NCBI RefSeq assembly: GCF_039536245.1
Contig: NZ_BAAAYN010000047.1
Location: forward strand, 16,105 to 80,104
Direction: 5' to 3'
Source of the DNA: Cryptosporangium minutisporangium
GTDB lineage: Bacteria; Actinomycetota; Actinomycetes; Mycobacteriales; Cryptosporangiaceae
DNA: 64,000 bases
Within the stretch, counting starts at the first letter, position 1, and the number at the start of each line of letters is the position of its first letter. A program made the translations under genes and the position numbers. The notes under the pieces were generated by a model, which was not told the DNA's origin, ran no database searches, and worked only from the letters and a program-made list of their open reading frames with translations. Shown piece after piece: positions 1 to 64,000 of this stretch.

Positions 1-420
1 GCGCGTCCGGAGCGCGGCGGGCGAGCCTTGGGCGTCGATGACCGCCGAGCGTCGCGCGGTGGCGTGGTGGGCGGCGAGCATCCGGGCCAGCGCACGCAGC
101 GGTCCGTCCCCGTCCTCCCCGGCCGCGAGCAGCGCCGAGAGGCGCCGGTCGGTCGGCATACGGCGCATCACCACCAGCCAGTCGCACGGCCGACCGTCCG
201 GCCCGTGCACCTCCGCGACACCGAGGTAGACGTCGCGCGCGAACTGGCGGTTGAGTTCGACTTCCCGGTGACAGGCGTGCCTCCGCGACTCGGGCGTGCG
301 GAAGTCGACGAACCCGAGGTCGAGCGGCTTCTTCAGCTTGTAGGCACGGTCGCCGGTGAAGAAGACGACGCCGGAGTGCGTCTCGGCGACGGCGGCCGGT
401 TGCTGCGGTATCTCAGCCAT
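1..420 (-). CDS. Aminoglycoside phosphotransferase/ATPase-like protein, Rv2004c family (partial)
   Basis: The N-terminal 140 codons are present; the C-terminus runs off the left window edge. The translation opens MAEIPQQPAAVAETHSGVVFF, followed by YKLKKPLDLGFVDF and a VELNRQFA segment. That is the start of the kinase-like fold of the two-domain proteins that pair an aminoglycoside-phosphotransferase fold with a P-loop domain, as in mycobacterial Rv2004c (a DosR-regulon member). The substrate of this family is unknown. The ATG at 418-420 has no clear Shine-Dalgarno; an in-frame GTG two codons upstream (424-426) is an alternative start. A perfect GGGAC-N4-GTCCC box lies 59 bp upstream. Family assignment is good; the second domain cannot be seen here. 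Confidence 0.75.
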   Translation of the reverse strand, partial: MAEIPQQPAAVAETHSGVVFFTGDRAYKLKKPLDLGFVDFRTPESRRHACHREVELNRQFARDVYLGVAEVHGPDGRPCDWLVVMRRMPTDRRLSALLAAGEDGDGPLRALARMLAAHHATARRSAVIDAQGSPAALRTR

Positions 421-478
421 GTTCACAGTCAACGGGCCACGAAGGCCGGCGGGGGACGGGCGGAGGCCACCCGATGCT

Positions 479-492
479 GGGACCTTCGTCCC
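479..492. promoter_or_regulatory. DosR-like box (GGGAC CTTC GTCCC)
   Basis: Perfect inverted repeat GGGAC/GTCCC with a 4-bp CTTC centre. It lies just 2 bp beyond the stop codon of the upstream P-type ATPase gene and 59 bp before the kinase-like gene that reads leftwards. It matches the core of the mycobacterial DosR consensus (GGGAC-N4-GTCCC). Binding is inferred. Confidence 0.75.
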
Positions 493-494
493 GG

Positions 495-3185
495 TCAGCC
501 GCGCGCCCGAACGCGACCGACCCAGCGGTACAGCTCGTCGGCGCCCCAGACGATCGGTGGGAACGTGCAGAGCAGCGCGAGTGTCCAGCCGTCCAGCGGG
601 GCCGTGCCGAACACGGATTGCAGCGGCGGCAGGTACACCAGCGCGGCGGTGAACACCACCTCGAACACGATCCCGATCAGCAGCAGCCGGTTGGTGAACA
701 GTCCGGCCGTGAACAGCGAGACCCGCTCGGTCCGGGATGCGAACGCGGTCCCGATCTGGCAGGCGACGATCGCCGCGAACGTCGCGGTGGTGGCCTCCAG
801 GTACGCGGAGTGCAGCGGGGAACCGGCTCCGGTCTCCGCCCCCGGCGTCCAGCCGGCGCGCCACAGCACCGAGAAGAACGCGAGGAGGGCCAGAGCCGCG
901 GACACCGGGCCGAGAACCGCCCAGGCACGGATCAGCATGCGCCGGGTGACGACGCCTTCCTTGCGGCGCCGCGGTGGGCGGTCCATCAGGCCCGGCTCGG
1001 CCGGTTCGCGGCCCAGCGCGAGCGCGGGCAGCGTCTCGGTGCCCAGGTCGATCGCGAGGATCTGCAGCACGGTCAGCGGCAGCGGAATCGCTCCCCCGGA
1101 CAGCGCGAACAGCAGGAAGGGAACGATCTCCGGCACCGCGTGGGCGAAGATGTAGAGGATGAACTTCCGGACGTTGTCGTATACCCGGCGTCCGGCCTCC
1201 ACCGCCCGGACGATCGTCGCGAAGTCGTCGTCGGTGAGCACCATGGTGGCGGCTTCCCTAGCGACGTCGGTGCCCGAGGCACCCATCGCGATGCCGATGT
1301 CGGCACGGCGTAGGGCCGGGGCGTCGTTGACGCCGTCACCGGTCATCGCGACCACCTCGCCGCGCCGGGACAGCGCATCGGCGATCCGGAGCTTCTCCTC
1401 CGGGGTGGCGCGCGCGAACACGACCTCCCCGTCGGCCTGCAACAGGTCGGCCAGCTCCTCGTCGCTCATCGCGGCGAGCACGTCTCCGGTGACCACCGCA
1501 GAATCGTCGTCCCCGATCCCGACGGAGCGAGCGATCGCCGCACCGGTCAGCGGGTTATCGCCGGTCACCACGTGGACGCGGATGCCCGCACCGTGGCAGG
1601 TCTCGACGGCGGGCGCCACCGACGGGCGGGCCGGGTCGAGCAGGCCAACCAGGCCGCAGAGGATCAGGTCACGCTCGACCGCGTCGCGATCGGCCGGCAC
1701 CGTCGCGCCCAGCGGACGGCGCGCCACCGCGAGTACCCGCAGCCCGCGCCCGGCCAGCTGCGCGACGACGCTCTCCGCGGTGGCCCGCTCGGCCGCGGTG
1801 AGCCGGCAGAGCGGCAGCACCGACTCCGGCGCCCCCTTGCAGGAGACCTCCCGGCGCTCGGTGCCGCGGTCGATGGTCGACATACGTCGCAGCCGCGGAT
1901 CGAAGCGGTGGACGGCGATCCGCAGCGCCCCGCGCGCGGGAACGTGCGTGCGCGCGAACCGCAGCAGTGCCAGCTCGGTCGGGTCGCCGGTGCTGTGGTC
2001 GCCGTCGAGGGTGGCCTCCGTACACCGGCCCAGCACCTCGGCCAGGGCGGCGACGTGCCCATCGCCGGGTGGGATCTCCGACGCCGTGCGGATGTCCACG
2101 TGGGGTGTCCACAGCTGGTGTACCTGCATCCGGTTCGCGGTCAGCGTCCCGGTCTTGTCCGTGCAGATCACCGTCGTCGAGCCGAGCGTCTCCACCGCGG
2201 AGAGCCGTTTCACCACGGCGCCCGCCCGCGCGAGGGAGCGGACCCCGACCGCCAGGGCCAGCGTGATCGTCGGCAGCAGCCCTTCGGGCACGTTCGCCAC
2301 CAGTAGGCCGACCGCGAACACCAGCGCCGCGGAGAGCGACAGACCGGCGAGCAGCCCGAGTGGCAGGAACGCGACGCCCACGCCGATCGCGACGGCTGCG
2401 ATCAACCATGCGACCTTGCGGACTTGCTGTTCGAGTGGGCTGTCCTTGCGCTCGACGCCTTGGGAGAGCGTCGCGATCCGGCCGATCTCGGTGGCGGATC
2501 CGGTCGCGAACACCACGGCCCGGCCGCCGCCGCCCGTGCACTGGGTGCCGCGGAACACCGCGTCCGGCACGTGCAGGAGTTGCGCGTCAGGATCGGACTC
2601 CCCAGCGGTACGAACCACCGGCACCGACTCGCCGGTCAACGCGCTCATGTCGACCTCTACCGCACCGTCCAGCAGCCGGGCGTCGGCGGGGATCGTAGCC
2701 CCTTCGTCGACCAGGATGACGTCGCCGGGCACGATCTCCACCGCGTCGACCTCGACCCGGTGACCGTCCCGCAAGACGTGAGCCTGCGGCGGCAGGAACG
2801 CCGCGAGCGCCTCCACCGACCGTTCCGCCTGCTGCTCCTGCCAGAACGCCAGTGCCGCGTTGAGCAGGACGACGGCGACGATGGCGACCGCGAGCGGCGG
2901 AGTACCGGAGAGCCAAGCCAGCACCGCCGCGCCCCACAGCAGCAGCGCCAGCGGGTGGATCAGCTGCCGGACCAATGCGCTGGCCCATCCAGCGCCGCGC
3001 TTCTCCGGCAGCGCGTTGGGACCGTACTGGGCGCGGCGCCGCACCGCTTCCTCGACGCTCAAACCACTCGGCCGTGCTCGCAGATCGCGCAGCAGGGCCT
3101 GCATGCCTTCGCGCGGATCCCGGACGGGGGCCGACACACCAGGTGCGGCGATCGCCGGAGTGGTGTGGTCCTCGCTGATCTTCAC
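495..3185 (-). CDS. ctpF: Cation-transporting P-type ATPase, CtpF/PMCA-like
   Basis: P2-type (calcium-pump-like) ATPase of about 896 residues, close to mycobacterial CtpF (905), a DosR-regulon gene. Counting from the longest frame (start at 3200) it shows TGES at 189-192, the M4 motif PEGL at 305-308, the phosphorylation site DKTGTLT at 348-354, KGAPES at 455-460 and TGDGVND at 620-626. Hydrophobic segments sit where M1-M10 are expected. I prefer the GTG at 3183-3185 because GGAG lies 7 bases upstream; the longer GTG start at 3200 has no such support. A conserved N-terminal cation-ATPase domain precedes M1. It probably exports Ca2+ or another divalent cation; the metal is not certain. A DosR-like box lies 57 bp upstream. 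Confidence 0.93.
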
Positions 3186-3241
3186 GGTGGATCTCCTCAC
3201 CTGTCCTCTCCACCGTCAGCCACCGGCGCAGGTATCCGCGA

Positions 3242-3255
3242 GGGACGAAGGTCCT
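3242..3255. promoter_or_regulatory. DosR-like box (GGGAC GAAG GTCCT)
   Basis: Near-perfect palindrome, 57 bp upstream of the ctpF start. It abuts the stop codon of the PEP-synthase-like gene, so ctpF has its own promoter rather than depending only on read-through. Confidence 0.7.
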
Positions 3256-4607
3256 CAAGCGCCTGGTTCGGCTACCGCGTCGACGGGTCCGTCGAACACC
3301 GCGCCCAGGCGCCCGTCCACCGTCACCAGTTGCCCGTCGCGAAGGGTGGTGGTGGCGGTACGCGTCCCGACGATGCCGGGAATGCGCAGCTCCCGGCTGA
3401 CGACCGCGGCATGGCAGGTCAGGCCGCCACCGTCGGTGACCAGGGCGGCGGCCTTCCGCAGGATCGCCATCCAGTCCGGCGACGTCATCGCGGCGACCAG
3501 GATCTCGCCGGCCGCGAACCGGTCGGCGTCGACGGGCGACCGGAGGATCCGCACCACACCGGAGATCCGGCCGGGTGCCGATGCCAGTCCGGAGAGCAGC
3601 CGCCGGCCGTGCGGGCCGTCGCTCGGCGCAGCGGTGGCCGCGACGGGCTCGTGCAGCGTGGTGAGGGGCCGGGTCTGGACGAGGTAGGTGCATCCGTTCT
3701 CGATCGCCCACTCCATGTCCTGAGCCGATCCGTAGTGCTGTTCGACGCGGATCGCCAGCCGGGCCAGGTCGACGGCCTCGGCGTCGCTGAGCACGCGGCG
3801 GGCCGCCTCCGCCGGAGTCAGTTCGACCCGCTGGTCGGCGCCGTCGGGTCCGGTGACGATCTCGTGACTCTGGTAGCCGATCGTCGCCTGCAACAGCGTC
3901 GGACCGGTCTTGCGCACGACGTAGGTGTCCGGAATCACCTGGCCGCTGACGACGACCTCGCCGAGCCCGAGGGCGCCCTCGATCACCACGTGCGCGGTGT
4001 CGTTCGAGGCCGGGTCCGCGGAGAACATCACGCCGGAGCGCTCGGAGCGGACCATGCGCTGCACGACCACCGCGATCGCCGGCTCCTCGGTCAGACCCTG
4101 CGCCGCCCGGTAGGCGATGACCCGCGGGCGGTAGAGGGAGGCCCAGCACTCCCGCAGCTTGCTGAGCAGTTGCTCGTCGCCGCGGACGTTGGTGTAGGTC
4201 TCGTTCATCCCGGCGAACGAGATACCGGCCGGGTCCTCGGCGGTCATCGACGAGCGGACCGCGACCGAGACGTCGTCGCCGAGACGGTGGTACGCGGCGA
4301 GGATCGCCTGGTTCATCCCCGCCGGCAGCGGCGCCGCCGCGATCTTCTGACCCAGCTCGTCGGCGAGCGCGGCGAGCGCGGACGGGTCCTCGGTCCGCGT
4401 CGCGACGACCCGCGCGGCGAGCTCCTCGCGGAGTCCCGCCGCGTCCATCGCCTGCAGGTAGGCCGTGGCGCTGAGGACGAAGCCGGGCGGGACCGGTAGC
4501 CCGGCGCGGGTCAGCTCACCGAGGTTCGCGCCCTTTCCGCCGGCGATCGCGGTATCCGCTGCCGACAGGTCGTCGAACCACAGCACGGTGGCGCTGGTGT
4601 CGAGCAT
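3255..4607 (-). CDS. Truncated PEP synthase-like protein (ATP-grasp plus phosphohistidine domains only)
   Basis: A 450-residue protein built from the N-terminal pyruvate/PEP-binding ATP-grasp domain (about 5-315, with GGKGANLGELTRAGLPVPPGF at 23-43 and MTAEDPAGISFAGMNETYTN near 121-140) and the mobile phosphohistidine domain (about 345-445). The catalytic histidine is present at 399 in GGGLTCHAAVVSREL. Full PEP synthases have about 790 residues with a C-terminal TIM barrel that binds pyruvate/PEP; that barrel is absent. The stop is clean and no barrel-coding sequence follows, so this is a designed two-domain form rather than a fresh truncation. It could phosphorylate its own histidine from ATP and pass the phosphate to another molecule or to a separate barrel. 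Start: ATG with GAGGTGG upstream. The divergent promoter region carries two DosR-like boxes. Confidence 0.8.
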   Translation of the reverse strand: MLDTSATVLWFDDLSAADTAIAGGKGANLGELTRAGLPVPPGFVLSATAYLQAMDAAGLREELAARVVATRTEDPSALAALADELGQKIAAAPLPAGMNQAILAAYHRLGDDVSVAVRSSMTAEDPAGISFAGMNETYTNVRGDEQLLSKLRECWASLYRPRVIAYRAAQGLTEEPAIAVVVQRMVRSERSGVMFSADPASNDTAHVVIEGALGLGEVVVSGQVIPDTYVVRKTGPTLLQATIGYQSHEIVTGPDGADQRVELTPAEAARRVLSDAEAVDLARLAIRVEQHYGSAQDMEWAIENGCTYLVQTRPLTTLHEPVAATAAPSDGPHGRRLLSGLASAPGRISGVVRILRSPVDADRFAAGEILVAAMTSPDWMAILRKAAALVTDGGGLTCHAAVVSRELRIPGIVGTRTATTTLRDGQLVTVDGRLGAVFDGPVDAVAEPGA

Positions 4608-4694
4608 GGTGTCCACCTCTTCCGTTCTCCGGGCTCCTCCCCACCGTCCGCCCGACGGCGGTCCCGAGGTCAGAGGCGCTGGACGGCGCCGCCC

Positions 4695-4708
4695 GGGACC
4701 AAGGTCCC
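4695..4708. promoter_or_regulatory. DosR-like box (GGGAC CAAG GTCCC), divergent promoter
   Basis: Perfect palindrome extended to CCGGGACC/GGTCCCGG at 4693-4710. It is 88 bp from the PEP-synthase-like start (minus strand) and 125 bp from the DoxX-like start (plus strand), so it could serve both. Confidence 0.75.
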
Positions 4709-4738
4709 GGACGGTTCCGGGCGGCCCTCCGAGCACGC

Positions 4739-4752
4739 GGGACCAACGCCTC
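4739..4752. promoter_or_regulatory. DosR-like box, variant half-site (GGGAC CAAC GCCTC)
   Basis: One half is canonical GGGAC; the other is GCCTC followed by TGACC (4753-4757). The same GCCTCTG or GGCTCTG arm recurs at other boxes in this window. A mirrored partial copy (GGTCAGAGGCG) lies near 4668-4681. It is 81 bp upstream of the DoxX-like gene. Confidence 0.6.
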
Positions 4753-4832
4753 TGACCCCCCGAACGCCCCGGAGAGAGCCTGGGGGTGTCGCAAAGAACC
4801 CCCCTTCGACCTCATGGACGAGGTGACGTCAG

Positions 4833-5420
4833 ATGGCCACCACCCACGGCCCGGAACGGACCCGCAAGGCCCCCCGCCTCCACATGCCGACGGCATTCCA
4901 CGGAGTCAACGGCACGGCCGAACCGGCCGCACCGCTCGGCACCGCCACCCGCATCGCGCTGGCCGCCACCCGGATCGTCGTCGGTTGGACGTTCCTCTGG
5001 GCGTTCCTCGACAAGGTCTTCGGCCTCGGGTACGCCACCCCGGACGGCAAGGGCTGGATCGACGGCGGCTCGCCCACGAAGGGCTTCCTGTCCGGCGCCG
5101 AAGGCCCCTTCGAGGGCATCTACCACGACCTGGCCGGCACTCCGTTCGCCAACTGGGCGTTCATGCTCGGCCTGCTCGGCATCGGTGTCGCGATGATCCT
5201 CGGCATCGGCATGCGCATCGCCGGCGTCAGCGGCGCCCTGCTCTACGTTCTCATGTGGACCGTCGCCCTGCCCCCGGCGAACAACCCGATCACCGACGAC
5301 CACATCCTCGGCGCGCTCATCGTCACCGTCCTGGCCCTGATCGGCGCCGGGAACTACTTCGGCCTCGGCAACTGGTGGCGGCAGACCGCCCTGGTCAAGA
5401 GGCTTCCCTGGCTCACCTGA
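4833..5420 (+). CDS. DoxX/DoxD-family membrane protein
   Basis: 195 residues with a hydrophilic N-terminus (about 1-45) followed by four predicted membrane segments. The long extracytoplasmic loop after the first segment reads WAFLDKVFGLGYATP, then GWIDGGSP. This resembles DoxX-family proteins and the DoxD-like subunit of thiosulfate:quinone oxidoreductase. Members interact with the quinone pool or redox-defence complexes, but the substrate here is unknown. The ATG has GAGGTG 7 bases upstream. It is divergent from the PEP-synthase-like gene and precedes an alcohol dehydrogenase; the two DosR-like boxes between the divergent genes suggest hypoxic or redox induction. Confidence 0.75.
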   Translation: MATTHGPERTRKAPRLHMPTAFHGVNGTAEPAAPLGTATRIALAATRIVVGWTFLWAFLDKVFGLGYATPDGKGWIDGGSPTKGFLSGAEGPFEGIYHDLAGTPFANWAFMLGLLGIGVAMILGIGMRIAGVSGALLYVLMWTVALPPANNPITDDHILGALIVTVLALIGAGNYFGLGNWWRQTALVKRLPWLT

Positions 5421-5442
5421 ACCCTGCATCCCATCCGCCCCG

Positions 5443-5468
5443 CGGCCCGGCCCTGAAGGGCCGGGCCG
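5443..5468 (+). terminator. Hairpin terminator after the DoxX-like gene
   Basis: Perfect 12-bp stem CGGCCCGGCCCT/AGGGCCGGGCCG with a 2-base GA loop, followed by TTCGTCGT. It sits between the DoxX-like stop and the ribosome binding site of the dehydrogenase, so it would attenuate rather than isolate the next gene. Confidence 0.6.
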
Positions 5469-5488
5469 TTCGTCGTGAGGAGACCACA

Positions 5489-6529
5489 ATGCGTGCACTG
5501 CGGCTCGTCGGCTGGCAGCGTGACTCCGAGTTCGCGGACGTCGAGGTCCCCGAGCCGGGCCCCGGCCAAGTCCTCGTCCGGATGGGTGGCGCCGGTGTCT
5601 GCCATTCCGATCTGCACCTCTTGCACGAGTTTCCGCCAGGTCTACTGGGCTGGCCGGTGCCGTTCACGCTCGGCCACGAGAACGCCGGATGGGTACAGGC
5701 GATCGGCGCCGGCGTGACCGGTCTGGACGAGGGCTTGCCGGTCGCGGTCTACGGCCCGTGGGGCTGCGGCACCTGCCGGACCTGCGCGACCGGGGCCGAG
5801 AACTACTGCTCGACGCTGCCGGGGAACTCGCCCGTGGCCGGCCTCGGCGTGGACGGTGGGATGGCGGAGTACATGCTGGTCCCGTCGTCGCGCTTCCTCG
5901 TCCCGCTCCCGGAGGGCCTCAGCCCGCAGAGCGCGGCTCCGCTCACCGACGCCGCGCTGACCCCGTACCACGCGATCGCGAAGGCCCGGTCGGTGCTGAC
6001 GCCCGGCGCAGCCGCGGTCGTGATCGGGATCGGCGGTCTCGGGCACCTCGCCGTGCAGATCCTGCGCGCCACCACCGACGTCGAGGTCATCGCCGTCGAC
6101 ACGAAGCCGGAGGCGCTCGCACTGGCCAAGGCGTGCGGTGCCGATCATCTGGTGCACGCGAGCGCCTGCGCCGAGGACGCGATCCGCAACTTCACCCGCG
6201 GCGCCGGCGCGGCCGCGGTGATCGATCTGGTCGGATCCGGCGCGACGCTGGAGATCGCGGCGAAGTCGGTCGCGAAGAACGGCCAGATCCTCATCGTCGG
6301 CCTCGGCGGTGGAACGCTGCCCGTCTCCCTGCTCGGGCTGCCCTACGGCGTCTCGGTGACCCCGACGTACTGGGGCACCCGTCCGGAGCTGCACGAGGTG
6401 CTGCGGCTCGCCGCCCGCGGCGATCTGCGGGCGACCGTCCGGACCTGGCCGTTGAGCCGGGCGACCGACGCGTACGCCGCGGTCGCGGCCGGAACCGTAC
6501 CGGGCCGCGCGGTGGTGGTCCCGGGATGA
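5489..6529 (+). CDS. Zinc-dependent alcohol dehydrogenase
   Basis: 346-residue medium-chain dehydrogenase. Catalytic zinc ligands are Cys38 (GAGVCHSD) and His63-Glu64 (GHE). The structural zinc cluster is complete (Cys93, 96, 99 and 107 in GCGTCRTCATGAENYC). The NAD(P)-binding motif GIGGLG is at 180-185, followed by an acidic residue in VIAVDTKPEA, which favours NAD(H). It would interconvert aldehydes and alcohols; in this setting reduction of acetyl-derived aldehydes to regenerate NAD+ is plausible but inferred. ATG 5489 has GAGGAG 8 bases upstream. It follows the DoxX-like gene by 68 bp with a hairpin between. Confidence 0.9.
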   Translation: MRALRLVGWQRDSEFADVEVPEPGPGQVLVRMGGAGVCHSDLHLLHEFPPGLLGWPVPFTLGHENAGWVQAIGAGVTGLDEGLPVAVYGPWGCGTCRTCATGAENYCSTLPGNSPVAGLGVDGGMAEYMLVPSSRFLVPLPEGLSPQSAAPLTDAALTPYHAIAKARSVLTPGAAAVVIGIGGLGHLAVQILRATTDVEVIAVDTKPEALALAKACGADHLVHASACAEDAIRNFTRGAGAAAVIDLVGSGATLEIAAKSVAKNGQILIVGLGGGTLPVSLLGLPYGVSVTPTYWGTRPELHEVLRLAARGDLRATVRTWPLSRATDAYAAVAAGTVPGRAVVVPG

Positions 6530-6532
6530 CCC

Positions 6533-6546
6533 GGGTCTTTGGTCGG
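6533..6546. promoter_or_regulatory. Degenerate DosR-like box (GGGTC TTTG GTCGG)
   Basis: Imperfect GGGAC-N4-GTCCC, 85 bp upstream of the Acg-like gene. A second partial site starts with GGGAC at 6554-6558. Called mainly because orthologous Acg genes are DosR-regulated. Confidence 0.4.
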
Positions 6547-6630
6547 TCCGGAGGGGACTTCTCGGCCCTACTGGCGGACCGGGCCCAACGGCCAGGGTGA
6601 AGGTAACGAGTCATTCGAAGGGAGCCGACG

Positions 6631-7644
6631 ATGAACGACCGTTCGCACCGCACGGCGGACGCCCCGGGCGACACCCGGGCCGCGGTCGACCAGCTGGCCG
6701 AGGCGACGCTGGCGGCGCTCCGCGCACCGTCCGTCCTCAACACCCAACCCTGGCGCTGGCGCCTCTTCGGTGACACCGCGGAGCTCCTGGTCGACCGTGA
6801 CCGCCAGCTGCCCGCCCTCGACCCGGACGGACGGCTGCTCCTCCTCAGCTGCGGGATCGCACTGAACCACGCGCTGACCGCGCTGCGGGCGGGTGGCTAC
6901 GCCGGCGTCGTCGAGCGCCTGCCGGATGATCGGCGGCCGGATCTCGTCGCGCGGCTGCACCGCGGTTCGCGCTGCGCGCCCGACCAGCGGAACTACAACG
7001 CGATCTACAGACGACACACGGACCGTCGGCCGTTCGCCGATGTTCTGCCACCGATGGCCGATCTGGACGCTCTGCGCGCCGCCGCAGTGCGGCACGGCGT
7101 GCACCTGCGCGTCCTGACCGCGACCGAGCTGCCGTCGTTCGCGGACATCGCCACCGTCGCCGACGTCGTCGAGCACGCCGACCGGTCGCTCGCCGCCGAC
7201 CTGAAGAGGTGGACCACTCGGACGCCCGAGGACCAGGACGGTTTGCCCGCCCGAACCACGACCCCGCCCACCGAGCGACCGGTGCCGGCGCGGACGTTCA
7301 ACCGGGCCCAACCGCCCCGGCTAGCCACCGGACCGGGCACCGACCGGGGCACCGCGTACACGGTGCTGCTCACCGACCAGGACGAACCCCGAGCCTGGCT
7401 GGCCGCCGGCGAAGCGCTCTCCGACGTCTGGTTGACGCTCACCGCCCGTGGACTGGCGGCCTCGCCGATCAGCGAGGTCGTCGAGGTGGCGTCCGCCCGG
7501 CGGGCCCTGCGCAACCTCCTCGGCGAGGACGCGTACCCCGCGATCGGGCTGCGGATCGGCGTGCCCGTGGATCCGGCCGACGCACCGCCGTCCCCCGCCC
7601 GGCGCTCGGGCACCGATGTCCTGGGCCTACCCGGGCAGTCCTGA
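6631..7644 (+). CDS. Acg-family nitroreductase-like protein
   Basis: 337 residues of the Acg/Rv3131/Rv3127 family, which is strongly DosR-induced in mycobacteria. Diagnostic segments are ALRAPSVLNTQPWRW (near 30-44), the DRDRQLPALDPDGR block, RRHTDRRPF near the middle and SPISEVVEVASAR near the end. The protein is a duplicated nitroreductase fold; characterised relatives bind FMN but have lost much of the classical nitroreductase active site and may sequester flavin. Start ATG has GAAGGGAG upstream. It lies 27 bp ahead of ppdK with no terminator between, so the two are probably co-transcribed. A second copy is at 43,507-44,535. Confidence 0.88.
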   Translation: MNDRSHRTADAPGDTRAAVDQLAEATLAALRAPSVLNTQPWRWRLFGDTAELLVDRDRQLPALDPDGRLLLLSCGIALNHALTALRAGGYAGVVERLPDDRRPDLVARLHRGSRCAPDQRNYNAIYRRHTDRRPFADVLPPMADLDALRAAAVRHGVHLRVLTATELPSFADIATVADVVEHADRSLAADLKRWTTRTPEDQDGLPARTTTPPTERPVPARTFNRAQPPRLATGPGTDRGTAYTVLLTDQDEPRAWLAAGEALSDVWLTLTARGLAASPISEVVEVASARRALRNLLGEDAYPAIGLRIGVPVDPADAPPSPARRSGTDVLGLPGQS

Positions 7645-7671
7645 CCCTCTCGTCCCCGTAAGGAGCGTCCG

Positions 7672-10305
7672 ATGACCACGTTCGTCTACGACTTCACCGA
7701 CGGCAACAAGGAGATGAAGGCGCTCCTGGGCGGCAAGGGCGCGAACCTGGCAGAGATGACGAATCTTGGCCTTCCGGTTCCGCCTGGCTTCACCGTCACC
7801 ACCGAGGCCTGCCAGGAGTACCTCCGGACCGGCCGGGAGCCGGACGAGCTCGCCGAGCAGATCACCGCCCATCTGGAGCGCTTGGAGAAGCAGATGGGGC
7901 GCTGGCTCGGCGACCCGGACAACCCGCTGCTGGTGTCGGTGCGGTCCGGTGGGGCGTTCTCGATGCCGGGCATGATGGAGACGATTCTCGACGTCGGCCT
8001 CACCGACGTCAGCGTGCACGGCCTCGCCGCGCAGCGCGGGGAGAGCGTGCACTCGGCGTGGGATTCCTACCGGCGTCTGATCGAGATGTTCGGCCGCACG
8101 GTCTGCGGCGTCCCGGCGGCCGAGTTCGACCAGGTGAAGCGACACTCCGACGACCCGAAGGAGATGGTCGCCGCCTACCAGAAGATCTTCCGCGAGCACA
8201 CCGGCCGGGAGTTCCCGCAGGATCCCCGCGAGCAGCTCGACCTGGCGGTGCGGGCCGTGTTCGCGTCCTGGAATTCCGAACGTGCGGTGCTCTACCGCCG
8301 CCAGGAGCGCATCCCGGCCGACCTCGGCACCGCGGTCAACGTGATGGCGATGGTCTTCGGCAACCTCGGCCCGGATTCCGGTACCGGCGTCGCGTTCACC
8401 CGCGACCCGGCCACCGGCGAGCCCGGCGTCTACGGCGACTACCTGCAGAACGCCCAGGGCGAGGACGTCGTCGCCGGTATCCGCAACACGGTGCCGCTAC
8501 AGGACCTGGAGCGGCTGGACAAGAAGAGCTACGACGAGCTGCTCGGCCACATGGCCCGGCTGGAGGAGCACTACCGCGACCTCTGCGACATCGAGTTCAC
8601 GATCGAACACGGCCGGCTCTGGATGCTCCAGACCCGCGTCGGGAAGCGCACCGCGGCCGCCGCGTTCGTGATCGCGTCCCAGCTGGTCGACGACGGCCTC
8701 ATCGACGCCGATGAGGCGCTCGCCCGGGTCACCGGCGCGCAGCTGGCACAGCTGATGTTCCCGGCGTTCGAGGTCGGCGCGGAGACCCGCCCGCTCGCCC
8801 ACGGCGTCGGGGCCTCCCCCGGCGCGGCCGTGGGGCCTATCGTCTTCGACTCCGCGCGTGCCACCGCACTCGCCGCCGAAGGCCAGGACGTCATCCTGGT
8901 CCGGCGGGAGACCAATCCGGACGACCTGCCCGGGATGATCGCGGCGCAGGGCATCCTCACCAGCCGCGGTGGTAAGACGTCGCACGCGGCGGTGGTCGCG
9001 CGCGGGATGGGCAAGACGTGCGTCTGCGGGGCGGAAGCCCTCCAGGTGGACGCCGACCGGCGAGAACTCACCGTCGACGGTCAGGTCCTGCGCGAGGGCG
9101 AGGAAATCTCGATCGACGGGACCACCGGCCGGGTCTACCTGGGCGCGATGCCGGTCGCGCCGTCGCCGGTGGTGCGGTACTTCGAGGGCGAACTCGCCCC
9201 GAACGCCGACCGGCTGATCGCGGCCGTGCACCGGCTGCTCACGCACGCCGACGCCCGCCGACGGCTGGGCGTGCACACCAACGCCGATACCGGTGCGGAC
9301 GCCGCCCGCGCCCGGCGGTTCGGCGCGGAGGGCGTGGGTCTCTGCCGCACCGAGCACATGTTCCTCGGCGACCGCCGTCCCCTCGTGGAGCGTCTGATCC
9401 TGGCGGCGGACGACCACGAGCGCGACCGCGCGCTCGCCGAGTTGCTGCCCCTGCAGCAAGCGGACTTCGAGGACCTGTTCCGAGCGATGGATGGCGCGCC
9501 CGTCACGATCCGCCTGCTCGACCCGCCGCTGCACGAGTTCCTGCCGTCGCTGGAGGAGCTGGCGGTGAAGGTCGGGGTCGCGCAGGCGCTGGGGAAGGAC
9601 CCCGGCGCGGACCTCGCCCTGCTCACGGCCGTCCGGCGGATGCACGAGGAGAATCCGATGCTCGGCCTGCGCGGCGTCCGCCTCGGTCTCGTGGTGCCCG
9701 GGCTGTTCGCGATGCAGATCCGGGCCATCGTGCAGGCCGCAGTCGCGCACCGCGACGCCGGCGGCGACCCGCGTCCGGAGATCATGGTGCCGCTCGTCGG
9801 TGCGGTGCAGGAACTGGAGACCGTCCGGGCAGAGGCGGAGCAGATCATCGCCGAGATCGGCGACGGCCTGCCGGTGCGCATCGGCACGATGATCGAGGTG
9901 CCGCGCGCCGCACTCACCGCCGGCGAGATCGCTCAGGCCGCGGACTTCTTCTCGTTCGGGACGAACGACCTCACCCAGATGGGCTGGGGCTTCTCCCGGG
10001 ACGACGTCGAAGGCGCATTCTTCTCCCGGTATCTGGAGCTGGGCATCTTCGGCACGTCGCCGTTCGAGTCGATCGACCGCGCTGGAATCGGCCGAATGAT
10101 TCGGATCGCGGTCGACGAGGGTCGGGCCGCCCGCCCAGAGCTGCACATCGGCGTCTGCGGCGAGCACGGCGGCGACCCGGACTCGGTGCAGTTCTTCGCC
10201 GAGGCCGGCCTCGACTACGTCTCCTGCTCCCCGTACCGGGTGCCGATCGCTCGCCTCGAAGCCGGGCGGGCGGCGATCAGCGGGACGACGTCCGACAGCC
10301 GCTGA
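7672..10305 (+). CDS. ppdK: Pyruvate, phosphate dikinase
   Basis: 877 residues, full length for PPDK. N-terminal ATP-grasp domain (GGKGANLAEMTNLGLPVPPGF near 22-42; SVRSGGAFSMPGMMETILDVGL near 85-106), phosphohistidine domain with His438 in GGKTSHAAVVARGMGK, and a C-terminal PEP/pyruvate barrel with GLCRTEHMFL, MIEVPRAALTAGEIA, FFSFGTNDLTQM and CGEHGG. It interconverts pyruvate + ATP + Pi with PEP + AMP + PPi. In the PEP-to-pyruvate direction it conserves energy from PPi, which suits energy-limited cells; direction here is inferred. Start ATG has AAGGAG. A bidirectional hairpin follows. Confidence 0.96.
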   Translation: MTTFVYDFTDGNKEMKALLGGKGANLAEMTNLGLPVPPGFTVTTEACQEYLRTGREPDELAEQITAHLERLEKQMGRWLGDPDNPLLVSVRSGGAFSMPGMMETILDVGLTDVSVHGLAAQRGESVHSAWDSYRRLIEMFGRTVCGVPAAEFDQVKRHSDDPKEMVAAYQKIFREHTGREFPQDPREQLDLAVRAVFASWNSERAVLYRRQERIPADLGTAVNVMAMVFGNLGPDSGTGVAFTRDPATGEPGVYGDYLQNAQGEDVVAGIRNTVPLQDLERLDKKSYDELLGHMARLEEHYRDLCDIEFTIEHGRLWMLQTRVGKRTAAAAFVIASQLVDDGLIDADEALARVTGAQLAQLMFPAFEVGAETRPLAHGVGASPGAAVGPIVFDSARATALAAEGQDVILVRRETNPDDLPGMIAAQGILTSRGGKTSHAAVVARGMGKTCVCGAEALQVDADRRELTVDGQVLREGEEISIDGTTGRVYLGAMPVAPSPVVRYFEGELAPNADRLIAAVHRLLTHADARRRLGVHTNADTGADAARARRFGAEGVGLCRTEHMFLGDRRPLVERLILAADDHERDRALAELLPLQQADFEDLFRAMDGAPVTIRLLDPPLHEFLPSLEELAVKVGVAQALGKDPGADLALLTAVRRMHEENPMLGLRGVRLGLVVPGLFAMQIRAIVQAAVAHRDAGGDPRPEIMVPLVGAVQELETVRAEAEQIIAEIGDGLPVRIGTMIEVPRAALTAGEIAQAADFFSFGTNDLTQMGWGFSRDDVEGAFFSRYLELGIFGTSPFESIDRAGIGRMIRIAVDEGRAARPELHIGVCGEHGGDPDSVQFFAEAGLDYVSCSPYRVPIARLEAGRAAISGTTSDSR

Positions 10306-10338
10306 GACCGGGGCGCCGACCGGCGTCCGATCTCGATC

Positions 10339-10383
10339 GCGAGAGCGGTCCTGCCCCTGGGCGGTGGGCGGGACCGCTCTCGC
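10339..10383. terminator. Bidirectional hairpin between ppdK and the TerC gene
   Basis: 13-bp perfect stem GCGAGAGCGGTCC/GGACCGCTCTCGC (10339-10351 and 10371-10383) with a 19-base loop, in the convergent gap. Confidence 0.65.
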
Positions 10384-10416
10384 ACGTGCGTCCGGTGTCG
10401 GGAGGGTGCTAGCGGT

Positions 10417-11364
10417 TCAGCTGCGGGAGGAGGCCGCCGGGTGGTCGGCGCCGGAGGCGGTGCTGCGCAGGCTCCAGACGATCGACACGGCGATCGCCAC
10501 CACGATCACGCCCAACGTGACGGGGATCGGCAGCTTGCCCACCGGGGTCTCGGACAGGATCAGCTTGACGCCGGCGAAGGCGAGCAGGACGGCCAGGCCG
10601 TAGTGCAGATGCACGAAGCGGCGCAGCAGACCAGCAAGGCAGAAGTACAGGCTACGCAGCCCGAGGATCGCGAAGGCGTTGGCGGCCCAGACGATGAGCG
10701 TGCTGGTGGTGATCGCCAGGATCGCCGCGACCGAGTCGATCGCGAAGATCAAGTCGGTGGCCTCCACCGCGATCAGCACGACGAACAACAGCGTCGCGAC
10801 CCGTTCGCCGTTGACCCGGGCGAAGAACTTGTCGCCGTGGTACTTCGCGTCGGTCGGGACGACCCGACGGACCAGACGCACGACCGGATTGCGGTCGGGC
10901 GGGGTCTGCTCGCCGTGCCGGAACGCCATCGTGTAACCGGTGTAAATCAGAAAGAGACCGAACACGTACGCGGTCCAGAAGAACGTCTCCAGCAGTTCGG
11001 CGCCGACGAAGATGAACACCAGCCGGAAGATCAGCGCGCCGATCACCCCCCAGAACAGCACCTTGTGCTGTACCGACGCGGGCACCGCGAAATAACTGAA
11101 GATCAACGCGAAGACGAAGACGTTGTCGATCGACAGCGCTTTCTCGATCAGATAGCCGGCGAAGTAGGTGCCCGCCACCTCGCCGCCCTGCCACGCCCAC
11201 ACGATCACGCCGAACAGCAACCCGGCGGCGATCCAGACACTCGACCAGACCGCAGCCTCGCGGAAACCGATGACGTGATTGTCTCGGTGCAGGAACAGGT
11301 CCACCGCGAGCATCGCGGCGACGGCCAGCATCAAACCGGCCCAGGCCCACCAGGGGACAGACAT
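10417..11364 (-). CDS. TerC-family membrane protein
   Basis: 315 residues and about nine membrane segments. The family signatures are both visible: EKALSIDNVFVFALIF in the first half and AVEATDLIFAIDSVAAI in the second, containing the conserved acidic residues. TerC/Alx proteins are metal-ion (mainly manganese) exporters or chaperones linked to tellurite, oxidative or pH stress. I see no yybP-ykoY-like manganese riboswitch in the 5' region. The ATG at 11364 has only a weak AAAGGG upstream. A DosR-like box lies 52 bp before the start, which places it in the island's regulon. Confidence 0.9.
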   Translation of the reverse strand: MSVPWWAWAGLMLAVAAMLAVDLFLHRDNHVIGFREAAVWSSVWIAAGLLFGVIVWAWQGGEVAGTYFAGYLIEKALSIDNVFVFALIFSYFAVPASVQHKVLFWGVIGALIFRLVFIFVGAELLETFFWTAYVFGLFLIYTGYTMAFRHGEQTPPDRNPVVRLVRRVVPTDAKYHGDKFFARVNGERVATLLFVVLIAVEATDLIFAIDSVAAILAITTSTLIVWAANAFAILGLRSLYFCLAGLLRRFVHLHYGLAVLLAFAGVKLILSETPVGKLPIPVTLGVIVVAIAVSIVWSLRSTASGADHPAASSRS

Positions 11365-11415
11365 CGGCGAGAGACCCTTTCGTCCGAGCCGGCCCCGGGG
11401 CAGAGGCCGGCGTGC

Positions 11416-11429
11416 TGGACGAAGGTCTC
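11416..11429. promoter_or_regulatory. DosR-like box (TGGAC GAAG GTCTC)
   Basis: Two mismatches to GGGAC-N4-GTCCC but with the common GAAG centre, 52 bp upstream of the TerC start. A CAGAGGCC element, part of the variant boxes at 16,483 and 18,109, occurs nearby at 11,401. Confidence 0.55.
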
Positions 11430-11538
11430 CCCGGCCACCGCGCCGGTGGCTGCGCCGCCGGAACCCGGATAGGCCAGGTCCGTACTGACGACGGCACGTG
11501 GTCGTCGGGTACTCCCCTTCGAACTACGATCAACTATT

Positions 11539-11556
11539 CACGAAGCATGCTTCGTG
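11539..11556. promoter_or_regulatory. 18-bp perfect palindrome, candidate operator
   Basis: CACGAAGCATGCTTCGTG is a perfect 18-bp palindrome in a locally AT-richer stretch, 73 bp upstream of the winged-helix gene. It differs from the DosR-like boxes. An autoregulatory operator for the downstream regulator is the simplest reading. Confidence 0.5.
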
Positions 11557-11628
11557 TGTCAAGGGTCCGCCGAGCGGAAATGCGATGCTGGCTTCGTAGG
11601 TCGCAGCAGAGGCCGAGGGAGGGGCGGC

Positions 11629-11913
11629 GTGAAGGAGTGGACGTTCTTGACCAACCACGCCCACGTGTTGCTGGCCATCGCCCGGGAGCCGACCGCGCGA
11701 CTGCGTGACGTCGCCGACGCGGTCGGTATCACCGAACGCGCCGCCCAGGCCATCGTCGCCGACCTCGAGAGCGCCGGCTACCTCCAACGACAGCGCGTCG
11801 GGCGACGCAACCACTACACCGTCAACCCGGCAGGCCGGTTCCGTCACCCCGCCGAGGCCGACCACCGCATCGGCGACCTACTCGACCTGTTCACCGACTC
11901 CCGGGCCACCTGA
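11629..11913 (+). CDS. Small winged helix-turn-helix regulator
   Basis: 94 residues, nearly all one winged-helix DNA-binding domain of MarR/ArsR type: an opening VKEWTFLTNHAHVLLAIA helix, the recognition region LRDVADAVGITERAAQAIVADLE and a wing QRQRVGRRNHYTV. There is no obvious ligand-binding domain or cysteine sensor. I choose GTG 11629 because GGAGGGG lies just upstream; a longer reading from 11554 adds a low-complexity arginine-rich extension and overlaps the palindrome at 11,539-11,556. It precedes the DosS-like kinase by 158 bp. Confidence 0.75.
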   Translation: MKEWTFLTNHAHVLLAIAREPTARLRDVADAVGITERAAQAIVADLESAGYLQRQRVGRRNHYTVNPAGRFRHPAEADHRIGDLLDLFTDSRAT

Positions 11914-12071
11914 GCCACGCGAAATCCCTGGTTGTGCCCGATCTTCCGGCACTCAAACCTGCTGACAAGCCGTTTCCATTGGGCGGCCCTGACACAGCGG
12001 GCCCGTCCTGCTACAAAGGGTGCACTTCGTGATGAGGCGCCTACCCAGTCACGACCAGAGAAGGTGACGTC

Positions 12072-13907
12072 GTGCCCTCACCGCCAGCTGACCCGGACGG
12101 TCCTGGACTACCGGCTCGCCGACCCCCTGACCCACGAGCCGCCGAGGACGTTTCGCTGACCTTCCCGGATCTGCCGCACCTCGAACTCGACCAACTCCTC
12201 GGCCAACTGGTTGAACGCGCCACCGAGGTGATGGGTGCGCAAGGCCGATTGCGTGGACTGCTCCGCGCCAACCAGGCCATCGTCGGGGACCTCGCGCTGC
12301 CCACCGTGCTCCGGCACGTCGCCGAGGCGGCCCGAGACCTCCTCGACGCCCGCTACGCCGCGCTGGGCGTGCTATCACCCTCCGGTGGCCTCGCCGAGTT
12401 CATCCACGTCGGCATGGCGCCGGACACCGTGGCGCGAATCGGCCACCTGCCGGAGGGTAAGGGCCTGCTCGGTGCGTTGATCGACGATCCGCAGCCGATC
12501 CGGCTCGACCGGATCGACACCGCCCCCCGTTCCTCCGGGTTCCCTCCCGGGCACCCGCCAATGGAGAGCTTTCTCGGCGTCCCGATCCGCATCCGCGACG
12601 AGGTTTTCGGCAACCTTTACCTGACCGACAGCCTCCGCGGCCACTTCAGCAACGAGGACGAAGAGCTGGCTCGGGCACTGGCCGCCACCGCCGCAGTCGC
12701 CATCGACAACGCCCGCCACTTCGAGTCCACCCGGCGGCGGGGCGAGTGGCTGGACGCCACCGCCGCGGTCAGCCAGCGGCTCCTCACCGCGAACACCCGG
12801 GACGCGCTGTGGACGATCGTCGAACATGCCCGGCGACTGGCCGACGCGGACGTCGTCGCGCTCTTCCTGCCGGACCCCGATGGGTCGTCGATGCTGCGGG
12901 TGGAGGTGGCCGTCGGCACACCGGACGAGGACTCCGCAGCGCGCCTGGTCGGACGCCAGGCTCCTACCGACTCCTCGCTCTGCGGTCACGTCTTCACCAC
13001 CGGGCAGCCGCTCCGGCTGCGAGATCCGGCCGACCGCCCCGAACTCCCCCAGTCCGCGATCGCCGACGATATCCTCGCCGGTCCGATGCTGGTCGTGCCG
13101 CTCGCCGGTTCGACGGAGCCCAACGGCGTGCTGGCGGTCGTTCGCCGCCCGAATCGTGCCACGTTCTCCGGAGAAGATCTCGACATGGCCGCCGGGTTCG
13201 CGGCCCAGGCGTCGGTCGGGCTCGAGCTCGCGCAGGCGCGCGCCGAGCAGGAACGCGTCGGCATGCTGGAGGAGCGGCAACGGATCGCGGAGGACCTGCA
13301 CGACCATGTCATCCAACGGCTGTTCGCGGCGGGGCTCACGCTGCACGGCCTGGCCGCGCGGCTCAACGCACCCGCGGTCTCCCGCGAACTGCTGGGGGTC
13401 GTCGACACACTGGACGACACGATCAGTCAGATCCGGACCAGCATCTTCGCGCTCCAGCAGACCGGCTCGGCGGGCGGCGGCGGGTTCCGCGCCGAGGTCC
13501 TCGAGGTCGTCGGTGACGCCGCACGCGTCCTGGGATTCTCTCCGGATCTTCGGTTCTCCGGGCCGATCGATGCGCTCCTCGGGTCGGGTGCGTCGCAGAA
13601 GTCCTCCGGCGCGGAGATCAGCGTCGCCGAGGACCTGATCGCAGTGCTCCGCGAAGCGTTGAGCAACGTCGCCCGGCACGCGCGGGCCACCCGTGTGGAC
13701 GTGGACCTCGCCGCCGGCGACGCTATCGGCGGAGCCTCCGAGATCAGGCTCGAAGTGCGGGACAACGGGGTGGGGATGGGCCCGACCGCCCGGCGCAGTG
13801 GCCTGGCCAACCTGCGGGCGCGCGCCGAACGGCACCGAGGCACGTTCGTCGTCACCCCGGCCGCCCCCACCGGCACCTGCCTGCGGTGGTCGGTGCCGCT
13901 CGACTAG
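12072..13907 (+). CDS. dosS-like: DosS/DosT-like heme-GAF sensor histidine kinase
   Basis: 611 residues with two GAF domains (about 60-215 and 225-390), then a HisKA_3 dimerisation domain with the phospho-acceptor His410 in ERQRIAEDLHDHVIQRLF, and a HATPase domain (ALSNVARHARAT; DNGVGMGPTARRSGLANLRARA). In the first GAF domain His161 (in GHPPM) and Tyr183 (in GNLYLTD) are 22 residues apart. This is the same spacing as the heme ligand His149 and distal Tyr171 of mycobacterial DosS, so heme binding and O2/NO/CO or redox sensing are likely. GTG start with GAAGG upstream. No cognate response regulator lies next to it or anywhere in the window, and no clear DosR-like box precedes it. A hairpin terminator follows. 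Confidence 0.9.
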   Translation: MPSPPADPDGPGLPARRPPDPRAAEDVSLTFPDLPHLELDQLLGQLVERATEVMGAQGRLRGLLRANQAIVGDLALPTVLRHVAEAARDLLDARYAALGVLSPSGGLAEFIHVGMAPDTVARIGHLPEGKGLLGALIDDPQPIRLDRIDTAPRSSGFPPGHPPMESFLGVPIRIRDEVFGNLYLTDSLRGHFSNEDEELARALAATAAVAIDNARHFESTRRRGEWLDATAAVSQRLLTANTRDALWTIVEHARRLADADVVALFLPDPDGSSMLRVEVAVGTPDEDSAARLVGRQAPTDSSLCGHVFTTGQPLRLRDPADRPELPQSAIADDILAGPMLVVPLAGSTEPNGVLAVVRRPNRATFSGEDLDMAAGFAAQASVGLELAQARAEQERVGMLEERQRIAEDLHDHVIQRLFAAGLTLHGLAARLNAPAVSRELLGVVDTLDDTISQIRTSIFALQQTGSAGGGGFRAEVLEVVGDAARVLGFSPDLRFSGPIDALLGSGASQKSSGAEISVAEDLIAVLREALSNVARHARATRVDVDLAAGDAIGGASEIRLEVRDNGVGMGPTARRSGLANLRARAERHRGTFVVTPAAPTGTCLRWSVPLD

Positions 13908-13925
13908 CGGTGCCGGCCGACGGGC

Positions 13926-13954
13926 GAGCCGCGTCCGGTGGCCGGACGCGGCTC
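13926..13954. terminator. Bidirectional hairpin after the histidine kinase
   Basis: 13-bp perfect stem GAGCCGCGTCCGG/CCGGACGCGGCTC with a 3-base loop, in the 55-bp convergent gap between the kinase and the DUF4389 gene. Confidence 0.7.
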
Positions 13955-13962
13955 GGGCGCGG

Positions 13963-15444
13963 TCAGATACGTGCCAACTCGTCGTCTCCGGCCGCCGGGG
14001 CGGGCGCCGGGGGCGGCGGCGACGGGCGATCCCCCGGATCGGTGCCACCCAGATCGAGGCGGAACGGCGGGTACTCGTCCCGCATCAGCGCGGCGTAGGC
14101 CGCCACCCGCAGCGTCCAGCGCTGCATGCCGAGGATGAAGTCGAACACCGCGGTCGGGTAGCGGCGGGTGACCGCCAGCGTCACGCCGGCCACCAGGGCG
14201 AGGATGCCGACCAGACCCAGGTTGTACGCGAGCCGGTCGTCGCCGTTCACCGCCCACCAACTCGTCCCGCCGAACAGCGCGATCACCAGGTAGTGCGGCA
14301 ACGCCAGCAGCCACCACTTCACCAGGACCAACGGCCGGGACAGTTGCTCGGGGTAGGGAATCGACAGCGTCGCCGGGTAGTCCGGCGCGGCACCGAGGGT
14401 GAACGGCGGATACCGGTCGGTGCCCAGCGTCAGGGCGTAGTACGCGACGCGCCAGTGCCAGCGGAGTACGCCGACGTTGAACGCGAAGACCCCGTGCGGA
14501 TACCGCCCGGTCAGGAGGATGCTGATCCCGGCCACCACGGTGAGCGCACCGAAGGCGAGCCAGAGGAAGGCCAGCACGATCAGGTGCGGGATCACCAAGA
14601 TCCACTTCACCAGCCAGAGCCAGCGATTCAGCGGCTCCTCCAGCCGGGCGTCGACGCGCACCGGGTACGTCGGCGCAGCCGTTCGCGACCGCCCGAGTCC
14701 GGTCGGCGCGCCGGAGGCCGCCACCGGGCTCGACCCTGGTGCTGGGCCGGAGCCCGACGCCGGACCGGGGTCGTGGGTCAGGCCCACCACCGCGCCGGCG
14801 AGCAGCAGGGCGGCCACGAGCCCGGTGACCGCAGCCGCGCCCAGGAATCCGGCGCCGACCGGACCGAGCGCGTCGGTGCGGACACCAGCGCGAGCAGCGA
14901 CGTCGATGCCGGGCGTCGCGTCCGCGTTCATCACCACGAGCGTCCAGTCACCACGCCGCACGTCCCAGGTCATCGTCTGCCGCCCGGCGCCGTCCGCGGA
15001 CGCCACCCAGAACGGTTGCTCGGCCGGGGTTCCGGCGGGCGCGCCGGCGCCGTCGTGGCGCTGGTAGAGCGGCTGACCACCGGATAGATCGGACACCACG
15101 TCGTAGGACGCCGTGCCGAGGTACGCGGTCACGTCCGACGTGCGGGCGATCCCGACGAACACGTTCTTGCCCGTCAAGTCGTCGACGCTGATCCGCACCG
15201 TGCCGAGCTGGTCGACCACCCGGTCCCAGCGGCCCCCGTGCACGTCGGCGAAGACCTCGATCCGCTCGGAGGAAACCGCGTAGGTCGGTGTCGCCAGACG
15301 CTCGGACTGCAGGGTGTAGTAGCCGGCGTCGTCGCGCTGCGTGCCGTGCGCCCACAGCAACGGGGCACCGATCGCGAGGAGCCCGAGCGTCGCGGCGACC
15401 GCGACGATCCCGAGCACCAGAAGTACGGTTTGTCGGGGACGCAT
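13963..15444 (-). CDS. DUF4389 membrane protein
   Basis: 493 residues. An N-terminal membrane segment (about 8-30) is followed by an extracytoplasmic region of about 150 residues, a second membrane segment (near 195-220), a low-complexity Gly/Ser/Pro linker, then two DUF4389 repeats. Each repeat has the pattern of membrane helices with RYP and YPPF motifs (LTGRYPHGVFAFNVGVLRW then RYPPFTL; RRYPTAVFDFILGMQRW then EYPPFRL). The function of the family is unknown. The C-terminus is Pro/Ala-rich. Start ATG has AGGAGGG. A DosR-like box lies 112 bp upstream, inside the 3' end of the neighbouring stress-protein gene, so it may be co-regulated with the island. Confidence 0.8.
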   Translation of the reverse strand: MRPRQTVLLVLGIVAVAATLGLLAIGAPLLWAHGTQRDDAGYYTLQSERLATPTYAVSSERIEVFADVHGGRWDRVVDQLGTVRISVDDLTGKNVFVGIARTSDVTAYLGTASYDVVSDLSGGQPLYQRHDGAGAPAGTPAEQPFWVASADGAGRQTMTWDVRRGDWTLVVMNADATPGIDVAARAGVRTDALGPVGAGFLGAAAVTGLVAALLLAGAVVGLTHDPGPASGSGPAPGSSPVAASGAPTGLGRSRTAAPTYPVRVDARLEEPLNRWLWLVKWILVIPHLIVLAFLWLAFGALTVVAGISILLTGRYPHGVFAFNVGVLRWHWRVAYYALTLGTDRYPPFTLGAAPDYPATLSIPYPEQLSRPLVLVKWWLLALPHYLVIALFGGTSWWAVNGDDRLAYNLGLVGILALVAGVTLAVTRRYPTAVFDFILGMQRWTLRVAAYAALMRDEYPPFRLDLGGTDPGDRPSPPPPAPAPAAGDDELARI

Positions 15445-15513
15445 GGTTACCCTCCTGACAGTGCGGGGAGGATGGCGAGGAGGTGCGACCCTTCCCCACC
15501 GTCCAGCGTCGTC

Positions 15514-16425
15514 TTACCGGGCGCCGCGCCCCAGGCCGGAAAGACCCTCGGGCCCGGGACCAAGGCCCTGTCCGTCGTTCGGCGCCCGGACGCGGTCGCG
15601 GACCACCAGCACCGGGCACGCGATCCGCCCCGCCAACGCGCGCGGCACCGACCCGAGCAGCTGCCCGGGCAGGCTGTCCCGTCCCACCGCACCGATCACC
15701 AGCAACGCGGCGCCGGCGGACAGGGCGTCCAGCGCATGGATCGGCCCGTCCTCGACCACCCGCCCGGCGACCTCCACGTCCGGGTAGCGCGGCACGCCCC
15801 CGGCGATCGCCGCGTCGAGGAGGGCCCGGGCATCACTCGGCGGATCCCACCGCCCAGCCCTGGCGCCGGGCGCGTGCACCACCATCAGGCGACCACTGCG
15901 CGCCCTCGCGGCGGCAAACGCCGCGTCGAGGACCGCGCGGTCGTGAACCGAACCGTCGATCCCGGCCAGGACGTCGCCGGTCCAGTGCGGCGGCCCACCG
16001 GTCGGGCTACCGGCCACCACCGCCACGTCGCACGGCGCGTAGCGGAGGACCGACGCCGGGACCGATCCCAGATGAGTGCCGGCCTGACCACCACGGCCGC
16101 TCCGTCCGACGACGAGCAGTTCGGCGTCGGCGGCCTCGCGGAGCAGCGCGGTGGCCGGGGAGTCCTGCCGGACCGCGCCGGTCACTAGCTGTGGGAACTC
16201 GCGCTGCGCGCACCGAGCCAGCGCCTGGTCGAGTACCGGATGTCCGGGCGAAGGCATGCCGGGCGGCGCGGATTCCGCGACGACCACGTGCAACAGAACG
16301 CCGCGTGCTCGCGCCTCCCGCGCGGCCCAGTCGAGCGCGCGGGTGGCGCCCGGTGAACCGTCGACTCCCACGACGACACGGCGCCCGCTCTCGTCCGGCT
16401 TCTGCTGCGCACCGTCACCGATCAC
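15514..16425 (-). CDS. Universal stress protein, two UspA domains
   Basis: 303 residues in two tandem Usp domains. The first starts RRVVVGVDGSPGATRALDWA and ends with a GRSGRGGQAGTHLGSVPASV ATP-loop; the second starts DVLAGIDGSVHDRAVLDAA and has a degraded GAVGRDSLPGQLLGSVPRAL loop. ATP-binding Usp proteins such as Rv2623 act in dormancy signalling. GTG 16423-16425 is chosen for the GAGGAGG ribosome site; the open frame upstream is not conserved-looking. A variant DosR-like box is 58 bp upstream. The 3' end overlaps the box that probably serves the DUF4389 gene. Confidence 0.9.
   Translation of the reverse strand: MIGDGAQQKPDESGRRVVVGVDGSPGATRALDWAAREARARGVLLHVVVAESAPPGMPSPGHPVLDQALARCAQREFPQLVTGAVRQDSPATALLREAADAELLVVGRSGRGGQAGTHLGSVPASVLRYAPCDVAVVAGSPTGGPPHWTGDVLAGIDGSVHDRAVLDAAFAAARARSGRLMVVHAPGARAGRWDPPSDARALLDAAIAGGVPRYPDVEVAGRVVEDGPIHALDALSAGAALLVIGAVGRDSLPGQLLGSVPRALAGRIACPVLVVRDRVRAPNDGQGLGPGPEGLSGLGRGAR
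15556..15569. promoter_or_regulatory. DosR-like box inside the usp 3' end (GGGAC CAAG GCCCT)
   Basis: One and a half good half-sites, 112 bp upstream of the DUF4389 start and within the last codons of the two-domain usp gene. Confidence 0.5.
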
Positions 16426-16482
16426 GGCGGACCTCCTCAGTCGTTCCCCCGTGATCGTCCCGTCCGGCGCCGACCGGCGGCA

Positions 16483-16496
16483 GAGGCCGAAGTCCC
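16483..16496. promoter_or_regulatory. DosR-like box, variant (GGGAC TTCG GCCTC on the minus strand)
   Basis: Reads GAGGC CGAA GTCCC on the plus strand and is preceded by CA, giving the CAGAGGCCGAAGTCCCG string that recurs exactly near 18,107. It is 58 bp upstream of usp and 152 bp before the divergent Rv1733c-like gene. Confidence 0.65.
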
Positions 16497-16647
16497 GCTT
16501 CGGTCCGGTCGTCGTCCGACTCGGGACGGCCGACCTGCCGATCGGGTACCGATGGCCCTGCCCTGCGGCGGAGCGCGGCGGGACGCTGAGCACGAGAGGC
16601 GCTTTCGGTTCGTCGCGGAATCGCCCCGGCCCGAGGGAGGTTCGGTC

Positions 16648-17244
16648 ATGAGGCGTCGCCCCACCACCTCGCGGTGTCGTCGACTCGCCCGGCGGCTCGG
16701 TCTCACGCGGAACCCGCTCTGTCGGCGGGCCGACCGTCTCGAAGGCGCTCTGCTGCTCGCGACGCCGGTTGTCGTTCTGCTGGCGCTCGGCTCGGGCGTG
16801 CTGTTCGGCGTCGGAGGCTATCAGGACGACGTCGCCTGGGCCGAGGAGGCACGCCGCGGCCGGACGCTGGTGCCGGTGGTGCTGCAAGCCGACACCCCCA
16901 CGGCGACCGACGCCCGGACCCCACTCGGACCGGGCGTCCGAGCAATGTGGACGCTCCCGGACGGACGCCACCGCACCGGTCGGGTTTACCCGCTCACCGC
17001 AGCGAAGGCCGGTCAGACCGTCGAGGTCTGGATGGATTCGTCCGGCTGGCCGCTCGCGCCGCAACACAGCCGGACGGACTTCGTGGTCGGCGGTGTCGTC
17101 GACGGCGCGGTGGCAGCACTTGTCCTCGGCTCGGTCGCGGGGGCCGTGCTGCTCAGCATCCGTGAGCACCTGGACCGGGTACGGATCGACTCCTGGAACG
17201 CCGAGTGGTCCGTCGTCGAACCGCAGTGGAGCAACCGCCGCTGA
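16648..17244 (+). CDS. Rv1733c-family membrane protein
   Basis: 198 residues. The N-terminal RNPLCRRADRLEGALLL signature, a membrane helix (about 35-55), an extracytoplasmic segment with a PLTAAKAGQTVEVWMDSSG-like core, and a second helix near the C-terminus match the Rv1733c family of DosR-regulon membrane proteins (210 residues in M. tuberculosis). The biochemical role is unknown. ATG 16648 is preceded by GGGAGG; the longer in-frame reading is not needed. It is divergent from the usp gene, and a hairpin follows. Confidence 0.85.
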   Translation: MRRRPTTSRCRRLARRLGLTRNPLCRRADRLEGALLLATPVVVLLALGSGVLFGVGGYQDDVAWAEEARRGRTLVPVVLQADTPTATDARTPLGPGVRAMWTLPDGRHRTGRVYPLTAAKAGQTVEVWMDSSGWPLAPQHSRTDFVVGGVVDGAVAALVLGSVAGAVLLSIREHLDRVRIDSWNAEWSVVEPQWSNRR

Positions 17245-17262
17245 CCGGCCGTCCGCGCACGC

Positions 17263-17298
17263 CCGCGGCCGGTTCACCTCGCGGTGAGCCGGCCGCGG
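17263..17298. terminator. Bidirectional hairpin between the Rv1733c-like and CBS-BON genes
   Basis: 16-bp stem CCGCGGCCGGTTCACC/GGTGAGCCGGCCGCGG with one T-G wobble and a TCGC loop. Confidence 0.7.
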
Positions 17299-17324
17299 CC
17301 GTTCGGTCCCGACGCCGCGCGACG

Positions 17325-17993
17325 TCACGCGTAGACGTAGCGAGTGTCGTCGTTGAGGTAACCGAGCTCGTCCACCACTCGGACAACACCGTCCACGCGT
17401 CGGGCCAGCGCGGCGGCGAGCACGGCTTCGCTCCGGCGCTCCAGGTGCCCGCGCAGCGTCACCACTCCCTCGGTGACGTCGACGGTGATCGCCGCCGGCG
17501 GCAGGAGGAGCGCGCGCTCCACCACGTCGGTCACGATCTCGTCGCGGATCTGGTGATCCGGGCGGGTGAAGACCTTAACCAGATCTGCCCGGCTGACGAT
17601 CCCGACCAGCGCGCCGACGACGTCCACGACCGGTAGCCGCTTGACGCCGCCACTTTCGAGCACGGTCGCCGCCTCGACGATCGAGGCGTCCGGTCCGATC
17701 GTCGTGGCCGGCGACGTCATCAGGTCGTTGGCCGTGGTGCCGTGGGCCTTCTCCCGGTCGACCCGGTGGCGGCGGAGGAACCGCGGCCACTCGTCGCCGT
17801 CCTCCTGATAGGTGATCTTGTGCAGCAGGTCGGTGGCGGTCACCACGCCGGCCACGTGTCCGGCCTCGTCAAGGACGGGGACGCCGCTGATCCGGTGGCG
17901 GTCCAGCTGCTCCGCGACGTCCTTGGCCGGCGTGCCGACCCGGACGGTGACGACGTCGGTGGTCATCACGTCGCGAACCGTACGGTGCCTCAT
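17325..17993 (-). CDS. CBS-CBS-BON domain protein 1
   Basis: 222 residues: two CBS domains (about 1-60 with VRDVMTTDVVTV; about 85-145 with NDLMTSPATTIGPDASIVEAA) and a C-terminal BON domain (about 150-215, VTEGVVTLRGHLERRSEAVLAAALARRVDGVVRVVDEL). CBS pairs bind adenosyl ligands such as AMP/ATP; BON domains are usually membrane- or lipid-associated. CBS proteins (Hrp1/Rv2626c) are strongly induced in mycobacterial dormancy. ATG 17993 has GGAG 7 bases upstream. One of three intact CBS-BON paralogues in the window (others at 34,564 and 36,103), plus a relic at 38,667. Confidence 0.88.
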   Translation of the reverse strand: MRHRTVRDVMTTDVVTVRVGTPAKDVAEQLDRHRISGVPVLDEAGHVAGVVTATDLLHKITYQEDGDEWPRFLRRHRVDREKAHGTTANDLMTSPATTIGPDASIVEAATVLESGGVKRLPVVDVVGALVGIVSRADLVKVFTRPDHQIRDEIVTDVVERALLLPPAAITVDVTEGVVTLRGHLERRSEAVLAAALARRVDGVVRVVDELGYLNDDTRYVYA

Positions 17994-18108
17994 CGTCTGC
18001 TCCGTTCCCGCCGCGCTCCGCGGCGTCTCCAGGCGGGTGGCTCGCGCCGCGTCGATCGACGCGGGAAGCCCTCGCCTCGATCGTTCCGTCGGTGAGGGAC
18101 GCGGAGCA

Positions 18109-18122
18109 GAGGCCGAAGTCCC
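18109..18122. promoter_or_regulatory. DosR-like box, variant (GGGAC TTCG GCCTC on the minus strand)
   Basis: Identical to the 16,483 box over CAGAGGCCGAAGTCCCG; 116 bp upstream of CBS-BON protein 1. The repeated GCCTCTG arm argues that it is a true half-site variant. Confidence 0.65.
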
Positions 18123-18170
18123 GTCCTGAGGGACCAGTGGTTGTCCCGGCCCGCTGGGCAACACCCGAAC

Positions 18171-19103
18171 TCACGTAACTTCGATGGTCAGACGGGGAAG
18201 GAACAGCGGGCTCGACTGGGGCTGGCCGTTGAACGTGAACGCGTCGCTGCCGTAGGTGAACGCGGCGTCGGCGCTCCCGGTGGTGTTCTCGTTCTTGACC
18301 AGCCAGGTCTCGAAGCCTCCGACCAGATCAGTGGGAGGGTTGTTGCGGAGCACGCCAGGCGTGTCGACGCCGTCACCGTTCCAGTCCCCGACGATCTTGT
18401 ATTCGGGGATCGATCGATTCACCGTGCCGTAGCTGAACGAGAGCTGGGCCGTGCCGCCCTGCGCCCGGGCGTTGGTCAGCAGCCATTGGTTGCCACGGAC
18501 GACGCCCGCGGTGTCCACACCATCGCCGTCCCAGTCTCCGACCACCACCACGTCGGTCCGGGACAGGCCGTAGACGAAGCTGACCTCTGGTGAGGACGGC
18601 GTCATGTCCTGTCGGATCGTCCAGACGAGATGGTCGCCCACCATGAGGACGTAGCCGACCTCGTAGGCGTCGTCGGCGGGATCGAGGTTCCCGGCGATCG
18701 GGACACCGCGCAGGAAGTCCGTCGCTCCCGGGACGCCGAAGTCGAACGTGACGTGTGCGGGGCCGCTGCTGTTGGTGTTGCGCAGGAACCAGGTGAACCT
18801 GCCCTCAGGAGGGCTCGCGACCGCCCGTGCGATGCCGACGGTTTCGTCTCCGTCGCCGTCCCAGTCGCCAACGATCGGGACGTCCCAGTCGCTCCCGGCG
18901 CGGCCGAAGCTGAACGTCAGGTTCGCGCGTCCGCTGGTGGGTGTCGTCCGGATGTGCCAGGACCCGTCCTGGTAGATCACCGGCCCGCTGACGCCGTCCG
19001 GCGTCGCCGCGATGACGGGTGAGGACAGGGCGACCAGTGGCAATACCATCAGCACGGTGGCGAGTAGCGCCGCGATGCGCCCGCGCCGTGACGAGGTACG
19101 CAT
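18171..19103 (-). CDS. Secreted FG-GAP/VCBS-like repeat protein
   Basis: 310 residues. A Sec signal peptide (RRGRIAALLATVLMVLPLVALSS, likely cut near residue 32 after SPVIA) is followed by several repeats with the calcium-binding-like loop VVGDWDGDGVDTAGVVR (copies IVGDWDGDGDETVGIAR, VVGDWDGDGVDTAGVVR and IVGDWNGDGVDTPGVLR). This suggests a beta-propeller of the FG-GAP/VCBS kind. There are no catalytic residues I recognise; such proteins are often extracellular binding or adhesive modules. Start ATG has GAGGAGG. I see no DosR-like box upstream, so it may be a passenger within the island. Confidence 0.75.
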   Translation of the reverse strand: MRTSSRRGRIAALLATVLMVLPLVALSSPVIAATPDGVSGPVIYQDGSWHIRTTPTSGRANLTFSFGRAGSDWDVPIVGDWDGDGDETVGIARAVASPPEGRFTWFLRNTNSSGPAHVTFDFGVPGATDFLRGVPIAGNLDPADDAYEVGYVLMVGDHLVWTIRQDMTPSSPEVSFVYGLSRTDVVVVGDWDGDGVDTAGVVRGNQWLLTNARAQGGTAQLSFSYGTVNRSIPEYKIVGDWNGDGVDTPGVLRNNPPTDLVGGFETWLVKNENTTGSADAAFTYGSDAFTFNGQPQSSPLFLPRLTIEVT

Positions 19104-19200
19104 GAGTCCTCCTCGGGCTCGATGGGAGTCTCTTCTCCAGGTTCGCGGCCGAAGGGTTTCCGCAATAGAGGAGAAAGACCCGCGAATTCAGGCGGATCAG

Positions 19201-20592
19201 TCACGCTGCTCCGGGCGCCCCGCTCCGCCGCAGGGCGTCCCAGTCGCGGCGCACCGCGTCGAGGAGGACGTCCGCGTCCGGGACCGCGTCGGTGTCGGTC
19301 TGCACCGCGACGACCAAACGACCCGCGTAGGAGAGCGCGAGCACCGACACCGGCACGTTGCCGGCCAGCGATCCGATCGGCACCAGCTCCCGGACCGGCG
19401 CGCCGAGCAGACCCATCGGAGCCGATGGGCCGATCAGATCGCTCTCCACGAGGTTCACCACGTGCTGGCGGACGCTGAACCACCGCGCCACCCCGACGCG
19501 GGAGAGCGCCGCGAAGAACGTGGTGGCCCCCTCCGACGGCTGTGCGGCCTTGGCCGCGGAGGTCCGTACGCTCACCTGCCGGAGCCGCTCCGCCGCAGCG
19601 TGTGCGCCGACCGGGAGATCGACGAGGAACGCGCCGGTCTGGTTACCCGCGTCGGTCGGTGCCCCGGCGGAACGCAGCGACACCGCGACCGACGCGCGGA
19701 CGACGAGCCGGTCGACGGGTTCCCCCCGCTCCCCCAGCAGCGCCCGCAGACCGCCGGCGGCGAGCCCGAGGATCAGGTCGTTGACGGTTCCGCCGTGTGC
19801 ATGCGCGACGCGCTTGGCGTCCGCGAGGTCGAGGCGGACGACGCCGACGTGCCGACGCGGCCCGACCGGGCGGTTCAGCGAGGCCGGACGCGGACCGGTC
19901 GACCGGGTGGTCAGCGTGCGTACGACACCGCGGACCCCGGCCAGAGTGCCCGGACGGAGTGCGGTGACGACCCGCCGCCCGCCTCCGAGCGTCGTCCCAG
20001 CGTGGTCGCGCGCGAGGGCCCACCACGACGGGTGCGCCCCGATCCGCGGATGCTCCGCGTCCGGCGATCGGGGCTGATCGGTATCCGGGCACAGGGGACG
20101 GTCGAGCAGTGCGAGTACCAGTCCGATCCCGGCGAGGCCGTCGGCGACGACGTGGTGCAGCACGACGACCAGCCCGACCCGCCCGTCGGGCAGCCCGGTC
20201 ACGAACCACATCCGCCAGAGCGGCCGCGAGCGATCGAACGGTTCGACCATCAGCCGCGCCGCGAGATCCAGCAGCGCCTGCTCGTCTCCGGGCGCCGGCA
20301 GCGCCGCCTCGCGGACGTGTAACCGGATGTCGAACCCGTCGCGGTCGATCCAGAGCGGCGGTCCCGCGAGGACGCCGGGACTGTGCAGCACCTGCCGCAG
20401 CCGCGGCGCCGCCGCGAGGCCGTGCTCGATCGTCCGCCGGATCGCGCCCATCCGGAGGTGCCCGTCGGCGTCGACCAGCGTGTCACCGTCCAGCGTCGCC
20501 ACCGCGGTCATGTGCATCGGCACACCGGGCACCTCTGCCGCGAGGTTGATCACGTCCGCCGCCCGGAGCCGCGCGAATCGGCTGTCGCGCAT
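19201..20592 (-). CDS. tgs: Wax ester synthase/diacylglycerol acyltransferase (Tgs1-like)
   Basis: 463 residues, the same length as mycobacterial Tgs1 (Rv3130c, DosR-regulon). The catalytic HHxxxDG motif is at 146-152 (HHVVADG). Other family blocks are visible: PLWRMWFVTGLPDG just before it, GTVNDLILGLAAGGLR and the SNLIGP-like ESDLIGPSAPMG segment with VSVLALSYAG near the C-terminus. It joins acyl-CoA to diacylglycerol or alcohols, storing carbon as neutral lipid in non-growing cells. Start ATG has only a GAGGCGGG at longer spacing. A strong DosR-like box is 66 bp upstream, shared with the divergent arginine-deiminase operon. Confidence 0.93.
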   Translation of the reverse strand: MRDSRFARLRAADVINLAAEVPGVPMHMTAVATLDGDTLVDADGHLRMGAIRRTIEHGLAAAPRLRQVLHSPGVLAGPPLWIDRDGFDIRLHVREAALPAPGDEQALLDLAARLMVEPFDRSRPLWRMWFVTGLPDGRVGLVVVLHHVVADGLAGIGLVLALLDRPLCPDTDQPRSPDAEHPRIGAHPSWWALARDHAGTTLGGGRRVVTALRPGTLAGVRGVVRTLTTRSTGPRPASLNRPVGPRRHVGVVRLDLADAKRVAHAHGGTVNDLILGLAAGGLRALLGERGEPVDRLVVRASVAVSLRSAGAPTDAGNQTGAFLVDLPVGAHAAAERLRQVSVRTSAAKAAQPSEGATTFFAALSRVGVARWFSVRQHVVNLVESDLIGPSAPMGLLGAPVRELVPIGSLAGNVPVSVLALSYAGRLVVAVQTDTDAVPDADVLLDAVRRDWDALRRSGAPGAA

Positions 20593-20657
20593 CGTCGATC
20601 ACCCGCCTCTCCTCCAGCTCAGCACGATGCCGGGCGGCCCCGTAGATCCGAAGGACA

Positions 20658-20671
20658 GGGACCTTCGGCCC
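20658..20671. promoter_or_regulatory. DosR-like box, divergent tgs/arc promoter (GGGAC CTTC GGCCC)
   Basis: 66 bp upstream of the tgs start and 85 bp upstream of the arcD-like start; the only such box in this divergent region. Confidence 0.75.
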
Positions 20672-20756
20672 GGACGGACAGGACTCAAGTGACCTGCGGA
20701 GACACCTGCGACGGATGGAGCCTGAGGGTGTCGATCCGTGATCAAAGGAGATCGCA

Positions 20757-22259
20757 ATGACAACCACATCGGTTCGAGGCCAACGTTCATCCGGTCCACG
20801 GGCGGCCGCACCGCGCGCCCGGGCGCTCGGGCCGATGTCGGCGACCGCACTGGTCGTCGGCAGCATCGTCGGCACGGGCGTCTTCACGATGCCGGCGGTG
20901 ATGGCCGGCGCCGGGACCAGTTCCTTACTCGTGCTGGCCGTGATCTCCGCCGGAGCCTTATTACTCGGCGTGCTCTTCGGCCAGCTGACCAAGCGGGTGC
21001 CGAACAGCGACGGCGGGGTCTACGCGTACGCCCGCCACGAGTTCGGCGACTTCGCCGGCTACCTGACCGCCTGGTGCTACTGGATCACTGCCTGGGCCGG
21101 GAACGCCGCGATCGTCTCCTCCTGGGTGCTTTACGTGGAATCGTTGTTCGGCATCGAGAACCCGAGCGCCTGGACCAACCTCGGCATCGCGCTCGTCGGT
21201 CTGTGGATCCCGGCCGTGGTCAACCTGATCGGCGTCAAGCAGACGGCCTGGGTGCAGAACGTCACGGTTGTCTTGAAGTTCGTGCCGCTCATCCTGGTCG
21301 GAGTCGTCGGCTGGTTCTTCGTCGAAGCCGCCAACTTCGGACCGTTCAACGCCTCCGGCGGCAGCCTCTACGACGGCATCAGTATCGCCGCCGGTGTCGC
21401 GCTGTTCTCGTTCATCGGCGTGGAGTGCGCCGCGATCGCCGCCGGCCGGGTCAAGAACCCGGAGCGCAACGTGGGCCGCGCCTCGGTGCTCGGCACCGCC
21501 GCCAGCGCGCTGCTGTACCTGCTCGTCACCGCCGCCGTCATGGGCCTGGTCTCGCACAGTGCGCTGGTCGACAACGGTGCTCCGTTCGTCGACGCGTTCC
21601 AGACGATGTTCGGCGACGCCGCCTGGGTCGGCAAGGTGGTCGCCGCCACCGCGGTGATCTCGGGGCTCGGCGCGCTCAACGGCTGGACGCTGGTCACCGC
21701 CGAGATGCCCTGGGCCGCCGCGAAGGACGACCTGTTCCCACCCCAGTTCGCCAAGACCAACCACGACGGCGCGCCCTGGTTCGGCATCGTCGTCTCGACC
21801 GTGCTCGCCTCGGCGCTGATGGGCTTCGCCTACAGCGGCAACACCGGCCTGACCGTGTTCACCTACCTGGTCAGCCTGTCGGTGGTCACGGTCGCGATCC
21901 CGTACTTCTTCGCCGCCTGCGCGCAACTGGCCTACCTGGTCTCGCGTCGCCGCAAGGTCGCCGGCTGGGCTCTGGCCCGGGACCTGACGATCGTCGTCGC
22001 GAGCGCGCTGTTCTCGCTCTGGGTCGCCGCTGCGGCCGGTTACGCAGCCGTCTACCAGACGATGATCGCGCTGCTGATCGGCATCCCGATCTACGCGTTC
22101 CTCAAGGCCCGCCGCGAGCGCCTCGGCACCATCCCGCAACCCCGCGACGCGGGCGCACCGCTCGAGCCACCCGCCGTCGAGCTGATCGACGATCCCCCGG
22201 CGAACGTCCCGGACACCCCGGCCGCGCTCACCGACGACACCTCCGGAGCGACACGATGA
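20757..22259 (+). CDS. arcD: Arginine/ornithine antiporter (APC family)
   Basis: 500 residues, 12 or so membrane segments of the basic amino acid/polyamine antiporter (APA) group: the N-terminal SATALVVGSIVGTGVFTMPAVMA motif and a GALNGWTLVTAEMPWAAAKDDLFP segment typical of ArcD-type exchangers. It would import arginine in exchange for ornithine, needing no energy input. Start ATG has AAAGGAG. It overlaps arcA by the sequence ATGA, so the four genes form one operon. Substrate is inferred from the operon. Confidence 0.9.
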   Translation: MTTTSVRGQRSSGPRAAAPRARALGPMSATALVVGSIVGTGVFTMPAVMAGAGTSSLLVLAVISAGALLLGVLFGQLTKRVPNSDGGVYAYARHEFGDFAGYLTAWCYWITAWAGNAAIVSSWVLYVESLFGIENPSAWTNLGIALVGLWIPAVVNLIGVKQTAWVQNVTVVLKFVPLILVGVVGWFFVEAANFGPFNASGGSLYDGISIAAGVALFSFIGVECAAIAAGRVKNPERNVGRASVLGTAASALLYLLVTAAVMGLVSHSALVDNGAPFVDAFQTMFGDAAWVGKVVAATAVISGLGALNGWTLVTAEMPWAAAKDDLFPPQFAKTNHDGAPWFGIVVSTVLASALMGFAYSGNTGLTVFTYLVSLSVVTVAIPYFFAACAQLAYLVSRRRKVAGWALARDLTIVVASALFSLWVAAAAGYAAVYQTMIALLIGIPIYAFLKARRERLGTIPQPRDAGAPLEPPAVELIDDPPANVPDTPAALTDDTSGATR

Positions 22260-23509
22260 CCCGCACCCGCTTGGGCGTCCACTCCGAGGTCGGCCGGCTG
22301 CGCCAGGCGATCCTGCACCGCCCTGCGCTGGAGCTCGACCGGCTGACCCCGGACAACTGCGACGATCTGCTCTTCGACGACGTGCTGTGGCCGGCCAAGG
22401 CCCGCACCGAGCACGACGCATTCGTCCAGGTACTGCGTGACCACGGCGTCACCGTCCATCTGTTCGGCGAGCTGCTCGCCGAGACGCTGCACTCGGCCGA
22501 AGCCAAGGCGTTCGTCCTGGAGCGGGTCTGCACCGTGCAGCGCCTCGGGACGGCGCTGGCCGCGTCGGTCCGCGCGCTCGCCGAAGACATGGCACCGGCG
22601 ACGCTCGCCGAGTTGCTCATCGGCGGCATCACCCGGGCCGACCTCTCGCCGCTGCACGCCGGTGGGCTGCGCTGGCAGACACTCGGGCTGGACGACTTCG
22701 TGATCCCGCCCTTACCCAACACGTTGTTCCAGCGGGACAACTCCGCCTGGATCTACGGCGGCGTGACGATCAACCCGATGGCGATGGCTGCGCGTCGGCG
22801 GGAGTCCATCCACAGCCGCGCTGTCTACCGGTACCATCCGCTGTTCCGCGAGGCGACGTTCCCGATCTACTACGGTGACGACGACGTCGATCACCAGCCG
22901 GCCACCCTGGAGGGCGGTGACATCCACGTCCTCGGCCGCGGCGCGGTCCTGATCGGAATGGGCGAGCGGACCACACCGCAGGGAGTCGAGATCCTGGCCC
23001 GGTCGCTGTTCCGCGCCGGGCAGGCCTCCCGGGTGATCGCCGTGGAGCTGCCGAAGTCGCACGCGCTGATGCACCTCGACACCGTGCTGACGATGGTCGA
23101 CACCGACACGTTCCTCCGCTACCCCGGTCTGGCACCGGAGACGTTGCGGCACTGGTCGATCACCCCGGCGTCCGCCGACGAGATCGTCGAGCAGAACAAC
23201 GGCGGGCTCGCGGTCGAGCAGCGCGACGACCTGTTCGGCACCATCGCCGACGCGCTCGGCATCGACCGTCCCCGAGTCCTCTGCGTCGACGCGGACGGCC
23301 GCGCAGCCGCCCGGGAGCAGTGGGACGACGCCGACAACGTCCTCGCGCTCGAACCCGGCGTCGTCGTCGGCTACGAGCGCAACACCGTCACCAACACGAT
23401 GCTCGCCGAGAACGGGATCAAGGTCCTGCCGATCCCCAGCGGCGAGCTCGGCCGCGGACGCGGCGGCGCCCGCTGCATGTCCTGCCCCATCGAGCGAGAG
23501 GGAATCTGA
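22256..23509 (+). CDS. arcA: Arginine deiminase
   Basis: 417 residues. The active-site set is complete: [27 protein letters not shown] and the nucleophile Cys407 in RCMSCPI near the C-terminus. It hydrolyses arginine to citrulline and ammonia. ATG 22256 overlaps the arcD stop (ATGA), with GGAG upstream inside arcD. First enzyme of the pathway that gives one ATP per arginine without oxygen. Confidence 0.96.
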
Positions 23510-23510
23510 G

Positions 23511-24515
23511 ATGACCATCGCCGTCCGCGCGCCCGGCTGCCTGATCAAAGAGCTCGACCTGACCAAGGAGGAGTTCCTCGACCTGGTCCGGCTCGCCGCG
23601 GAGCTCAAGCGAGAGAAACGACTCGGCACCGAGGGTCGCCGCCTGACCGGGCGCAACATCGCGCTGATCTTCGAGAAGGCATCCACCCGGACTCGGTGCG
23701 CGTTCGAGGTCGCCGCCTACGACCAGGGCGCCCACGTCACCTACATCGGCACCGACGGCTCCCACCTCGGACACAAGGAGTCCGTCCGGGACACCGCCCG
23801 GGTCCTCGGCCGACTCTACGACGGCATCGAGTACCGCGGCTTCGACCAGTCGGTCGTCGAGGATCTCGCCGAGTTCGCCGGCGTGCCGGTCTGGAACGGC
23901 CTGACCGATCAGTGGCACCCGACGCAGATGCTCGCCGACGTTCTCACGATGCTCGAGCACCGCCCAGGGCGGATCGAGGAGATCAGCTGCTGCTACCTCG
24001 GCGACGGCCGCAACAACGTCGCCCGATCGCTGCTGGTGACCGGTGCCCTGCTCGGGATGGACGTCCGGATCGCAGCCCCGGCCACGCTCCAGCCACCCGC
24101 GGACGTGGTCGCTGCCGCGCGGGCGGCCGCCGCCGGCTCCGGCGCCCGGATCCTGGTGACCGACGACGTCGACGCCGCGGTCCGCGGCGCGGACTTCCTC
24201 TACACCGACGTCTGGGTGAGCATGGGTGAGCCGGACGAGGTCTGGGACGCCCGGGTCCCGCAGCTCCTCCCCTACCGGATCACCACCGACCTGCTGGCCG
24301 CCACCGGCACGCCGACGACGAAGGTGCTGCACTGCCTCCCGGCGCTGCACGACGCCGAGACGTCGGTCGGTCGCCGGTTGCGAGACCGGTACGGCCTGGT
24401 CGGCGCCGAGATCGCCGACGACGTGTTCGCCTCCGACCGCACGATCGTCCTCGACCAGGCGGAGAACCGCATGCACACGATCAAGGCAGTCCTCGTCACC
24501 GCGCTGGAGCGTTGA
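23511..24515 (+). CDS. arcB: Ornithine carbamoyltransferase (catabolic)
   Basis: 334 residues with carbamoyl-phosphate loop STRTR at 58-62, HPTQ in WHPTQMLAD and HCLP in [10 protein letters not shown]. It splits citrulline with phosphate to ornithine and carbamoyl phosphate; the catabolic role is inferred from location between arcA and arcC. The ATG is 1 bp after the arcA stop. Confidence 0.94.
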
Positions 24516-24516
24516 G

Positions 24517-25449
24517 ATGCGTATCGTCGTGGCGCTGGGCGGCAACGCTCTGCTGGAGCGCGGTGAGAAGCCGGACGCCGCAGTCCAGCGCCGACACGTC
24601 CGACGGGCCGCCGCCGCACTCGTTCCGCTCGCCGCCGAGCACGAGCTCGTGGTCTGCCACGGCAACGGCCCGCAGGTCGGGTTGCTCGCCCTGGAGAGCG
24701 CGGCGGACCCGGCGCTGTCCCGGCCCTACCCGCTGGACGTCCTCGACGCCCAGACCCAGGGCATGATCGGGTACTGGCTGGTCCAGGAGCTGCGCAACGC
24801 GGGTCTGCGCCGATCTGCGATCGCGGTGCTGACCCAGACGGTGGTGGACGCCGGGGATCCGGCGTTCGCCACGCCGACCAAGTTCGTCGGCCAGCTCTAC
24901 GACCGAGCCGAGGCCGAGCGGCTGGCCGCCGAACGAGACTGGCGGATCGCCCCGGACGGTGCGGGCTGGCGCCGCGTGGTTCCGTCGCCTCGGCCACGGC
25001 GGATCGTCGAGCGGGACACCGTCGCGGCGTTGCTGGACACCGGTTCGCTGGTCGTCTGCGGAGGCGGCGGGGGCATCCCCGTCGTCGAGGCCGCCGACGG
25101 CCGGCTCACCGGCGTCGAGGCGGTCGTGGACAAGGACCTCACCGCCGCGCTGCTCGCGATCGAGCTGCACGCGGACCGACTGATCATCCTCACCGACGTC
25201 ACCGCAGTGATGCGCGACTTCGGCACCCCCCGGCAGAGTCCGATCGGGGCCCTCGGGGTGGACGAGCTCGCCGGGCTCGGGCTGCCGGCCGGGTCGATGG
25301 GGCCGAAACTCGACGCCTGCGGAATCTTCACGGCCGCGACCGGGAACCCGTCGGCGATCGGTGCCGTGGACGACGCCGCGGCGATCCTGCACGGCGAGGC
25401 CGGAACGTGGATCCGTCCGGCCCCCGCCCCGGCGGGCGCCGGGCGCTGA
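24517..25449 (+). CDS. arcC: Carbamate kinase
   Basis: 310 residues, typical length. N-terminal VVALGGNALL, VVCHGNGPQVG, CGGGGGIPVV, VVDKDLTAALLA and GSMGPKLDAC motifs are all present. It transfers phosphate from carbamoyl phosphate to ADP, the ATP-yielding step of the pathway. The ATG is 1 bp after the arcB stop. A strong hairpin follows the gene. Confidence 0.95.
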   Translation: MRIVVALGGNALLERGEKPDAAVQRRHVRRAAAALVPLAAEHELVVCHGNGPQVGLLALESAADPALSRPYPLDVLDAQTQGMIGYWLVQELRNAGLRRSAIAVLTQTVVDAGDPAFATPTKFVGQLYDRAEAERLAAERDWRIAPDGAGWRRVVPSPRPRRIVERDTVAALLDTGSLVVCGGGGGIPVVEAADGRLTGVEAVVDKDLTAALLAIELHADRLIILTDVTAVMRDFGTPRQSPIGALGVDELAGLGLPAGSMGPKLDACGIFTAATGNPSAIGAVDDAAAILHGEAGTWIRPAPAPAGAGR

Positions 25450-25456
25450 CACCGAG

Positions 25457-25486
25457 GAGCCGGTGACACGTCGGTGTCACCGGCTC
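25457..25486. terminator. Hairpin terminator at the end of the arc operon
   Basis: 13-bp perfect stem GAGCCGGTGACAC/GTGTCACCGGCTC, loop GTCG. It is also positioned to stop the convergent usp gene. Confidence 0.8.
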
Positions 25487-25506
25487 ATGCGCGTCCGCGC
25501 TTCGGG

Positions 25507-25941
25507 TCAGCTCTTCGGTTCGTCCCGGACGATGACGACCGGGCAGCTCGCGTGGTGCACACAGTACTGGCCGACCGAACCGAGCAACGCCTCGGCGAAC
25601 CCGGTATGTCCCCGGTTGCCGACCACGAGCAGTTGCGCGTCGTCCGCGGCGGCGAGAAGCACCCGCGAGGCCGCGCCTTCGACGACGTGCTCGCGGATCG
25701 TCACCGGCCGATCGTCGCCCAGTACCTCACCGAGCGTGTTATGCAGCACTGACCGTGCCGCGCCTTCCACGTCGAAGTCGCCGGGCGGCGGCATGTACCC
25801 GAAGACCAGAACCGGGTGCCAGGCGATGACCGCGTCGACGCTGCTCCCGGTGAGTTGCGCCTGTCGGACCGCCCAGCGCAGGGCGCTCTTCGAGGCGTCC
25901 GACCCATCGATTCCCACCACGATCCGGCCGGTGTCAGTCAT
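25507..25941 (-). CDS. Universal stress protein, single domain
   Basis: 144 residues. IVVGIDGSDASKSALRWA at the start and the ATP-binding loop GNRGHTGFAEALLGSVGQYCVHHASCPVVIV at the end (G-2x-G-9x-GS pattern) indicate an ATP-binding Usp. ATG 25941 has GAGG upstream. No convincing DosR-like box is present in the 205-bp gap upstream, so it may be read from the next usp promoter. Confidence 0.9.
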   Translation of the reverse strand: MTDTGRIVVGIDGSDASKSALRWAVRQAQLTGSSVDAVIAWHPVLVFGYMPPPGDFDVEGAARSVLHNTLGEVLGDDRPVTIREHVVEGAASRVLLAAADDAQLLVVGNRGHTGFAEALLGSVGQYCVHHASCPVVIVRDEPKS

Positions 25942-26122
25942 GGTCACCTCATTCCATGTCGGACGATCTGGCTGTGCCCGCCCCGCTGTCCGAGCGCTAC
26001 CCACGGCCGACGCCGCTCAGACGGCGTTCGGCGATCCGGCAACCGGCGGAGGGGGCGATGGGCCGCCGGGCGGGCTGACTGGGCAGGGCGGGCCCACCCG
26101 ACAGCGTGCGGTCCGCGGGATC

Positions 26123-26148
26123 GACCCCCCGCGCAGTCGGTGGGGGTC
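26123..26148 (-). terminator. Weak hairpin overlapping the end of the second usp gene
   Basis: 7-bp stem GACCCCC/GGGGGTC (26123-26129, 26142-26148) with a 12-base loop; overlaps the stop codon at 26147. May attenuate transcription into the single-domain usp gene. Confidence 0.35.
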
Positions 26149-27046
26149 AGTGGGCCGCGGTGGTTGCACGCACCAGGACGACCGGGCAAGCGGCGTGCCG
26201 GATCACGGTCTCACCGACCGAGCCGAGGAGGAGGTCACGGAAGCCTCCGCTTCCCCTCGCGCCCACGACCAACAGCTCGGCTCCGTCCGCAGCGTCCAGC
26301 AAGGCTCGGGCGGGACGGTGGTGCGCGATCACGGGCCGCACCTGCACGTCCGGGAACTTCTCGGACCAGCCGGCCAGCGCTTCGCTGAGCACGCGTTGCT
26401 GCTCCAGGACGTGATGCGCGGGTAGTGGCGCGTACGCCTCGACGATCGCCGGATCGTCGGTCGGCCAGTACCACGACCGCACCGCGGTCAACGGCACCGA
26501 CCGCATCGACGCCTCGGTGAACGCGTACTCGATCGCGGCCTGGCACGTCTCGCTGCCATCGACCCCGAGCACGACCCCTGGCCCATCGGCGGCCGGCGGC
26601 GTCCCACGCTCCGGCACCACCGCGACCGGGCACTCCGCGTACGTCGCGACCTGGGTCGCGACCGAGCCCAGCAACAGCGCCGGGAAACCACCCAGACCCC
26701 GCCGACCGACGACCAGCAACGCGGACTCACTCGCCCGCTCCAGCAGAACAGTCGCCGGCCCACCGTCCACGATCTCGGTCGTCACCGCCGCGGACGGTGC
26801 GATCTCCGCCGCGTGCCGGGCCGCGTCCGCCAGCACGTCGCGACCGGCCGACCGACCGTCCTGGCCCTCCGGCGGACCCCACGCCGGCCACATCGCGTAC
26901 GCGTACGCCGGCCACGTGTTCACGTACACCAGATTCAGTGCACGCCCGCGCCGACTCGCCTGCGCCGCCGCCCACGCGACCGCATGCAGGCTGGCCGCCG
27001 AACCGTCCACACCCACCGTCACCGGAGCTCCCGCTGCGTACGTCAT
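26147..27046 (-). CDS. Universal stress protein, two UspA domains
   Basis: 299 residues. The first domain opens VTVGVDGSAASLHAVAWA and closes GRRGLGGFPALLLGSVATQV...CPVAVV; the second opens VVLGVDGSETCQAAIEYA and closes GARGSGGFRDLLLGSVGETVIRH...CPVVLV. Both loops are intact, so both domains may bind ATP. The middle of each domain is Trp-rich (NTWPAYAYAMWPAWGPP; SWYWPTDDP), as in mycobacterial Rv2005c/Rv2623-type proteins. ATG 27046 has GAGGGGAG upstream. One or two imperfect DosR-like boxes lie 67-101 bp upstream. Confidence 0.9.
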   Translation of the reverse strand: MTYAAGAPVTVGVDGSAASLHAVAWAAAQASRRGRALNLVYVNTWPAYAYAMWPAWGPPEGQDGRSAGRDVLADAARHAAEIAPSAAVTTEIVDGGPATVLLERASESALLVVGRRGLGGFPALLLGSVATQVATYAECPVAVVPERGTPPAADGPGVVLGVDGSETCQAAIEYAFTEASMRSVPLTAVRSWYWPTDDPAIVEAYAPLPAHHVLEQQRVLSEALAGWSEKFPDVQVRPVIAHHRPARALLDAADGAELLVVGARGSGGFRDLLLGSVGETVIRHAACPVVLVRATTAAH

Positions 27047-27112
27047 GGCGTCGCTCCCCTCAATTCTCTCGTCTTCACTTCCGAGGCTAGGACGTCGGAT
27101 GACCAGCGGTAA

Positions 27113-27126
27113 TGGGCGAAGGTCCC
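27113..27126. promoter_or_regulatory. DosR-like box (TGGGC GAAG GTCCC)
   Basis: Two mismatches in the left half-site, perfect right half. 67 bp upstream of the two-domain usp and 75 bp from the divergent 27,201 gene. Confidence 0.5.
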
Positions 27127-27133
27127 GACTTGC

Positions 27134-27147
27134 GGGGCCTCCGCCCC
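27134..27147. promoter_or_regulatory. Degenerate second box (GGGGC CTCC GCCCC)
   Basis: A GC-rich palindrome with the same N5-N4-N5 geometry, 7 bp from the 27,113 box. It may be a secondary site; low confidence on its own. Confidence 0.3.
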
Positions 27148-27200
27148 TGGTCCGTTCCCGGGTTCGGGCGACAGGCTGGAGCTGAACTGAGGAGGCCGTC

Positions 27201-27575
27201 ATGCGACTCGTCGAGAACAAGTCAGCGCCCGGCGCGGACGCCGACGTCGCACTGCTCCCGGTAGAGCGACCGACCCGGTGCGGCTCGCGGACGATCGGCG
27301 CCTACATCCGGACGAACGGCGAGATCCGCTACGTGCCCGCAGTGGACGTCGAACGGCTGACCCTCGGCGTGGTGGCCGTCGCCGGCGCCGCAGCCGTCCT
27401 CGGGAGCGCACTGCACCGGCGACCCGCCGTGGGGCCAGTGACGATGGGACCCGGCGGCTGGGTGAGCGTTCGCGGCGCACGCGGTGCGCTGCCTCGACTG
27501 CGTGGTCGCGCGTCCGCGCACCGGCCGTGGTGGGCCCGGATCCTCCGCGCCCACCGCCTCGTAATGCAGCCGTAA
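27201..27575 (+). CDS. Small hypothetical protein with one membrane segment
   Basis: 124 residues I do not recognise. About 50 hydrophilic residues at the N-terminus (including RTIGAYIRTNGEIRYVPAVDVERL), one hydrophobic helix (LGVVAVAGAAAVLGSAL) and a basic Gly/Arg-rich tail. ATG preceded by GAGGAGG at good spacing, so translation is likely. It shares a divergent promoter carrying DosR-like boxes with the two-domain usp, and converges on the CBS gene with 12 bp between. Confidence 0.6.
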   Translation: MRLVENKSAPGADADVALLPVERPTRCGSRTIGAYIRTNGEIRYVPAVDVERLTLGVVAVAGAAAVLGSALHRRPAVGPVTMGPGGWVSVRGARGALPRLRGRASAHRPWWARILRAHRLVMQP

Positions 27576-27587
27576 AGTGACCTGTGA

Positions 27588-28079
27588 TCACGCGTGAGCC
27601 GGGCGGCGCTGCACGCCGCCCGGGGCGAGCGCGGCGAGCAGATCGAGCGCCGTCACCAGACCGAGCGCACGGCCGTCCGCGGAGACGACGGGGGCGGCTC
27701 CCTGCCGGTCGGCGAGCAGCTGCCGGATCGCGGCCCGGACCGACGTCGTCGCGGCGATTCTGCTGATCCGGACACCCTCGACCGCGTCGCCCGCGGTGGG
27801 CTCGCCGTGCACCGGCGGGCGTACCGGCCAGACCGCCGACACATCGCGCAGGCCGAGCAGGCCGACGGCGTGCGCCGCGGCGTCGACGACGAGCGCGACC
27901 TCGCCGCGATCACGGATCCGGCTCCAGGCCACCGTGATCGGCTCGTCGGCCGCTACGACGACGCAGGGCCGCATGACGGTAGTAACCGGCGCGTCGGCCG
28001 AATGCCGCGGTGTCGACGCCTCGATCGGATCCTCGTCGGGCCAGAACGTCGCCGAGTCCCACGTAGGGTCGTAACTCAT
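27588..28079 (-). CDS. CBS-pair protein (no BON domain)
   Basis: 163 residues: an acidic N-terminus (MSYDPTWDSATFWPDEDP) and two CBS motifs (VTTVMRPCVVVAADEPITVAWSRI; ISRIAATTSVRAAIRQLLADRQGAAPVVSADGRALGLVTALDLL). Closer to Hrp1-like CBS proteins than to the CBS-BON paralogues. The ATG overlaps the ftsH stop (ATGA), so it is translationally coupled to FtsH. It may sense adenine nucleotides for that complex, which is inference. Confidence 0.8.
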   Translation of the reverse strand: MSYDPTWDSATFWPDEDPIEASTPRHSADAPVTTVMRPCVVVAADEPITVAWSRIRDRGEVALVVDAAAHAVGLLGLRDVSAVWPVRPPVHGEPTAGDAVEGVRISRIAATTSVRAAIRQLLADRQGAAPVVSADGRALGLVTALDLLAALAPGGVQRRPAHA

Positions 28080-29932
28080 CTCGACTCCCCCTCCGCTACG
28101 GCAGCCAGCGCGGTCGCTACCGCCTGGCCGTCCACGGTCTCGTGTTCGATCAGGTCGGCGACGAGGTGGTCGAGCGCCGGACGGTGGGCCCGCAGCAGCG
28201 CCGTCGCGCGGGCCTCGGCCTCGCGCAGCAGCCTTGTCACCTCGTCGTCGATCTTCTGCTGAGTGGCTTCGGCGTACGGACGGGTCCAGGGCTCGTCGGC
28301 CGCGGACTCCGGTCGGGCACCGGGTGCACAACTGATCGGACCGAGCACCGGCGACAGGCCGAGCTCGCTCACCATCCGCCTGGCCAGTGCGGTGGCAACG
28401 GCCAGGTCGTCGGCCGCCCCGCTGGAGGCCTCGTCGAACACCAGCAGCTCCGCGGCCCGTCCGCCCGATCGGACGGCGAGCTGGTCGAGCAGGTAGCCCT
28501 CCCGGTAGAGGTGACGCTCGACCTCCGGGAGTTGCTGAGTGACGCCCAGCGAGGCACCGGCAGGCAGGATCGTCACCTTGGTGACCGGATCGGTGCGCCG
28601 GCAGAGCGCGGCGACCAGCGCGTGCCCGGATTCGTGCACGGCCACCCAGCGTTGCTCCTCCGGAAGCAGGGCGGTCGAACCGTCGCGGCGACCCAGCAGT
28701 ACCCGGTCCCGTGCGTCGTCCAGATCGACGGTCGTCACCGTGGTGCGCCCGGCCCGGACTGCCGCGATCGCGGCCTCGTTCAAAAGGTTGGCCAGGTCGG
28801 CTCCGGAGAAGCCGGGCGTCGCCCGGGCGACCCGGTCGAGCGCGACATCGGGCGCGATCTTCTTGCCGCGGGCGTGCACCCGAAGAATGGCCTCGCGATC
28901 CCGCTGGTTCGGCAGCGGAACCAGCACCTGGCGGTCGAACCGCCCCGGGCGGAGCAGCGCCGCGTCGAGCGCCTCGGGCTGGTTGGTAGCGGCGAGCACT
29001 ACGACGTCGGTCGTCTTCTCGAACCCGTCCATCGCGGCCAGCAACTGGTTGAGCGTCTGTTCGCGCTCGTCGTTGCCGAACAGCGACGAGCGGCCGCCGC
29101 GGCGGCTACCCATCGCGTCGATCTCGTCGATGAAGACGATCGACGGTGCGTTCTTCTTCGCCTCGGCGAACAGGTCCCGGACGCGGGACGCGCCGACACC
29201 GACGTACATCTCGACGAACTCGGAGCCGGTGATCGACAGGAACGGCACCTGCGCCTCGCCGGCCACCGCACGCGCCAGGAGGGTCTTACCGGTGCCCGGC
29301 GGCCCGACCATCAGCACACCGCGCGGGCCGGTCGCGCCGAGCGCCGCGAACCGCGCGGGCGCGCGGAGATAGTCGACGACCTCGGTGATCTCCTGTTTGA
29401 CGCCCTGATAGCCGGCGACGTCCGCAAAACGCGTGGTCGGACGCCGGGACAGGATCACAGTGGCCTTCGCGCGGCCGAACTCTGCCGCCCGCCCCGTCGG
29501 ACCACCCGCGGCGGAACGCCGCCTGAGCCAGACGATCACCCCGATGATCACGGCCGGCAGCAGGAGCAGCGGCAGCGGTCCCCAACCGCTCGACGTGACC
29601 GCATCCACCTCGACGTTCTTCGCGAGCAGCTGGGCGTCGAGGTCGGCGACGCCCAGCGCAGTGGGCAGCTGGGTCCGGAACAGGTCCCCATTCGTGTACC
29701 GCCCGGTGACGCCACCGTCCTCGCTGATCGTCACCGCGGCGACCTTCCCAGAGCGCACCTGCCCGGCGAACTCGCTGTAGGCCACGGTCGTGGTCTGGTC
29801 AGCCCTCGCCGACATCCAGAGCAGCAGACCGGCCAGGGCGAGGACCGCCAGCAACGGGCCCCAGGACTTCCACCAGGGCTTGGAGTCGGGCGCAGCCGGG
29901 TCGCCCCGCGGCGGTGGTGCAGGCCAGCGCAT
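28076..29932 (-). CDS. ftsH: FtsH-type AAA+ membrane protease
   Basis: 618 residues, membrane-anchored zinc protease. Two N-terminal membrane segments (about 25-42 and 118-136) flank a short extracytoplasmic FtsH_ext domain. AAA module: Walker A GPPGTGKT at 210-217, Walker B IVFIDEIDAMG, pore FVEMYVG and SRH ATNQPEALDAALLRPGRFDR. Metalloprotease: HESGH at 433-437. Shorter C-terminus than housekeeping actinobacterial FtsH (over 700), so probably a stress-specific paralogue. ATG has GGGGAGG. It lies 27 bp after gap and overlaps the CBS gene, forming a three-gene operon. Confidence 0.93.
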   Translation of the reverse strand: MRWPAPPPRGDPAAPDSKPWWKSWGPLLAVLALAGLLLWMSARADQTTTVAYSEFAGQVRSGKVAAVTISEDGGVTGRYTNGDLFRTQLPTALGVADLDAQLLAKNVEVDAVTSSGWGPLPLLLLPAVIIGVIVWLRRRSAAGGPTGRAAEFGRAKATVILSRRPTTRFADVAGYQGVKQEITEVVDYLRAPARFAALGATGPRGVLMVGPPGTGKTLLARAVAGEAQVPFLSITGSEFVEMYVGVGASRVRDLFAEAKKNAPSIVFIDEIDAMGSRRGGRSSLFGNDEREQTLNQLLAAMDGFEKTTDVVVLAATNQPEALDAALLRPGRFDRQVLVPLPNQRDREAILRVHARGKKIAPDVALDRVARATPGFSGADLANLLNEAAIAAVRAGRTTVTTVDLDDARDRVLLGRRDGSTALLPEEQRWVAVHESGHALVAALCRRTDPVTKVTILPAGASLGVTQQLPEVERHLYREGYLLDQLAVRSGGRAAELLVFDEASSGAADDLAVATALARRMVSELGLSPVLGPISCAPGARPESAADEPWTRPYAEATQQKIDDEVTRLLREAEARATALLRAHRPALDHLVADLIEHETVDGQAVATALAAVAEGESR

Positions 29933-29959
29933 GGCGGTCCTCCCCGGTTGGGGTCGAGA

Positions 29960-31009
<1,050 letters not shown>

Positions 31010-31065
31010 TTACCTTTCTAGAGCTCACGGCTGGTGGGCGTGAGGGCCGCCGTCCCCGACCCTTC

Positions 31066-31079
31066 GGGACCTTCGACCC
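31066..31079. promoter_or_regulatory. DosR-like box (GGGAC CTTC GACCC)
   Basis: One mismatch; 102 bp upstream of gap, beside the terminator of the pfl operon. Confidence 0.6.
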
Positions 31080-31101
31080 CCGCCCGCTGTCGACGCGCCC
31101 T

Positions 31102-31141
31102 CACGGGTACGGCCCGCCCGATCGGGAGGGCCGCACCCGTG
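31102..31141 (-). terminator. Terminator of the pfl-pflA-small protein operon
   Basis: Nested stem: CACGGGT (31102-31108) with ACCCGTG (31135-31141) and inner GGCCC/GGGCC. It begins 3 bp past the stop codon of the 53-residue gene. Confidence 0.65.
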
Positions 31142-31144
31142 GGA

Positions 31145-31306
31145 TCAGCAGGACGGGCGCGGACGACGCCCGCCCGATCGCAGAACCCCGAGGACGTCGA
31201 TGGCCAGGCACACGAACAGCGCAATCCCCCAGCTGTTCCACGTGCCCCAGGCGAGCACCGCCGGCGTACCGAGGATGAGCCACACGATCAACCAGATGAC
31301 GGTCAC
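31145..31306 (-). CDS. 53-residue membrane protein in the pfl operon
   Basis: Frame from GTG 31304-31306 to TGA 31145-31147. The translation starts MTVIWLIVWLILGTPAVLAW, then a WNSWGIALFVCLAIDVLGVL helix and a basic tail. So there are two short hydrophobic helices and a positive C-terminus, likely cytoplasmic. AAAGGAGGTGACAGCC upstream is the strongest ribosome binding site in the operon, which argues that it is really translated. It is 21 bp after the pfl-activase stop and directly before the operon terminator. No family recognised; a partner for formate or metabolite transport or a membrane tether is possible but unproven. Confidence 0.7.
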   Translation of the reverse strand: MTVIWLIVWLILGTPAVLAWGTWNSWGIALFVCLAIDVLGVLRSGGRRPRPSC

Positions 31307-31327
31307 GGCTGTCACCTCCTTTCACGG

Positions 31328-32056
31328 TCAGGTCACAACCAGGCCCCGGTCGGCGAAGGCGCGGCGGGCGGTGGCCAGCTGCTCCTCGGTCGGCTCCGGC
31401 GTTCCTTCGAGCCGGTAGGGCAGGCCGAGCGCCTCGTACTTCGGCACCCCGAAGCGGTGGTACGCCACCACGTCGACGCGCTCGACGTTGGGGAGCGTCG
31501 CGACGAAGCCCGCCAGGCCCTCGACGTCGTCCTGCGCGTCGGTCAGTCCGGGCACGAGCACGAACCGGATCCAGGTGGGCCGGGCCAGCCGGGCCAGCCG
31601 CTCCGCGAAGGCGAGCGTCGGCACGAGCTCGCGCCCGGTGACCCGGCGGTAGGTCGCCGGGTTCCAGGACTTGATGTCCAGCAACACCAGCCCGACGTCG
31701 GCGAGCATCTCATCGGTGGCATGACAACCGAGAAAGCCGGACGTGTCCAGCGCGGTATGGATGCCCTCGGCCGCGCAGGCTGCGAGCACCTCCGCGGTGA
31801 ATTGCGCCTGGAGCAGGGGTTCCCCGCCGGAGATCGTGACGCCGCCGCCGGTGACGTCGAACAGCCGCCGGTAGCGGCGCACCTTCTCCATCACGTCCTC
31901 CACCGAGGTGAGGACACCGTTACGCCGATACCAGGTGTCCGGGTTCTCGCAGTACTGGCAGCGCAGCGGACAACCCGCGGTGAACAGCACCAGCCGGGTA
32001 CCCGGGCCGTCGACGCCGATCGAGAGGTCCCACGAGTGGACCGAGCCGCTGATCAT
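31328..32056 (-). CDS. pflA: Pyruvate formate-lyase activating enzyme
   Basis: 242 residues, radical-SAM protein with the CxxxCxxC cluster Cys29-Cys33-Cys36 (AGCPLRCQYC). The following GGGVTISGGEPLLQ and DTSGF segments bind SAM. It uses a [4Fe-4S] cluster and SAM to place the glycyl radical on PFL. The ATG is 1 bp after the pfl stop with GGCGG upstream, so it is coupled to pfl. Confidence 0.95.
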   Translation of the reverse strand: MISGSVHSWDLSIGVDGPGTRLVLFTAGCPLRCQYCENPDTWYRRNGVLTSVEDVMEKVRRYRRLFDVTGGGVTISGGEPLLQAQFTAEVLAACAAEGIHTALDTSGFLGCHATDEMLADVGLVLLDIKSWNPATYRRVTGRELVPTLAFAERLARLARPTWIRFVLVPGLTDAQDDVEGLAGFVATLPNVERVDVVAYHRFGVPKYEALGLPYRLEGTPEPTEEQLATARRAFADRGLVVT

Positions 32057-32057
32057 G

Positions 32058-34310
32058 TCAGACCGCCTGGTGGAAGGTTCGGTTGACCACGTCGCGCTGC
32101 TGTTCCCGGGTGAGCCGGACGAAGTTCACCGCGTAGCCGGAGACCCGGATCGTGAGGTTCGGGTACTTCTCCGGGTGGTCCATCGCGTCGAGCAGCGTCT
32201 CCCGGTTGAGCACGTTGACGTTGAGGTGGAAGCCGCCGGCGTCGACGTAGCCGTCCAGGACGCCGACGAGGTTCGCCACCCGCTCCTCCGCTGTCCGTCC
32301 GAGACCAGCCGGCACGGTGGAGGCGGTCAGCGAGATCCCGTCGCGCGCGTCGTCGTACGCGATCTTGGCGACGCTGAGCGCGGCCGCCATCAGGCCGTGG
32401 CCGTCGCGGCCGTTCATCGGGTTGGCGCCCGGCGCGAACGGCTCGCCCGCCCGCCTGCCGTCCGGGGTGTTACCGGTGTGCTTGCCGTAGACGACGTTCG
32501 AGGTGATCGTCAGCACCGATTGCGTGTGCAGGGCGTTCCGGTAGGTCGGCTGCCGGCGCAGCTTCTGCATGAACGTGTGCACGAGCTCGGTGGCGATCGT
32601 GTCCGCGCGGTCGTCGTCGTTGCCGTAGGTCGGGTAATCACCCTCGGTCACGTAGTCGACGATCAGACCGGACTCGTCGCGGATCGGACGGACGGTCCCG
32701 TACCGGATCGCCGACAGCGAGTCGACCGCCACCGACAGCCCGGCGATGCCGCACGCCATCGTGCGCTTGACCGGGTAGTCGTGCAGCGCCATCTCGAGCC
32801 GCTCGTAGGCGTACTTGTCGTGCATGTAGTGGATGACGTTGAGCGCGTCGACGTACGTCTCGGCCAGCCAGTCGAGCATCCGGTCGAACCGGGCCGCCAC
32901 GTCGTCGTAGTCCAGGACGTCGTCGACCGTCGGTGCTGTGGCCGGGCCGATCTGCTCGCCCGACACCTCGTCCCGCCCGCCGTTGAGCGCGTAGAGCAGT
33001 GCCTTCGCGACGTTCACCCGCGCGCCGAAGAACTGCATGCTCTTACCGACCTGGGTCGCCGAGACGCAGCACGCGATCGCGGTGTCGTCGCCGTAGCGTG
33101 TCCGCAGCAGTTCGTCGCTCTCGTACTGGATCGCGCTGGTGTCGATCGAGGTCTGGGCGCAGAACCGCTTGAACCCCTCGGGCAGATCCGGCGACCAGAG
33201 CACGGTGAGGTTCGGTTCGGGCGCCGGCCCCAGGTTGTAGAGCGTCTGCAGGAACCGGAACGACGTCCGGGTGACCAGCGGGCGCCCGTCGCGGGCGATG
33301 CCGCCGATCGCCTCGGTGACCCAGGTGGGGTCGCCCGAGAACAGCGCATCGTACTCCGGGGTCCGCAGGAAGCGGATCATCCGCAGCTTGATCACGAGGT
33401 CGTCGACCAGTTCCTGGGCCTCCGGCTCGGTCAGTCGGCCTTCGGCGAGGTCACGCTGCAGGTAGACGTCGAGGAACGTCGACGTCCGGCCCAGCGACAT
33501 CGCGGCACCGTTCTGCTCCTTGGTCGCGGCCAGGTAGGCCAGGTAGAGCCATTGGATCGCCTCTCGGCCGGTCTCCGCCGGGCGGGTGACGTCGTGGCCG
33601 TAGGTCGCAGCCATCGCGATCAGCTCGTGCAGCGCACGGACCTGCTCGGCGAGTTCCTCGCGGTCGCGCACCACGTCCGCGCTCGACAACATCGCGTCGA
33701 GGCGCGCCCGCTCCACCTCTTTCGCGGCGATCAGCGCGTCGACACCGTAGAGCGCCACCCGGCGGTAGTCGCCGATGATGCGTCCGCGACCGTAGGCGTC
33801 CGGCAGCCCGGTGACGATTCCGGCCTTCCGCGCGGCACGGATCCGCGGGGTGTAGGCGTCGAAGACGCCGTCGTTGTGCGTTTTACGATACTTGGTGAAG
33901 ATCTCTCGAACACGCGGATCCGGCGTGTAGCCGTAGGCTGCGAGGCCGTTCTCGACCAGCCGCAGGCCTCCGTTCGGCATGATCGCCCGCTTGAGCGGCG
34001 CGTCGGTCTGCAAGCCGACGATGAGCTCGTCGGCTTCGTCGAGGTATCCCGGCCGGTGACTCGTGATCGTCGACGGCGTAGCAGCATCCACGTCGAGGAC
34101 CCCGCGCTGCCTCTCCACGGCCATCAGGTCGGAGACGCGGCTCAGCAGTCGAGCGGTGCGCTCGGTGGGGCCGGCCAGGAAATCGCCGTCCCCCTCGTAG
34201 GGGGTGACGTTGTCGAGGATGAATTGATGGACGTCGATGCCGTGACGCCACCGATGCCCGGAGAAGCCGCGCCAGGCGTCGAGCCGCTCGGGAGCCGCGG
34301 TGGTAGTCAT
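32058..34310 (-). CDS. pflB: Pyruvate formate-lyase (formate C-acetyltransferase)
   Basis: 750 residues. The catalytic cysteine pair Cys414-Cys415 is in IACCVSAT, and the glycyl-radical site Gly725 is in RVSGYAVNF; both sit where the E. coli enzyme has Cys418/419 and Gly734. It converts pyruvate + CoA to acetyl-CoA + formate without oxygen; oxygen destroys the radical form, so it is useful only in anoxic conditions. ATG 34310 has GAGGAGG. Start of the pfl-pflA-small protein operon. Two DosR-like boxes lie 89 and 133 bp upstream, shared with the divergent CBS-BON gene. PFL is uncommon in actinomycetes thought of as strict aerobes. Confidence 0.96.
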
Positions 34311-34398
34311 TGGTCCTCCTCGTATCGCACATGCGGGCCTCACCTCGTTCCTATGCGGCACAGCGGCTCCCGGGCAGAGTCCCCGTCCCCGATCGACC

Positions 34399-34412
34399 GG
34401 GACCTTCGCCCC
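34399..34412. promoter_or_regulatory. DosR-like box, pfl promoter (GGGAC CTTC GCCCC)
   Basis: 89 bp upstream of pflB; one half-site perfect. Confidence 0.7.
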
Positions 34413-34442
34413 GGAACGAGCCGAAACTCCGTGCCCGACACC

Positions 34443-34456
34443 GGGACTTCAGGCTC
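34443..34456. promoter_or_regulatory. DosR-like box, variant (GGGAC TTCA GGCTC)
   Basis: Second site in the pfl/CBS-BON divergent region, followed by TG as in the GCCTCTG variants; 108 bp upstream of CBS-BON protein 2. Confidence 0.55.
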
Positions 34457-34563
34457 TGCCGCGGGCGAACCGGCCGCGCCAGGCTCGAAGTGCAGGCGCC
34501 GGACGCCGACCGCGGCGACGGCGCACACCCGAGAGCGCCCGCGGCGCGGGAACGGAGCGAACC

Positions 34564-35247
34564 GTGTCACACCACCGAACCCTCCGGGACGTCATGACGA
34601 CGCCAGTCGCCACCGTTGGTCCGGACACCCCAGCGAAGAAGATCGCTCAGGTCCTGGACGCGCGGCACATTCACGCCCTGCCCGTCCTCGACGAGCAGCG
34701 CAACGTCGTCGGTGTCGTCTCCGAAGCGGACCTGCTGCACAAGATCACGTACGCGGACCTCACCGACGCCGACACCGACGGTTGGACCAGGTTGTTCAGC
34801 CGTCGTTCCGGGGCGAAGGCCAAGTCGCGGGCGTCGGTCGCGCGTGAGCTGATGACTGTTCCTGCGGTCACGGCACTGCCCGACACGACGGTCGTGGAGG
34901 CGGCACAACGGATGGAGCGGTACGGCGTCAAATGCCTGCCGGTCGTCGACGGCGTCGGCGAGTTGCTCGGCATCGTGACCCGCAAGGACATCGTCGGGGT
35001 GCTGCTCCGTCCGGACCAGCAGATCCACCACGAGATCCTCCACGACGTCCTCGGCCGGGCGCTCCACCTGGACGCGGCGGACCTGGCCGTCGAGGTGACC
35101 GACGGCGTCGTGACCTTGCGCGGTCAACTCGACCGCCTCACTCAAACGACCGTTGCCGTCGGTCTCGCGAAGCGTGTCGACGGAGTGGTCGGAGTGAAGA
35201 ACGAGCTCACTTACCTCACCGATGACACCGTGTACGCGGGTCTGTGA
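34564..35247 (+). CDS. CBS-CBS-BON domain protein 2
   Basis: 227 residues: CBS 1 (LRDVMTTPVATVGPDTPAKKIAQVL), CBS 2 (RELMTVPAVTALPDTTVVEAAQRMERYGVKCLPVV) and BON (VTDGVVTLRGQLDRLTQTTVAVGLAKRVDGVVGVKNEL). A short basic insert (FSRRSGAKAKSRAS) links the CBS domains. GTG start with GGAG 7 bases upstream. Divergent from pflB and sharing its boxes. Paralogue of the proteins at 17,325 and 36,103. Confidence 0.87.
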   Translation: MSHHRTLRDVMTTPVATVGPDTPAKKIAQVLDARHIHALPVLDEQRNVVGVVSEADLLHKITYADLTDADTDGWTRLFSRRSGAKAKSRASVARELMTVPAVTALPDTTVVEAAQRMERYGVKCLPVVDGVGELLGIVTRKDIVGVLLRPDQQIHHEILHDVLGRALHLDAADLAVEVTDGVVTLRGQLDRLTQTTVAVGLAKRVDGVVGVKNELTYLTDDTVYAGL

Positions 35248-35256
35248 CGAGCGACA

Positions 35257-35302
35257 ACGACGGAGCACCGGTGCGGCCCGGGCCGTACCCGTGCTCCGTC
35301 GT
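35257..35302. terminator. Bidirectional hairpin between CBS-BON 2 and hsp20
   Basis: 12-bp outer stem ACGACGGAGCAC/GTGCTCCGTCGT with inner GGT/ACC and CGGCCC/GGGCCG pairs, in the convergent gap. Confidence 0.75.
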
Positions 35303-35348
35303 CGTCGATTCCGCATCTCTTTCGTGCAGGGAACGAACGGAACCGGCC

Positions 35349-35858
35349 CTACTTCTTCTTCGGCTGCGCGATCGCCACGGCACGGAAGGCCGGCGGGGCT
35401 TCGCTGACCTGCGCGGTTATCTCCAGGATCCCGTTGGTATAGGTCGCGGTGACCGTGTCCTCCTTCGTGCCCTCTGGCAGGTCGATTCGCCGTGCGAACG
35501 CCCCGTACCGGAACTCCGACCGGGTACCTTCCGACTTCTCCTCACGGCGCTCGGCCTTGATCGTCAGCGCACCGTTCGCGACCGTGATTTGGACGTCCTC
35601 GTCCGGGTTCACTCCGGGCAGTTCGGCCCGGAGGACGTAACGGTCCTTCTCACGACGCTCCTCAAGCCGGATGCCACCACGTGCGTGGCCCAATGCTGGC
35701 CAGACACCCAGCGGTGGAATGCCTTCCTCGACCCAGTCGAACAAGTCGACCAGCGTCGGCGGGTGCGGACGCTTCGCCACTGTCGTCACCTCGACGGCCC
35801 TCCTTCCTTCGGCGCGGGACGGTTCGTTCGACCATCCCATCTCCATCGCATCTCGCAT
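35349..35858 (-). CDS. hsp20: Hsp20/alpha-crystallin small heat-shock protein
   Basis: 169 residues. The alpha-crystallin domain is about 62-150 (YVLRAELPGVNPDEDVQITVANGALTIKAERREE, then FRYGAFARRIDLPEGTKEDTVTATYTNGILEI). The N-terminus is longer than usual, and the C-terminus ends in a lysine-rich tail. It is an ATP-independent holdase that keeps proteins soluble; HspX (Acr) is the hallmark DosR-induced protein in mycobacteria. ATG 35858 has GGAGG at the right distance; further in-frame ATGs follow at codons 5 and 7. A DosR-like box lies 38 bp upstream. Confidence 0.92.
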   Translation of the reverse strand: MRDAMEMGWSNEPSRAEGRRAVEVTTVAKRPHPPTLVDLFDWVEEGIPPLGVWPALGHARGGIRLEERREKDRYVLRAELPGVNPDEDVQITVANGALTIKAERREEKSEGTRSEFRYGAFARRIDLPEGTKEDTVTATYTNGILEITAQVSEAPPAFRAVAIAQPKKK

Positions 35859-35895
35859 CGAGGACCTCCAGTAGGGGCGAACGGCCGGCGGAGGC

Positions 35896-35909
35896 AGGAC
35901 CTTCGCCGG
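35896..35909. promoter_or_regulatory. DosR-like box (AGGAC CTTC GCCGG)
   Basis: Left half nearly perfect, right half weak; 38 bp upstream of hsp20. Confidence 0.5.
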
Positions 35910-35988
35910 GCAGAACCCACGTCCGCCTCGTCGGACACATCCGTTTCTCGGCCTGGCGATCAGCGCCTGACCTCCGTCCGGTCCGCTC

Positions 35989-36002
35989 GGGACTTCCTCC
36001 TC
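35989..36002. promoter_or_regulatory. DosR-like box, variant (GGGAC TTCC TCCTC)
   Basis: Followed by TG, matching the GGGACTTCGGCCTCTG variant of 16,483 and 18,109 at all but two positions; 101 bp upstream of CBS-BON protein 3. Confidence 0.55.
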
Positions 36003-36102
36003 TGCTCCCAACGCCGCCCGGAGCGAAGCATGGAAGTGAGCGGAGAACCGCGGCTGTGCCGTGGCCACCGCGACAACCGTGGCACCTCGAAGGGAGCGCG
36101 CG

Positions 36103-36804
36103 ATGACACACCGCACCGTGAAGGACGTCATGACGACCGACGTCCGGAGCGTCTACCTCGGGTCGCCGGCCAAACTGATCGCCGAGCAGCTGGACTGCGC
36201 CGGGATCAGCGCGGTGCCGGTGCTCAACGACGAGGCCGCTGTGGTCGGCGTCGTGTCCGAGACCGACCTGCTGCACAAGATCACCTACCAGGACGAGGGC
36301 GACGACTGGCCGCGTCTCCTGCGGCGACACCGCACGGACCGCGCCAAGGCCGCGGGGCTGGTCGCGCGGGACCTGATGACCGCTCCAGCGATCACGATCA
36401 CGCCGGACGCCACAGTCGTCGAGGCGGCCCAGCTGATGGAGCGCCGCGGTGTCAAGCGGATGCCGGTCGTGAACGACATCGGCAAGCTCGTCGGCATCGT
36501 CAGCCGCGGCGACCTGATCCGGCTGTTCGTCCGCACCGACGCAGCGATCCGTGACGAGGTGCAGGCCGACGTCCTCGACCGCGTGCTGCTCTCCCCCGCC
36601 GGGGTGACCGCCGAGGTCACCGACGGGGTCGTGACGCTCGGCGGAACGCTCCCGCGCAGGAGCGACACCGAAATCGCCGTCGAGTTCACCCGCCGGATCG
36701 ACGGGGTGCTCGACGTGGTGAGTGCCCTCGCCTACGTCGACGACGACACCAGCTACCGCGCGATGCGCCAGCAGGTCAGTTACCCGTCCGGCCCGTTCCT
36801 CTGA
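36103..36804 (+). CDS. CBS-CBS-BON domain protein 3
   Basis: 233 residues with the same order as its two paralogues: CBS 1 (VKDVMTTDVRSVYLGSPAKLIAEQL), CBS 2 (RDLMTAPAITITPDATVVEAAQLMERRGVKRMPVV) and BON (VTDGVVTLGGTLPRRSDTEIAVEFTRRIDGVLDVVSAL). The DLLHKITYQDEGDDWPRLLRRHRTDR linker is nearly the same as in protein 1, so these two are the closest pair. ATG preceded by GAAGGGAG. It leads a flavodoxin gene 29 bp downstream. Confidence 0.88.
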   Translation: MTHRTVKDVMTTDVRSVYLGSPAKLIAEQLDCAGISAVPVLNDEAAVVGVVSETDLLHKITYQDEGDDWPRLLRRHRTDRAKAAGLVARDLMTAPAITITPDATVVEAAQLMERRGVKRMPVVNDIGKLVGIVSRGDLIRLFVRTDAAIRDEVQADVLDRVLLSPAGVTAEVTDGVVTLGGTLPRRSDTEIAVEFTRRIDGVLDVVSALAYVDDDTSYRAMRQQVSYPSGPFL

Positions 36805-36833
36805 GGACGGCCCATCAAATCGAGGAGGTCGTA

Positions 36834-37379
36834 ATGAGGTCCCTGGTGGTCGTCGAGTCGATGTTCGGCAACACCCGCGCCGTCGCTGACGCCGTCGCCG
36901 ATGGGTTGGCCGCGGCCGGGCCGGTCACCGTGGTGACGGTCGGGGACGCCCCGTCCGCTCCCGAGGAGGACGTGGCCCTGCTGGTTGTCGGCGCGCCGAC
37001 CCACGCGTTCTCCCTCAGCCGCCCGAACACCCGCCGCGCCGCCGAAGAACAAGGCGCGGAGCACAGCACCACCGGGCTCCGGGAATGGCTCGCGACCCTA
37101 CCGCCGGCCGGCAGTCCCGACCGGTCGGCGGCCACGTTCTCCACTCGGATCCCGAAGAAGTTCGTTCCCGGCTCCGCGGCCAAAGCAGCCGCCCGGCGGC
37201 TGAGCCGTCTGCGGTACCGGCTCGCGGCCCCACCAGAGGACTACTTCGTCCTGGACACCGCCGGGCCGTTACGCGCGGGAGAGATCGCCCGTGCCCGGGC
37301 GTGGGGACAGCGGCTCGCCGAGGCCGTGAACTGCCGAGCCGAAGCCTCGCGCGGTCGCACAGCGGAAGGAGATGCGTGA
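36834..37379 (+). CDS. Flavodoxin-fold protein
   Basis: 181 residues. The N-terminal VVVESMFGNTRAVADAVADGL is the FMN phosphate-binding loop (S-x-F-G-N-T) of flavodoxins, followed by VALLVVGAPTHAFSLSRPNTRRAA. The C-terminal third is basic and helical. Possibly a flavodoxin-like electron carrier or quinone reductase. ATG has GAGGAGG. Probably co-transcribed with CBS-BON protein 3; a hairpin terminator follows at 37,479. Confidence 0.8.
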   Translation: MRSLVVVESMFGNTRAVADAVADGLAAAGPVTVVTVGDAPSAPEEDVALLVVGAPTHAFSLSRPNTRRAAEEQGAEHSTTGLREWLATLPPAGSPDRSAATFSTRIPKKFVPGSAAKAAARRLSRLRYRLAAPPEDYFVLDTAGPLRAGEIARARAWGQRLAEAVNCRAEASRGRTAEGDA

Positions 37380-37478
37380 ACGGCCCCGCGTACGGTGGGT
37401 GGATCCGCTCCCCGGTGACCGGTCTCCGGCGAGATCGCCGCGCTGGACGCCGCTGCGGACTGATCCCGCACGTCGAGT

Positions 37479-37510
37479 GGGAGGCGCTCACCTCAGGGCA
37501 GGCGCCTCCC
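37479..37510 (+). terminator. Hairpin terminator after the flavodoxin gene
   Basis: 9-bp perfect stem GGGAGGCGC/GCGCCTCCC with a 14-base loop. Confidence 0.6.
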
Positions 37511-37796
37511 GGTCGGTCTGCTGTTCAGAAGTGGCGTCCGGGTATCGTGCCGGACTCGAACCGCAGCGCCGCTCGTCGCCGTCGTCCGCCGCGTCGGCCC
37601 GTCCTTATGAACCCAGCCGACGCGTGTCCGCGCGCTGGGCCGCCGATCCAGTCTCCTTGCCGGGCGCGTCCCGGGAAAGAACCGCCGCCCCGCGCCGTCC
37701 TCCCGAAGGCCCCGAGTGCCTCCAGTCGAGTCGGCCCGGCGGACGGTCGTCGTGAGTACAGTGCGGTGCGCGGACGCCGACGGCGGGAGGGCCAGG
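37511..37796. other. Intergenic region without a recognisable gene
   Basis: I see no supported gene. The stretch holds a 6-bp inverted repeat GTCCGG/CCGGAC near 37,535-37,554 beside a GGTTCGAGTC-like string on the minus strand, but no full tRNA. The last 20 bp carry the ribosome site of the acetyltransferase. Confidence 0.5.
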
Positions 37797-38501
37797 ATGA
37801 GGCCGAGTGACCGGCGGCCGGCGGCGATACCCCTGGAATCCCGACCTCCCGGCTACCCGGCGGAGTACGAGCGTCATGCGGACCTGGCCGACGGGCGTTC
37901 CGTGCGAATCCGGCCGATCGTGCCGAAGGATGCGATCGCGCTCGGCGAGGCCATCCGGACGGCCGACGCCGACACGCTCTACCGCCGGTTCCTCGGCGCC
38001 GCGCCCCATCTGTCCGAGAAGTTGCTCCAGCACCTGACCACCGTCGACTACCGAACCCGATTCGCCCTGATCGCGCTCGACGCCGACGAGGGTCGAGGGG
38101 TGGGTATCTGCCGGTACGAGCCGGTGGAACCGGGCGTCGCCGAGTTCGCCGTGGCGGTCGATCGGGGCTGGCGGCGGGTCGGGCTCGCCACCGCGCTGAC
38201 CGAGTACCTCGTCCGCGCCGCCGCCGAGCGAGGTGTGCACCGGGTGCAGTCAGTCAGCCTCGCGGACAACACCCCGGTCACGAGGTTGGAGTCGCTCGCG
38301 GGTCCGGCCGGTCGGCAGGTGATCCGGATCGGCCTGACGGAGTTCAGGCTGACGCTGGACCGGCTGTGTAGCGACGCTGCCGAGAATGGCCGGGACACGT
38401 CGGAGGTGGACGCAACAGCGATGGACGCCGAGCCCGCGGACCGCGCCGCGCCGGACGGCCGCCGCCGGCCCACCGGCAAGCGCAAGGCCCCGACCCACTG
38501 A
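37797..38501 (+). CDS. GNAT-family N-acetyltransferase
   Basis: 234 residues. The GNAT core runs about 20-180: DLADGRSVRIRPIVPKDAIALGEAI, TLYRRFLGAAPHLSEKLLQHLTTVDY, then the acetyl-CoA loop VDRGWRRVGLATALTEYLVRAA. It resembles the acetyltransferase part of cAMP-linked protein acetyltransferases (Rv0998 type) but has no cyclic-nucleotide domain. Substrate unknown. The C-terminus (about 195-234) is charged and low-complexity. ATG 37797 has GGGAGG upstream. No clear DosR-like box upstream. Confidence 0.8.
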   Translation: MRPSDRRPAAIPLESRPPGYPAEYERHADLADGRSVRIRPIVPKDAIALGEAIRTADADTLYRRFLGAAPHLSEKLLQHLTTVDYRTRFALIALDADEGRGVGICRYEPVEPGVAEFAVAVDRGWRRVGLATALTEYLVRAAAERGVHRVQSVSLADNTPVTRLESLAGPAGRQVIRIGLTEFRLTLDRLCSDAAENGRDTSEVDATAMDAEPADRAAPDGRRRPTGKRKAPTH

Positions 38502-38666
38502 AACCCGGTCTGGCCTTCGGACCGGGACAGCCTCCGAACTCGGGATCATCGACTGCCCTGCAAGTACCCGGACGTCAGTGTCCGACCCGCCGGTGCCCGG
38601 TCGCGACATTCCGGACGTGACTCGTTCCCGGCCCCAGGCCGTACGACGTGGCCCCGAACAACCGCA

Positions 38667-38810
38667 TCAGGCGCGGTCATCGACGCGGCTGCGTAACGCG
38701 TCCACGACCTCCGAAACGCCGTCCACCTGCCGGGCCAGCGCGACCGCCAACTCCGCCTGAGTACGACGCTCCACGTGTCCGCGCAGCGTCACGACGCAGG
38801 GAGCTTCGCC
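38667..38810 (-). pseudogene. 3' relic of a CBS-BON gene (BON domain only)
   Basis: The minus strand encodes VVTLRGHVERRTQAELAVALARQVDGVSEVVDALRSRV before a TGA at 38667, clearly the BON end of the CBS-BON family (compare protein 1). Upstream, the frame enters sequence that is coding on the other strand (the TauE relic), and no CBS domains remain. It therefore looks like the last third of a fourth CBS-BON gene cut off by a deletion near 38,800-38,820. Confidence 0.65.
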
Positions 38811-38819
38811 GGGAGCCGG

Positions 38820-39026
38820 CGGACCGGCCGGATCCGGGAAGACCTCCCTCGGCGGGTCTTCGGCTGGTTCGTGCTGACGGTCGGCACGTTCGTCCTCGTT
38901 CAGCAGCTCCCAGCCGGTCCACGGGGCTCCGCGTGGCTGCGGATCGTCATCGCCGGAGCCGTAGCCGCCGCATCGGTGGTGATCCTGGCCGCCTGGCGGC
39001 ACCCTCGGGCCAAGATGGTGTCATGA
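38820..39026 (+). pseudogene. 3' relic of a TauE/SafE-family permease
   Basis: The plus-strand frame ending at TGA 39024-39026 reads LPRRVFGWFVLTVGTFVLVQQLP and a second hydrophobic helix, which resembles the C-terminal two helices of TauE/SafE sulfite-exporter proteins (usually about 250 residues). An ATG at 38,775 could open the frame but only through the BON relic in antisense. The stop overlaps the start of the MshC-like gene (ATGA), so the two were once an operon. Confidence 0.55.
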
Positions 39027-40189
39027 GTAGCCAGTCTGTCCCTCCGGTCGGCGTCGAGCCCGGCGGCGGATCCGAACTCCGGTCGCGCACCGGTGAGTTC
39101 GTCCTCGGCGGGAAGGGCCTACCGCTGCTGAGCCCGACCCGGATCTACACCTGCGGCATCACGCCTTATGACGTCACGCACCTCGGGCACGCGGCCACCT
39201 TCGTCTGGGCCGATGTGCTGTCCGCGGTGGTGACGCTCGCCGGCGCGAAGCCCGTGGCGGCCCGGAACGTCACCGACGTCGACGACGTGCTCACGGTCGC
39301 CGCCGCGACACGCGGCCGCGACTACGACGAGTTCGCCCTCGTCCAGGAGTTCCTGTTCGACCGGGATATGACGGCCCTGCGGGTGACTCCGCCCGCCCAC
39401 GCGCCGCGCGCGCGGCACCACGTGCCCGACGTCCAGCGGATGGCGGTCGCATTGCTGGCCAACGGCCGGGCCTACGAACGGGCCGGACACGTGTTCTTCC
39501 GCGGCTCCGACGTGCCAGCCCGGTGTGGCATCGACACTGCGACGGCTCGGACCCTCGTGGCGGAGCAGGGCGACGATCCGGACGACCCACTGCGGAACGA
39601 CCCGTTCGACGTGCCGGTCTGGCGGCCGTCGCGGGAGGAGGAGCCCGGCTGGCCGAGCCCGTGGGGCCGAGGCAGGCCGGGCTGGCACGCGGAGTGCGCG
39701 GCGATGGCGCTGGCGGTGCACGGCCCCGTGGTCGACGTGGTGGTCGGAGGTGCCGACCTCGTCTTCCCGCACCACGCCTACCAGGCCGCCATGGCCGAGG
39801 CCGCGACCGGCGCCGGACCGTTCGCTCGAGGGTCGCTCCACGTCGGCAGCGTCCACCGGGACGGGCAAAAGATGGCCAAGTCCACCGGCAACCTCACGCT
39901 GGTGGCTGATCTCCTGGCCGACCACTCAGCCGCCGCGGTCCGCCTTCTCCTGCTCGACCGGCGGTACGACGCCGACTGGGAGTACCACGAATCCGGGCTG
40001 GCCACGGCCGGACACCGCCTCGAGCGGCTCTACGCGGCGGCCGGCCGCCCGTCCCGATCCGCCTCGGCTCGCGCGAAGGTGGGCACGGCGCTCCTCACAG
40101 ACCTGGACGTGCCGGCCGCGCTCGACGTCGCCGAAGAGTCGGGCGGCGAGGCCGCCCGATGGCTGCTCGCCACGCTCATGCTGGGCTGA
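39023..40189 (+). CDS. MshC-like (mycothiol ligase)/cysteinyl-tRNA synthetase paralogue
   Basis: 388 residues, class I synthetase fold. Cys44 in YTCGITPYD, HLGH at 53-56, WHAEC, FPHH and KMAKS (for KMSKS) are visible. The GITPYD sequence is typical of MshC, which joins cysteine to glucosaminyl-inositol in mycothiol synthesis, rather than CysRS (CGPTVYD); length also fits MshC (about 410) and not CysRS (about 470). Odd points: HHAY where MshC usually has HHEF, KMAKS instead of KMSKS, and no mycothiol genes nearby, so it may be a divergent paralogue. ATG 39023 overlaps the TauE relic stop. Confidence 0.75.
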   Translation: MSSQSVPPVGVEPGGGSELRSRTGEFVLGGKGLPLLSPTRIYTCGITPYDVTHLGHAATFVWADVLSAVVTLAGAKPVAARNVTDVDDVLTVAAATRGRDYDEFALVQEFLFDRDMTALRVTPPAHAPRARHHVPDVQRMAVALLANGRAYERAGHVFFRGSDVPARCGIDTATARTLVAEQGDDPDDPLRNDPFDVPVWRPSREEEPGWPSPWGRGRPGWHAECAAMALAVHGPVVDVVVGGADLVFPHHAYQAAMAEAATGAGPFARGSLHVGSVHRDGQKMAKSTGNLTLVADLLADHSAAAVRLLLLDRRYDADWEYHESGLATAGHRLERLYAAAGRPSRSASARAKVGTALLTDLDVPAALDVAEESGGEAARWLLATLMLG

Positions 40190-40238
40190 GACACCGTTAC
40201 CGGGTACCAGGGGCCCTACCCGTTCCGCGCCACGGTGA

Positions 40239-40530
40239 CGAGGCTGGCCGCAGGACGAGCTGACGATCCGCTACGACGCATCCGCGGCCGCGGGCGGTCC
40301 TCGTGTTGAGCGGCCCGCTGGACGCCCAGCACTGCCGCCTCCTGCGAGAGGCCCTCGACATGGCGCGGCCGATCCGGCCCGGTGAACCCGTGGACATCGA
40401 CCTCTCCGCGGTGAGCCGACTCGGCGTCGCGGCCAAGGTGTGTTTGGCCGCGGCCGTCCGCGACGGTCAGCGGACCCGACGGCCGCTCATCCTGCGGAAC
40501 GTCCCGCCGCAGGCCGGTCCTGAGCTACAG
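40239..40530 (+). pseudogene. Frameshifted STAS-domain gene
   Basis: Two frames together spell a STAS domain: DELTIRYDASA in the frame around 40,254-40,286, then RAVLVLSGPLDAQHCRLLREALDMA, VDIDLSAVSRLGVAAKVCLAAAV and LILRNVPPQ in the frame around 40,290-40,510. No start codon with a ribosome site precedes the first piece, and the tail after 40,520 looks non-coding. A minimal reading is an ORF from GTG 40303, but the upstream fragment argues for a broken gene. Confidence 0.45.
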
Positions 40531-40783
40531 CTCCCGCATCCCGAACGGCCCTTACTCGCCTCTGACCGGTGTGCGTCGCCGGCCCCGAAACGCCTCGGGA
40601 ACAGTGATGAACCTTCCTTCGCCCAGCGCGTCCGCCGGTCAGGCGATTGTTCCCCCGGTCCTGAGGCACGTGCCCCGGCCTCGGCCCATGCTGCCGCGGT
40701 GAGCAGGACCGGATCAACGTCCCTGTCGCCGCAGCCCCAACCGTTGGGAGCATGACGGGAACAACCTACGAGGAGGGCACCCC

Positions 40784-41698
40784 ATGTCCAGTTCGGAGCA
40801 TCGGGACACCGTGGTCGTCGGAACGGACGGATCGCCGCACGCGGATATCGCGCTCCAGTGGGCGCTGCGATACGCCGAAGCCCGTCAGCTCGCCGTTCGG
40901 ATGGTCACGGCAACCGAGTGGCCGGCCGCTGCGAACTCGGCTACCCGGTACGCGATCAACGACACGATCACCGCGGCTCACGACGGCGCCCGTCGCATGC
41001 TGGACGCAGCGGTCGCGCGTAGCCGTACGAGTCATCCCAGCCTGGAGATCACCGGCGAAGTGTCGTCCGAAGCCGCGGTACCGGCGCTCCTGGCCGCCTC
41101 CGAGAACAGTCACCTACTCGTCGTCGGTCGGCGAGGACTGAACCCCGTCATGACCGCGTTGCTCGGATCGGTCTCGACCTCACTGGTCAACCACGCGCAC
41201 TGCCCGGTGGCGGTCATCCACGAGGATCGGCAGACGGGCGACGACCGCCCGGTCGTCGCGGGCCTCGACGGATCGAAACGCGACCTGGCGACGCTGCGAG
41301 TGGCCTTCGACGAGGCCGCCCGGCGGGGCGCGCCGCTGGTGGCAGCGCACGCCTGGAGTGACGTCCCGCTGGCCGAGCTCGTTATTCTGGGCTCCCGCGC
41401 CGTCCATTCGTACGAGGAGCTGCGGGCCGAAGCCTCGACCTTGGTCACGGACCAGCTGGCGGCCTGGCGCGCGCGATACCCGGACGTCACGGTCCAAACC
41501 TCGATCCACAACGACCAGCCCGCGGCGACGCTCATCGAACTAGGTCAGGGCGCCGGACTGCTCGTTGTCGGGTCCCACGGCCGCGGTGGGTTCGCCGGAA
41601 TGGTGCTTGGCTCGGTCGCACGTCGGGTCGTTCACCACGCGAACTGTCCCGTGATCGTGGTCCGCGGGGAGCCTCGACCGGACACGGACGAACGCTGA
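40784..41698 (+). CDS. Universal stress protein, two UspA domains
   Basis: 304 residues. Domain 1 opens TVVVGTDGSPHADIALQWALRYAEARQL and closes GRRGLNPVMTALLGSVSTSLVNHAHCPVAVI; domain 2 opens VVAGLDGSKRDLATLRVAFDEAA and closes GSHGRGGFAGMVLGSVARRVVHHANCPVIVV. The second domain keeps the ATP-binding G-2x-G-9x-GS loop. ATG has GAGGAGGG. No clear DosR-like box upstream, unlike most stress genes here. Confidence 0.92.
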   Translation: MSSSEHRDTVVVGTDGSPHADIALQWALRYAEARQLAVRMVTATEWPAAANSATRYAINDTITAAHDGARRMLDAAVARSRTSHPSLEITGEVSSEAAVPALLAASENSHLLVVGRRGLNPVMTALLGSVSTSLVNHAHCPVAVIHEDRQTGDDRPVVAGLDGSKRDLATLRVAFDEAARRGAPLVAAHAWSDVPLAELVILGSRAVHSYEELRAEASTLVTDQLAAWRARYPDVTVQTSIHNDQPAATLIELGQGAGLLVVGSHGRGGFAGMVLGSVARRVVHHANCPVIVVRGEPRPDTDER

Positions 41699-41730
41699 GT
41701 CTCCCTTCGCCGACCCGTGCTACGAAACAC

Positions 41731-41925
41731 CGCATCATTCACATCGGCGTGCTCACCGGCGGCTCGCGGTCGTCGGGGTGCCGTTCGACCGGGTGCTGGC
41801 CACCCGATTCGGTCTGCACGCGATCGAGGCGGCGCAGGAGCGGGACTGGGGTGGCGCTGCGTGGCACCGACATCGTCCGCGTCCCGATCGAGGACGCGAC
41901 CCGAGAGCTGAAGACAGTGCCCTGA
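41731..41925 (+). pseudogene. Relic of ATP-dependent 6-phosphofructokinase
   Basis: The sequence joins the first codons of a PfkA gene (HIGVLTGG near 41,740-41,763) to its last part: FDRVLATRFGLHAIEAAQERDWG (41,785-41,850), then, after a frame change, VALRGTDIVRVPIEDATRELKTVP and TGA (41,851-41,925). About four-fifths of the normal 340-residue protein, including the active site, is missing, and there are at least two frame breaks. It is a deletion derivative, not functional. Confidence 0.7.
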
Positions 41926-42015
41926 GCCGCTACGCAGAACCAGAAGTCATCTTCGGCTGATGGTCGGGGTCCGGGTCTCGAGCAACTCCGCGCGCCTGGC
42001 GGCGCTCCCAAGCCA

Positions 42016-42050
42016 ACTGCTGCGCGGCGGACGTTCGGCCGCGCAGCAGT
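42016..42050 (-). terminator. Hairpin terminator of the 66-residue membrane gene
   Basis: 13-bp perfect stem ACTGCTGCGCGGC/GCCGCGCAGCAGT with a 9-base loop, 37 bp past the stop of the small gene. Confidence 0.65.
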
Positions 42051-42086
42051 CCACACGGGCTTCAGTTCGGCCCGGATGCCCAGGGA

Positions 42087-42287
42087 TCAATGAGTAATAG
42101 GCGTGCCGCGGTGCGCGATGCCCCTCGGAAGGCGCGGACGGTGCGCGGCCGGACGGACAGCCGGCTGCCGGTGGCGGATCCAGGAGACGGTTTCGCCTAC
42201 CCCAACGCTGAGCAGCAGCAGGACCGTGAGTCCGACAACCACTCCGAGGTAGATCGTGATCGGCACCAAGACGCTGGAATCGAACAT
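42087..42287 (-). CDS. 66-residue membrane protein
   Basis: One strong hydrophobic helix (SSVLVPITIYLGVVVGLTVLLLLSVGVGETVSW), then a basic Arg/Pro/His-rich cytoplasmic tail. No family recognised. Support for a real gene: a GGTGAG before the ATG, a strong hairpin downstream and a DosR-like box 71 bp upstream. The frame is short, so translation is likely but not certain. Confidence 0.5.
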   Translation of the reverse strand: MFDSSVLVPITIYLGVVVGLTVLLLLSVGVGETVSWIRHRQPAVRPAAHRPRLPRGIAHRGTPITH

Positions 42288-42357
42288 GACATCTCACCGT
42301 CCTCCATGGATCTTCGTTCGCATCTCCAGGCTATGGCGGCTGGTTACCGGCGAGTAG

Positions 42358-42371
42358 GGTCCAAAGACCTG
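42358..42371. promoter_or_regulatory. DosR-like box (GGGTC CAAA GACCT)
   Basis: Symmetrical variant with T/A at position 4 in both half-sites, 71 bp upstream of the 66-residue membrane gene. Confidence 0.45.
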
Positions 42372-42535
42372 CTGTGCGCCGGCCAGCGAAGGGCAGCCGG
42401 GCCTTCCGGCCCTGAGTACGCGCTCCGTCTTTCGGCTTGGCAGTCCGCCTCGGCAGCGTCGGCTATACGGAACGAGCCTGGCAGGACGACGCCGTCTTCG
42501 AGATCGCCTAGAACGTCCTGACGCATGGAGCCGCC

Positions 42536-42567
42536 CCGGCGGGTCGGAGGGACATCCGACCCGCCGG
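42536..42567 (-). terminator. Terminator after the hibernation factor gene
   Basis: 12-bp perfect stem CCGGCGGGTCGG/CCGACCCGCCGG with an 8-base loop, about 20 bp past the stop. Confidence 0.75.
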
Positions 42568-42586
42568 AGCGGCGGTCTAGAGATAT

Positions 42587-43375
42587 TCAGTCGAGCGTGA
42601 CCAAGCCGAAGTGCCCGTCCCGCTGAACGTGCAGCACGGCACCCCGCCCAGTAGCCAGATCGGCGAAGAACACGTACGGCTGACCGGCGTACAGCAGACG
42701 CTCGGCGGCTGCCTCGACGGTCAGCTGCGGCGCGTCCTCGACCTCGATCGAGACCGCGGTCGCCGGCGGGGTGACGAGCGGACGGTGTCGCACCCGCGCG
42801 AGCCGGTACCCGCTCGGCCCACCCCGGAACACCACCGAGTCCTCCGCCGCCTCGACGTCGTGGAACAGGTGGAACTCGCGGTCGAGGGCCTCGAGATCGG
42901 CGATCGCCTCGTCCACTGTGCATGCCGTCGGGGCGTAGGTGCCGTGCGGGTGGATCTCCCGCTCGTCATCGGCCTCCCCGAGGAACGCCGGACGCCGGCC
43001 GTGCCCGTGCCGGGTGTGGTGGCGATCCAGCCGCTCGATCGCCGTACGCAGCGAGTGCTGCAGCGCATCAAGCCCCACCCGTGCCGACTCCGCAGTCGTC
43101 TGCACACGCACCAACCGCCCGTTGACGTTCACCAGCGCCGTGGAGACCACCGGCCGGGGCAATGCCGGATCCGCGAACCGCACCAGCCGCACCGACGCCC
43201 GCAAGATCGGGAACGGGCAGTGCCGGACCGCAGCGCGAACCTTGCGTCGGGCGTAGTCCGGAACGTCGGGCGCGAAATACCCTTCGGTGGTGACCTCCAC
43301 CGCCAGGTCCGCTGGTGGGATCTCCTGCGGTGCCGCGGGGTGACGGTCGAACGGGGCCATCTTCTGGACGCTCAT
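42587..43375 (-). CDS. hpf: Long-form ribosome hibernation-promoting factor (Rv0079-like)
   Basis: 262 residues. The N-terminal ribosome-binding domain is about 25-125 (VEVTTEGYFAPDVPDYARRKVRAAV; IERLDRHHTRHG). Two C-terminal dimerisation-like segments follow: VFRGGPSGYRLARVRHRPLVTPP and ERLLYAGQPYVFFADLATGRGAVLHVQRDGHFGLV. It resembles the DosR-regulated Rv0079 proteins, which pair or silence idle ribosomes. It may not be the housekeeping HPF. ATG 43375 has AAGGAGG, the best ribosome site in the region. A perfect DosR-like box lies 51 bp upstream. Confidence 0.88.
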   Translation of the reverse strand: MSVQKMAPFDRHPAAPQEIPPADLAVEVTTEGYFAPDVPDYARRKVRAAVRHCPFPILRASVRLVRFADPALPRPVVSTALVNVNGRLVRVQTTAESARVGLDALQHSLRTAIERLDRHHTRHGHGRRPAFLGEADDEREIHPHGTYAPTACTVDEAIADLEALDREFHLFHDVEAAEDSVVFRGGPSGYRLARVRHRPLVTPPATAVSIEVEDAPQLTVEAAAERLLYAGQPYVFFADLATGRGAVLHVQRDGHFGLVTLD

Positions 43376-43425
43376 CGCTGACCTCCTTATGGCCCCAGTC
43401 TCATCCGCCCCACTGCCTCCCGACA

Positions 43426-43439
43426 GGGACGAAAGTCCC
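43426..43439. promoter_or_regulatory. DosR-like box (GGGAC GAAA GTCCC)
   Basis: Perfect half-sites with a GAAA centre, 51 bp upstream of hpf; one of the three perfect copies in the window. Confidence 0.8.
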
Positions 43440-43506
43440 GGTCGGATATGACGTCTGCCCAGGACGCCGGAGGTTGGCGTGCTGGTGCGCGGCGGGCTCG
43501 ACGATC

Positions 43507-44535
43507 TCACGCGGGAGTCGCTCCGGGCGGTGTCTCGTCCACCTCGACGACCTCGTCGTGCGACCGCCGGTGCGCCCCCGGCACGCCGAGGTCGGCGGCG
43601 GCTACGCCGACCCGCAGCACTACGTAAGGATGGCCCTGCCAGTACAGCAGCCGCCGCACCGTCAACCGGGTACTCGCCACCTCGACCAGGTCGGTCATCG
43701 GCGAGGTGGCGAGCCCCAGTTCGGCGGCGCTCAGAAGCACTGCCGAGAGCGCCTGTCCGGCCCGCAACCACGCCCGCCGACCGTCCTGATCACCCCACAG
43801 GATCAGGTACCGGGCGCCGCTGTCATCACCCGGCCCGGCGGCCAGCTGTCCCTCCGCGTCCTCCGCGAACGGCCGCAACGGCACCGGACGCGGGGTCCCC
43901 GGCACCGTCACGTCGACCGGAAGGCCATCGGACGCACCCGGCGGCCGGTGAGTCCACTGCTCCAGCTCCGCCCGCTCCGCGGGACCGGCCAGTTCGAAGG
44001 TCGCGGCGAACGCGGCAGCGGCGGCCAACACCGGCACTTGATCGGTCTCGACGACGTGCACCTGCACACCGTGGACGGACGCCGCCCGTGCCAGCGCGTC
44101 GAGTTGGTCCTCGGTCACCAGGTCCGGGCCGAACGGCCGCCGATCGGTGTGCCGCCGCAGCGTCGTCTGGTATCGCCGGTAGTCCTCCGCGACAGCCGGT
44201 CGGGACTCGGCCGGGTAAATCGTCGCCAGCAAGTCCGGGTCGCTGGCGTCCGGCAGCAGCTCGACCTGAGCGAGGTATCCCTCGACGCGCAATGCGATGA
44301 CCGCGTACTCCAGCGCCGCGCCGCAACTCGTGGTCAGCATCCGGCCCTCCGGATCGAGGGCAGCAAGCCGGCGTTGCGGATCGGCCCGCAGGTCCAGTGA
44401 CCCCTCGTCGACGACCCAGCGCCAGGGCTGGGTGTTGAGCACCGAGGGCGCCCGTAGCGCGGCGGTAGCTGCTTCGTCGAGGGCCGCACTGAGCGGTCGC
44501 TCGGGCCGAGGCGGCGGAGCGGGCGAGGGAGTCAT
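43507..44535 (-). CDS. Acg-family nitroreductase-like protein 2
   Basis: 342 residues, paralogue of the 6,631 protein: AALRAPSVLNTQPWRWVV near 27-44, DPQRRLAALDPEGRML, TLRRHTDRRPFGP and SPMTDLVEVASTR. The C-terminal tail is longer and acidic. Its ATG overlaps the stop of the upstream PPOX gene (ATGA), so the pair is a translationally coupled operon, a gene pairing I consider meaningful: flavin-binding proteins made together. Function of the family in dormancy is still unclear. Confidence 0.87.
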   Translation of the reverse strand: MTPSPAPPPRPERPLSAALDEAATAALRAPSVLNTQPWRWVVDEGSLDLRADPQRRLAALDPEGRMLTTSCGAALEYAVIALRVEGYLAQVELLPDASDPDLLATIYPAESRPAVAEDYRRYQTTLRRHTDRRPFGPDLVTEDQLDALARAASVHGVQVHVVETDQVPVLAAAAAFAATFELAGPAERAELEQWTHRPPGASDGLPVDVTVPGTPRPVPLRPFAEDAEGQLAAGPGDDSGARYLILWGDQDGRRAWLRAGQALSAVLLSAAELGLATSPMTDLVEVASTRLTVRRLLYWQGHPYVVLRVGVAAADLGVPGAHRRSHDEVVEVDETPPGATPA

Positions 44536-44981
44536 GGCGTCTCCTCAGCGGTCAGCGGCGGGCCGACGTCGGCGCCGCCCAGGTACGAGCCGGTCAGACA
44601 TTGCAGCGGGATGCACAGCGTCCGTAGTCGAAGGCCACCGGCCGACCAGCGCGGGGCCCGCTGCGCGAGCCCCGCGAGCTGATCGACGTCGGTGATTTCG
44701 TACGCCTCGCCCAAGCCGAGCACCGTCCAACCCGCTGCGGTCTCCGGGTCGATTTCGTCGGCCTGGATACCGATCACTCGGCCGTGCGCCCCTCTGGCCA
44801 ACGAACTTCCAGGTGCGGCACGGAAGACCACAGCCTCTCCGTCCAGTACGTACCCCACGGGCAGTGCGGCCGGCATCGCCGCGGCGGTGAACAACACACG
44901 TCCCACCCGGTGGCCGGCGAGCAGACGGAGGCAAGCGTCCCGGTCGATCACGGTACGCGCGAGGTCGGCTGACGTGTCCAT
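44532..44981 (-). CDS. Pyridoxamine 5'-phosphate oxidase-fold protein
   Basis: 149 residues. CLRLLAGHRVGRVLFTAAAMPAALPVGYVLDGEAVVFRAAPGSSL is the split-barrel flavin-binding domain start; relatives (Rv0080, Rv3129) are DosR-induced. It lacks the C-terminal segment of true PNPOx, so FMN- or F420-linked reduction is more likely than vitamin B6 metabolism. ATG 44981 is chosen for the MDTSADLAR N-terminus; ribosome site is weak. Coupled to the Acg-like gene. DosR-like box 118 bp upstream. Confidence 0.82.
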   Translation of the reverse strand: MDTSADLARTVIDRDACLRLLAGHRVGRVLFTAAAMPAALPVGYVLDGEAVVFRAAPGSSLARGAHGRVIGIQADEIDPETAAGWTVLGLGEAYEITDVDQLAGLAQRAPRWSAGGLRLRTLCIPLQCLTGSYLGGADVGPPLTAEETP

Positions 44982-45098
44982 GGGTTCAGACTTCTTCAGC
45001 CGCCCCCGCACGGCAGGTGCCGTAGGTCCCGAGTCCGGTGGTCCTCCGTCCGTGACTGCTCGATCAGCGCACGGCGATCACCGGACAGGTATCACCTC

Positions 45099-45112
45099 GG
45101 GACCTTCGGCTC
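45099..45112. promoter_or_regulatory. DosR-like box, variant (GGGAC CTTC GGCTC)
   Basis: Followed by TGACC, the same extension as at 4,753. 118 bp upstream of the PPOX-Acg operon and 68 bp upstream of the DUF1918 gene on the other strand. Confidence 0.65.
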
Positions 45113-45179
45113 TGACCAACGCAGCGCGGCGGACGGAGGCTGGAACCGAGCAACCGACCATCCCGGAAGGAACCGTGCC

Positions 45180-45374
45180 ATGAACGCGCATGTCGGAGAC
45201 GAGATCATGCTCCGTCCGCCCGGTGCAGCGCATCCGATACGCGACGGCGAGATCATCGAGGTCGCCGGCCCGGACGGCGAACCGCCCTATCGGGTGCAGT
45301 GGGACGACGGGCGGGAGTCGCTGCTGTTCCCCGGCCCCGACGCGGAACTGCGTCACCTCCATCACTGTGGCTGA
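45180..45374 (+). CDS. DUF1918-domain protein
   Basis: 64 residues, single small beta domain: MNAHVGDEIMLRPPGAAHPIRDGEIIEVAGPDGEPPYRVQWDDGRESLLFPGPDAEL. It belongs to the short DUF1918 family, common in actinomycete stress loci; function unknown, SH3-like fold expected. ATG has GGAAGGAACC upstream. Divergent from the PPOX-Acg operon with a shared DosR-like box. Confidence 0.85.
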   Translation: MNAHVGDEIMLRPPGAAHPIRDGEIIEVAGPDGEPPYRVQWDDGRESLLFPGPDAELRHLHHCG

Positions 45375-45643
45375 CGCAGCCGGCCCCGCCAACGGGGTGA
45401 TAGGTCCGGTCGGCGGCGCCACGACCACGCCGCCCAAGTCAACGACCCGCTCCAGCGCCTGGGCGAGGTCGTCGACCCCGACGTAGACGGTCGCGTACGG
45501 TGGCGCGACTCCGGAGCCCGCATGAGGCAACCGGGAAGACCATCGGGCCCGGCGTCGACCGGCCGGTACACCGATTCGCAGTCGATGACCGACCAGCCGA
45601 ACAGCTTCTCAACCTTCCCGAGGGGGTCCGGCCGCGTCCTCAC
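45375..45643 (-). pseudogene. Frameshifted glyoxalase/VOC-domain gene
   Basis: Frame one reads VEKLFGWSVIDCESVYRPVDAGPDGLPG (about 45,535-45,615); frame two continues PHAGSGVAPPYATVYVGVDDLAQALERVVDLGGVVVAPPTGP (about 45,400-45,525). Together they match the C-terminal VOC module of CFP-30-like glyoxalase proteins. The frame change is near 45,525-45,530. The N-terminal module and the start are missing, so the gene is dead. Confidence 0.6.
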
Positions 45644-46158
45644 TTCACCGGGGCGCGTCCACGGGCGAGCGCCGGCGTCCGCATCTGTCGCAGCGAGACG
45701 CCGATGCCGTAGGTGACGAAGTCACCCACGGGCTGCAGCTCGATCACCCGGCTGACGCGCTGCGCATCGGGCGGCAGGAGCGAGCTCAGCCGCTCCGGCA
45801 CTGGTAGTGCGCCGAGCGGCCCAGCCGGATGGACGATCGCGTCGGCTTGGAAGCTCACCGTCGCAGGCGGAATCGGGAAGAGCAGCGCAAGCAGGCCGCC
45901 GCGGCGGATCGGCACCGTCACCGCCACCCGTCCGTGCAACGGAATGTGCTTGGCCTTCCAACTGTCCGCACCGACCACCGTGTACAGCCGGCCGTCCTCT
46001 ACCGTGTAGACGACACCGCTCGACCGCGGCCGCCCGCTCGGCGTCACGTGACTCAGGACCGCAAACGACGCCCGGTTCACCGCATGCCAGACACTCTCGG
46101 TCGTTGGCATGGTGGTAACGCTCATCACCGCGTCCGCGGAACCCATCGCTGTCGCCAT
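45640..46158 (-). CDS. Pyridoxamine 5'-phosphate oxidase-fold protein
   Basis: 172 residues with the split-barrel core VNRASFAVLSHVTPSGRPRSSGVVYTVEDGRLYTVVGADSWKAKHI, as in F420- or FMN-binding PPOX proteins. A hydrophobic patch LLALLFPIPPATVSF follows the barrel. Start ATG 46158 has AGGAGG. A DosR-like box is 111 bp upstream. The likely role is an F420- or FMN-dependent reductase; exact substrate unknown. Confidence 0.82.
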   Translation of the reverse strand: MATAMGSADAVMSVTTMPTTESVWHAVNRASFAVLSHVTPSGRPRSSGVVYTVEDGRLYTVVGADSWKAKHIPLHGRVAVTVPIRRGGLLALLFPIPPATVSFQADAIVHPAGPLGALPVPERLSSLLPPDAQRVSRVIELQPVGDFVTYGIGVSLRQMRTPALARGRAPVK

Positions 46159-46477
46159 GACACACCTCCTGGCGTTCGGACCGGCCGGCGGTTCCGGCCG
46201 CTCGCCCGCCACCTCAGGCATAGCGCCTCACCCATGCGACGGGCCAGAGTCGACCGGCACGTCCCGGCGGGACCTTCGCACCCGAGCGTCGGCGACGTCA
46301 GAAACACGTCCGGATCGGAGACCGCAGCAGCATGCTGATCGCGTCTCGGCTCGCCACTCGTCCACCGCCGACATCGGGTGCGATGAGCCCGAGCGTCGCG
46401 ACGGGCGAGCCGTTCGCTGTGCCGGCTGGTCGTGCGGACACAAGGCGCCCGAACCGGCGACCCGAGTGGTCACCGCA
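46159..46477. other. Intergenic region with one DosR-like box
   Basis: No gene is supported in this 319-bp stretch between the PPOX gene and the DHFR-like gene. It carries the box at 46,269 and no convincing hairpin. Confidence 0.55.
46269..46282. promoter_or_regulatory. DosR-like box (GGGAC CTTC GCACC)
   Basis: Left half perfect, right half GCACC; 111 bp upstream of the PPOX gene. Confidence 0.55.
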
Positions 46478-47065
46478 CTAACGACGCACCAGGTAACGCA
46501 GGTGGAGCACCCGGTCTCCCCTGATCACCACATGCGGATCCTCGAGGAGGCATTGGCTGTCCAGCGACCCGAAGTATCGCTTCCCGGAACCGAAGACCAC
46601 CGGTACGACGTCCATCGCGACCTCGTCCACCAGACCGAGAGCCATGGCCTGACCGGCGACGTCGCCAGCCGACACCGCAACCGTGCGGTCACCGGCCAGA
46701 TCCTTGGCCTTCGCGATCGCTGCCGCCACGTCGTCGATGAAGTGGTAGTGCGATGCCTCCGGGTGCCACCCCTCCGGTCGCGGCCGGCGTGACACGACGA
46801 CCACGTGCTCGCCCGCCGGAGGCGTGGCCTCCCAACCATTCGTGATGTCGAACAGATGGCGGCCGATCACCGTCGTGCCGATGTCGTCCCACATCGGCTG
46901 GGTGTACTCCGCCGACACCCGCGAGACCTTGCTACCGAAGCCTTGTTTGCTCCGCAGCGGCGTGTCGCCGTTGTAATACCAGTCGAACAGCGGGCCGATG
47001 TCGTCGGAGGCGTCTGCGATGTAGCCGTCGACCGACACCACCGCGTGCGTCAGAACTGAGCCCAT
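46478..47065 (-). CDS. RibD/DHFR-fold reductase
   Basis: 195 residues of the DHFR/RibD C-terminal reductase family: THAVVSVDGYIADASDDIGPLFDWYYNGD at the N-terminus, WDDIGTTVIGRHLFDITNGW, HVVVVSRRPRP, VAVSAGDVAGQAMALGLVDEVAMDVVPVVFGSGKRYF. NADPH-dependent reductase of unknown substrate; these are common orphan genes in actinomycetes. ATG 47065 has GGAAGGAA upstream. No DosR-like box nearby; I regard it as outside the regulon. Confidence 0.85.
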   Translation of the reverse strand: MGSVLTHAVVSVDGYIADASDDIGPLFDWYYNGDTPLRSKQGFGSKVSRVSAEYTQPMWDDIGTTVIGRHLFDITNGWEATPPAGEHVVVVSRRPRPEGWHPEASHYHFIDDVAAAIAKAKDLAGDRTVAVSAGDVAGQAMALGLVDEVAMDVVPVVFGSGKRYFGSLDSQCLLEDPHVVIRGDRVLHLRYLVRR

Positions 47066-47314
47066 CGGAATTCCTTCCTTCCACTCGTGGGGCCAGGCCC
47101 TTAGCTGCACAGCGGCCCGGCAACGGGACGCCTCATCCTGTCGAGGTCGACAAGCTGTCGTCTTCGCTGTCCCTACGTATCCACAACTACGTCCCCGGAC
47201 GTATGACTAAATCTCGTGGAGACCTCAGTAGCGTCGATCCGACGATGCGCGTCGCGATAGGCGAACGAGTTCGGGGCCGCGCACTGCTCGTTGGGCGGAG
47301 CGCCGTTTGTGGAG

Positions 47315-48211
47315 CTAGTCAGACCTCGGGGCGGAATCGGGAGCGCGCTCGATCATCGGCACCCCCTCGAGCAGTTGCCGCAGCTCGGCCAGGCGGGCGT
47401 CGTCCCACACGACGTCGGGGTCCGGTTCGAGGAACGTCATCGCGATGCTCGCGGCACCGAGACCCGCCAAGGACCAGTCGGCAGCGGTGCTCGCCCCGGT
47501 CGGGTTCCCGGTGCTCCGCCGGTTGACCAGATCGGGGTGCGAGAGCTCCATCAACGCGAGACCGCGAACCTGGCCGCTGGCCAGCGTCGCGATCACCGTG
47601 TAGTCACCGCCGGACTCCGGCCGCAGGCGGAATCCCAGCAACTCGGCCAGGCTCTGCCAGCCCTGCGCGATCCGGTCGACGAAGCCCTGTTCCGAGCGGC
47701 CCAGCGCGGCGTGGATCTCGTCCCGCAGCGCCCCCAGCGGAAGGCTGAGGAACGTCGCCTGCAGTGCCAGGTACGTACGCCACTCCGGGGACTCGCGGAT
47801 CGCCTGCTGGTCGCTGGCGGCGCCCAGCCGGATCAGTTCGCTCACCAGGTCGCGCCGGCCCTCCGGCGACGAGAGGTCGCCCGAACGGTCAGCGACGACC
47901 GAGGCGATCAGCGCTCGGCTGGTCTCGGCGCTCACCGCGGCCGCTGGTGCGGCCCCGCTGGCCAGTGCCCGCAGCAGGTCGCCGAAGAACAGGTCCTTGT
48001 AGGGCCATCGGCGGTACGCCGCGGTCCGGGACACACCGGCTTCGCGGATCACGTCTTCGAAGCTGATGTGGTCGAGGCCAACGGTCAGCCCGCTGCGATG
48101 CACCATCGCGAGGGCCGCGTCGAGGACCCTACGTGCGGTCTCCTCGTCGCTCAGCCGACGGCGGCGGCGGGTCGGCCCAGTGGCTAGGGGGTGCAGTTCT
48201 TCCTCAGACAT
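47315..48211 (-). CDS. TetR-family regulator
   Basis: 298 residues. The N-terminal TetR helix-turn-helix is about 20-70 (RRVLDAALAMVHRSGLTVGLDHISFEDVIREAGVSRTAAYRRWPYKDLFFGDLL). The long C-terminal ligand domain is not assignable. Divergent from an ABC exporter, the classical arrangement for a drug-responsive repressor. The ATG at 48209-48211 is used; an extended frame adds only MCF. Imperfect inverted repeats (GAAAC/GTTTC at 48,212-48,233; CGAGT/ACTCG at 48,233-48,255) lie in the intergenic region and could be its operator. Confidence 0.85.
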   Translation of the reverse strand: MSEEELHPLATGPTRRRRRLSDEETARRVLDAALAMVHRSGLTVGLDHISFEDVIREAGVSRTAAYRRWPYKDLFFGDLLRALASGAAPAAAVSAETSRALIASVVADRSGDLSSPEGRRDLVSELIRLGAASDQQAIRESPEWRTYLALQATFLSLPLGALRDEIHAALGRSEQGFVDRIAQGWQSLAELLGFRLRPESGGDYTVIATLASGQVRGLALMELSHPDLVNRRSTGNPTGASTAADWSLAGLGAASIAMTFLEPDPDVVWDDARLAELRQLLEGVPMIERAPDSAPRSD

Positions 48212-48338
48212 GAAACACAATATTCCAAGTTTCGAGTTCGCTATCCTGAGACTCGGACGCTACTACCGTGCGCCGCTCCTCGTCGGGCGCAGGTTCCTCC
48301 CCCACCGCTGCACGGCACCGAAAGAGAGCTGGTCCGCG

Positions 48339-49247
48339 ATGTCTCTGCCTCCCCCGATAGCCGTGGACGGGCTGGTCAAGCGCTTCGGGCGCTTCGCAGC
48401 CGTTGACGGGCTGGACCTGCGTGTCGCGCCGGGCGCTGTACATGGCTTCCTCGGCCCCAATGGGGCGGGCAAGTCGACCACGATTCGGCTGCTCCTCGGC
48501 CTGTACCGGCCGGACGCGGGCCGGGTCCGGGTCTTCGACCTCGACCCGGCCACACAAGCAGCCGAGGTGACGCGTCGGCTGTCCTATGTGCCCGGCGAGG
48601 TCAACTTGTGGCCGAATCTGACCGGCCAGGAAGTGCTCGACGCCCTCGCCGGGTTACGGGGACGCCGCGACGCCGCCACCGAACGTCGGCTGATCGACGA
48701 CTTCGCGCTCGACACCCGCAAGCACGTCCACGCCTACTCCAAGGGCAACCGGCAGAAGGTCGTGCTGGTCGCCGCGTTCGCGGCCCCGACCGAACTACTC
48801 ATCCTCGACGAACCGACCTCGGGCCTCGATCCCTTGATGGAGGAGGTCTTCCAGCGGTGCGCCCGGGAGGCAGCGAACGCCGGTCGCGCGGTCCTGCTCT
48901 CCAGCCACATCCTCGCCGAGGTCGAAGCGGTCTGCGAGTCGGTGACGATCATCAAGGACGGGCGCCTCGTCGAGTCCGGGCGGCTGACGGACATGCGGCA
49001 CCTGGCGGCCTCGGTGATCTCGGCCCGGCCCACGAACGGTCAGCTGACCGCGCTCGCCGCCGAACTCGCCGCGTCCGGGGTCGACACGGCGCCGGCGGCC
49101 GACGGCACGCTACGGCTCAGCGTGCCGCGGCAACACGTGCCCGACGTCCTGGGGGCGCTCGCCCGAGCCCGCGCCGAGGACATCACCTGCGCCCCGGCGA
49201 GCCTCGAAGACCTGTTCCTGCGCCACTACCGAGCGGCCGCGCGATGA
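48339..49247 (+). CDS. ABC transporter ATP-binding protein
   Basis: 302 residues. Walker A GPNGAGKST near 35-43, signature YSKGNRQKV (degenerate LSGGQ), Walker B LLILDEP and switch His in SSHILAEVE. Drug/export-type ATPase with a C-terminal extension. Start ATG 48339 with a weak AAAGAGAG. It overlaps the permease start (ATGA). Confidence 0.93.
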   Translation: MSLPPPIAVDGLVKRFGRFAAVDGLDLRVAPGAVHGFLGPNGAGKSTTIRLLLGLYRPDAGRVRVFDLDPATQAAEVTRRLSYVPGEVNLWPNLTGQEVLDALAGLRGRRDAATERRLIDDFALDTRKHVHAYSKGNRQKVVLVAAFAAPTELLILDEPTSGLDPLMEEVFQRCAREAANAGRAVLLSSHILAEVEAVCESVTIIKDGRLVESGRLTDMRHLAASVISARPTNGQLTALAAELAASGVDTAPAADGTLRLSVPRQHVPDVLGALARARAEDITCAPASLEDLFLRHYRAAAR

Positions 49248-50833
49248 CCTACCTCCGCTTGCTGGTCCGTCGACACCGGCTGCTGCTCAGCGCCTGGCCG
49301 CTGCTGCTGGTCGTGCTGACCGGCGCGACGGTGACGGCCTATCAGGACACCTACGCGACCGACGCCCAGCGGCAGGCCGCCGCCGAGCTGGCCCGGGAGA
49401 ACGCGGCCAGCACGCTGATGTACGGGGAGCTGCCGGAGCCAGGGACGGTCGCCCAGATGTTCGCCTGGGAGGTCGGGGCGATCACGACGATCCTGGCCGC
49501 GATCGCCGCCGTCCTGGTCGCCGTCGCGGCCACCCGGGCGACGGAGGACGACGGGACGCTGGAGCTGGTCCGCTCGACCGGAACCGATCCGCGGACGCCG
49601 CTGCGGGCCGCGCTCGTCGTGCTCGTCGGGGTGGCGTCCGTCCTGGCCGTCGGATCGGCTACCGCGGTGGCCCTCGTCGGCGCCCTGGGCGGGGTCGACG
49701 CGGTCACTTCGTCGGGCGCTGCCGCGTTCGGGGCGGTACTCGGCGCCACGTTCCTGCTAGTCGGTACTGGAGCGGTGGTCCTGGCTCAAGTCGCGCCGGC
49801 AGCCGGCGGCGCCCGGGCGCTGGGCCTGGCCGCGGTTGGGCTCGCGTTCGCCGTGCGCGCGATCGCCGACAGCCAGGACCTCAGGTGGCTGAACTGGTTC
49901 TCCCCGCTGGGCCTGCGCGCGACCGTCCGGCCGTTCACCGATAACCGGTGGTGGGTGCTGCTCGTGGCGCTACTCGCCTCGGCCGCGTTGGCCCGGCTCG
50001 GCACGGCCCTCGCCGCCCGCCGTGAATACGGCGCCGGCCTCGTCCCCGCACCTCCGCTCAGAACCAGCCGCCTGCACGTCCGCAGCAGCCTCGGCCTGGC
50101 CGCTCGGCTCGACCGCCGCTCGATTCTGATCTGGACGGTCGGCGTGGCCAGCCTCGGGACCCTGTTCTCCGCGATGGGCTCCGGGGTCGTCGAGCAGAGC
50201 CGAGACCAGGAGCTCGATGGCTTCCTCGGCTCCCAACTGGGTACCGCCGACCCCGTCGCCGGCTACTTCGCCTACTCCGGCACGGTCGTCGGCTTGGTCG
50301 TCTGCGCCTACTCGGTGCTCTCGGTGTCTCGCTACGACCGTGACGAGACCGCGGGCCGCACCGCTCTGATACTCACGGCCGGTGTGCGCCGGTGGGTGCC
50401 GCTCGCCGCGCAGCTGGGCGCCACCGCACTCGGCGCCGCGATCGTGCTCACGGCGACCGGCCTGCTCGGCGCGCTGATCGCGCCGAGCGTCTTCACTGGC
50501 TCGTCGGTCGCGACCCGCGCGCTCGGGTACACGCTCGGCCAGTGGCCCGCCGCGATGGTGATGGCCGCGGTCGCGGCGCTGCTCGTCGGATGCCGACCGC
50601 GGCTCGTCTGGCTGGCCTGGGTGCCGCTCGCCGCCAGCGGCGTCCTCGCGCTGCTCGGGGAGTTGCTCGGCATTCCTCGTGCGGTCCGCGACGCCGGCAT
50701 CTTCCAGCACGTCCCGGACATCGCCGGCCCGGATCCCTACTACGGCGGCCTCGCGCTGCTGCTCGCGGTGGCCCTGGTCGGTGTCGTGCTGGGCCTCGTC
50801 GGCGCCACGCGCCGGGACGTGGTCGCCGGCTGA
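49244..50833 (+). CDS. ABC transporter permease
   Basis: 529 residues in two similar halves of about six membrane segments each, as in polyketide/tetronasin-type exporters of actinomycetes. Hydrophilic loop with LDRRSILIWTVGVASLGTLFSAMGSGV starts the second half. Start overlaps the ATPase stop. The pair probably exports a hydrophobic compound and is controlled by the divergent TetR protein. Confidence 0.9.
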   Translation: MTYLRLLVRRHRLLLSAWPLLLVVLTGATVTAYQDTYATDAQRQAAAELARENAASTLMYGELPEPGTVAQMFAWEVGAITTILAAIAAVLVAVAATRATEDDGTLELVRSTGTDPRTPLRAALVVLVGVASVLAVGSATAVALVGALGGVDAVTSSGAAAFGAVLGATFLLVGTGAVVLAQVAPAAGGARALGLAAVGLAFAVRAIADSQDLRWLNWFSPLGLRATVRPFTDNRWWVLLVALLASAALARLGTALAARREYGAGLVPAPPLRTSRLHVRSSLGLAARLDRRSILIWTVGVASLGTLFSAMGSGVVEQSRDQELDGFLGSQLGTADPVAGYFAYSGTVVGLVVCAYSVLSVSRYDRDETAGRTALILTAGVRRWVPLAAQLGATALGAAIVLTATGLLGALIAPSVFTGSSVATRALGYTLGQWPAAMVMAAVAALLVGCRPRLVWLAWVPLAASGVLALLGELLGIPRAVRDAGIFQHVPDIAGPDPYYGGLALLLAVALVGVVLGLVGATRRDVVAG

Positions 50834-50953
50834 CCTGACCTCGGGCCCCCGGCAGCGGACCCAGAGCCGCGCACAGCGGCCCATGTCACGTTCAGGCGGA
50901 CGCGGCCGCTGTGCCGTCGATCACCGCGAGTCGCGTCGACTGGACTTTTGGAG

Positions 50954-50969
50954 TTGAAAAGTTCTTCAA
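50954..50969. promoter_or_regulatory. Candidate ArsR-type operator
   Basis: Inverted repeat TTGAA-6-TTCAA (TTGAAAAGTTCTTCAA), 29 bp before the ArsR gene, in the most AT-rich spot of the region. Geometry fits small metalloregulator operators. Confidence 0.5.
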
Positions 50970-50997
50970 TTGCTCAAGTCGTGGACCCCCGGGAGGC

Positions 50998-51375
50998 ATG
51001 GTGCCGGTTCCGCTCTACCAGGCCAAGGCCGAGTTCTTCCGCATGCTGGGCCATCCCGTCCGCATCCGGGTGCTCGAGCTGCTCGGCCAGGGCCCTCGCC
51101 CCGTGCGAGACCTGCTGGCCGAGATCGACATCGAGCCCTCCAGCCTGTCCCAGCAGCTGGCCGTGCTCCGCCGTGCCGGCATCGTCGTTTCCTCGCGGGA
51201 AGGCGCCACCGTCACCTACTCGCTGGCCGGGCCGGACGTCGCCGACTTGATGCGGGCCGCCCGACGCATCCTCACCGAGATGATCACCGACCGGGTCGAG
51301 CTACTGGATGAGCTCCGCGGAGCAGAGATCGAGGCTCCGCCCGCTCCCTCCGGTGACGCGGCGAGCAATCGGTGA
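50998..51375 (+). CDS. ArsR-family regulator
   Basis: 125 residues with a winged helix: AKAEFFRMLGHPVRIRVLELLGQGPRPVRDLLAEIDIEPSSLSQQLAVLRRAGIVVSSREGATVTYSLAGPDVADLM. There is no cysteine pair, so it is probably not an arsenic or cadmium sensor; such proteins next to sulfate-type permeases are seen in actinomycetes. ATG 50998 (GTG 51001 is an alternative) with GGGAGG upstream. It overlaps the SulP start by 4 bp. Confidence 0.85.
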   Translation: MVPVPLYQAKAEFFRMLGHPVRIRVLELLGQGPRPVRDLLAEIDIEPSSLSQQLAVLRRAGIVVSSREGATVTYSLAGPDVADLMRAARRILTEMITDRVELLDELRGAEIEAPPAPSGDAASNR

Positions 51376-53126
51376 CCACCTCGGCGGTGGTCGCGCTTCG
51401 GCAGGTCGGACGCGCCTGGCGCGGTGTCCTGCCCGAGCGTGCGGATCTGTCGACGATGCGGCGTCGACCCGGCCGGGACCTCGTGGCCGGGGTCACCGTC
51501 GCGGTCGTGGCGCTCCCCCTGGCGCTGGGTTTCGGTGTCGCCTCCGGTTTGGGAGCGGCAGCGGGTCTGGCCACCGCGATCGTGGCCGGCGCGGTCGCGG
51601 CGATCTTCGGTGGATCGAACCTGCAAGTTTCCGGGCCGACCGGCGCGATGACCGTCGTCCTCGTCCCGATCGTCGCCACCTACGGTGCGCCGGGCGTCCT
51701 CACCGTGGGAGTGCTGGCCGGGCTCCTGCTGATGGTGTTGGGGCTGCTCCGCGTCGGACGATACATGCGGTACGTGCCCGCCCCGGTCGTGGAGGGCTTC
51801 ACCGTCGGGATCGCGGCGGTGATCTTCCTCCAGCAGGTACCCGTGGCACTCGGGACGGACGGCGGTAGCGGGACGAACGTCACCGCAGCGGCGGTGCACG
51901 CAGTGATGAGCTTCGCTGCTCATCCGCACTGGCCGGCGATCGGCCTGTCGGCCGGGGTGGCGCTCACCATGCTGATCGGTGCCCGGTGGCGTCCCAGCAT
52001 TCCGTTCTCGCTGCTGGCCGTGGCGGCGGCGACCGTCCTCACTACTGCGGCGCAGTTGGACGTCGTACTGATCGGCGCGCTACCGGCGACCCTTCCGGCG
52101 CCCTCCCTGTCCTTCTTCCACCTGACCGCCGACTCCGGTCTGCTCGCCGCGGCGGTCGCGGTCGCCGCGCTGGCGGCCATCGAGAGCCTGCTCTCGGCCA
52201 CCGTCGCGGACGGCATGACGGTCGGCTCCCGGCACAACCCTGACCGGGAACTCTTCGGCCAAGGGCTGGCCAACCTCGCCGCTCCCCTGTTCGGCGGCGT
52301 ACCGGCCACCGCCGCGATCGCCCGAACCGCGGTCAACGTCCGATCCGGCGCCTCCTCCCGGCTGGCCGCCCTCACCCACGCGCTCGTCCTCGCCGGAGTC
52401 ATGCTGGTGGCCGCCCCACTGGTTGCGCAGATCCCGCTGGCTGCGCTCGCCGGAGTACTGCTGGCCACCGCCGTCCGCATGATCGAAGTCGGATCCCTCA
52501 CGGTCATGGCGAAGGCTTCCCGCTCCGACGCGGTCGTCATGGCACTCACCGGAACCGTCACGCTCGCGCTGGACGTGGTGAAGGCCGTCCTGCTCGGTCT
52601 GGTCGTGGCCGGCGCGCTCGCGCTGCGCAGCGTCGCCCGCGCCGCCACCGTCCGGGAAATGCCGCTCGACAGCACCGACCACCGGACCGAAGAGCTCGAG
52701 CTTCTCCGCCAGCACATCGTCGCCTACCGGCTCGAAGGTCCGCTCTTTTTCGCCGCCGCGCACCGGTTCCTGCTCGAACTCACCGAGACCGCGCACATCG
52801 CGGTCGTGATCCTCCGCCTGTCCCGCGTCACCGCGATCGACGCCACCGGCGCACTGGTCCTGCGCGACGCCGTCGACCGGCTGGAGCAGCGCGGCACCAT
52901 CGTCCACCTCTCCGGCCTACGGCCTGAACACGAACGAGCGCTGAGCGCCGTCGGTCTCCTCGCCCGCCTCCGCACGGCCGGCCGCTGCCACTCCTCGACC
53001 CCCGAGGCCATCGCGGCCGCCCAGGCCGACATCGCAGCCGTCGTGGACCCGGTCACCCCGGCGAACGACAGTCCGCCGTCCCAGGACGGTGCCGGACGGG
53101 AACGAACCGATGCGTCCGGACGCTAG
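51372..53126 (+). CDS. SulP-family anion transporter with STAS domain
   Basis: 584 residues: RRPGRDLVAGVTVAVVALPLALGFGVASGLG, GGSNLQVSGPTGAMTVVLVPIV and about ten more membrane segments, then a C-terminal STAS domain (about 445-555; EGPLFFAAAHRFLLEL and VVILRLSRVTAIDATGALVL). Transports sulfate, bicarbonate or a related anion; specificity unclear. GTG start overlaps the ArsR stop, so the two are coupled. A hairpin overlaps its stop. Confidence 0.92.
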   Translation: MTTSAVVALRQVGRAWRGVLPERADLSTMRRRPGRDLVAGVTVAVVALPLALGFGVASGLGAAAGLATAIVAGAVAAIFGGSNLQVSGPTGAMTVVLVPIVATYGAPGVLTVGVLAGLLLMVLGLLRVGRYMRYVPAPVVEGFTVGIAAVIFLQQVPVALGTDGGSGTNVTAAAVHAVMSFAAHPHWPAIGLSAGVALTMLIGARWRPSIPFSLLAVAAATVLTTAAQLDVVLIGALPATLPAPSLSFFHLTADSGLLAAAVAVAALAAIESLLSATVADGMTVGSRHNPDRELFGQGLANLAAPLFGGVPATAAIARTAVNVRSGASSRLAALTHALVLAGVMLVAAPLVAQIPLAALAGVLLATAVRMIEVGSLTVMAKASRSDAVVMALTGTVTLALDVVKAVLLGLVVAGALALRSVARAATVREMPLDSTDHRTEELELLRQHIVAYRLEGPLFFAAAHRFLLELTETAHIAVVILRLSRVTAIDATGALVLRDAVDRLEQRGTIVHLSGLRPEHERALSAVGLLARLRTAGRCHSSTPEAIAAAQADIAAVVDPVTPANDSPPSQDGAGRERTDASGR

Positions 53127-53162
53127 GCACCGCTGATCGACGGCGGGCCGTGATCGGGTGCC
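53126..53162 (+). terminator. Hairpin terminator after the SulP gene
   Basis: Outer GGCACC/GGTGCC stem with inner GATC/GATC and ACGG/CCGT pairs, starting at the last base of the stop codon. Confidence 0.55.
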
Positions 53163-53268
53163 CTCGGCGTCGGTGCAGCTCGGCCGGCGCTGGCGCGGTA
53201 CCCGAGCGCCGCGACGAATACAACGGCGACCACGGACAACGCGCGGCCACAGGCGCATCGGACGTCGG

Positions 53269-53282
53269 GGGCCGAAAGTCCC
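53269..53282. promoter_or_regulatory. DosR-like box (GGGCC GAAA GTCCC)
   Basis: Right half perfect, left half one mismatch, 124 bp upstream of the Ddn-like gene. The rightmost member of the set, 7 kb from the previous one. Confidence 0.65.
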
Positions 53283-53405
53283 TGGTCCGCGGAGCGTTCA
53301 TATCCGATGCTCAGCTGCGTGGACGAGCCAGCAGGGCCCACCACCGTCCTGGCCAGCCCTCGGAAGGGCCCGACCCATGGACCGTTGTTCGTTACGGAGG
53401 GCTAC

Positions 53406-53927
53406 ATGACAGAAGGCGAACAGCGCACCTCGTCCGACGACGACGCGGCACGGAGCCCGATCCGGTACCGCCCCAAACGATGGATGTACCGCGGCGGTCG
53501 GCCACATTGGCTCGCGCGGACGATGAACACCCTCTCCGCCTGGCTGTACGCCAGAGGGTGGCTGACCTCCGGCCGCGGAGCCGTCCTCGAAGTCCGGGGC
53601 CGACGCAGTGGCACCAAGGTTGCGGTACCCGTCGTCATCGCCGACTACGAGGGCTGCCGCTACCTCGTCTCGATGCTCGGAGCCAGAGCCAACTGGGTCC
53701 TGAACGTGCAAGCAGCCGACGGAACAGCAACGCTCGTCCACAACGGCGAACAAGTAGTCCACCTCGTCGAGGTCCCCATCGATGACCGGCCGCCGATCCT
53801 CCGCCGCTATCTGGAGGTCGCACCGGGAGCCCGACCGCACATCCCGGTGGCCCGCACCGCGCCACTCAGCGACTTTCGACGAGTCGCGGAACGGTACCCC
53901 GTATTCCGCATCGACGACCGACCTTAG
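53406..53927 (+). CDS. Ddn-like deazaflavin (F420)-dependent nitroreductase
   Basis: 173 residues. Core AWLYARGWLTSGRGAVLEVRGRRSGTKVAVPVVIADYEGCRYLVSMLGARANWVLNVQAADGTATLVHNG matches the Ddn/Rv3547 family that uses reduced F420 to reduce quinones or nitro groups. The ATG at 53406 has GGAGGG upstream. Its DosR-like box suggests that this quinone reductase joins the island's redox response even though it is separated from it. Confidence 0.87.
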   Translation: MTEGEQRTSSDDDAARSPIRYRPKRWMYRGGRPHWLARTMNTLSAWLYARGWLTSGRGAVLEVRGRRSGTKVAVPVVIADYEGCRYLVSMLGARANWVLNVQAADGTATLVHNGEQVVHLVEVPIDDRPPILRRYLEVAPGARPHIPVARTAPLSDFRRVAERYPVFRIDDRP

Positions 53928-54197
53928 GCACGTCCTCCGACCTCCCGGCCGCGCACAGTCCTAGAGTCCGAATCGGACGGTTTTCCGGACATTGCAGCCC
54001 GACTGCGTCGGCGGAACAGCCGTGGCCTGGACGTACCGTGCCTCACGGTGGGGAGCTGTCCTGTGGCAGCCGGCTGGAGAGGATGCCCAGGTGCCGCGGC
54101 AGTCAGCGGTGGCCCAAGGAGCGTGAACCGCCGGCTGGCCGAGACCGGGTGGGGCACCGCGACCAACCGGGTTGCTGTCCGCGCCCGCGCGGCGACG

Positions 54198-55151
54198 TCA
54201 CGCCGCGGGCAGGTTCAGTTGAGTGACGTAATGCCAGACCTGCGGGGGACAGGGACCCCGGTAGCGGCGGAAAGCCGGGTACGGCACCACGTGGCGTCGT
54301 AGCTCCAGCCAACTGTCGTGATCGGCCGCGGCGTCCCACCCGGCGACCGGCAAAGGGATGTGGTCCCGGCGACCGGACTTGTCCTGGCTGGTGCTCTTCA
54401 GTACCTCCGCGTAGCCCGGCCACGTCCGCAACACCACCACCGGACGGTCCTTGGACTCGTAGCTGTCGACGAACCGAACCTCGGCCATCCAGATCTGCCC
54501 CGGCGCCGGTATTTGGCCGTAGCCCGCATCGGATGGTTCGTGACGCTCACCCGGCCAGCGCGTCCCGGGACGCAGCAACGCCCGTGCTGCCAGGGCACCC
54601 ACACCGAGCGCAACGAGTGCGGCATACCCGGCGAGCAGCGCGACCCCGGCCCAGGCCCCCGACGACTGCGGCCCGGCGGCGACCGCCACGGCGACGCTCA
54701 GCCCGCCCCACACCGCGGCCCGGATCAGCGCGGACCTCGGCGAGTGCCGGTCGACGAGTCGCCAGCCGCCGATGAACAAGACAATTGTGAACAGCGCGAC
54801 GCCGACCGCGACGCCGACCGTCCGGGTCACCGGCAAACCCCGAACATTTGCCCCCACGACGGCGGCGACCACCGCAGCCAGCAATACCGCGGCGCGGACT
54901 GCGACACCGCGCATCCCGAGCCCGCCGTGCCCCCGTGGGCCGTACCACCAGGCGAGCAGGTAGGCGACCACCGGACTGGCGGCCGCAATCGGCCATGCCT
55001 CGGGATACTCCTCGAGCTGCCGGGACCAGTCGGGCTCCCCCCGGACCGCAAGGATCAGCAGCATGGCCGGATACCCGAACACCGTGGCAGCCACCCACAG
55101 CGCCGGCAACGACAACACGAGCGGAAGACATCCGCGGGCGGGACGAGCCAT
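54198..55151 (-). CDS. Membrane protein with C-terminal MazF/PemK-like domain
   Basis: 317 residues. Six or so hydrophobic helices (residues about 10-200) are followed by a soluble domain: IPAPGQIWMAEVRFVDSYESKDRPVVVLRTWPGYAEVLKSTSQDKSGRRDHIPLPVAGWD, then LRRHVVPYPAFRRYRGPCPP. This has the outline of MazF/PemK-type domains (PGQIW start, RPVVVL strand, K-S-T-S-Q segment). No antitoxin gene is adjacent. Whether the domain cuts RNA or merely binds ligand is open. The ATG at 55151 has no strong ribosome site. Confidence 0.65.
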   Translation of the reverse strand: MARPARGCLPLVLSLPALWVAATVFGYPAMLLILAVRGEPDWSRQLEEYPEAWPIAAASPVVAYLLAWWYGPRGHGGLGMRGVAVRAAVLLAAVVAAVVGANVRGLPVTRTVGVAVGVALFTIVLFIGGWRLVDRHSPRSALIRAAVWGGLSVAVAVAAGPQSSGAWAGVALLAGYAALVALGVGALAARALLRPGTRWPGERHEPSDAGYGQIPAPGQIWMAEVRFVDSYESKDRPVVVLRTWPGYAEVLKSTSQDKSGRRDHIPLPVAGWDAAADHDSWLELRRHVVPYPAFRRYRGPCPPQVWHYVTQLNLPAA

Positions 55152-55409
55152 AGTGGAGCACGCTAGCTGGCGACAAAAGCGCTATGCCCCCGGGGGGTAC
55201 AGCCTCCATGGGAGGCGCCGTGAGGAATGGACACAGCGGCCGCGATCCGTCTCGCTCTTCGACCGCCTCCCCAGCGGCGCACTCGCCGGGGCCCGTCAGC
55301 TACGGCCGCCGGGCGTCTAGGTCGAGGTCGACGACCAGATCGCCGCGATCGGAGTCGCTGCGGCGACCATGTTCGTCGCAGCGTCGGCTGTAGCGTTGCG
55401 GCGGGACTC

Positions 55410-55688
55410 GGCGTGGAGCTGGACGGCGTCAAGGAGAGCTTGACCCGGCTACCCGCCCCGGGAGACTTCGACATCCGGTCCGGCCCGATCGGCAAGGGCA
55501 CCGCGGCCGCGCTGCGCTTCGAGGTACGCGGCATGCGCAACGGACGGGCGGTCTGCGCCCTGGAACACATCACCCGCCTACGCCCGGACCTCCGCCCCGA
55601 CTGGCCACAACCCACCAGCCAAGGCGGCTACCGAGTCGTCGTCACCGACGAGCCCAGCGCACGCGTTCCAGACTCCGCCGACATCTGA
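55410..55688 (+). pseudogene. 3' relic of a dihydrodipicolinate-reductase-like gene
   Basis: The frame reads LGVELDGVKESLTRLPAPGDFDIRSGPIGKGTAAALRFEVRGMRNGRAVCALEHITRLRPDLRPDWPQP and runs to TGA. This is the C-terminal part of DapB-like/2,4-diaminopentanoate-dehydrogenase-like proteins. The NAD-binding N-terminal half is not found upstream; sequence to 55,230 is arginine-rich and unconvincing. Confidence 0.55.
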
Positions 55689-55717
55689 TCGCGACGACCC
55701 AGCGGCACCCTTCGCGG

Positions 55718-56032
55718 CTACGAGCGAGTGTTCGGATGCGAACGCACCGGTCGTTGCCGCCGATCGAGCCCGTGCTCGATCCACACCAACCTGAAATGGC
55801 CGAAGGGGTCGGAGAAACCGCCCTGCCGGTGCGTCCCCCAGAGTCTGCGGTGGTTCTGCACCGGATCGTGGTAATCGGCGCCCGCAGCGGCGGCAGCGTT
55901 CAACAGCGCGTCCGGGTCGTCGACGAACACCTCGATCCGCGCTGTTGTCCCCTGCAGGGCACTGGGGGTGTCCCAGCGATTGTTCCCCGGTTCAGCCAGG
56001 AAGAACGGCGCGTCGGTGGGGGCTGGTGTCGA
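55718..56032 (-). pseudogene. N-truncated glyoxalase/VOC-domain relic
   Basis: The minus strand encodes DAPFFLAEPGNNRWDTP, then ARIEVFVDDPDALLNAAAAAGADYHDPVQNHRRLWGTHRQGGFSDPFGHFRLVW, the C-terminal half of a VOC protein. Upstream in frame is the stop codon of the neighbouring gene, with no start between, so it cannot be translated as a whole. An ATG-equivalent at 55,930 could give a 70-residue fragment. Confidence 0.55.
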
Positions 56033-56584
56033 TCAGTAGAGCCAACGGCCGAGCACTGCCGGCCAGAACTGCGTTTCATGACTGCCGTCACCGATGGCAG
56101 CGGGGTCAACGGCTTTGATCCGGTCGAGTAGATCGTCGATCTCTGCAAGGGCTTGATCTTCGGCCTCGGCGTCCTCGTCCCAGCGGTTGATGACCCTGGA
56201 GTGAGCGAACCAGCTTCCGACCAACTGCAGGGAGCACAGCCAGTGATTGACCGTGGAGTTCACGAAGCGTCCAGGACGGCTCGGTGGCCACTCCCGCACT
56301 TCTCCGGTCTCCGGCACGGCGCCGTAGTCCCACGTCACGCGGTAGTGGACGTCCTGGTCGTCGAAGTACGCCAGCCGGTACATCGTCGGTGCTGCGCGGA
56401 ACGAGACTCCGTGTACGAGTTCGTCGAACATCGGCACGCCGCTGGAGATCAATGCCGCCTTCTGCGGCTCTGGAAGCCGCCACGTCGCCAACTCAGCCTT
56501 GGTTGCGCGTACGACCCTTCCGGCTCCGGCCCAGGCTTCGAACTCTCCGAACTGGGGAGGATGCGGAGGATCATTGGCGACCAT
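56033..56584 (-). CDS. SUKH-4-like immunity-family protein
   Basis: 183 residues. FEAWAGAGRVVRATKAELATWRLPEPQKAALISSGVPMFDELV, YRVTWDYG, RFVNSTVNHWLCSLQLVGSW and FWPAVLGRWLY match the SUKH-4 group of toxin-immunity proteins found in Streptomyces-like genomes. No toxin gene lies nearby, so it may be an orphan. The start is uncertain; ATG 56584 gives the best N-terminus but lacks a ribosome site. Confidence 0.6.
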   Translation of the reverse strand: MVANDPPHPPQFGEFEAWAGAGRVVRATKAELATWRLPEPQKAALISSGVPMFDELVHGVSFRAAPTMYRLAYFDDQDVHYRVTWDYGAVPETGEVREWPPSRPGRFVNSTVNHWLCSLQLVGSWFAHSRVINRWDEDAEAEDQALAEIDDLLDRIKAVDPAAIGDGSHETQFWPAVLGRWLY

Positions 56585-56895
56585 CCGGCTGATGGTAGAG
56601 CGAGATTCACAGCTCGGGCTCGCGGAGCCGTCGCACATCATCCGATCACCGACAGCTAGCAGCGGTAGCCGATCGCATGTTGATCAGCGGCACGAGCAAG
56701 TGTTGAGGCGACCGGATCGGATCCGCCCAGCGCCGACACCTGCCTCCGAACGATGTGGCGCCGAGCTCGTGATAACGAGCCTGGCGCCACATCGTTCGAA
56801 GCGATCCCCTCGTAGCCCCCATGGGGACGGGAATCGGGCATCGGAGTAGCGGGAATCGGACTAGCCGTCTCGAGCGATGAGAAAGCGCCCGCATC
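56585..56895. other. Intergenic region with a long hairpin
   Basis: No gene is supported in this 311-bp stretch. Its main content is the 52-nt inverted repeat at 56,747-56,798. Confidence 0.6.
56747..56798. repeat. 52-nt perfect-arm inverted repeat
   Basis: Arms CGAACGATGTGGCGCC (56747-56762) and GGCGCCACATCGTTCG (56783-56798) are exact 16-bp complements. A further GCTCGT/ACGAGC pair closes a GATA loop with two unpaired positions. Lower GC than its surroundings in the outer arms. Could be a terminator, a site for a recombinase, or a remnant of a mobile element end. Confidence 0.75.
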
Positions 56896-57534
56896 ATGGG
56901 AACGAGGACGTCGGGGATGCCGGCATCGCTGGCGCGGCCGACTCCGCCTCCTGGACGGCACCACAGCGGTGCGGCGCGGGCGGCCGAACTCGACGACCGG
57001 TACGCGGCCGCGGTCACGATCTCGGTGGCCGGGCCGGTCGTCGCGATCGCGATCGGGTTCGCGCTGGCCCTCTGGGTCGCGCGCGGCATCAGCCGCCCGC
57101 TGCGCGAGGTCGGGTCGGCGCTCGACCGGGTCTCCGAGGGCGACCTGACCACGACGATTCCCGACCCCGGCACCCGCGACGAGGTCGGGACGATGGCCCG
57201 CGGTCTGCGTCGCACCCTCGCCTCGATGCGCAGCAGCGTCGCCGAGGTACTCCGCCAGGCCGGACGGGTCACCGCCGCCTCGCAGGAGTTGTCCGCGGTC
57301 GCGACCCGGATCGAGTCCGGAGCGACGGACACCGCCGCCGGCTCGCAGAGCGCCTAGGCGGCGAACCAGGTGGCCTCCGGCGTCAACACGGTCGCCGCGG
57401 CCAGCGAGCAGATGAGCGCGGCGATCACCGCGGTGGAGTCGAACGCGAGCGCCGCGCAGGCCGCCGAAGCCGCGCGGGAACTCGCGCTGACGGCCGGCGC
57501 GCTGAGCGAGTCCGTGCGGGGCTTCCGGGTCTGA
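56896..57534 (+). pseudogene. Broken methyl-accepting chemotaxis protein
   Basis: A membrane helix, the HAMP domain (WVARGISRPLREVGSALDRVSEGDLTTTIPDPGTRDEVGTMARGLRRTL) and the start of the signalling coiled coil are in one frame to TAG 57355-57357. After it, the same frame continues AANQVASGVNTVAAASEQMSAAITAVESNASAAQAAEAA to TGA 57532-57534. CAG to TAG is the likely change. The periplasmic sensor and the conserved hairpin tip of the signalling domain are missing, so the gene is dead. Confidence 0.65.
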
Positions 57535-57548
57535 TCCCGGATTCCGCG

Positions 57549-57582
57549 AGTCCCCGAGCCGACGTAAGTCCCCGAGCCGACG
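57549..57582. repeat. Two tandem copies of an 18-bp unit
   Basis: AGTCCCCGAGCCGACG occurs at 57549-57564 and again at 57567-57582. Non-coding, between the chemotaxis relic and the large regulator. A GGCGCCGCGGG motif is also repeated just after. Confidence 0.55.
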
Positions 57583-57764
57583 CGAGGCGCCGCGGGCCGG
57601 CACGGGCGCCGCGGGTCACCGTTGGCCGCGTGCAAGGGCGGTGCAAGGGTGACCGCCCACACTGGTCCGCACCCGGCGAGTACCGGGGCTCGCGGCGGAG
57701 GAGGGGGCGCCGCGGGCCCTCGTCGCGCCCCATCGGGTGGAGAGGAGTCGCCTGCGTCGAACGC

Positions 57765-60700
57765 CTACGAGACCTGGCCGAGCAACGACCGGGCGCGAGC
57801 GGACACGTTCGCCATGCCCAGGTTGTCCGCGGAGACCAGAACCTTGCGCAGCAGGGCCGCCGCGTCGTCGCGATCGCCCGGGCCGTCGCGGAGCAGATAC
57901 GCCCGTGCGCGGTCGAGGCGGACGCGGGCGAGCTGGGGCGCCGCTGCCGACACCAGCCTGGTGGCGACACCGAGCTGGTCCAGTGCCTCGTCCGGTTCCC
58001 CGGCGACGAGCGAGAGTGCCCCGGCGAATCGCGCCGCGGGTCCGATCAGCACCGTCGGCCACCCGGCGAGGAGCACCTCGTCGAGGTGGCGGGTGAGCAG
58101 CGCGTACAGCCGAGCGCCGATCGCGGTCAGCTCCGGGCCGGCCGCCGGACCCTCGGCGAGGCGTGCGCACGCCTCCGCGAGGATGCCGAGCGTCGGCGTG
58201 GCCCAGCCGTGCGGTGGTAACGCGGCCAGGTCCTGGGTCTCGGCGACCATCGCCGCGAGCAGATCAGCGGCGCGGTCGTGGCGGTCGGTCTCGGCGTGGG
58301 CGAGCACCAGCGCGGCCTGCCAGATCGGGAAGAAGCCGTGCTGGTCCATCTGGTCGGCGAGCCCGAGCGCGAACAGCTCCTCCATCCGTCCCTGCTCGTA
58401 GCGCAGCCAGTACGCCTGCCCCATCCACGTCTGCCGGAGCGTGCTGACCGGCAGCGTCTGCGAACTCTCCAGCTCCTGCACGGTGCGCAGCGACTCCCCG
58501 AGGATGCGCGCCTCCGCCGCGTCGAACCGGCCACGCCACAGGTCCAGGAGCGTCTCCAACACGCCCAGCTGCCAGACGTTGAGCGGGCTGCGGTTGAACT
58601 GGACGTGCTGCCGGTACTCGTCCACCGCCGCGAGTGTGTCGCCGATCCGGCCCAGCCGCATCCGGTCGATCGCCAGCGCGACCAGGGCCTCGCTGCGGAA
58701 GTGCGCCGACTTCGCCCGGACGCTGGTCCCGTAGAGCCGCCCGGCCAGCGTGACCAGCTCACTCGGCGGCAGCGTGTCGTAGAGCCCCCAGCGGCACTCG
58801 GTGAGGATCTCGCACCGGATCGCCGGATCCCACGACGGCGAGACGTCGGCGAGCGCAGCCTTCGCCAGGTCGGCGCCGGTCCGGCCGTCCGGCGAGACCT
58901 CGTTCACGCCCATCGCGGTCTTGTGCGCGAGGTGCGCCCGTAACTGTCCGACCAGGGCCGCAACCTCGTCGTCGGCCGGTTGCGCTCCGGCGGTCAGCTC
59001 GTCGAGGCACGTGCGCAGGATCTGGGTGAGCTGGACGTCGACCCGGCCGGGATCCGACCACCGTCGCGCCATCTTGACCGCGGCCACGGCGCGCAACCGG
59101 GGGTGCCCCTCCGCGACCTCGTAGGCGGCCAGGTAGTCACGGCCCGCCTCGTCCATGTAGCCGGTGTCGTTGCGGGCGTCGCCGAGCGTCACCAGCAGCG
59201 CGGAGCGCGTCCGGGGTGCGCAGCGGCGCCGGAGACCCTCCTCGGCCCAGACCATCGCGGCCTTCGGCGCGTACGTGCGCTGTTCGGCCCGGGCCGCGGC
59301 CAGGCAGGCGATCGCGACCTGCTCGTCGGTGAGCTCGACCGCGGCCGCGCGGGCGTGATGAGCGATCCGGACCGAGAGCATCTGGTCCAGGACGCCGGCC
59401 GACCTGCTGCGGGCGTCGAGCACCTCGAACGCCCGGCGATGCAGCTGCCGGGCCAGCGCGGGCTGCTGCTCCAGCACGGTGAGCACCTCTTCGCGCCAGA
59501 GCGCGTGCCGGAACCGGACCGGCCCGTGGCCCTCGATCGCCCGGCTCTCCACCGCGGCCGCCTGCCTGCGGTCCGCCTCGGCCGGGGCCAGCCCGAGCAT
59601 CTCGGCGACGAGTCCGGTGTCGATCTCTTCGTCGAGGCTGGTGATCGCGGCCGCGGCCAGCCAGTCCGCGAGTCGCCCGGCCCGGCGCTCCGCCGCGGGA
59701 TCACCCGAGACCGTCGCGGCGACGCCGATCGCCGGCTCCACCACCGCCGGGTCGCGGGCGGCGGCCACGACCAGATCACCGAGGCGGATCGGCAGGCCGC
59801 CGGTCGCCCGGTAGGCGGCGAGCGTCTCGTCCTCGCTGGGCTCCCGGCCGAGCACCTCGGTCAGCCACTCCCGCACGCCGTCCGCGCTGAGGACCCCGAG
59901 GCGCAGCGCGGTTCCGGCACCCCGGTGGTCCCCGCCGCACCACTCCCGCCAGGCGCCGTCGTCCCGGCCGGAGAGGACGAAGCCCACCCCGACGTCGCCG
60001 AGCGAGGCACGGACGTCGTCGAGGAGCTCCAGCGCGCGTGGGCTGAGCAGGTCGGCGTTGTCGAACCCGACGATCAGGCCGCGCGAGCGGGCGGCCCGTC
60101 GGAGCAGTGCGCAGACCGCGGCCGTCAGCTGGCCGGGATGCCTCTCCGCGTCGGCCCGCGCCGACAGGCTGGTGGTCGAGAGGAAGGCCGCGAGAGTGCC
60201 GCGGTCGAGCGGACCGGGGCCGGTGGACGAGTCGCGGCGGATACGCGCCCAGAGCGCGCCCGCGAGCAGGCGCCACGGCTGGAGGTCACCGGACGCGTAG
60301 CAGGTCACGCTGACCGCGGCGACGCCTCGGCGGTCGGCGAGCCGGCCCAGCTCGGCGACCAGTCGGGTCTTGCCGACTCCACCCACGCCGGTGATGGTCA
60401 GCGCCGCGGGCCGACCCGACCCGACCGCGTCGAGGACGCCGTCCAGCGCGCTGCGCTCGGCGTCCCGCCCGACCAGGCGAGCGGGTGTGCCGGGCTCCCC
60501 CGGCCGGGGCTCGATGCGCAGCGGCCGGTGGACGTCGAAGCCGAACTCGTGCAGCGAGAGCAGATCGAACGCGCGGGTGGCCAGGTCGTCGTAGCCGTGG
60601 ACCGCGCGCCGCTCGTCGATCAGCGTCTCCGCGGCCGGGCCGCCGGCCTCGCGCAGCGTCGCGAGGAACCGTGCCAGCCAGACGGAGTCGGCGTCCTCCG

Positions 60701-61286
60701 CCCCGCGGGCGACGGGGTGGTCCCCGAGCACGTCGTAGTCGCCGAGCCGGAGGCCGACCTCGGCCAGGTGTGCGACGAGATCCGCGCGCCGACGTTCCAG
60801 GGTGACGGCCATCCGCAGGCAGGGCTCGGGCAGCTCGTCACCGAGGAGCGCGAACGGGGCGTCGGTCCACTCCCGCACCGCCGCGCGGTAGGCGTCCAGC
60901 GCGTCGAGATCCCGGCCGTGCGCGACCAGCCGATCCCCCTCGGCGACGTGGTGCCCGAACCGCACTGCGTCCACCGTCGACGCCGCTCCGGCGCCGAGCG
61001 GGCCGACCAGCTCGTAGGTCCGACGGTCCCGGGAGTACGTGATGTCCAGGCCGCCGTCGGCCAGCCGCTTGCGGAGCCGGGCGACGACGGGGGAGAGGCC
61101 GTCGCCGCGCGGCACGTCGGCGTCCGCCCAGACGGCGTCGACCAGCTGATCACGGCGAACCGGCCCACCGGCGGCCACCAGCGTCGCCAGCACCGTGGCC
61201 TCCTGGCGCGCGATCTGCCGGGGCTCACCGTCCATCACCAGGTCGACGCGGCCGAACACCTGGATCCGCAGTTGGGTCACCCGCAC
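57765..61286 (-). CDS. Large BTAD/ATPase (SARP-LuxR-like) transcriptional regulator
   Basis: 1173 residues. N-terminal winged-helix DNA-binding domain (about 1-95, LRIQVFGRVDLVMDGEPRQIARQEATVLATLVAAGG) and BTAD-type helical repeats (about 105-240), a STAND-type ATPase with Walker A GVGGVGKT at 300-307 and IVGFDNADLLSPRALELL, then TPR-like helices to the end. Typical of pathway-specific regulators of actinomycete secondary metabolism. GTG at 61286 or 61280 both fit. It may control the adjoining siderophore-like locus; a 6-bp GACACC/GGTGTC inverted repeat sits at 61,321-61,338 in its upstream region. Confidence 0.85.
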   Translation of the reverse strand: MRVTQLRIQVFGRVDLVMDGEPRQIARQEATVLATLVAAGGPVRRDQLVDAVWADADVPRGDGLSPVVARLRKRLADGGLDITYSRDRRTYELVGPLGAGAASTVDAVRFGHHVAEGDRLVAHGRDLDALDAYRAAVREWTDAPFALLGDELPEPCLRMAVTLERRRADLVAHLAEVGLRLGDYDVLGDHPVARGAEDADSVWLARFLATLREAGGPAAETLIDERRAVHGYDDLATRAFDLLSLHEFGFDVHRPLRIEPRPGEPGTPARLVGRDAERSALDGVLDAVGSGRPAALTITGVGGVGKTRLVAELGRLADRRGVAAVSVTCYASGDLQPWRLLAGALWARIRRDSSTGPGPLDRGTLAAFLSTTSLSARADAERHPGQLTAAVCALLRRAARSRGLIVGFDNADLLSPRALELLDDVRASLGDVGVGFVLSGRDDGAWREWCGGDHRGAGTALRLGVLSADGVREWLTEVLGREPSEDETLAAYRATGGLPIRLGDLVVAAARDPAVVEPAIGVAATVSGDPAAERRAGRLADWLAAAAITSLDEEIDTGLVAEMLGLAPAEADRRQAAAVESRAIEGHGPVRFRHALWREEVLTVLEQQPALARQLHRRAFEVLDARSRSAGVLDQMLSVRIAHHARAAAVELTDEQVAIACLAAARAEQRTYAPKAAMVWAEEGLRRRCAPRTRSALLVTLGDARNDTGYMDEAGRDYLAAYEVAEGHPRLRAVAAVKMARRWSDPGRVDVQLTQILRTCLDELTAGAQPADDEVAALVGQLRAHLAHKTAMGVNEVSPDGRTGADLAKAALADVSPSWDPAIRCEILTECRWGLYDTLPPSELVTLAGRLYGTSVRAKSAHFRSEALVALAIDRMRLGRIGDTLAAVDEYRQHVQFNRSPLNVWQLGVLETLLDLWRGRFDAAEARILGESLRTVQELESSQTLPVSTLRQTWMGQAYWLRYEQGRMEELFALGLADQMDQHGFFPIWQAALVLAHAETDRHDRAADLLAAMVAETQDLAALPPHGWATPTLGILAEACARLAEGPAAGPELTAIGARLYALLTRHLDEVLLAGWPTVLIGPAARFAGALSLVAGEPDEALDQLGVATRLVSAAAPQLARVRLDRARAYLLRDGPGDRDDAAALLRKVLVSADNLGMANVSARARSLLGQVS

Positions 61287-61368
61287 CCCCGACCGTCGTC
61301 ACTCGGCGGAAGTGTTTCACGACACCTCGTACGGTGTCTGGCCCATTACGACCGATGCGGGACGAATG

Positions 61369-61794
61369 TCAGCGCAGGGGCGCCAGTTCATTGCCGGGGA
61401 TCTGGTCCGGCGCACCGGGCACCGGTTCGGCCGGGTCGTTGCCCAGGGCGACGATGCGGTTGTCGGCGTCGACGTGGACGATCCGCGCGGCGTAACTCTC
61501 CAGTTCGGCGGCGTCCAGCTGAACGAACGACAGGATGATCACCAGGTCGCCCGGTGACACCAGGCGGGCGGCCGCGCCGTTGATGCCGATCACGCCGGAG
61601 CCGGCCGGACCTTCGATGACGTAGGTGATCAGGCGCGCCCCGTTGTCGATGTCGACGACGTGGACCTGCTCCCCTTCGACCAGCCCCGCGGCGTCCATCA
61701 GCGTGCGGTCGATCGTGATCGAGCCGACGTAGTGCAGGTTCGCCTGGGTCACGGTGGCGCGATGGATCTTGCCACCGAGGAGCGTCCGCAGCAT
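61369..61794 (-). CDS. panD: Aspartate 1-decarboxylase
   Basis: 141 residues with self-cleavage site Gly24-Ser25 in HYVGSIT, the pyruvoyl-forming serine. Lys9 and Arg-rich active-site segments ([30 protein letters not shown]) are present. It makes beta-alanine from aspartate. Normally a pantothenate gene next to panC; here it stands by a siderophore-binding gene and behind an iron box, so it may supply beta-alanine to a siderophore or other metabolite. ATG has GGGAGG upstream. Confidence 0.93.
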
Positions 61795-61899
61795 GGATTG
61801 GTCCTCCCGGTCGGGAACCGGCCGGGGCGCCCGGACCGGAGCTGAACAACAGCGGGCAGCACGCGGCTGGCCATCGCAGCACCGATGACCAGCCGAAAA

Positions 61900-61918
61900 C
61901 GAGGTTAGCCTACCCTAA
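61900..61918. promoter_or_regulatory. Iron box (IdeR/DmdR-like), panD side
   Basis: CGAGGTTAGCCTACCCTAA matches the 19-bp consensus TTAGGTTAGSCTAACCTAA at 16 positions. 106 bp upstream of panD. Confidence 0.65.
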
Positions 61919-62039
61919 GAAATTGCGCCGCCGCAGCGGCCTTCGTCACGCTATCGGGCCCTCCGGGGCCGACCTAACCGGTCCAGAGTGTGACGTTTTC
62001 GCAGCGGTACCGCCGTTGGCCAGACCGTGTACGGCTGAT

Positions 62040-62058
62040 TTAGGTAATGCTAACCTCA
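62040..62058. promoter_or_regulatory. Iron box (IdeR/DmdR-like), siderophore-binding gene
   Basis: TTAGGTAATGCTAACCTCA matches the 19-bp consensus at 16 positions, 71 bp upstream of the lipoprotein start; iron-responsive repression is expected. Confidence 0.75.
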
Positions 62059-62128
62059 GTCCGCTTGCCGGCCGTGCACGACGCCGGCTGCGGTGCACGT
62101 CGGGGTCCCGTCACGACAAGGAGCGCAG

Positions 62129-63157
62129 ATGACTCGCCCTGGCCCGTTCTCTCCCAGACCGCGTTGGTTACGCGCGCTCGCCGGCGTCGCCGCCGGTCTG
62201 CTGCTCGCCACCGGGCTGGCCGCCTGCTCGTCCGAGGACGACGAGCCCACCGGCTCCTCCTCCGCCTCGGCGTCGGCGAACTTCCCCGTGACGATCGAGC
62301 ACAAGTTCGGCTCGACGACGATCGAGAAGAAGCCGACCCGGGTCGTCACCGTCGGCTGGAACGACCAGGACTACGTGCTCGCGCTGGGCGTCGTCCCGGT
62401 CGCCACCCGGGCGTGGTTCGACGACTACTCGACCTATCCGTGGGTCAAGGAGGCGGCGAGCGGCAAGACCCTGCCGACGTTCTCGGCGGAGATCAACTTC
62501 GAGGCGATCATCAAGCAGAAGCCGGATCTGATCCTGGCGATCTACGAGACGATCAACAAGGAGACCTACGACAAGCTCGCGGCGATCGCACCGACCGTGA
62601 TCCAGTCCAAGGACTACGCGGACGAGCAGACGCCGTGGGACGTGCAGACGCTCACCACGGGTAAGGCGCTGGGCCTGGAGGACGAGGCGAAGGCCCGGGT
62701 GAAGGAAGTCCAGGACGCGATCGCCAAGGCGAAGCAGGAGCACCCGGAGTTCGTCGGCAAGACGCTCGTCGTGGACTACGGGCCGGAGAACGGTGCGCAC
62801 TGGCTGATCGGCGCGAAGGACCCGCGACGCGCGCTCTTCGACGCGCTCGGGTTCTCGGCGCAGCAGGAGAAGGACGAGCTCAGCGAAGAGCGGCTGGACG
62901 TCCTCGACAAGGACATCCTGTTCGTCAACGGCGCGACCAAGGCCGACATGCTCAAGCGGCCGGTGTTCGCCCGGCTGAAGGTCGTCAGCGAGGACCGCAC
63001 CCTCTACACCAGCTTCGACACGCACCTGGCCGGTGCGCTGTCCTACAGCGGTCCGGACGCGCTGCTGTACGCGCTCGACGTCCTGGTGCCGGAGCTGGCC
63101 AACGCCGCCGACGGCGACCCGAAGACGGCCGTGAAGGACCTCTCGAACGCCGCCTGA
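62129..63157 (+). CDS. Iron-siderophore ABC transporter substrate-binding lipoprotein
   Basis: 342 residues. A lipoprotein signal peptide (LRALAGVAAGLLLATGLAAC, lipid Cys33) is followed by a Ser-rich linker and a Fe3+-siderophore binding domain: FPVTIEHKFGSTTIEKKPTRVVTVGWNDQDYVLALGVVPVA and later the INFEAIIKQKPDLILAIYETINKETYDKLAAIAPTV block. It delivers a hydroxamate- or catecholate-type siderophore to an ABC importer not seen here. ATG has AAGGAG. Iron box upstream, strong terminator downstream. Confidence 0.92.
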   Translation: MTRPGPFSPRPRWLRALAGVAAGLLLATGLAACSSEDDEPTGSSSASASANFPVTIEHKFGSTTIEKKPTRVVTVGWNDQDYVLALGVVPVATRAWFDDYSTYPWVKEAASGKTLPTFSAEINFEAIIKQKPDLILAIYETINKETYDKLAAIAPTVIQSKDYADEQTPWDVQTLTTGKALGLEDEAKARVKEVQDAIAKAKQEHPEFVGKTLVVDYGPENGAHWLIGAKDPRRALFDALGFSAQQEKDELSEERLDVLDKDILFVNGATKADMLKRPVFARLKVVSEDRTLYTSFDTHLAGALSYSGPDALLYALDVLVPELANAADGDPKTAVKDLSNAA

Positions 63158-63161
63158 CCCC

Positions 63162-63205
63162 ACGCGTACGCCCGCTACCCCCCGGGGGGTGGCGGGCGTA
63201 CGCGT
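63162..63205 (+). terminator. Terminator after the siderophore-binding gene
   Basis: 22-bp arms (63162-63183, 63184-63205) with a single T-G wobble pair and no unpaired loop; one of the strongest hairpins in the window. May act on the convergent small membrane gene as well. Confidence 0.85.
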
Positions 63206-63218
63206 CTCTGGCGGCCCG

Positions 63219-63620
63219 CTACCGCGGCGCCCCGGGTGGCGGCGGGTACTGCGCGGGCGGGTAGCCCGCGGCCGGGCCGGCCTGCCCGTCCGGCGGAAGG
63301 CCGCCGGACGGGTACGGGCCACCGGGCGGAACCGCGTAGCGGGGTACCGGCGCCCGCGCCGCGCCGGCCGTCACCGCCATCACACAGGCGACCAGCAGCA
63401 GGCCGACCCCCACCGTGGCGACGGTCTGGTTCTCGACGCGGTCGCGGATCCCGTAGATCGAGCCGTTACAGGTGTTCGTCGTGCTGCTGGGCGAGCACAC
63501 GATCTCCACCGAGCTGCCGTTTCCGCTCTCGCCGAAGATCGCGTTGCCGCCCGCGACCACCAGGAACAAGAGACCGACCACGGTGAAGAGCCACTGCATG
63601 CTCCGGGCGAAACTCTGCAT
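63219..63620 (-). CDS. Small membrane protein with Pro-rich tail
   Basis: 133 residues: one membrane helix near the N-terminus (WLFTVVGLLFLVVAGG), an extracytoplasmic segment of about 45 residues with two cysteines, a second helix (VGVGLLLVACVMAVTAGAA), and a Pro/Gly/Tyr-rich cytoplasmic tail. No family assigned. The ATG at 63618-63620 is used; one eight codons later (63,596) is possible. Confidence 0.65.
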   Translation of the reverse strand: MQSFARSMQWLFTVVGLLFLVVAGGNAIFGESGNGSSVEIVCSPSSTTNTCNGSIYGIRDRVENQTVATVGVGLLLVACVMAVTAGAARAPVPRYAVPPGGPYPSGGLPPDGQAGPAAGYPPAQYPPPPGAPR

Positions 63621-63694
63621 GCGGTGGGACAGTAGGCCATCGCTTTCGACCGTGTACGCGGCTCGGCCGGGTCCGTGAACCCGGCCGGGCCGAC

Positions 63695-64000
63695 TCACCG
63701 CAGTCGACCGGCGATCAGCGGGCCGAGCGTCGCCAGGGTGCCGGGGTCGAGCAACTCCGAGTGCGCGCGCTCGAGGGGAACGGCATCCAGGGCTCCGCCG
63801 ACGTACGGACGCCACGCCGGGGACGCCGCCCCGGAGAAGCCCTGCTCCGGCACGGTCGCGTCGACGAAGAACACGTCTCCGGCGTACGGGAGGAACTCGG
63901 CGGACGATGCCAGCCGGTCACTGGCCAGGTAGGTCTCGACGATCCGGGCGATCTGGGCGTCCTCCAGCGCCCCGATCACCCCGCCGTCCGAGGCCCGCAC
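63695..64000 (-). CDS. Putative NRPS thioesterase C-terminus (partial)
   Basis: The last 101 residues of a gene that runs off the right edge. ARIVETYLASDRLASSAEFLPYAGDVFFVDATVPEQGFSGAASPAWRPYVGGALDAVPLERAHSELLDPGTLATLGPLIAGRL has the lid and the catalytic-His region (LERAHSELL) of type I thioesterases that end siderophore NRPS (EntF/DhbF-like). The catalytic Ser-containing half is not in the window, so a stand-alone thioesterase is also possible. Confidence 0.6.
   Translation of the reverse strand: MRASDGGVIGALEDAQIARIVETYLASDRLASSAEFLPYAGDVFFVDATVPEQGFSGAASPAWRPYVGGALDAVPLERAHSELLDPGTLATLGPLIAGRLR

Follow-up and report, generated by a model that had tools for sequence, protein, structure and literature searches.

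A probable decayed pfkA duplicate in a DosR-like island of Cryptosporangium minutisporangium, next to a gene for a universal stress protein

Ordinary bacterial pseudogenes form by deletions after duplication. For phosphofructokinase, two kinds of enzyme have to be kept apart: PFK isozyme 2 (PfkB) has a ribokinase-type fold, belongs to another superfamily and is not homologous to PfkA. In Mycobacterium tuberculosis, Rv2029c (pfkB) is described in one account as resembling Escherichia coli PFK isozyme 2 (PMC4410610), and ctpF, pfkB and hspX are named in another as genes of the mycobacterial DosR regulon (PMC4082495).

Like M. tuberculosis pfkB (Rv2029c), the remnant described here derives from a phosphofructokinase gene and is found within a set of dormancy genes, close to one for a stress protein. 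However, the mycobacterial gene is an induced member of its regulon, whereas the gene in C. minutisporangium is of the PfkA type, is broken and lacks a good DosR-like box. The original prediction for this locus drew a parallel with pfkB; since PfkA and PfkB are enzymes of different kinds, that link is reduced to an analogy of setting. The window (the whole 64-kb stretch of DNA analysed) also carries genes for PPDK, pyruvate formate-lyase (PFL) and its activating enzyme, GAPDH, a P-type ATPase, Hsp20, CBS and nitroreductase proteins, as well as a wax ester/triacylglycerol synthase-like gene that scored just under its cut-off. This gene content resembles that of the mycobacterial DosR regulon.

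Immediately upstream of the remnant lies an intact universal stress protein (USP) gene (40784-41698, + strand), which encodes a two-domain protein (Pfam PF00582, E 4.8e-53, two stretches). Downstream is a ribosome hibernation-type gene with an S30AE C-terminal domain (42587-43771, − strand; Pfam PF16321, E 2.7e-15), whose true start is probably near 43.38 kb. A possible gene for a 66-aa small membrane protein (42087-42287, − strand) lies between the remnant and the hibernation-factor gene. The stress island also contains a CysRS/MshC-like ligase gene (38999-40189); its best match is TIGR03447 MshC (E 1.1e-84), though it falls under the cut-offs of both MshC (284.7 vs 485.1 bits) and CysS (238.1 vs 340).

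We used this genome's own intact pfkA locus (L001, on contig C7) as a blastn query against the 64-kb window and identified a pfkA pseudogene at 41702-41960 (+ strand), which retains, besides 35 nt of leader, the opening 8-9 codons, a small islet from the middle and the final ~63 codons. The 5′ piece (41702-41762) aligns to L001 1458-1520 (89%, E 6e-15), and the 3′ piece (41780-41960), which runs through the original stop codon, to L001 2331-2520 (89%, E 4e-68). These matches are far beyond chance and bear out the original prediction of a pfkA gutted internally with both ends kept, though the limits it gave (41731-41925) proved too narrow in both directions. The leader (41702-41736, corresponding to L001 1458-1494 within the 5′ match) begins 3 nt past the last base of the USP gene and is two 1-nt gaps shorter than the 37-nt leader of the intact gene. 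Its AAAGGA has become AAACA, disrupting the ribosome-binding purines, and in the adjoining coding end (HIGVLTGG; 41737-41762, L001 1495-1520) the start codon ATG has become ATT.

Between the two ends lies an exact 17-nt match to L001 1847-1863 (41767-41783, VVGVP codons), in correct gene order and longer than any match (maximum 15) obtained with 5000 Markov surrogates of pfkA. Survival of this islet means that at least two large deletions occurred, so that the internal loss originally proposed stands but not as a single event. The first deletion (~326 bp, between L001 1520 and 1847) left four unassigned bases (41763-41766), while the second (471 bp, between L001 1860 and 2331) is flanked on both sides by GCCG, the last four nucleotides of the islet being also the first of the 3′ piece. 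The 3′ piece has in addition lost 8 nt near 41850 and 1 nt in a C run near 41920. The 1-nt deletion creates a TGA at 41923-41925, and homology extends past it up to the original pfkA stop (41958-41960). Two frame breaks fall within 41731-41925, as predicted, and a third (the loss in the C run) just before 41923. The remnant also lacks the catalytic TIDND stretch present in the intact protein, and a whole-genome profile search found no PF00365 match at the remnant, matching only genes on contigs C7 and C50. With its pieces in order and its start, frame and core ruined, the feature is a pfkA pseudogene. It resembles ordinary bacterial pseudogenes in being a redundant copy with deletions and a lost start codon, and nothing sets it apart from them.

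The same profile search, which covered the whole genome (9.23 Mb, 152 contigs), identified two intact PF00365 genes: pfkA on C7 (E 1.2e-106) and a more distant gene on C50 (E 1.5e-68). The C7 gene (G000:C7:27628-28653, equivalent to L001 1495-2520) encodes a protein of 341 aa that clears the TIGR02483 and NF002872 cut-offs, and the C50 product clears that of NF005301. The PfkB family (PF00294) had 16 matches in the genome, though this family spans many sugar kinases. Compared with the C7 copy, an actinobacterial-type PfkA (TIGR02483 PFK_mixed/PF00365), the remnant shares the leader and is 89% identical at both ends but lacks the start codon, the frame and some 79% of the coding sequence, of whose 1026 bases 220 (about 21%) are left. 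The original prediction had held that a glycolytic gene was lost and had proposed looking for other pfk genes; since that search found both the intact C7 pfkA and the C50 gene, the phosphofructokinase step has not been lost. Very probably, the remnant is a lineage-specific duplicate of pfkA that decayed while the intact gene remained, a reading that builds on the observed homology and damage, the intact paralog and the closest match of the remnant to that paralog.

Our data support a DosR-like character for the surrounding island, as originally predicted along with its PPDK and PFL genes, on the strength of gene content and box-like dyads, though not of every scan. With the core of the mycobacterial DosR box as the scan pattern (≤3 mismatches), the window contained 11 sites, compared with 3.8 on average after shuffling (highest count in 30 shuffles, 11). 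Island stretches of two relatives contained 7 against 0.9 (G003, stretch L068; largest 5) and 5 against 0.9 (G002, stretch L070; largest 4), and two control stretches from this genome (L072 and L082) contained 1 each against 0.9 and 0.8. A derived pattern, GGGACYTTCGKCCC (≤2 mismatches), gave 17 sites in the window against 4.5, an excess that is partly circular because the pattern was taken from window sites. More independent checks come from the L068 and L070 scans and from the scan with the DosR core. The derived pattern yielded 6 sites against 1.4 in L068 (reached by 0 of 200 shuffles), 5 against 1.4 in L070 (reached by 6 of 200) and 1 against 1.3 in control L072. Genome-wide (≤1 mismatch), it matched 33 sites compared with 23 for a reversed control pattern; 12 of the 33 are on this 238,594-base contig, three of these 12 being repeated across a doubtful join. 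Neither of two looser dyad patterns showed enrichment in the window (36 vs 45.8 expected and 48 vs 80.3 expected).

DosR-box-like palindromes of the derived form occur at window positions 3242, 4695, 20658, 31066, 34399, 43426 and 53269. Those at 3242, 20658, 31066 and 34399 lie shortly before the P-type ATPase, synthase-like, GAPDH and PFL genes, respectively, and that at 43426 lies shortly before the hibernation-factor gene, assuming a later start than the longest frame. Around the remnant and its USP gene, the derived pattern (≤2 mismatches) had no site between 34412 and 42399, and the mycobacterial core (≤3 mismatches) had none between 34456 and 43426. The looser scans, which were not above chance, gave two-mismatch matches at 34443, 37105, 41354 and 41842 and, with another spacing, matches at 36368, 36943, 37304, 38126 and 40776, this final one spanning the start of the USP gene. 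No DosR-like box at the remnant or its USP gene was comparable in quality to the other island boxes, so that membership of the copy in such a regulon is unsupported. A failed parallel to the DosR regulon's own phosphofructokinase, in which the copy, a PfkA-type equivalent of mycobacterial pfkB placed behind a stress-protein gene, would briefly have been recruited to the island and then abandoned, seems quite unlikely.

The original prediction also implied that a gene belonging to the island had been lost, and we consider it quite improbable that the remnant is an ancestral island pfkA of the genus now disappearing from this genome. Its position beside a USP gene in a DosR-like island would suit such a history, as would the operon that M. 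tuberculosis pfkB shares with Rv2028c according to one source (PMC4410610). However, each of the five genomes in our family sample (this one, three others of its genus and one of another genus) carries a single PfkA in the high-scoring class (357.8-363 bits), six further PfkA-profile matches across the five scoring 219.2-235.4 bits. A DNA search with the USP gene plus the remnant as query (61 genomes, this one and 60 relatives; seven candidates scored in most genomes) revealed no second short pfkA among the scored candidates in the three genus-mates. Likewise, a search with the remnant alone, in which 40 of 142-334 candidate stretches were scored per genome, found no remnant in the four other family genomes (G001-G004). 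Among these scored candidates, both pieces matched in G001, G002 and G003 only ~0.81 kb apart, as in an intact gene, and G004 had a single match, to the 3′ piece; G003 had two weak lone extra matches elsewhere, one at 77% across some 70 bases and the other at 89% across 35. An intact pfkA at this locus, for which the original prediction had suggested looking in relatives, was found in none of the four among the candidates scored.

Sequence comparison likewise argues against ancestral loss, since the remnant is closest to this genome's own housekeeping copy. In an alignment of 255 bases, the remnant shares 93.7% identity with this genome's own pfkA, 89.8% with that of G002, 84.7% with that of G003 and 72.2% with that of G004 (82.7% over 254 bases for G001), and this genome's pfkA is itself 92.9% identical to that of G002. 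Six sites pair the remnant with its own pfkA against G001-G003, while three conflicting sites, which fit the ancestral history better, group that pfkA with G001 (two sites) or G002 (one site). Taken together, these sequences favour a duplication after the split from G002, within a sampling of three other species of the genus. The USP locus is not traceable in the G002 and G003 stretches, where the nearest USP matches reach 50-53%, which leaves a little room for an older presence of pfkA here. Relative-rate comparisons placed 11 changes on the remnant and 3 on its own pfkA with G002 as the outgroup (binomial P 0.057), and 6 and 1, respectively, with a unanimous outgroup (P 0.125); they do no more than suggest faster change in the dead copy.

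Two wider arrangements were considered and rejected. A duplicated segment larger than pfkA and its leader found no support when 40700-43500 was compared with 20 kb around the C7 pfkA, as nothing beyond the leader, ends and islet aligned better than E 0.047. Adjacency of USP and pfkA as a common arrangement was rejected as well: the window's USP had no tblastn match at E 1e-3 in 34 pfkA loci (L001 and L030-L062), whose flanks reach about 0.6-1.5 kb past the gene or, in two cases, less. A contig scan with the USP protein yielded 22 relatives at 32-42% identity. Our literature search on pfkA gene duplication combined with pseudogenes in actinobacteria found nothing.

Retention of the remnant as a functional element, such as a short peptide or an RNA, appears highly improbable. 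A stop-free frame of 62 codons does run from ATT 41737 to TGA 41925, its length arising because the frame breaks compensate one another. Most of the middle of this frame, however, is not in the PfkA frame; it starts with ATT behind disrupted ribosome-binding purines, such stop-free lengths are probably common in G+C-rich DNA, and the remnant is kept in no relative searched (G001-G004, at the candidate coverage given above). An error of assembly, for instance a chimeric fusion to the C7 pfkA, is scarcely credible: the contig does have a doubtful join, where one N at C47:16104 stands between perfect 5.2-kb repeats, but a misjoin would create neither the substitutions along both pieces nor the several small deletions relative to the C7 gene, and the window has no ambiguous bases. 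The perfect repeat itself, which covers the P-type ATPase region (window 1-5222 and G000:C47:10883-16103) and flanks the N immediately before the window, most likely represents two overlapping contig ends joined unmerged rather than a true duplication.

For the preferred reading, decay of a redundant duplicate, the following course can be proposed. A second copy of the housekeeping pfkA, comprising leader and coding sequence, would have arisen in this lineage, most likely after the split from the nearest relative compared (G002), and would have come to lie directly behind the USP gene in the DosR-like island; both the step and its date are deduced from the comparisons above. There, the copy may have needed either read-through from the USP gene or a since-lost promoter for its transcription. 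Being redundant, it would then have decayed, losing its ribosome-binding purines and start codon and eroding through large deletions, at least two in number (~326 bp and 471 bp), together with the 8-nt and 1-nt deletions, perhaps by slippage at short repeats or by end joining. The remnant would yield no enzyme and is presumably not expressed, PfkA function coming from the C7 gene.

The remnant is an ordinary pseudogene and reflects ordinary genome decay. It carries little significance, a redundant duplicate having decayed while the intact pfkA stayed. As a lesson, a remnant lying within an island should not be equated with a lost step, and the rest of the genome needs to be searched for a paralog. 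The more interesting feature of the window is the surrounding DosR-like island with its pyruvate formate-lyase, and the placement of that enzyme under a putative DosR-like box is worth separate attention.
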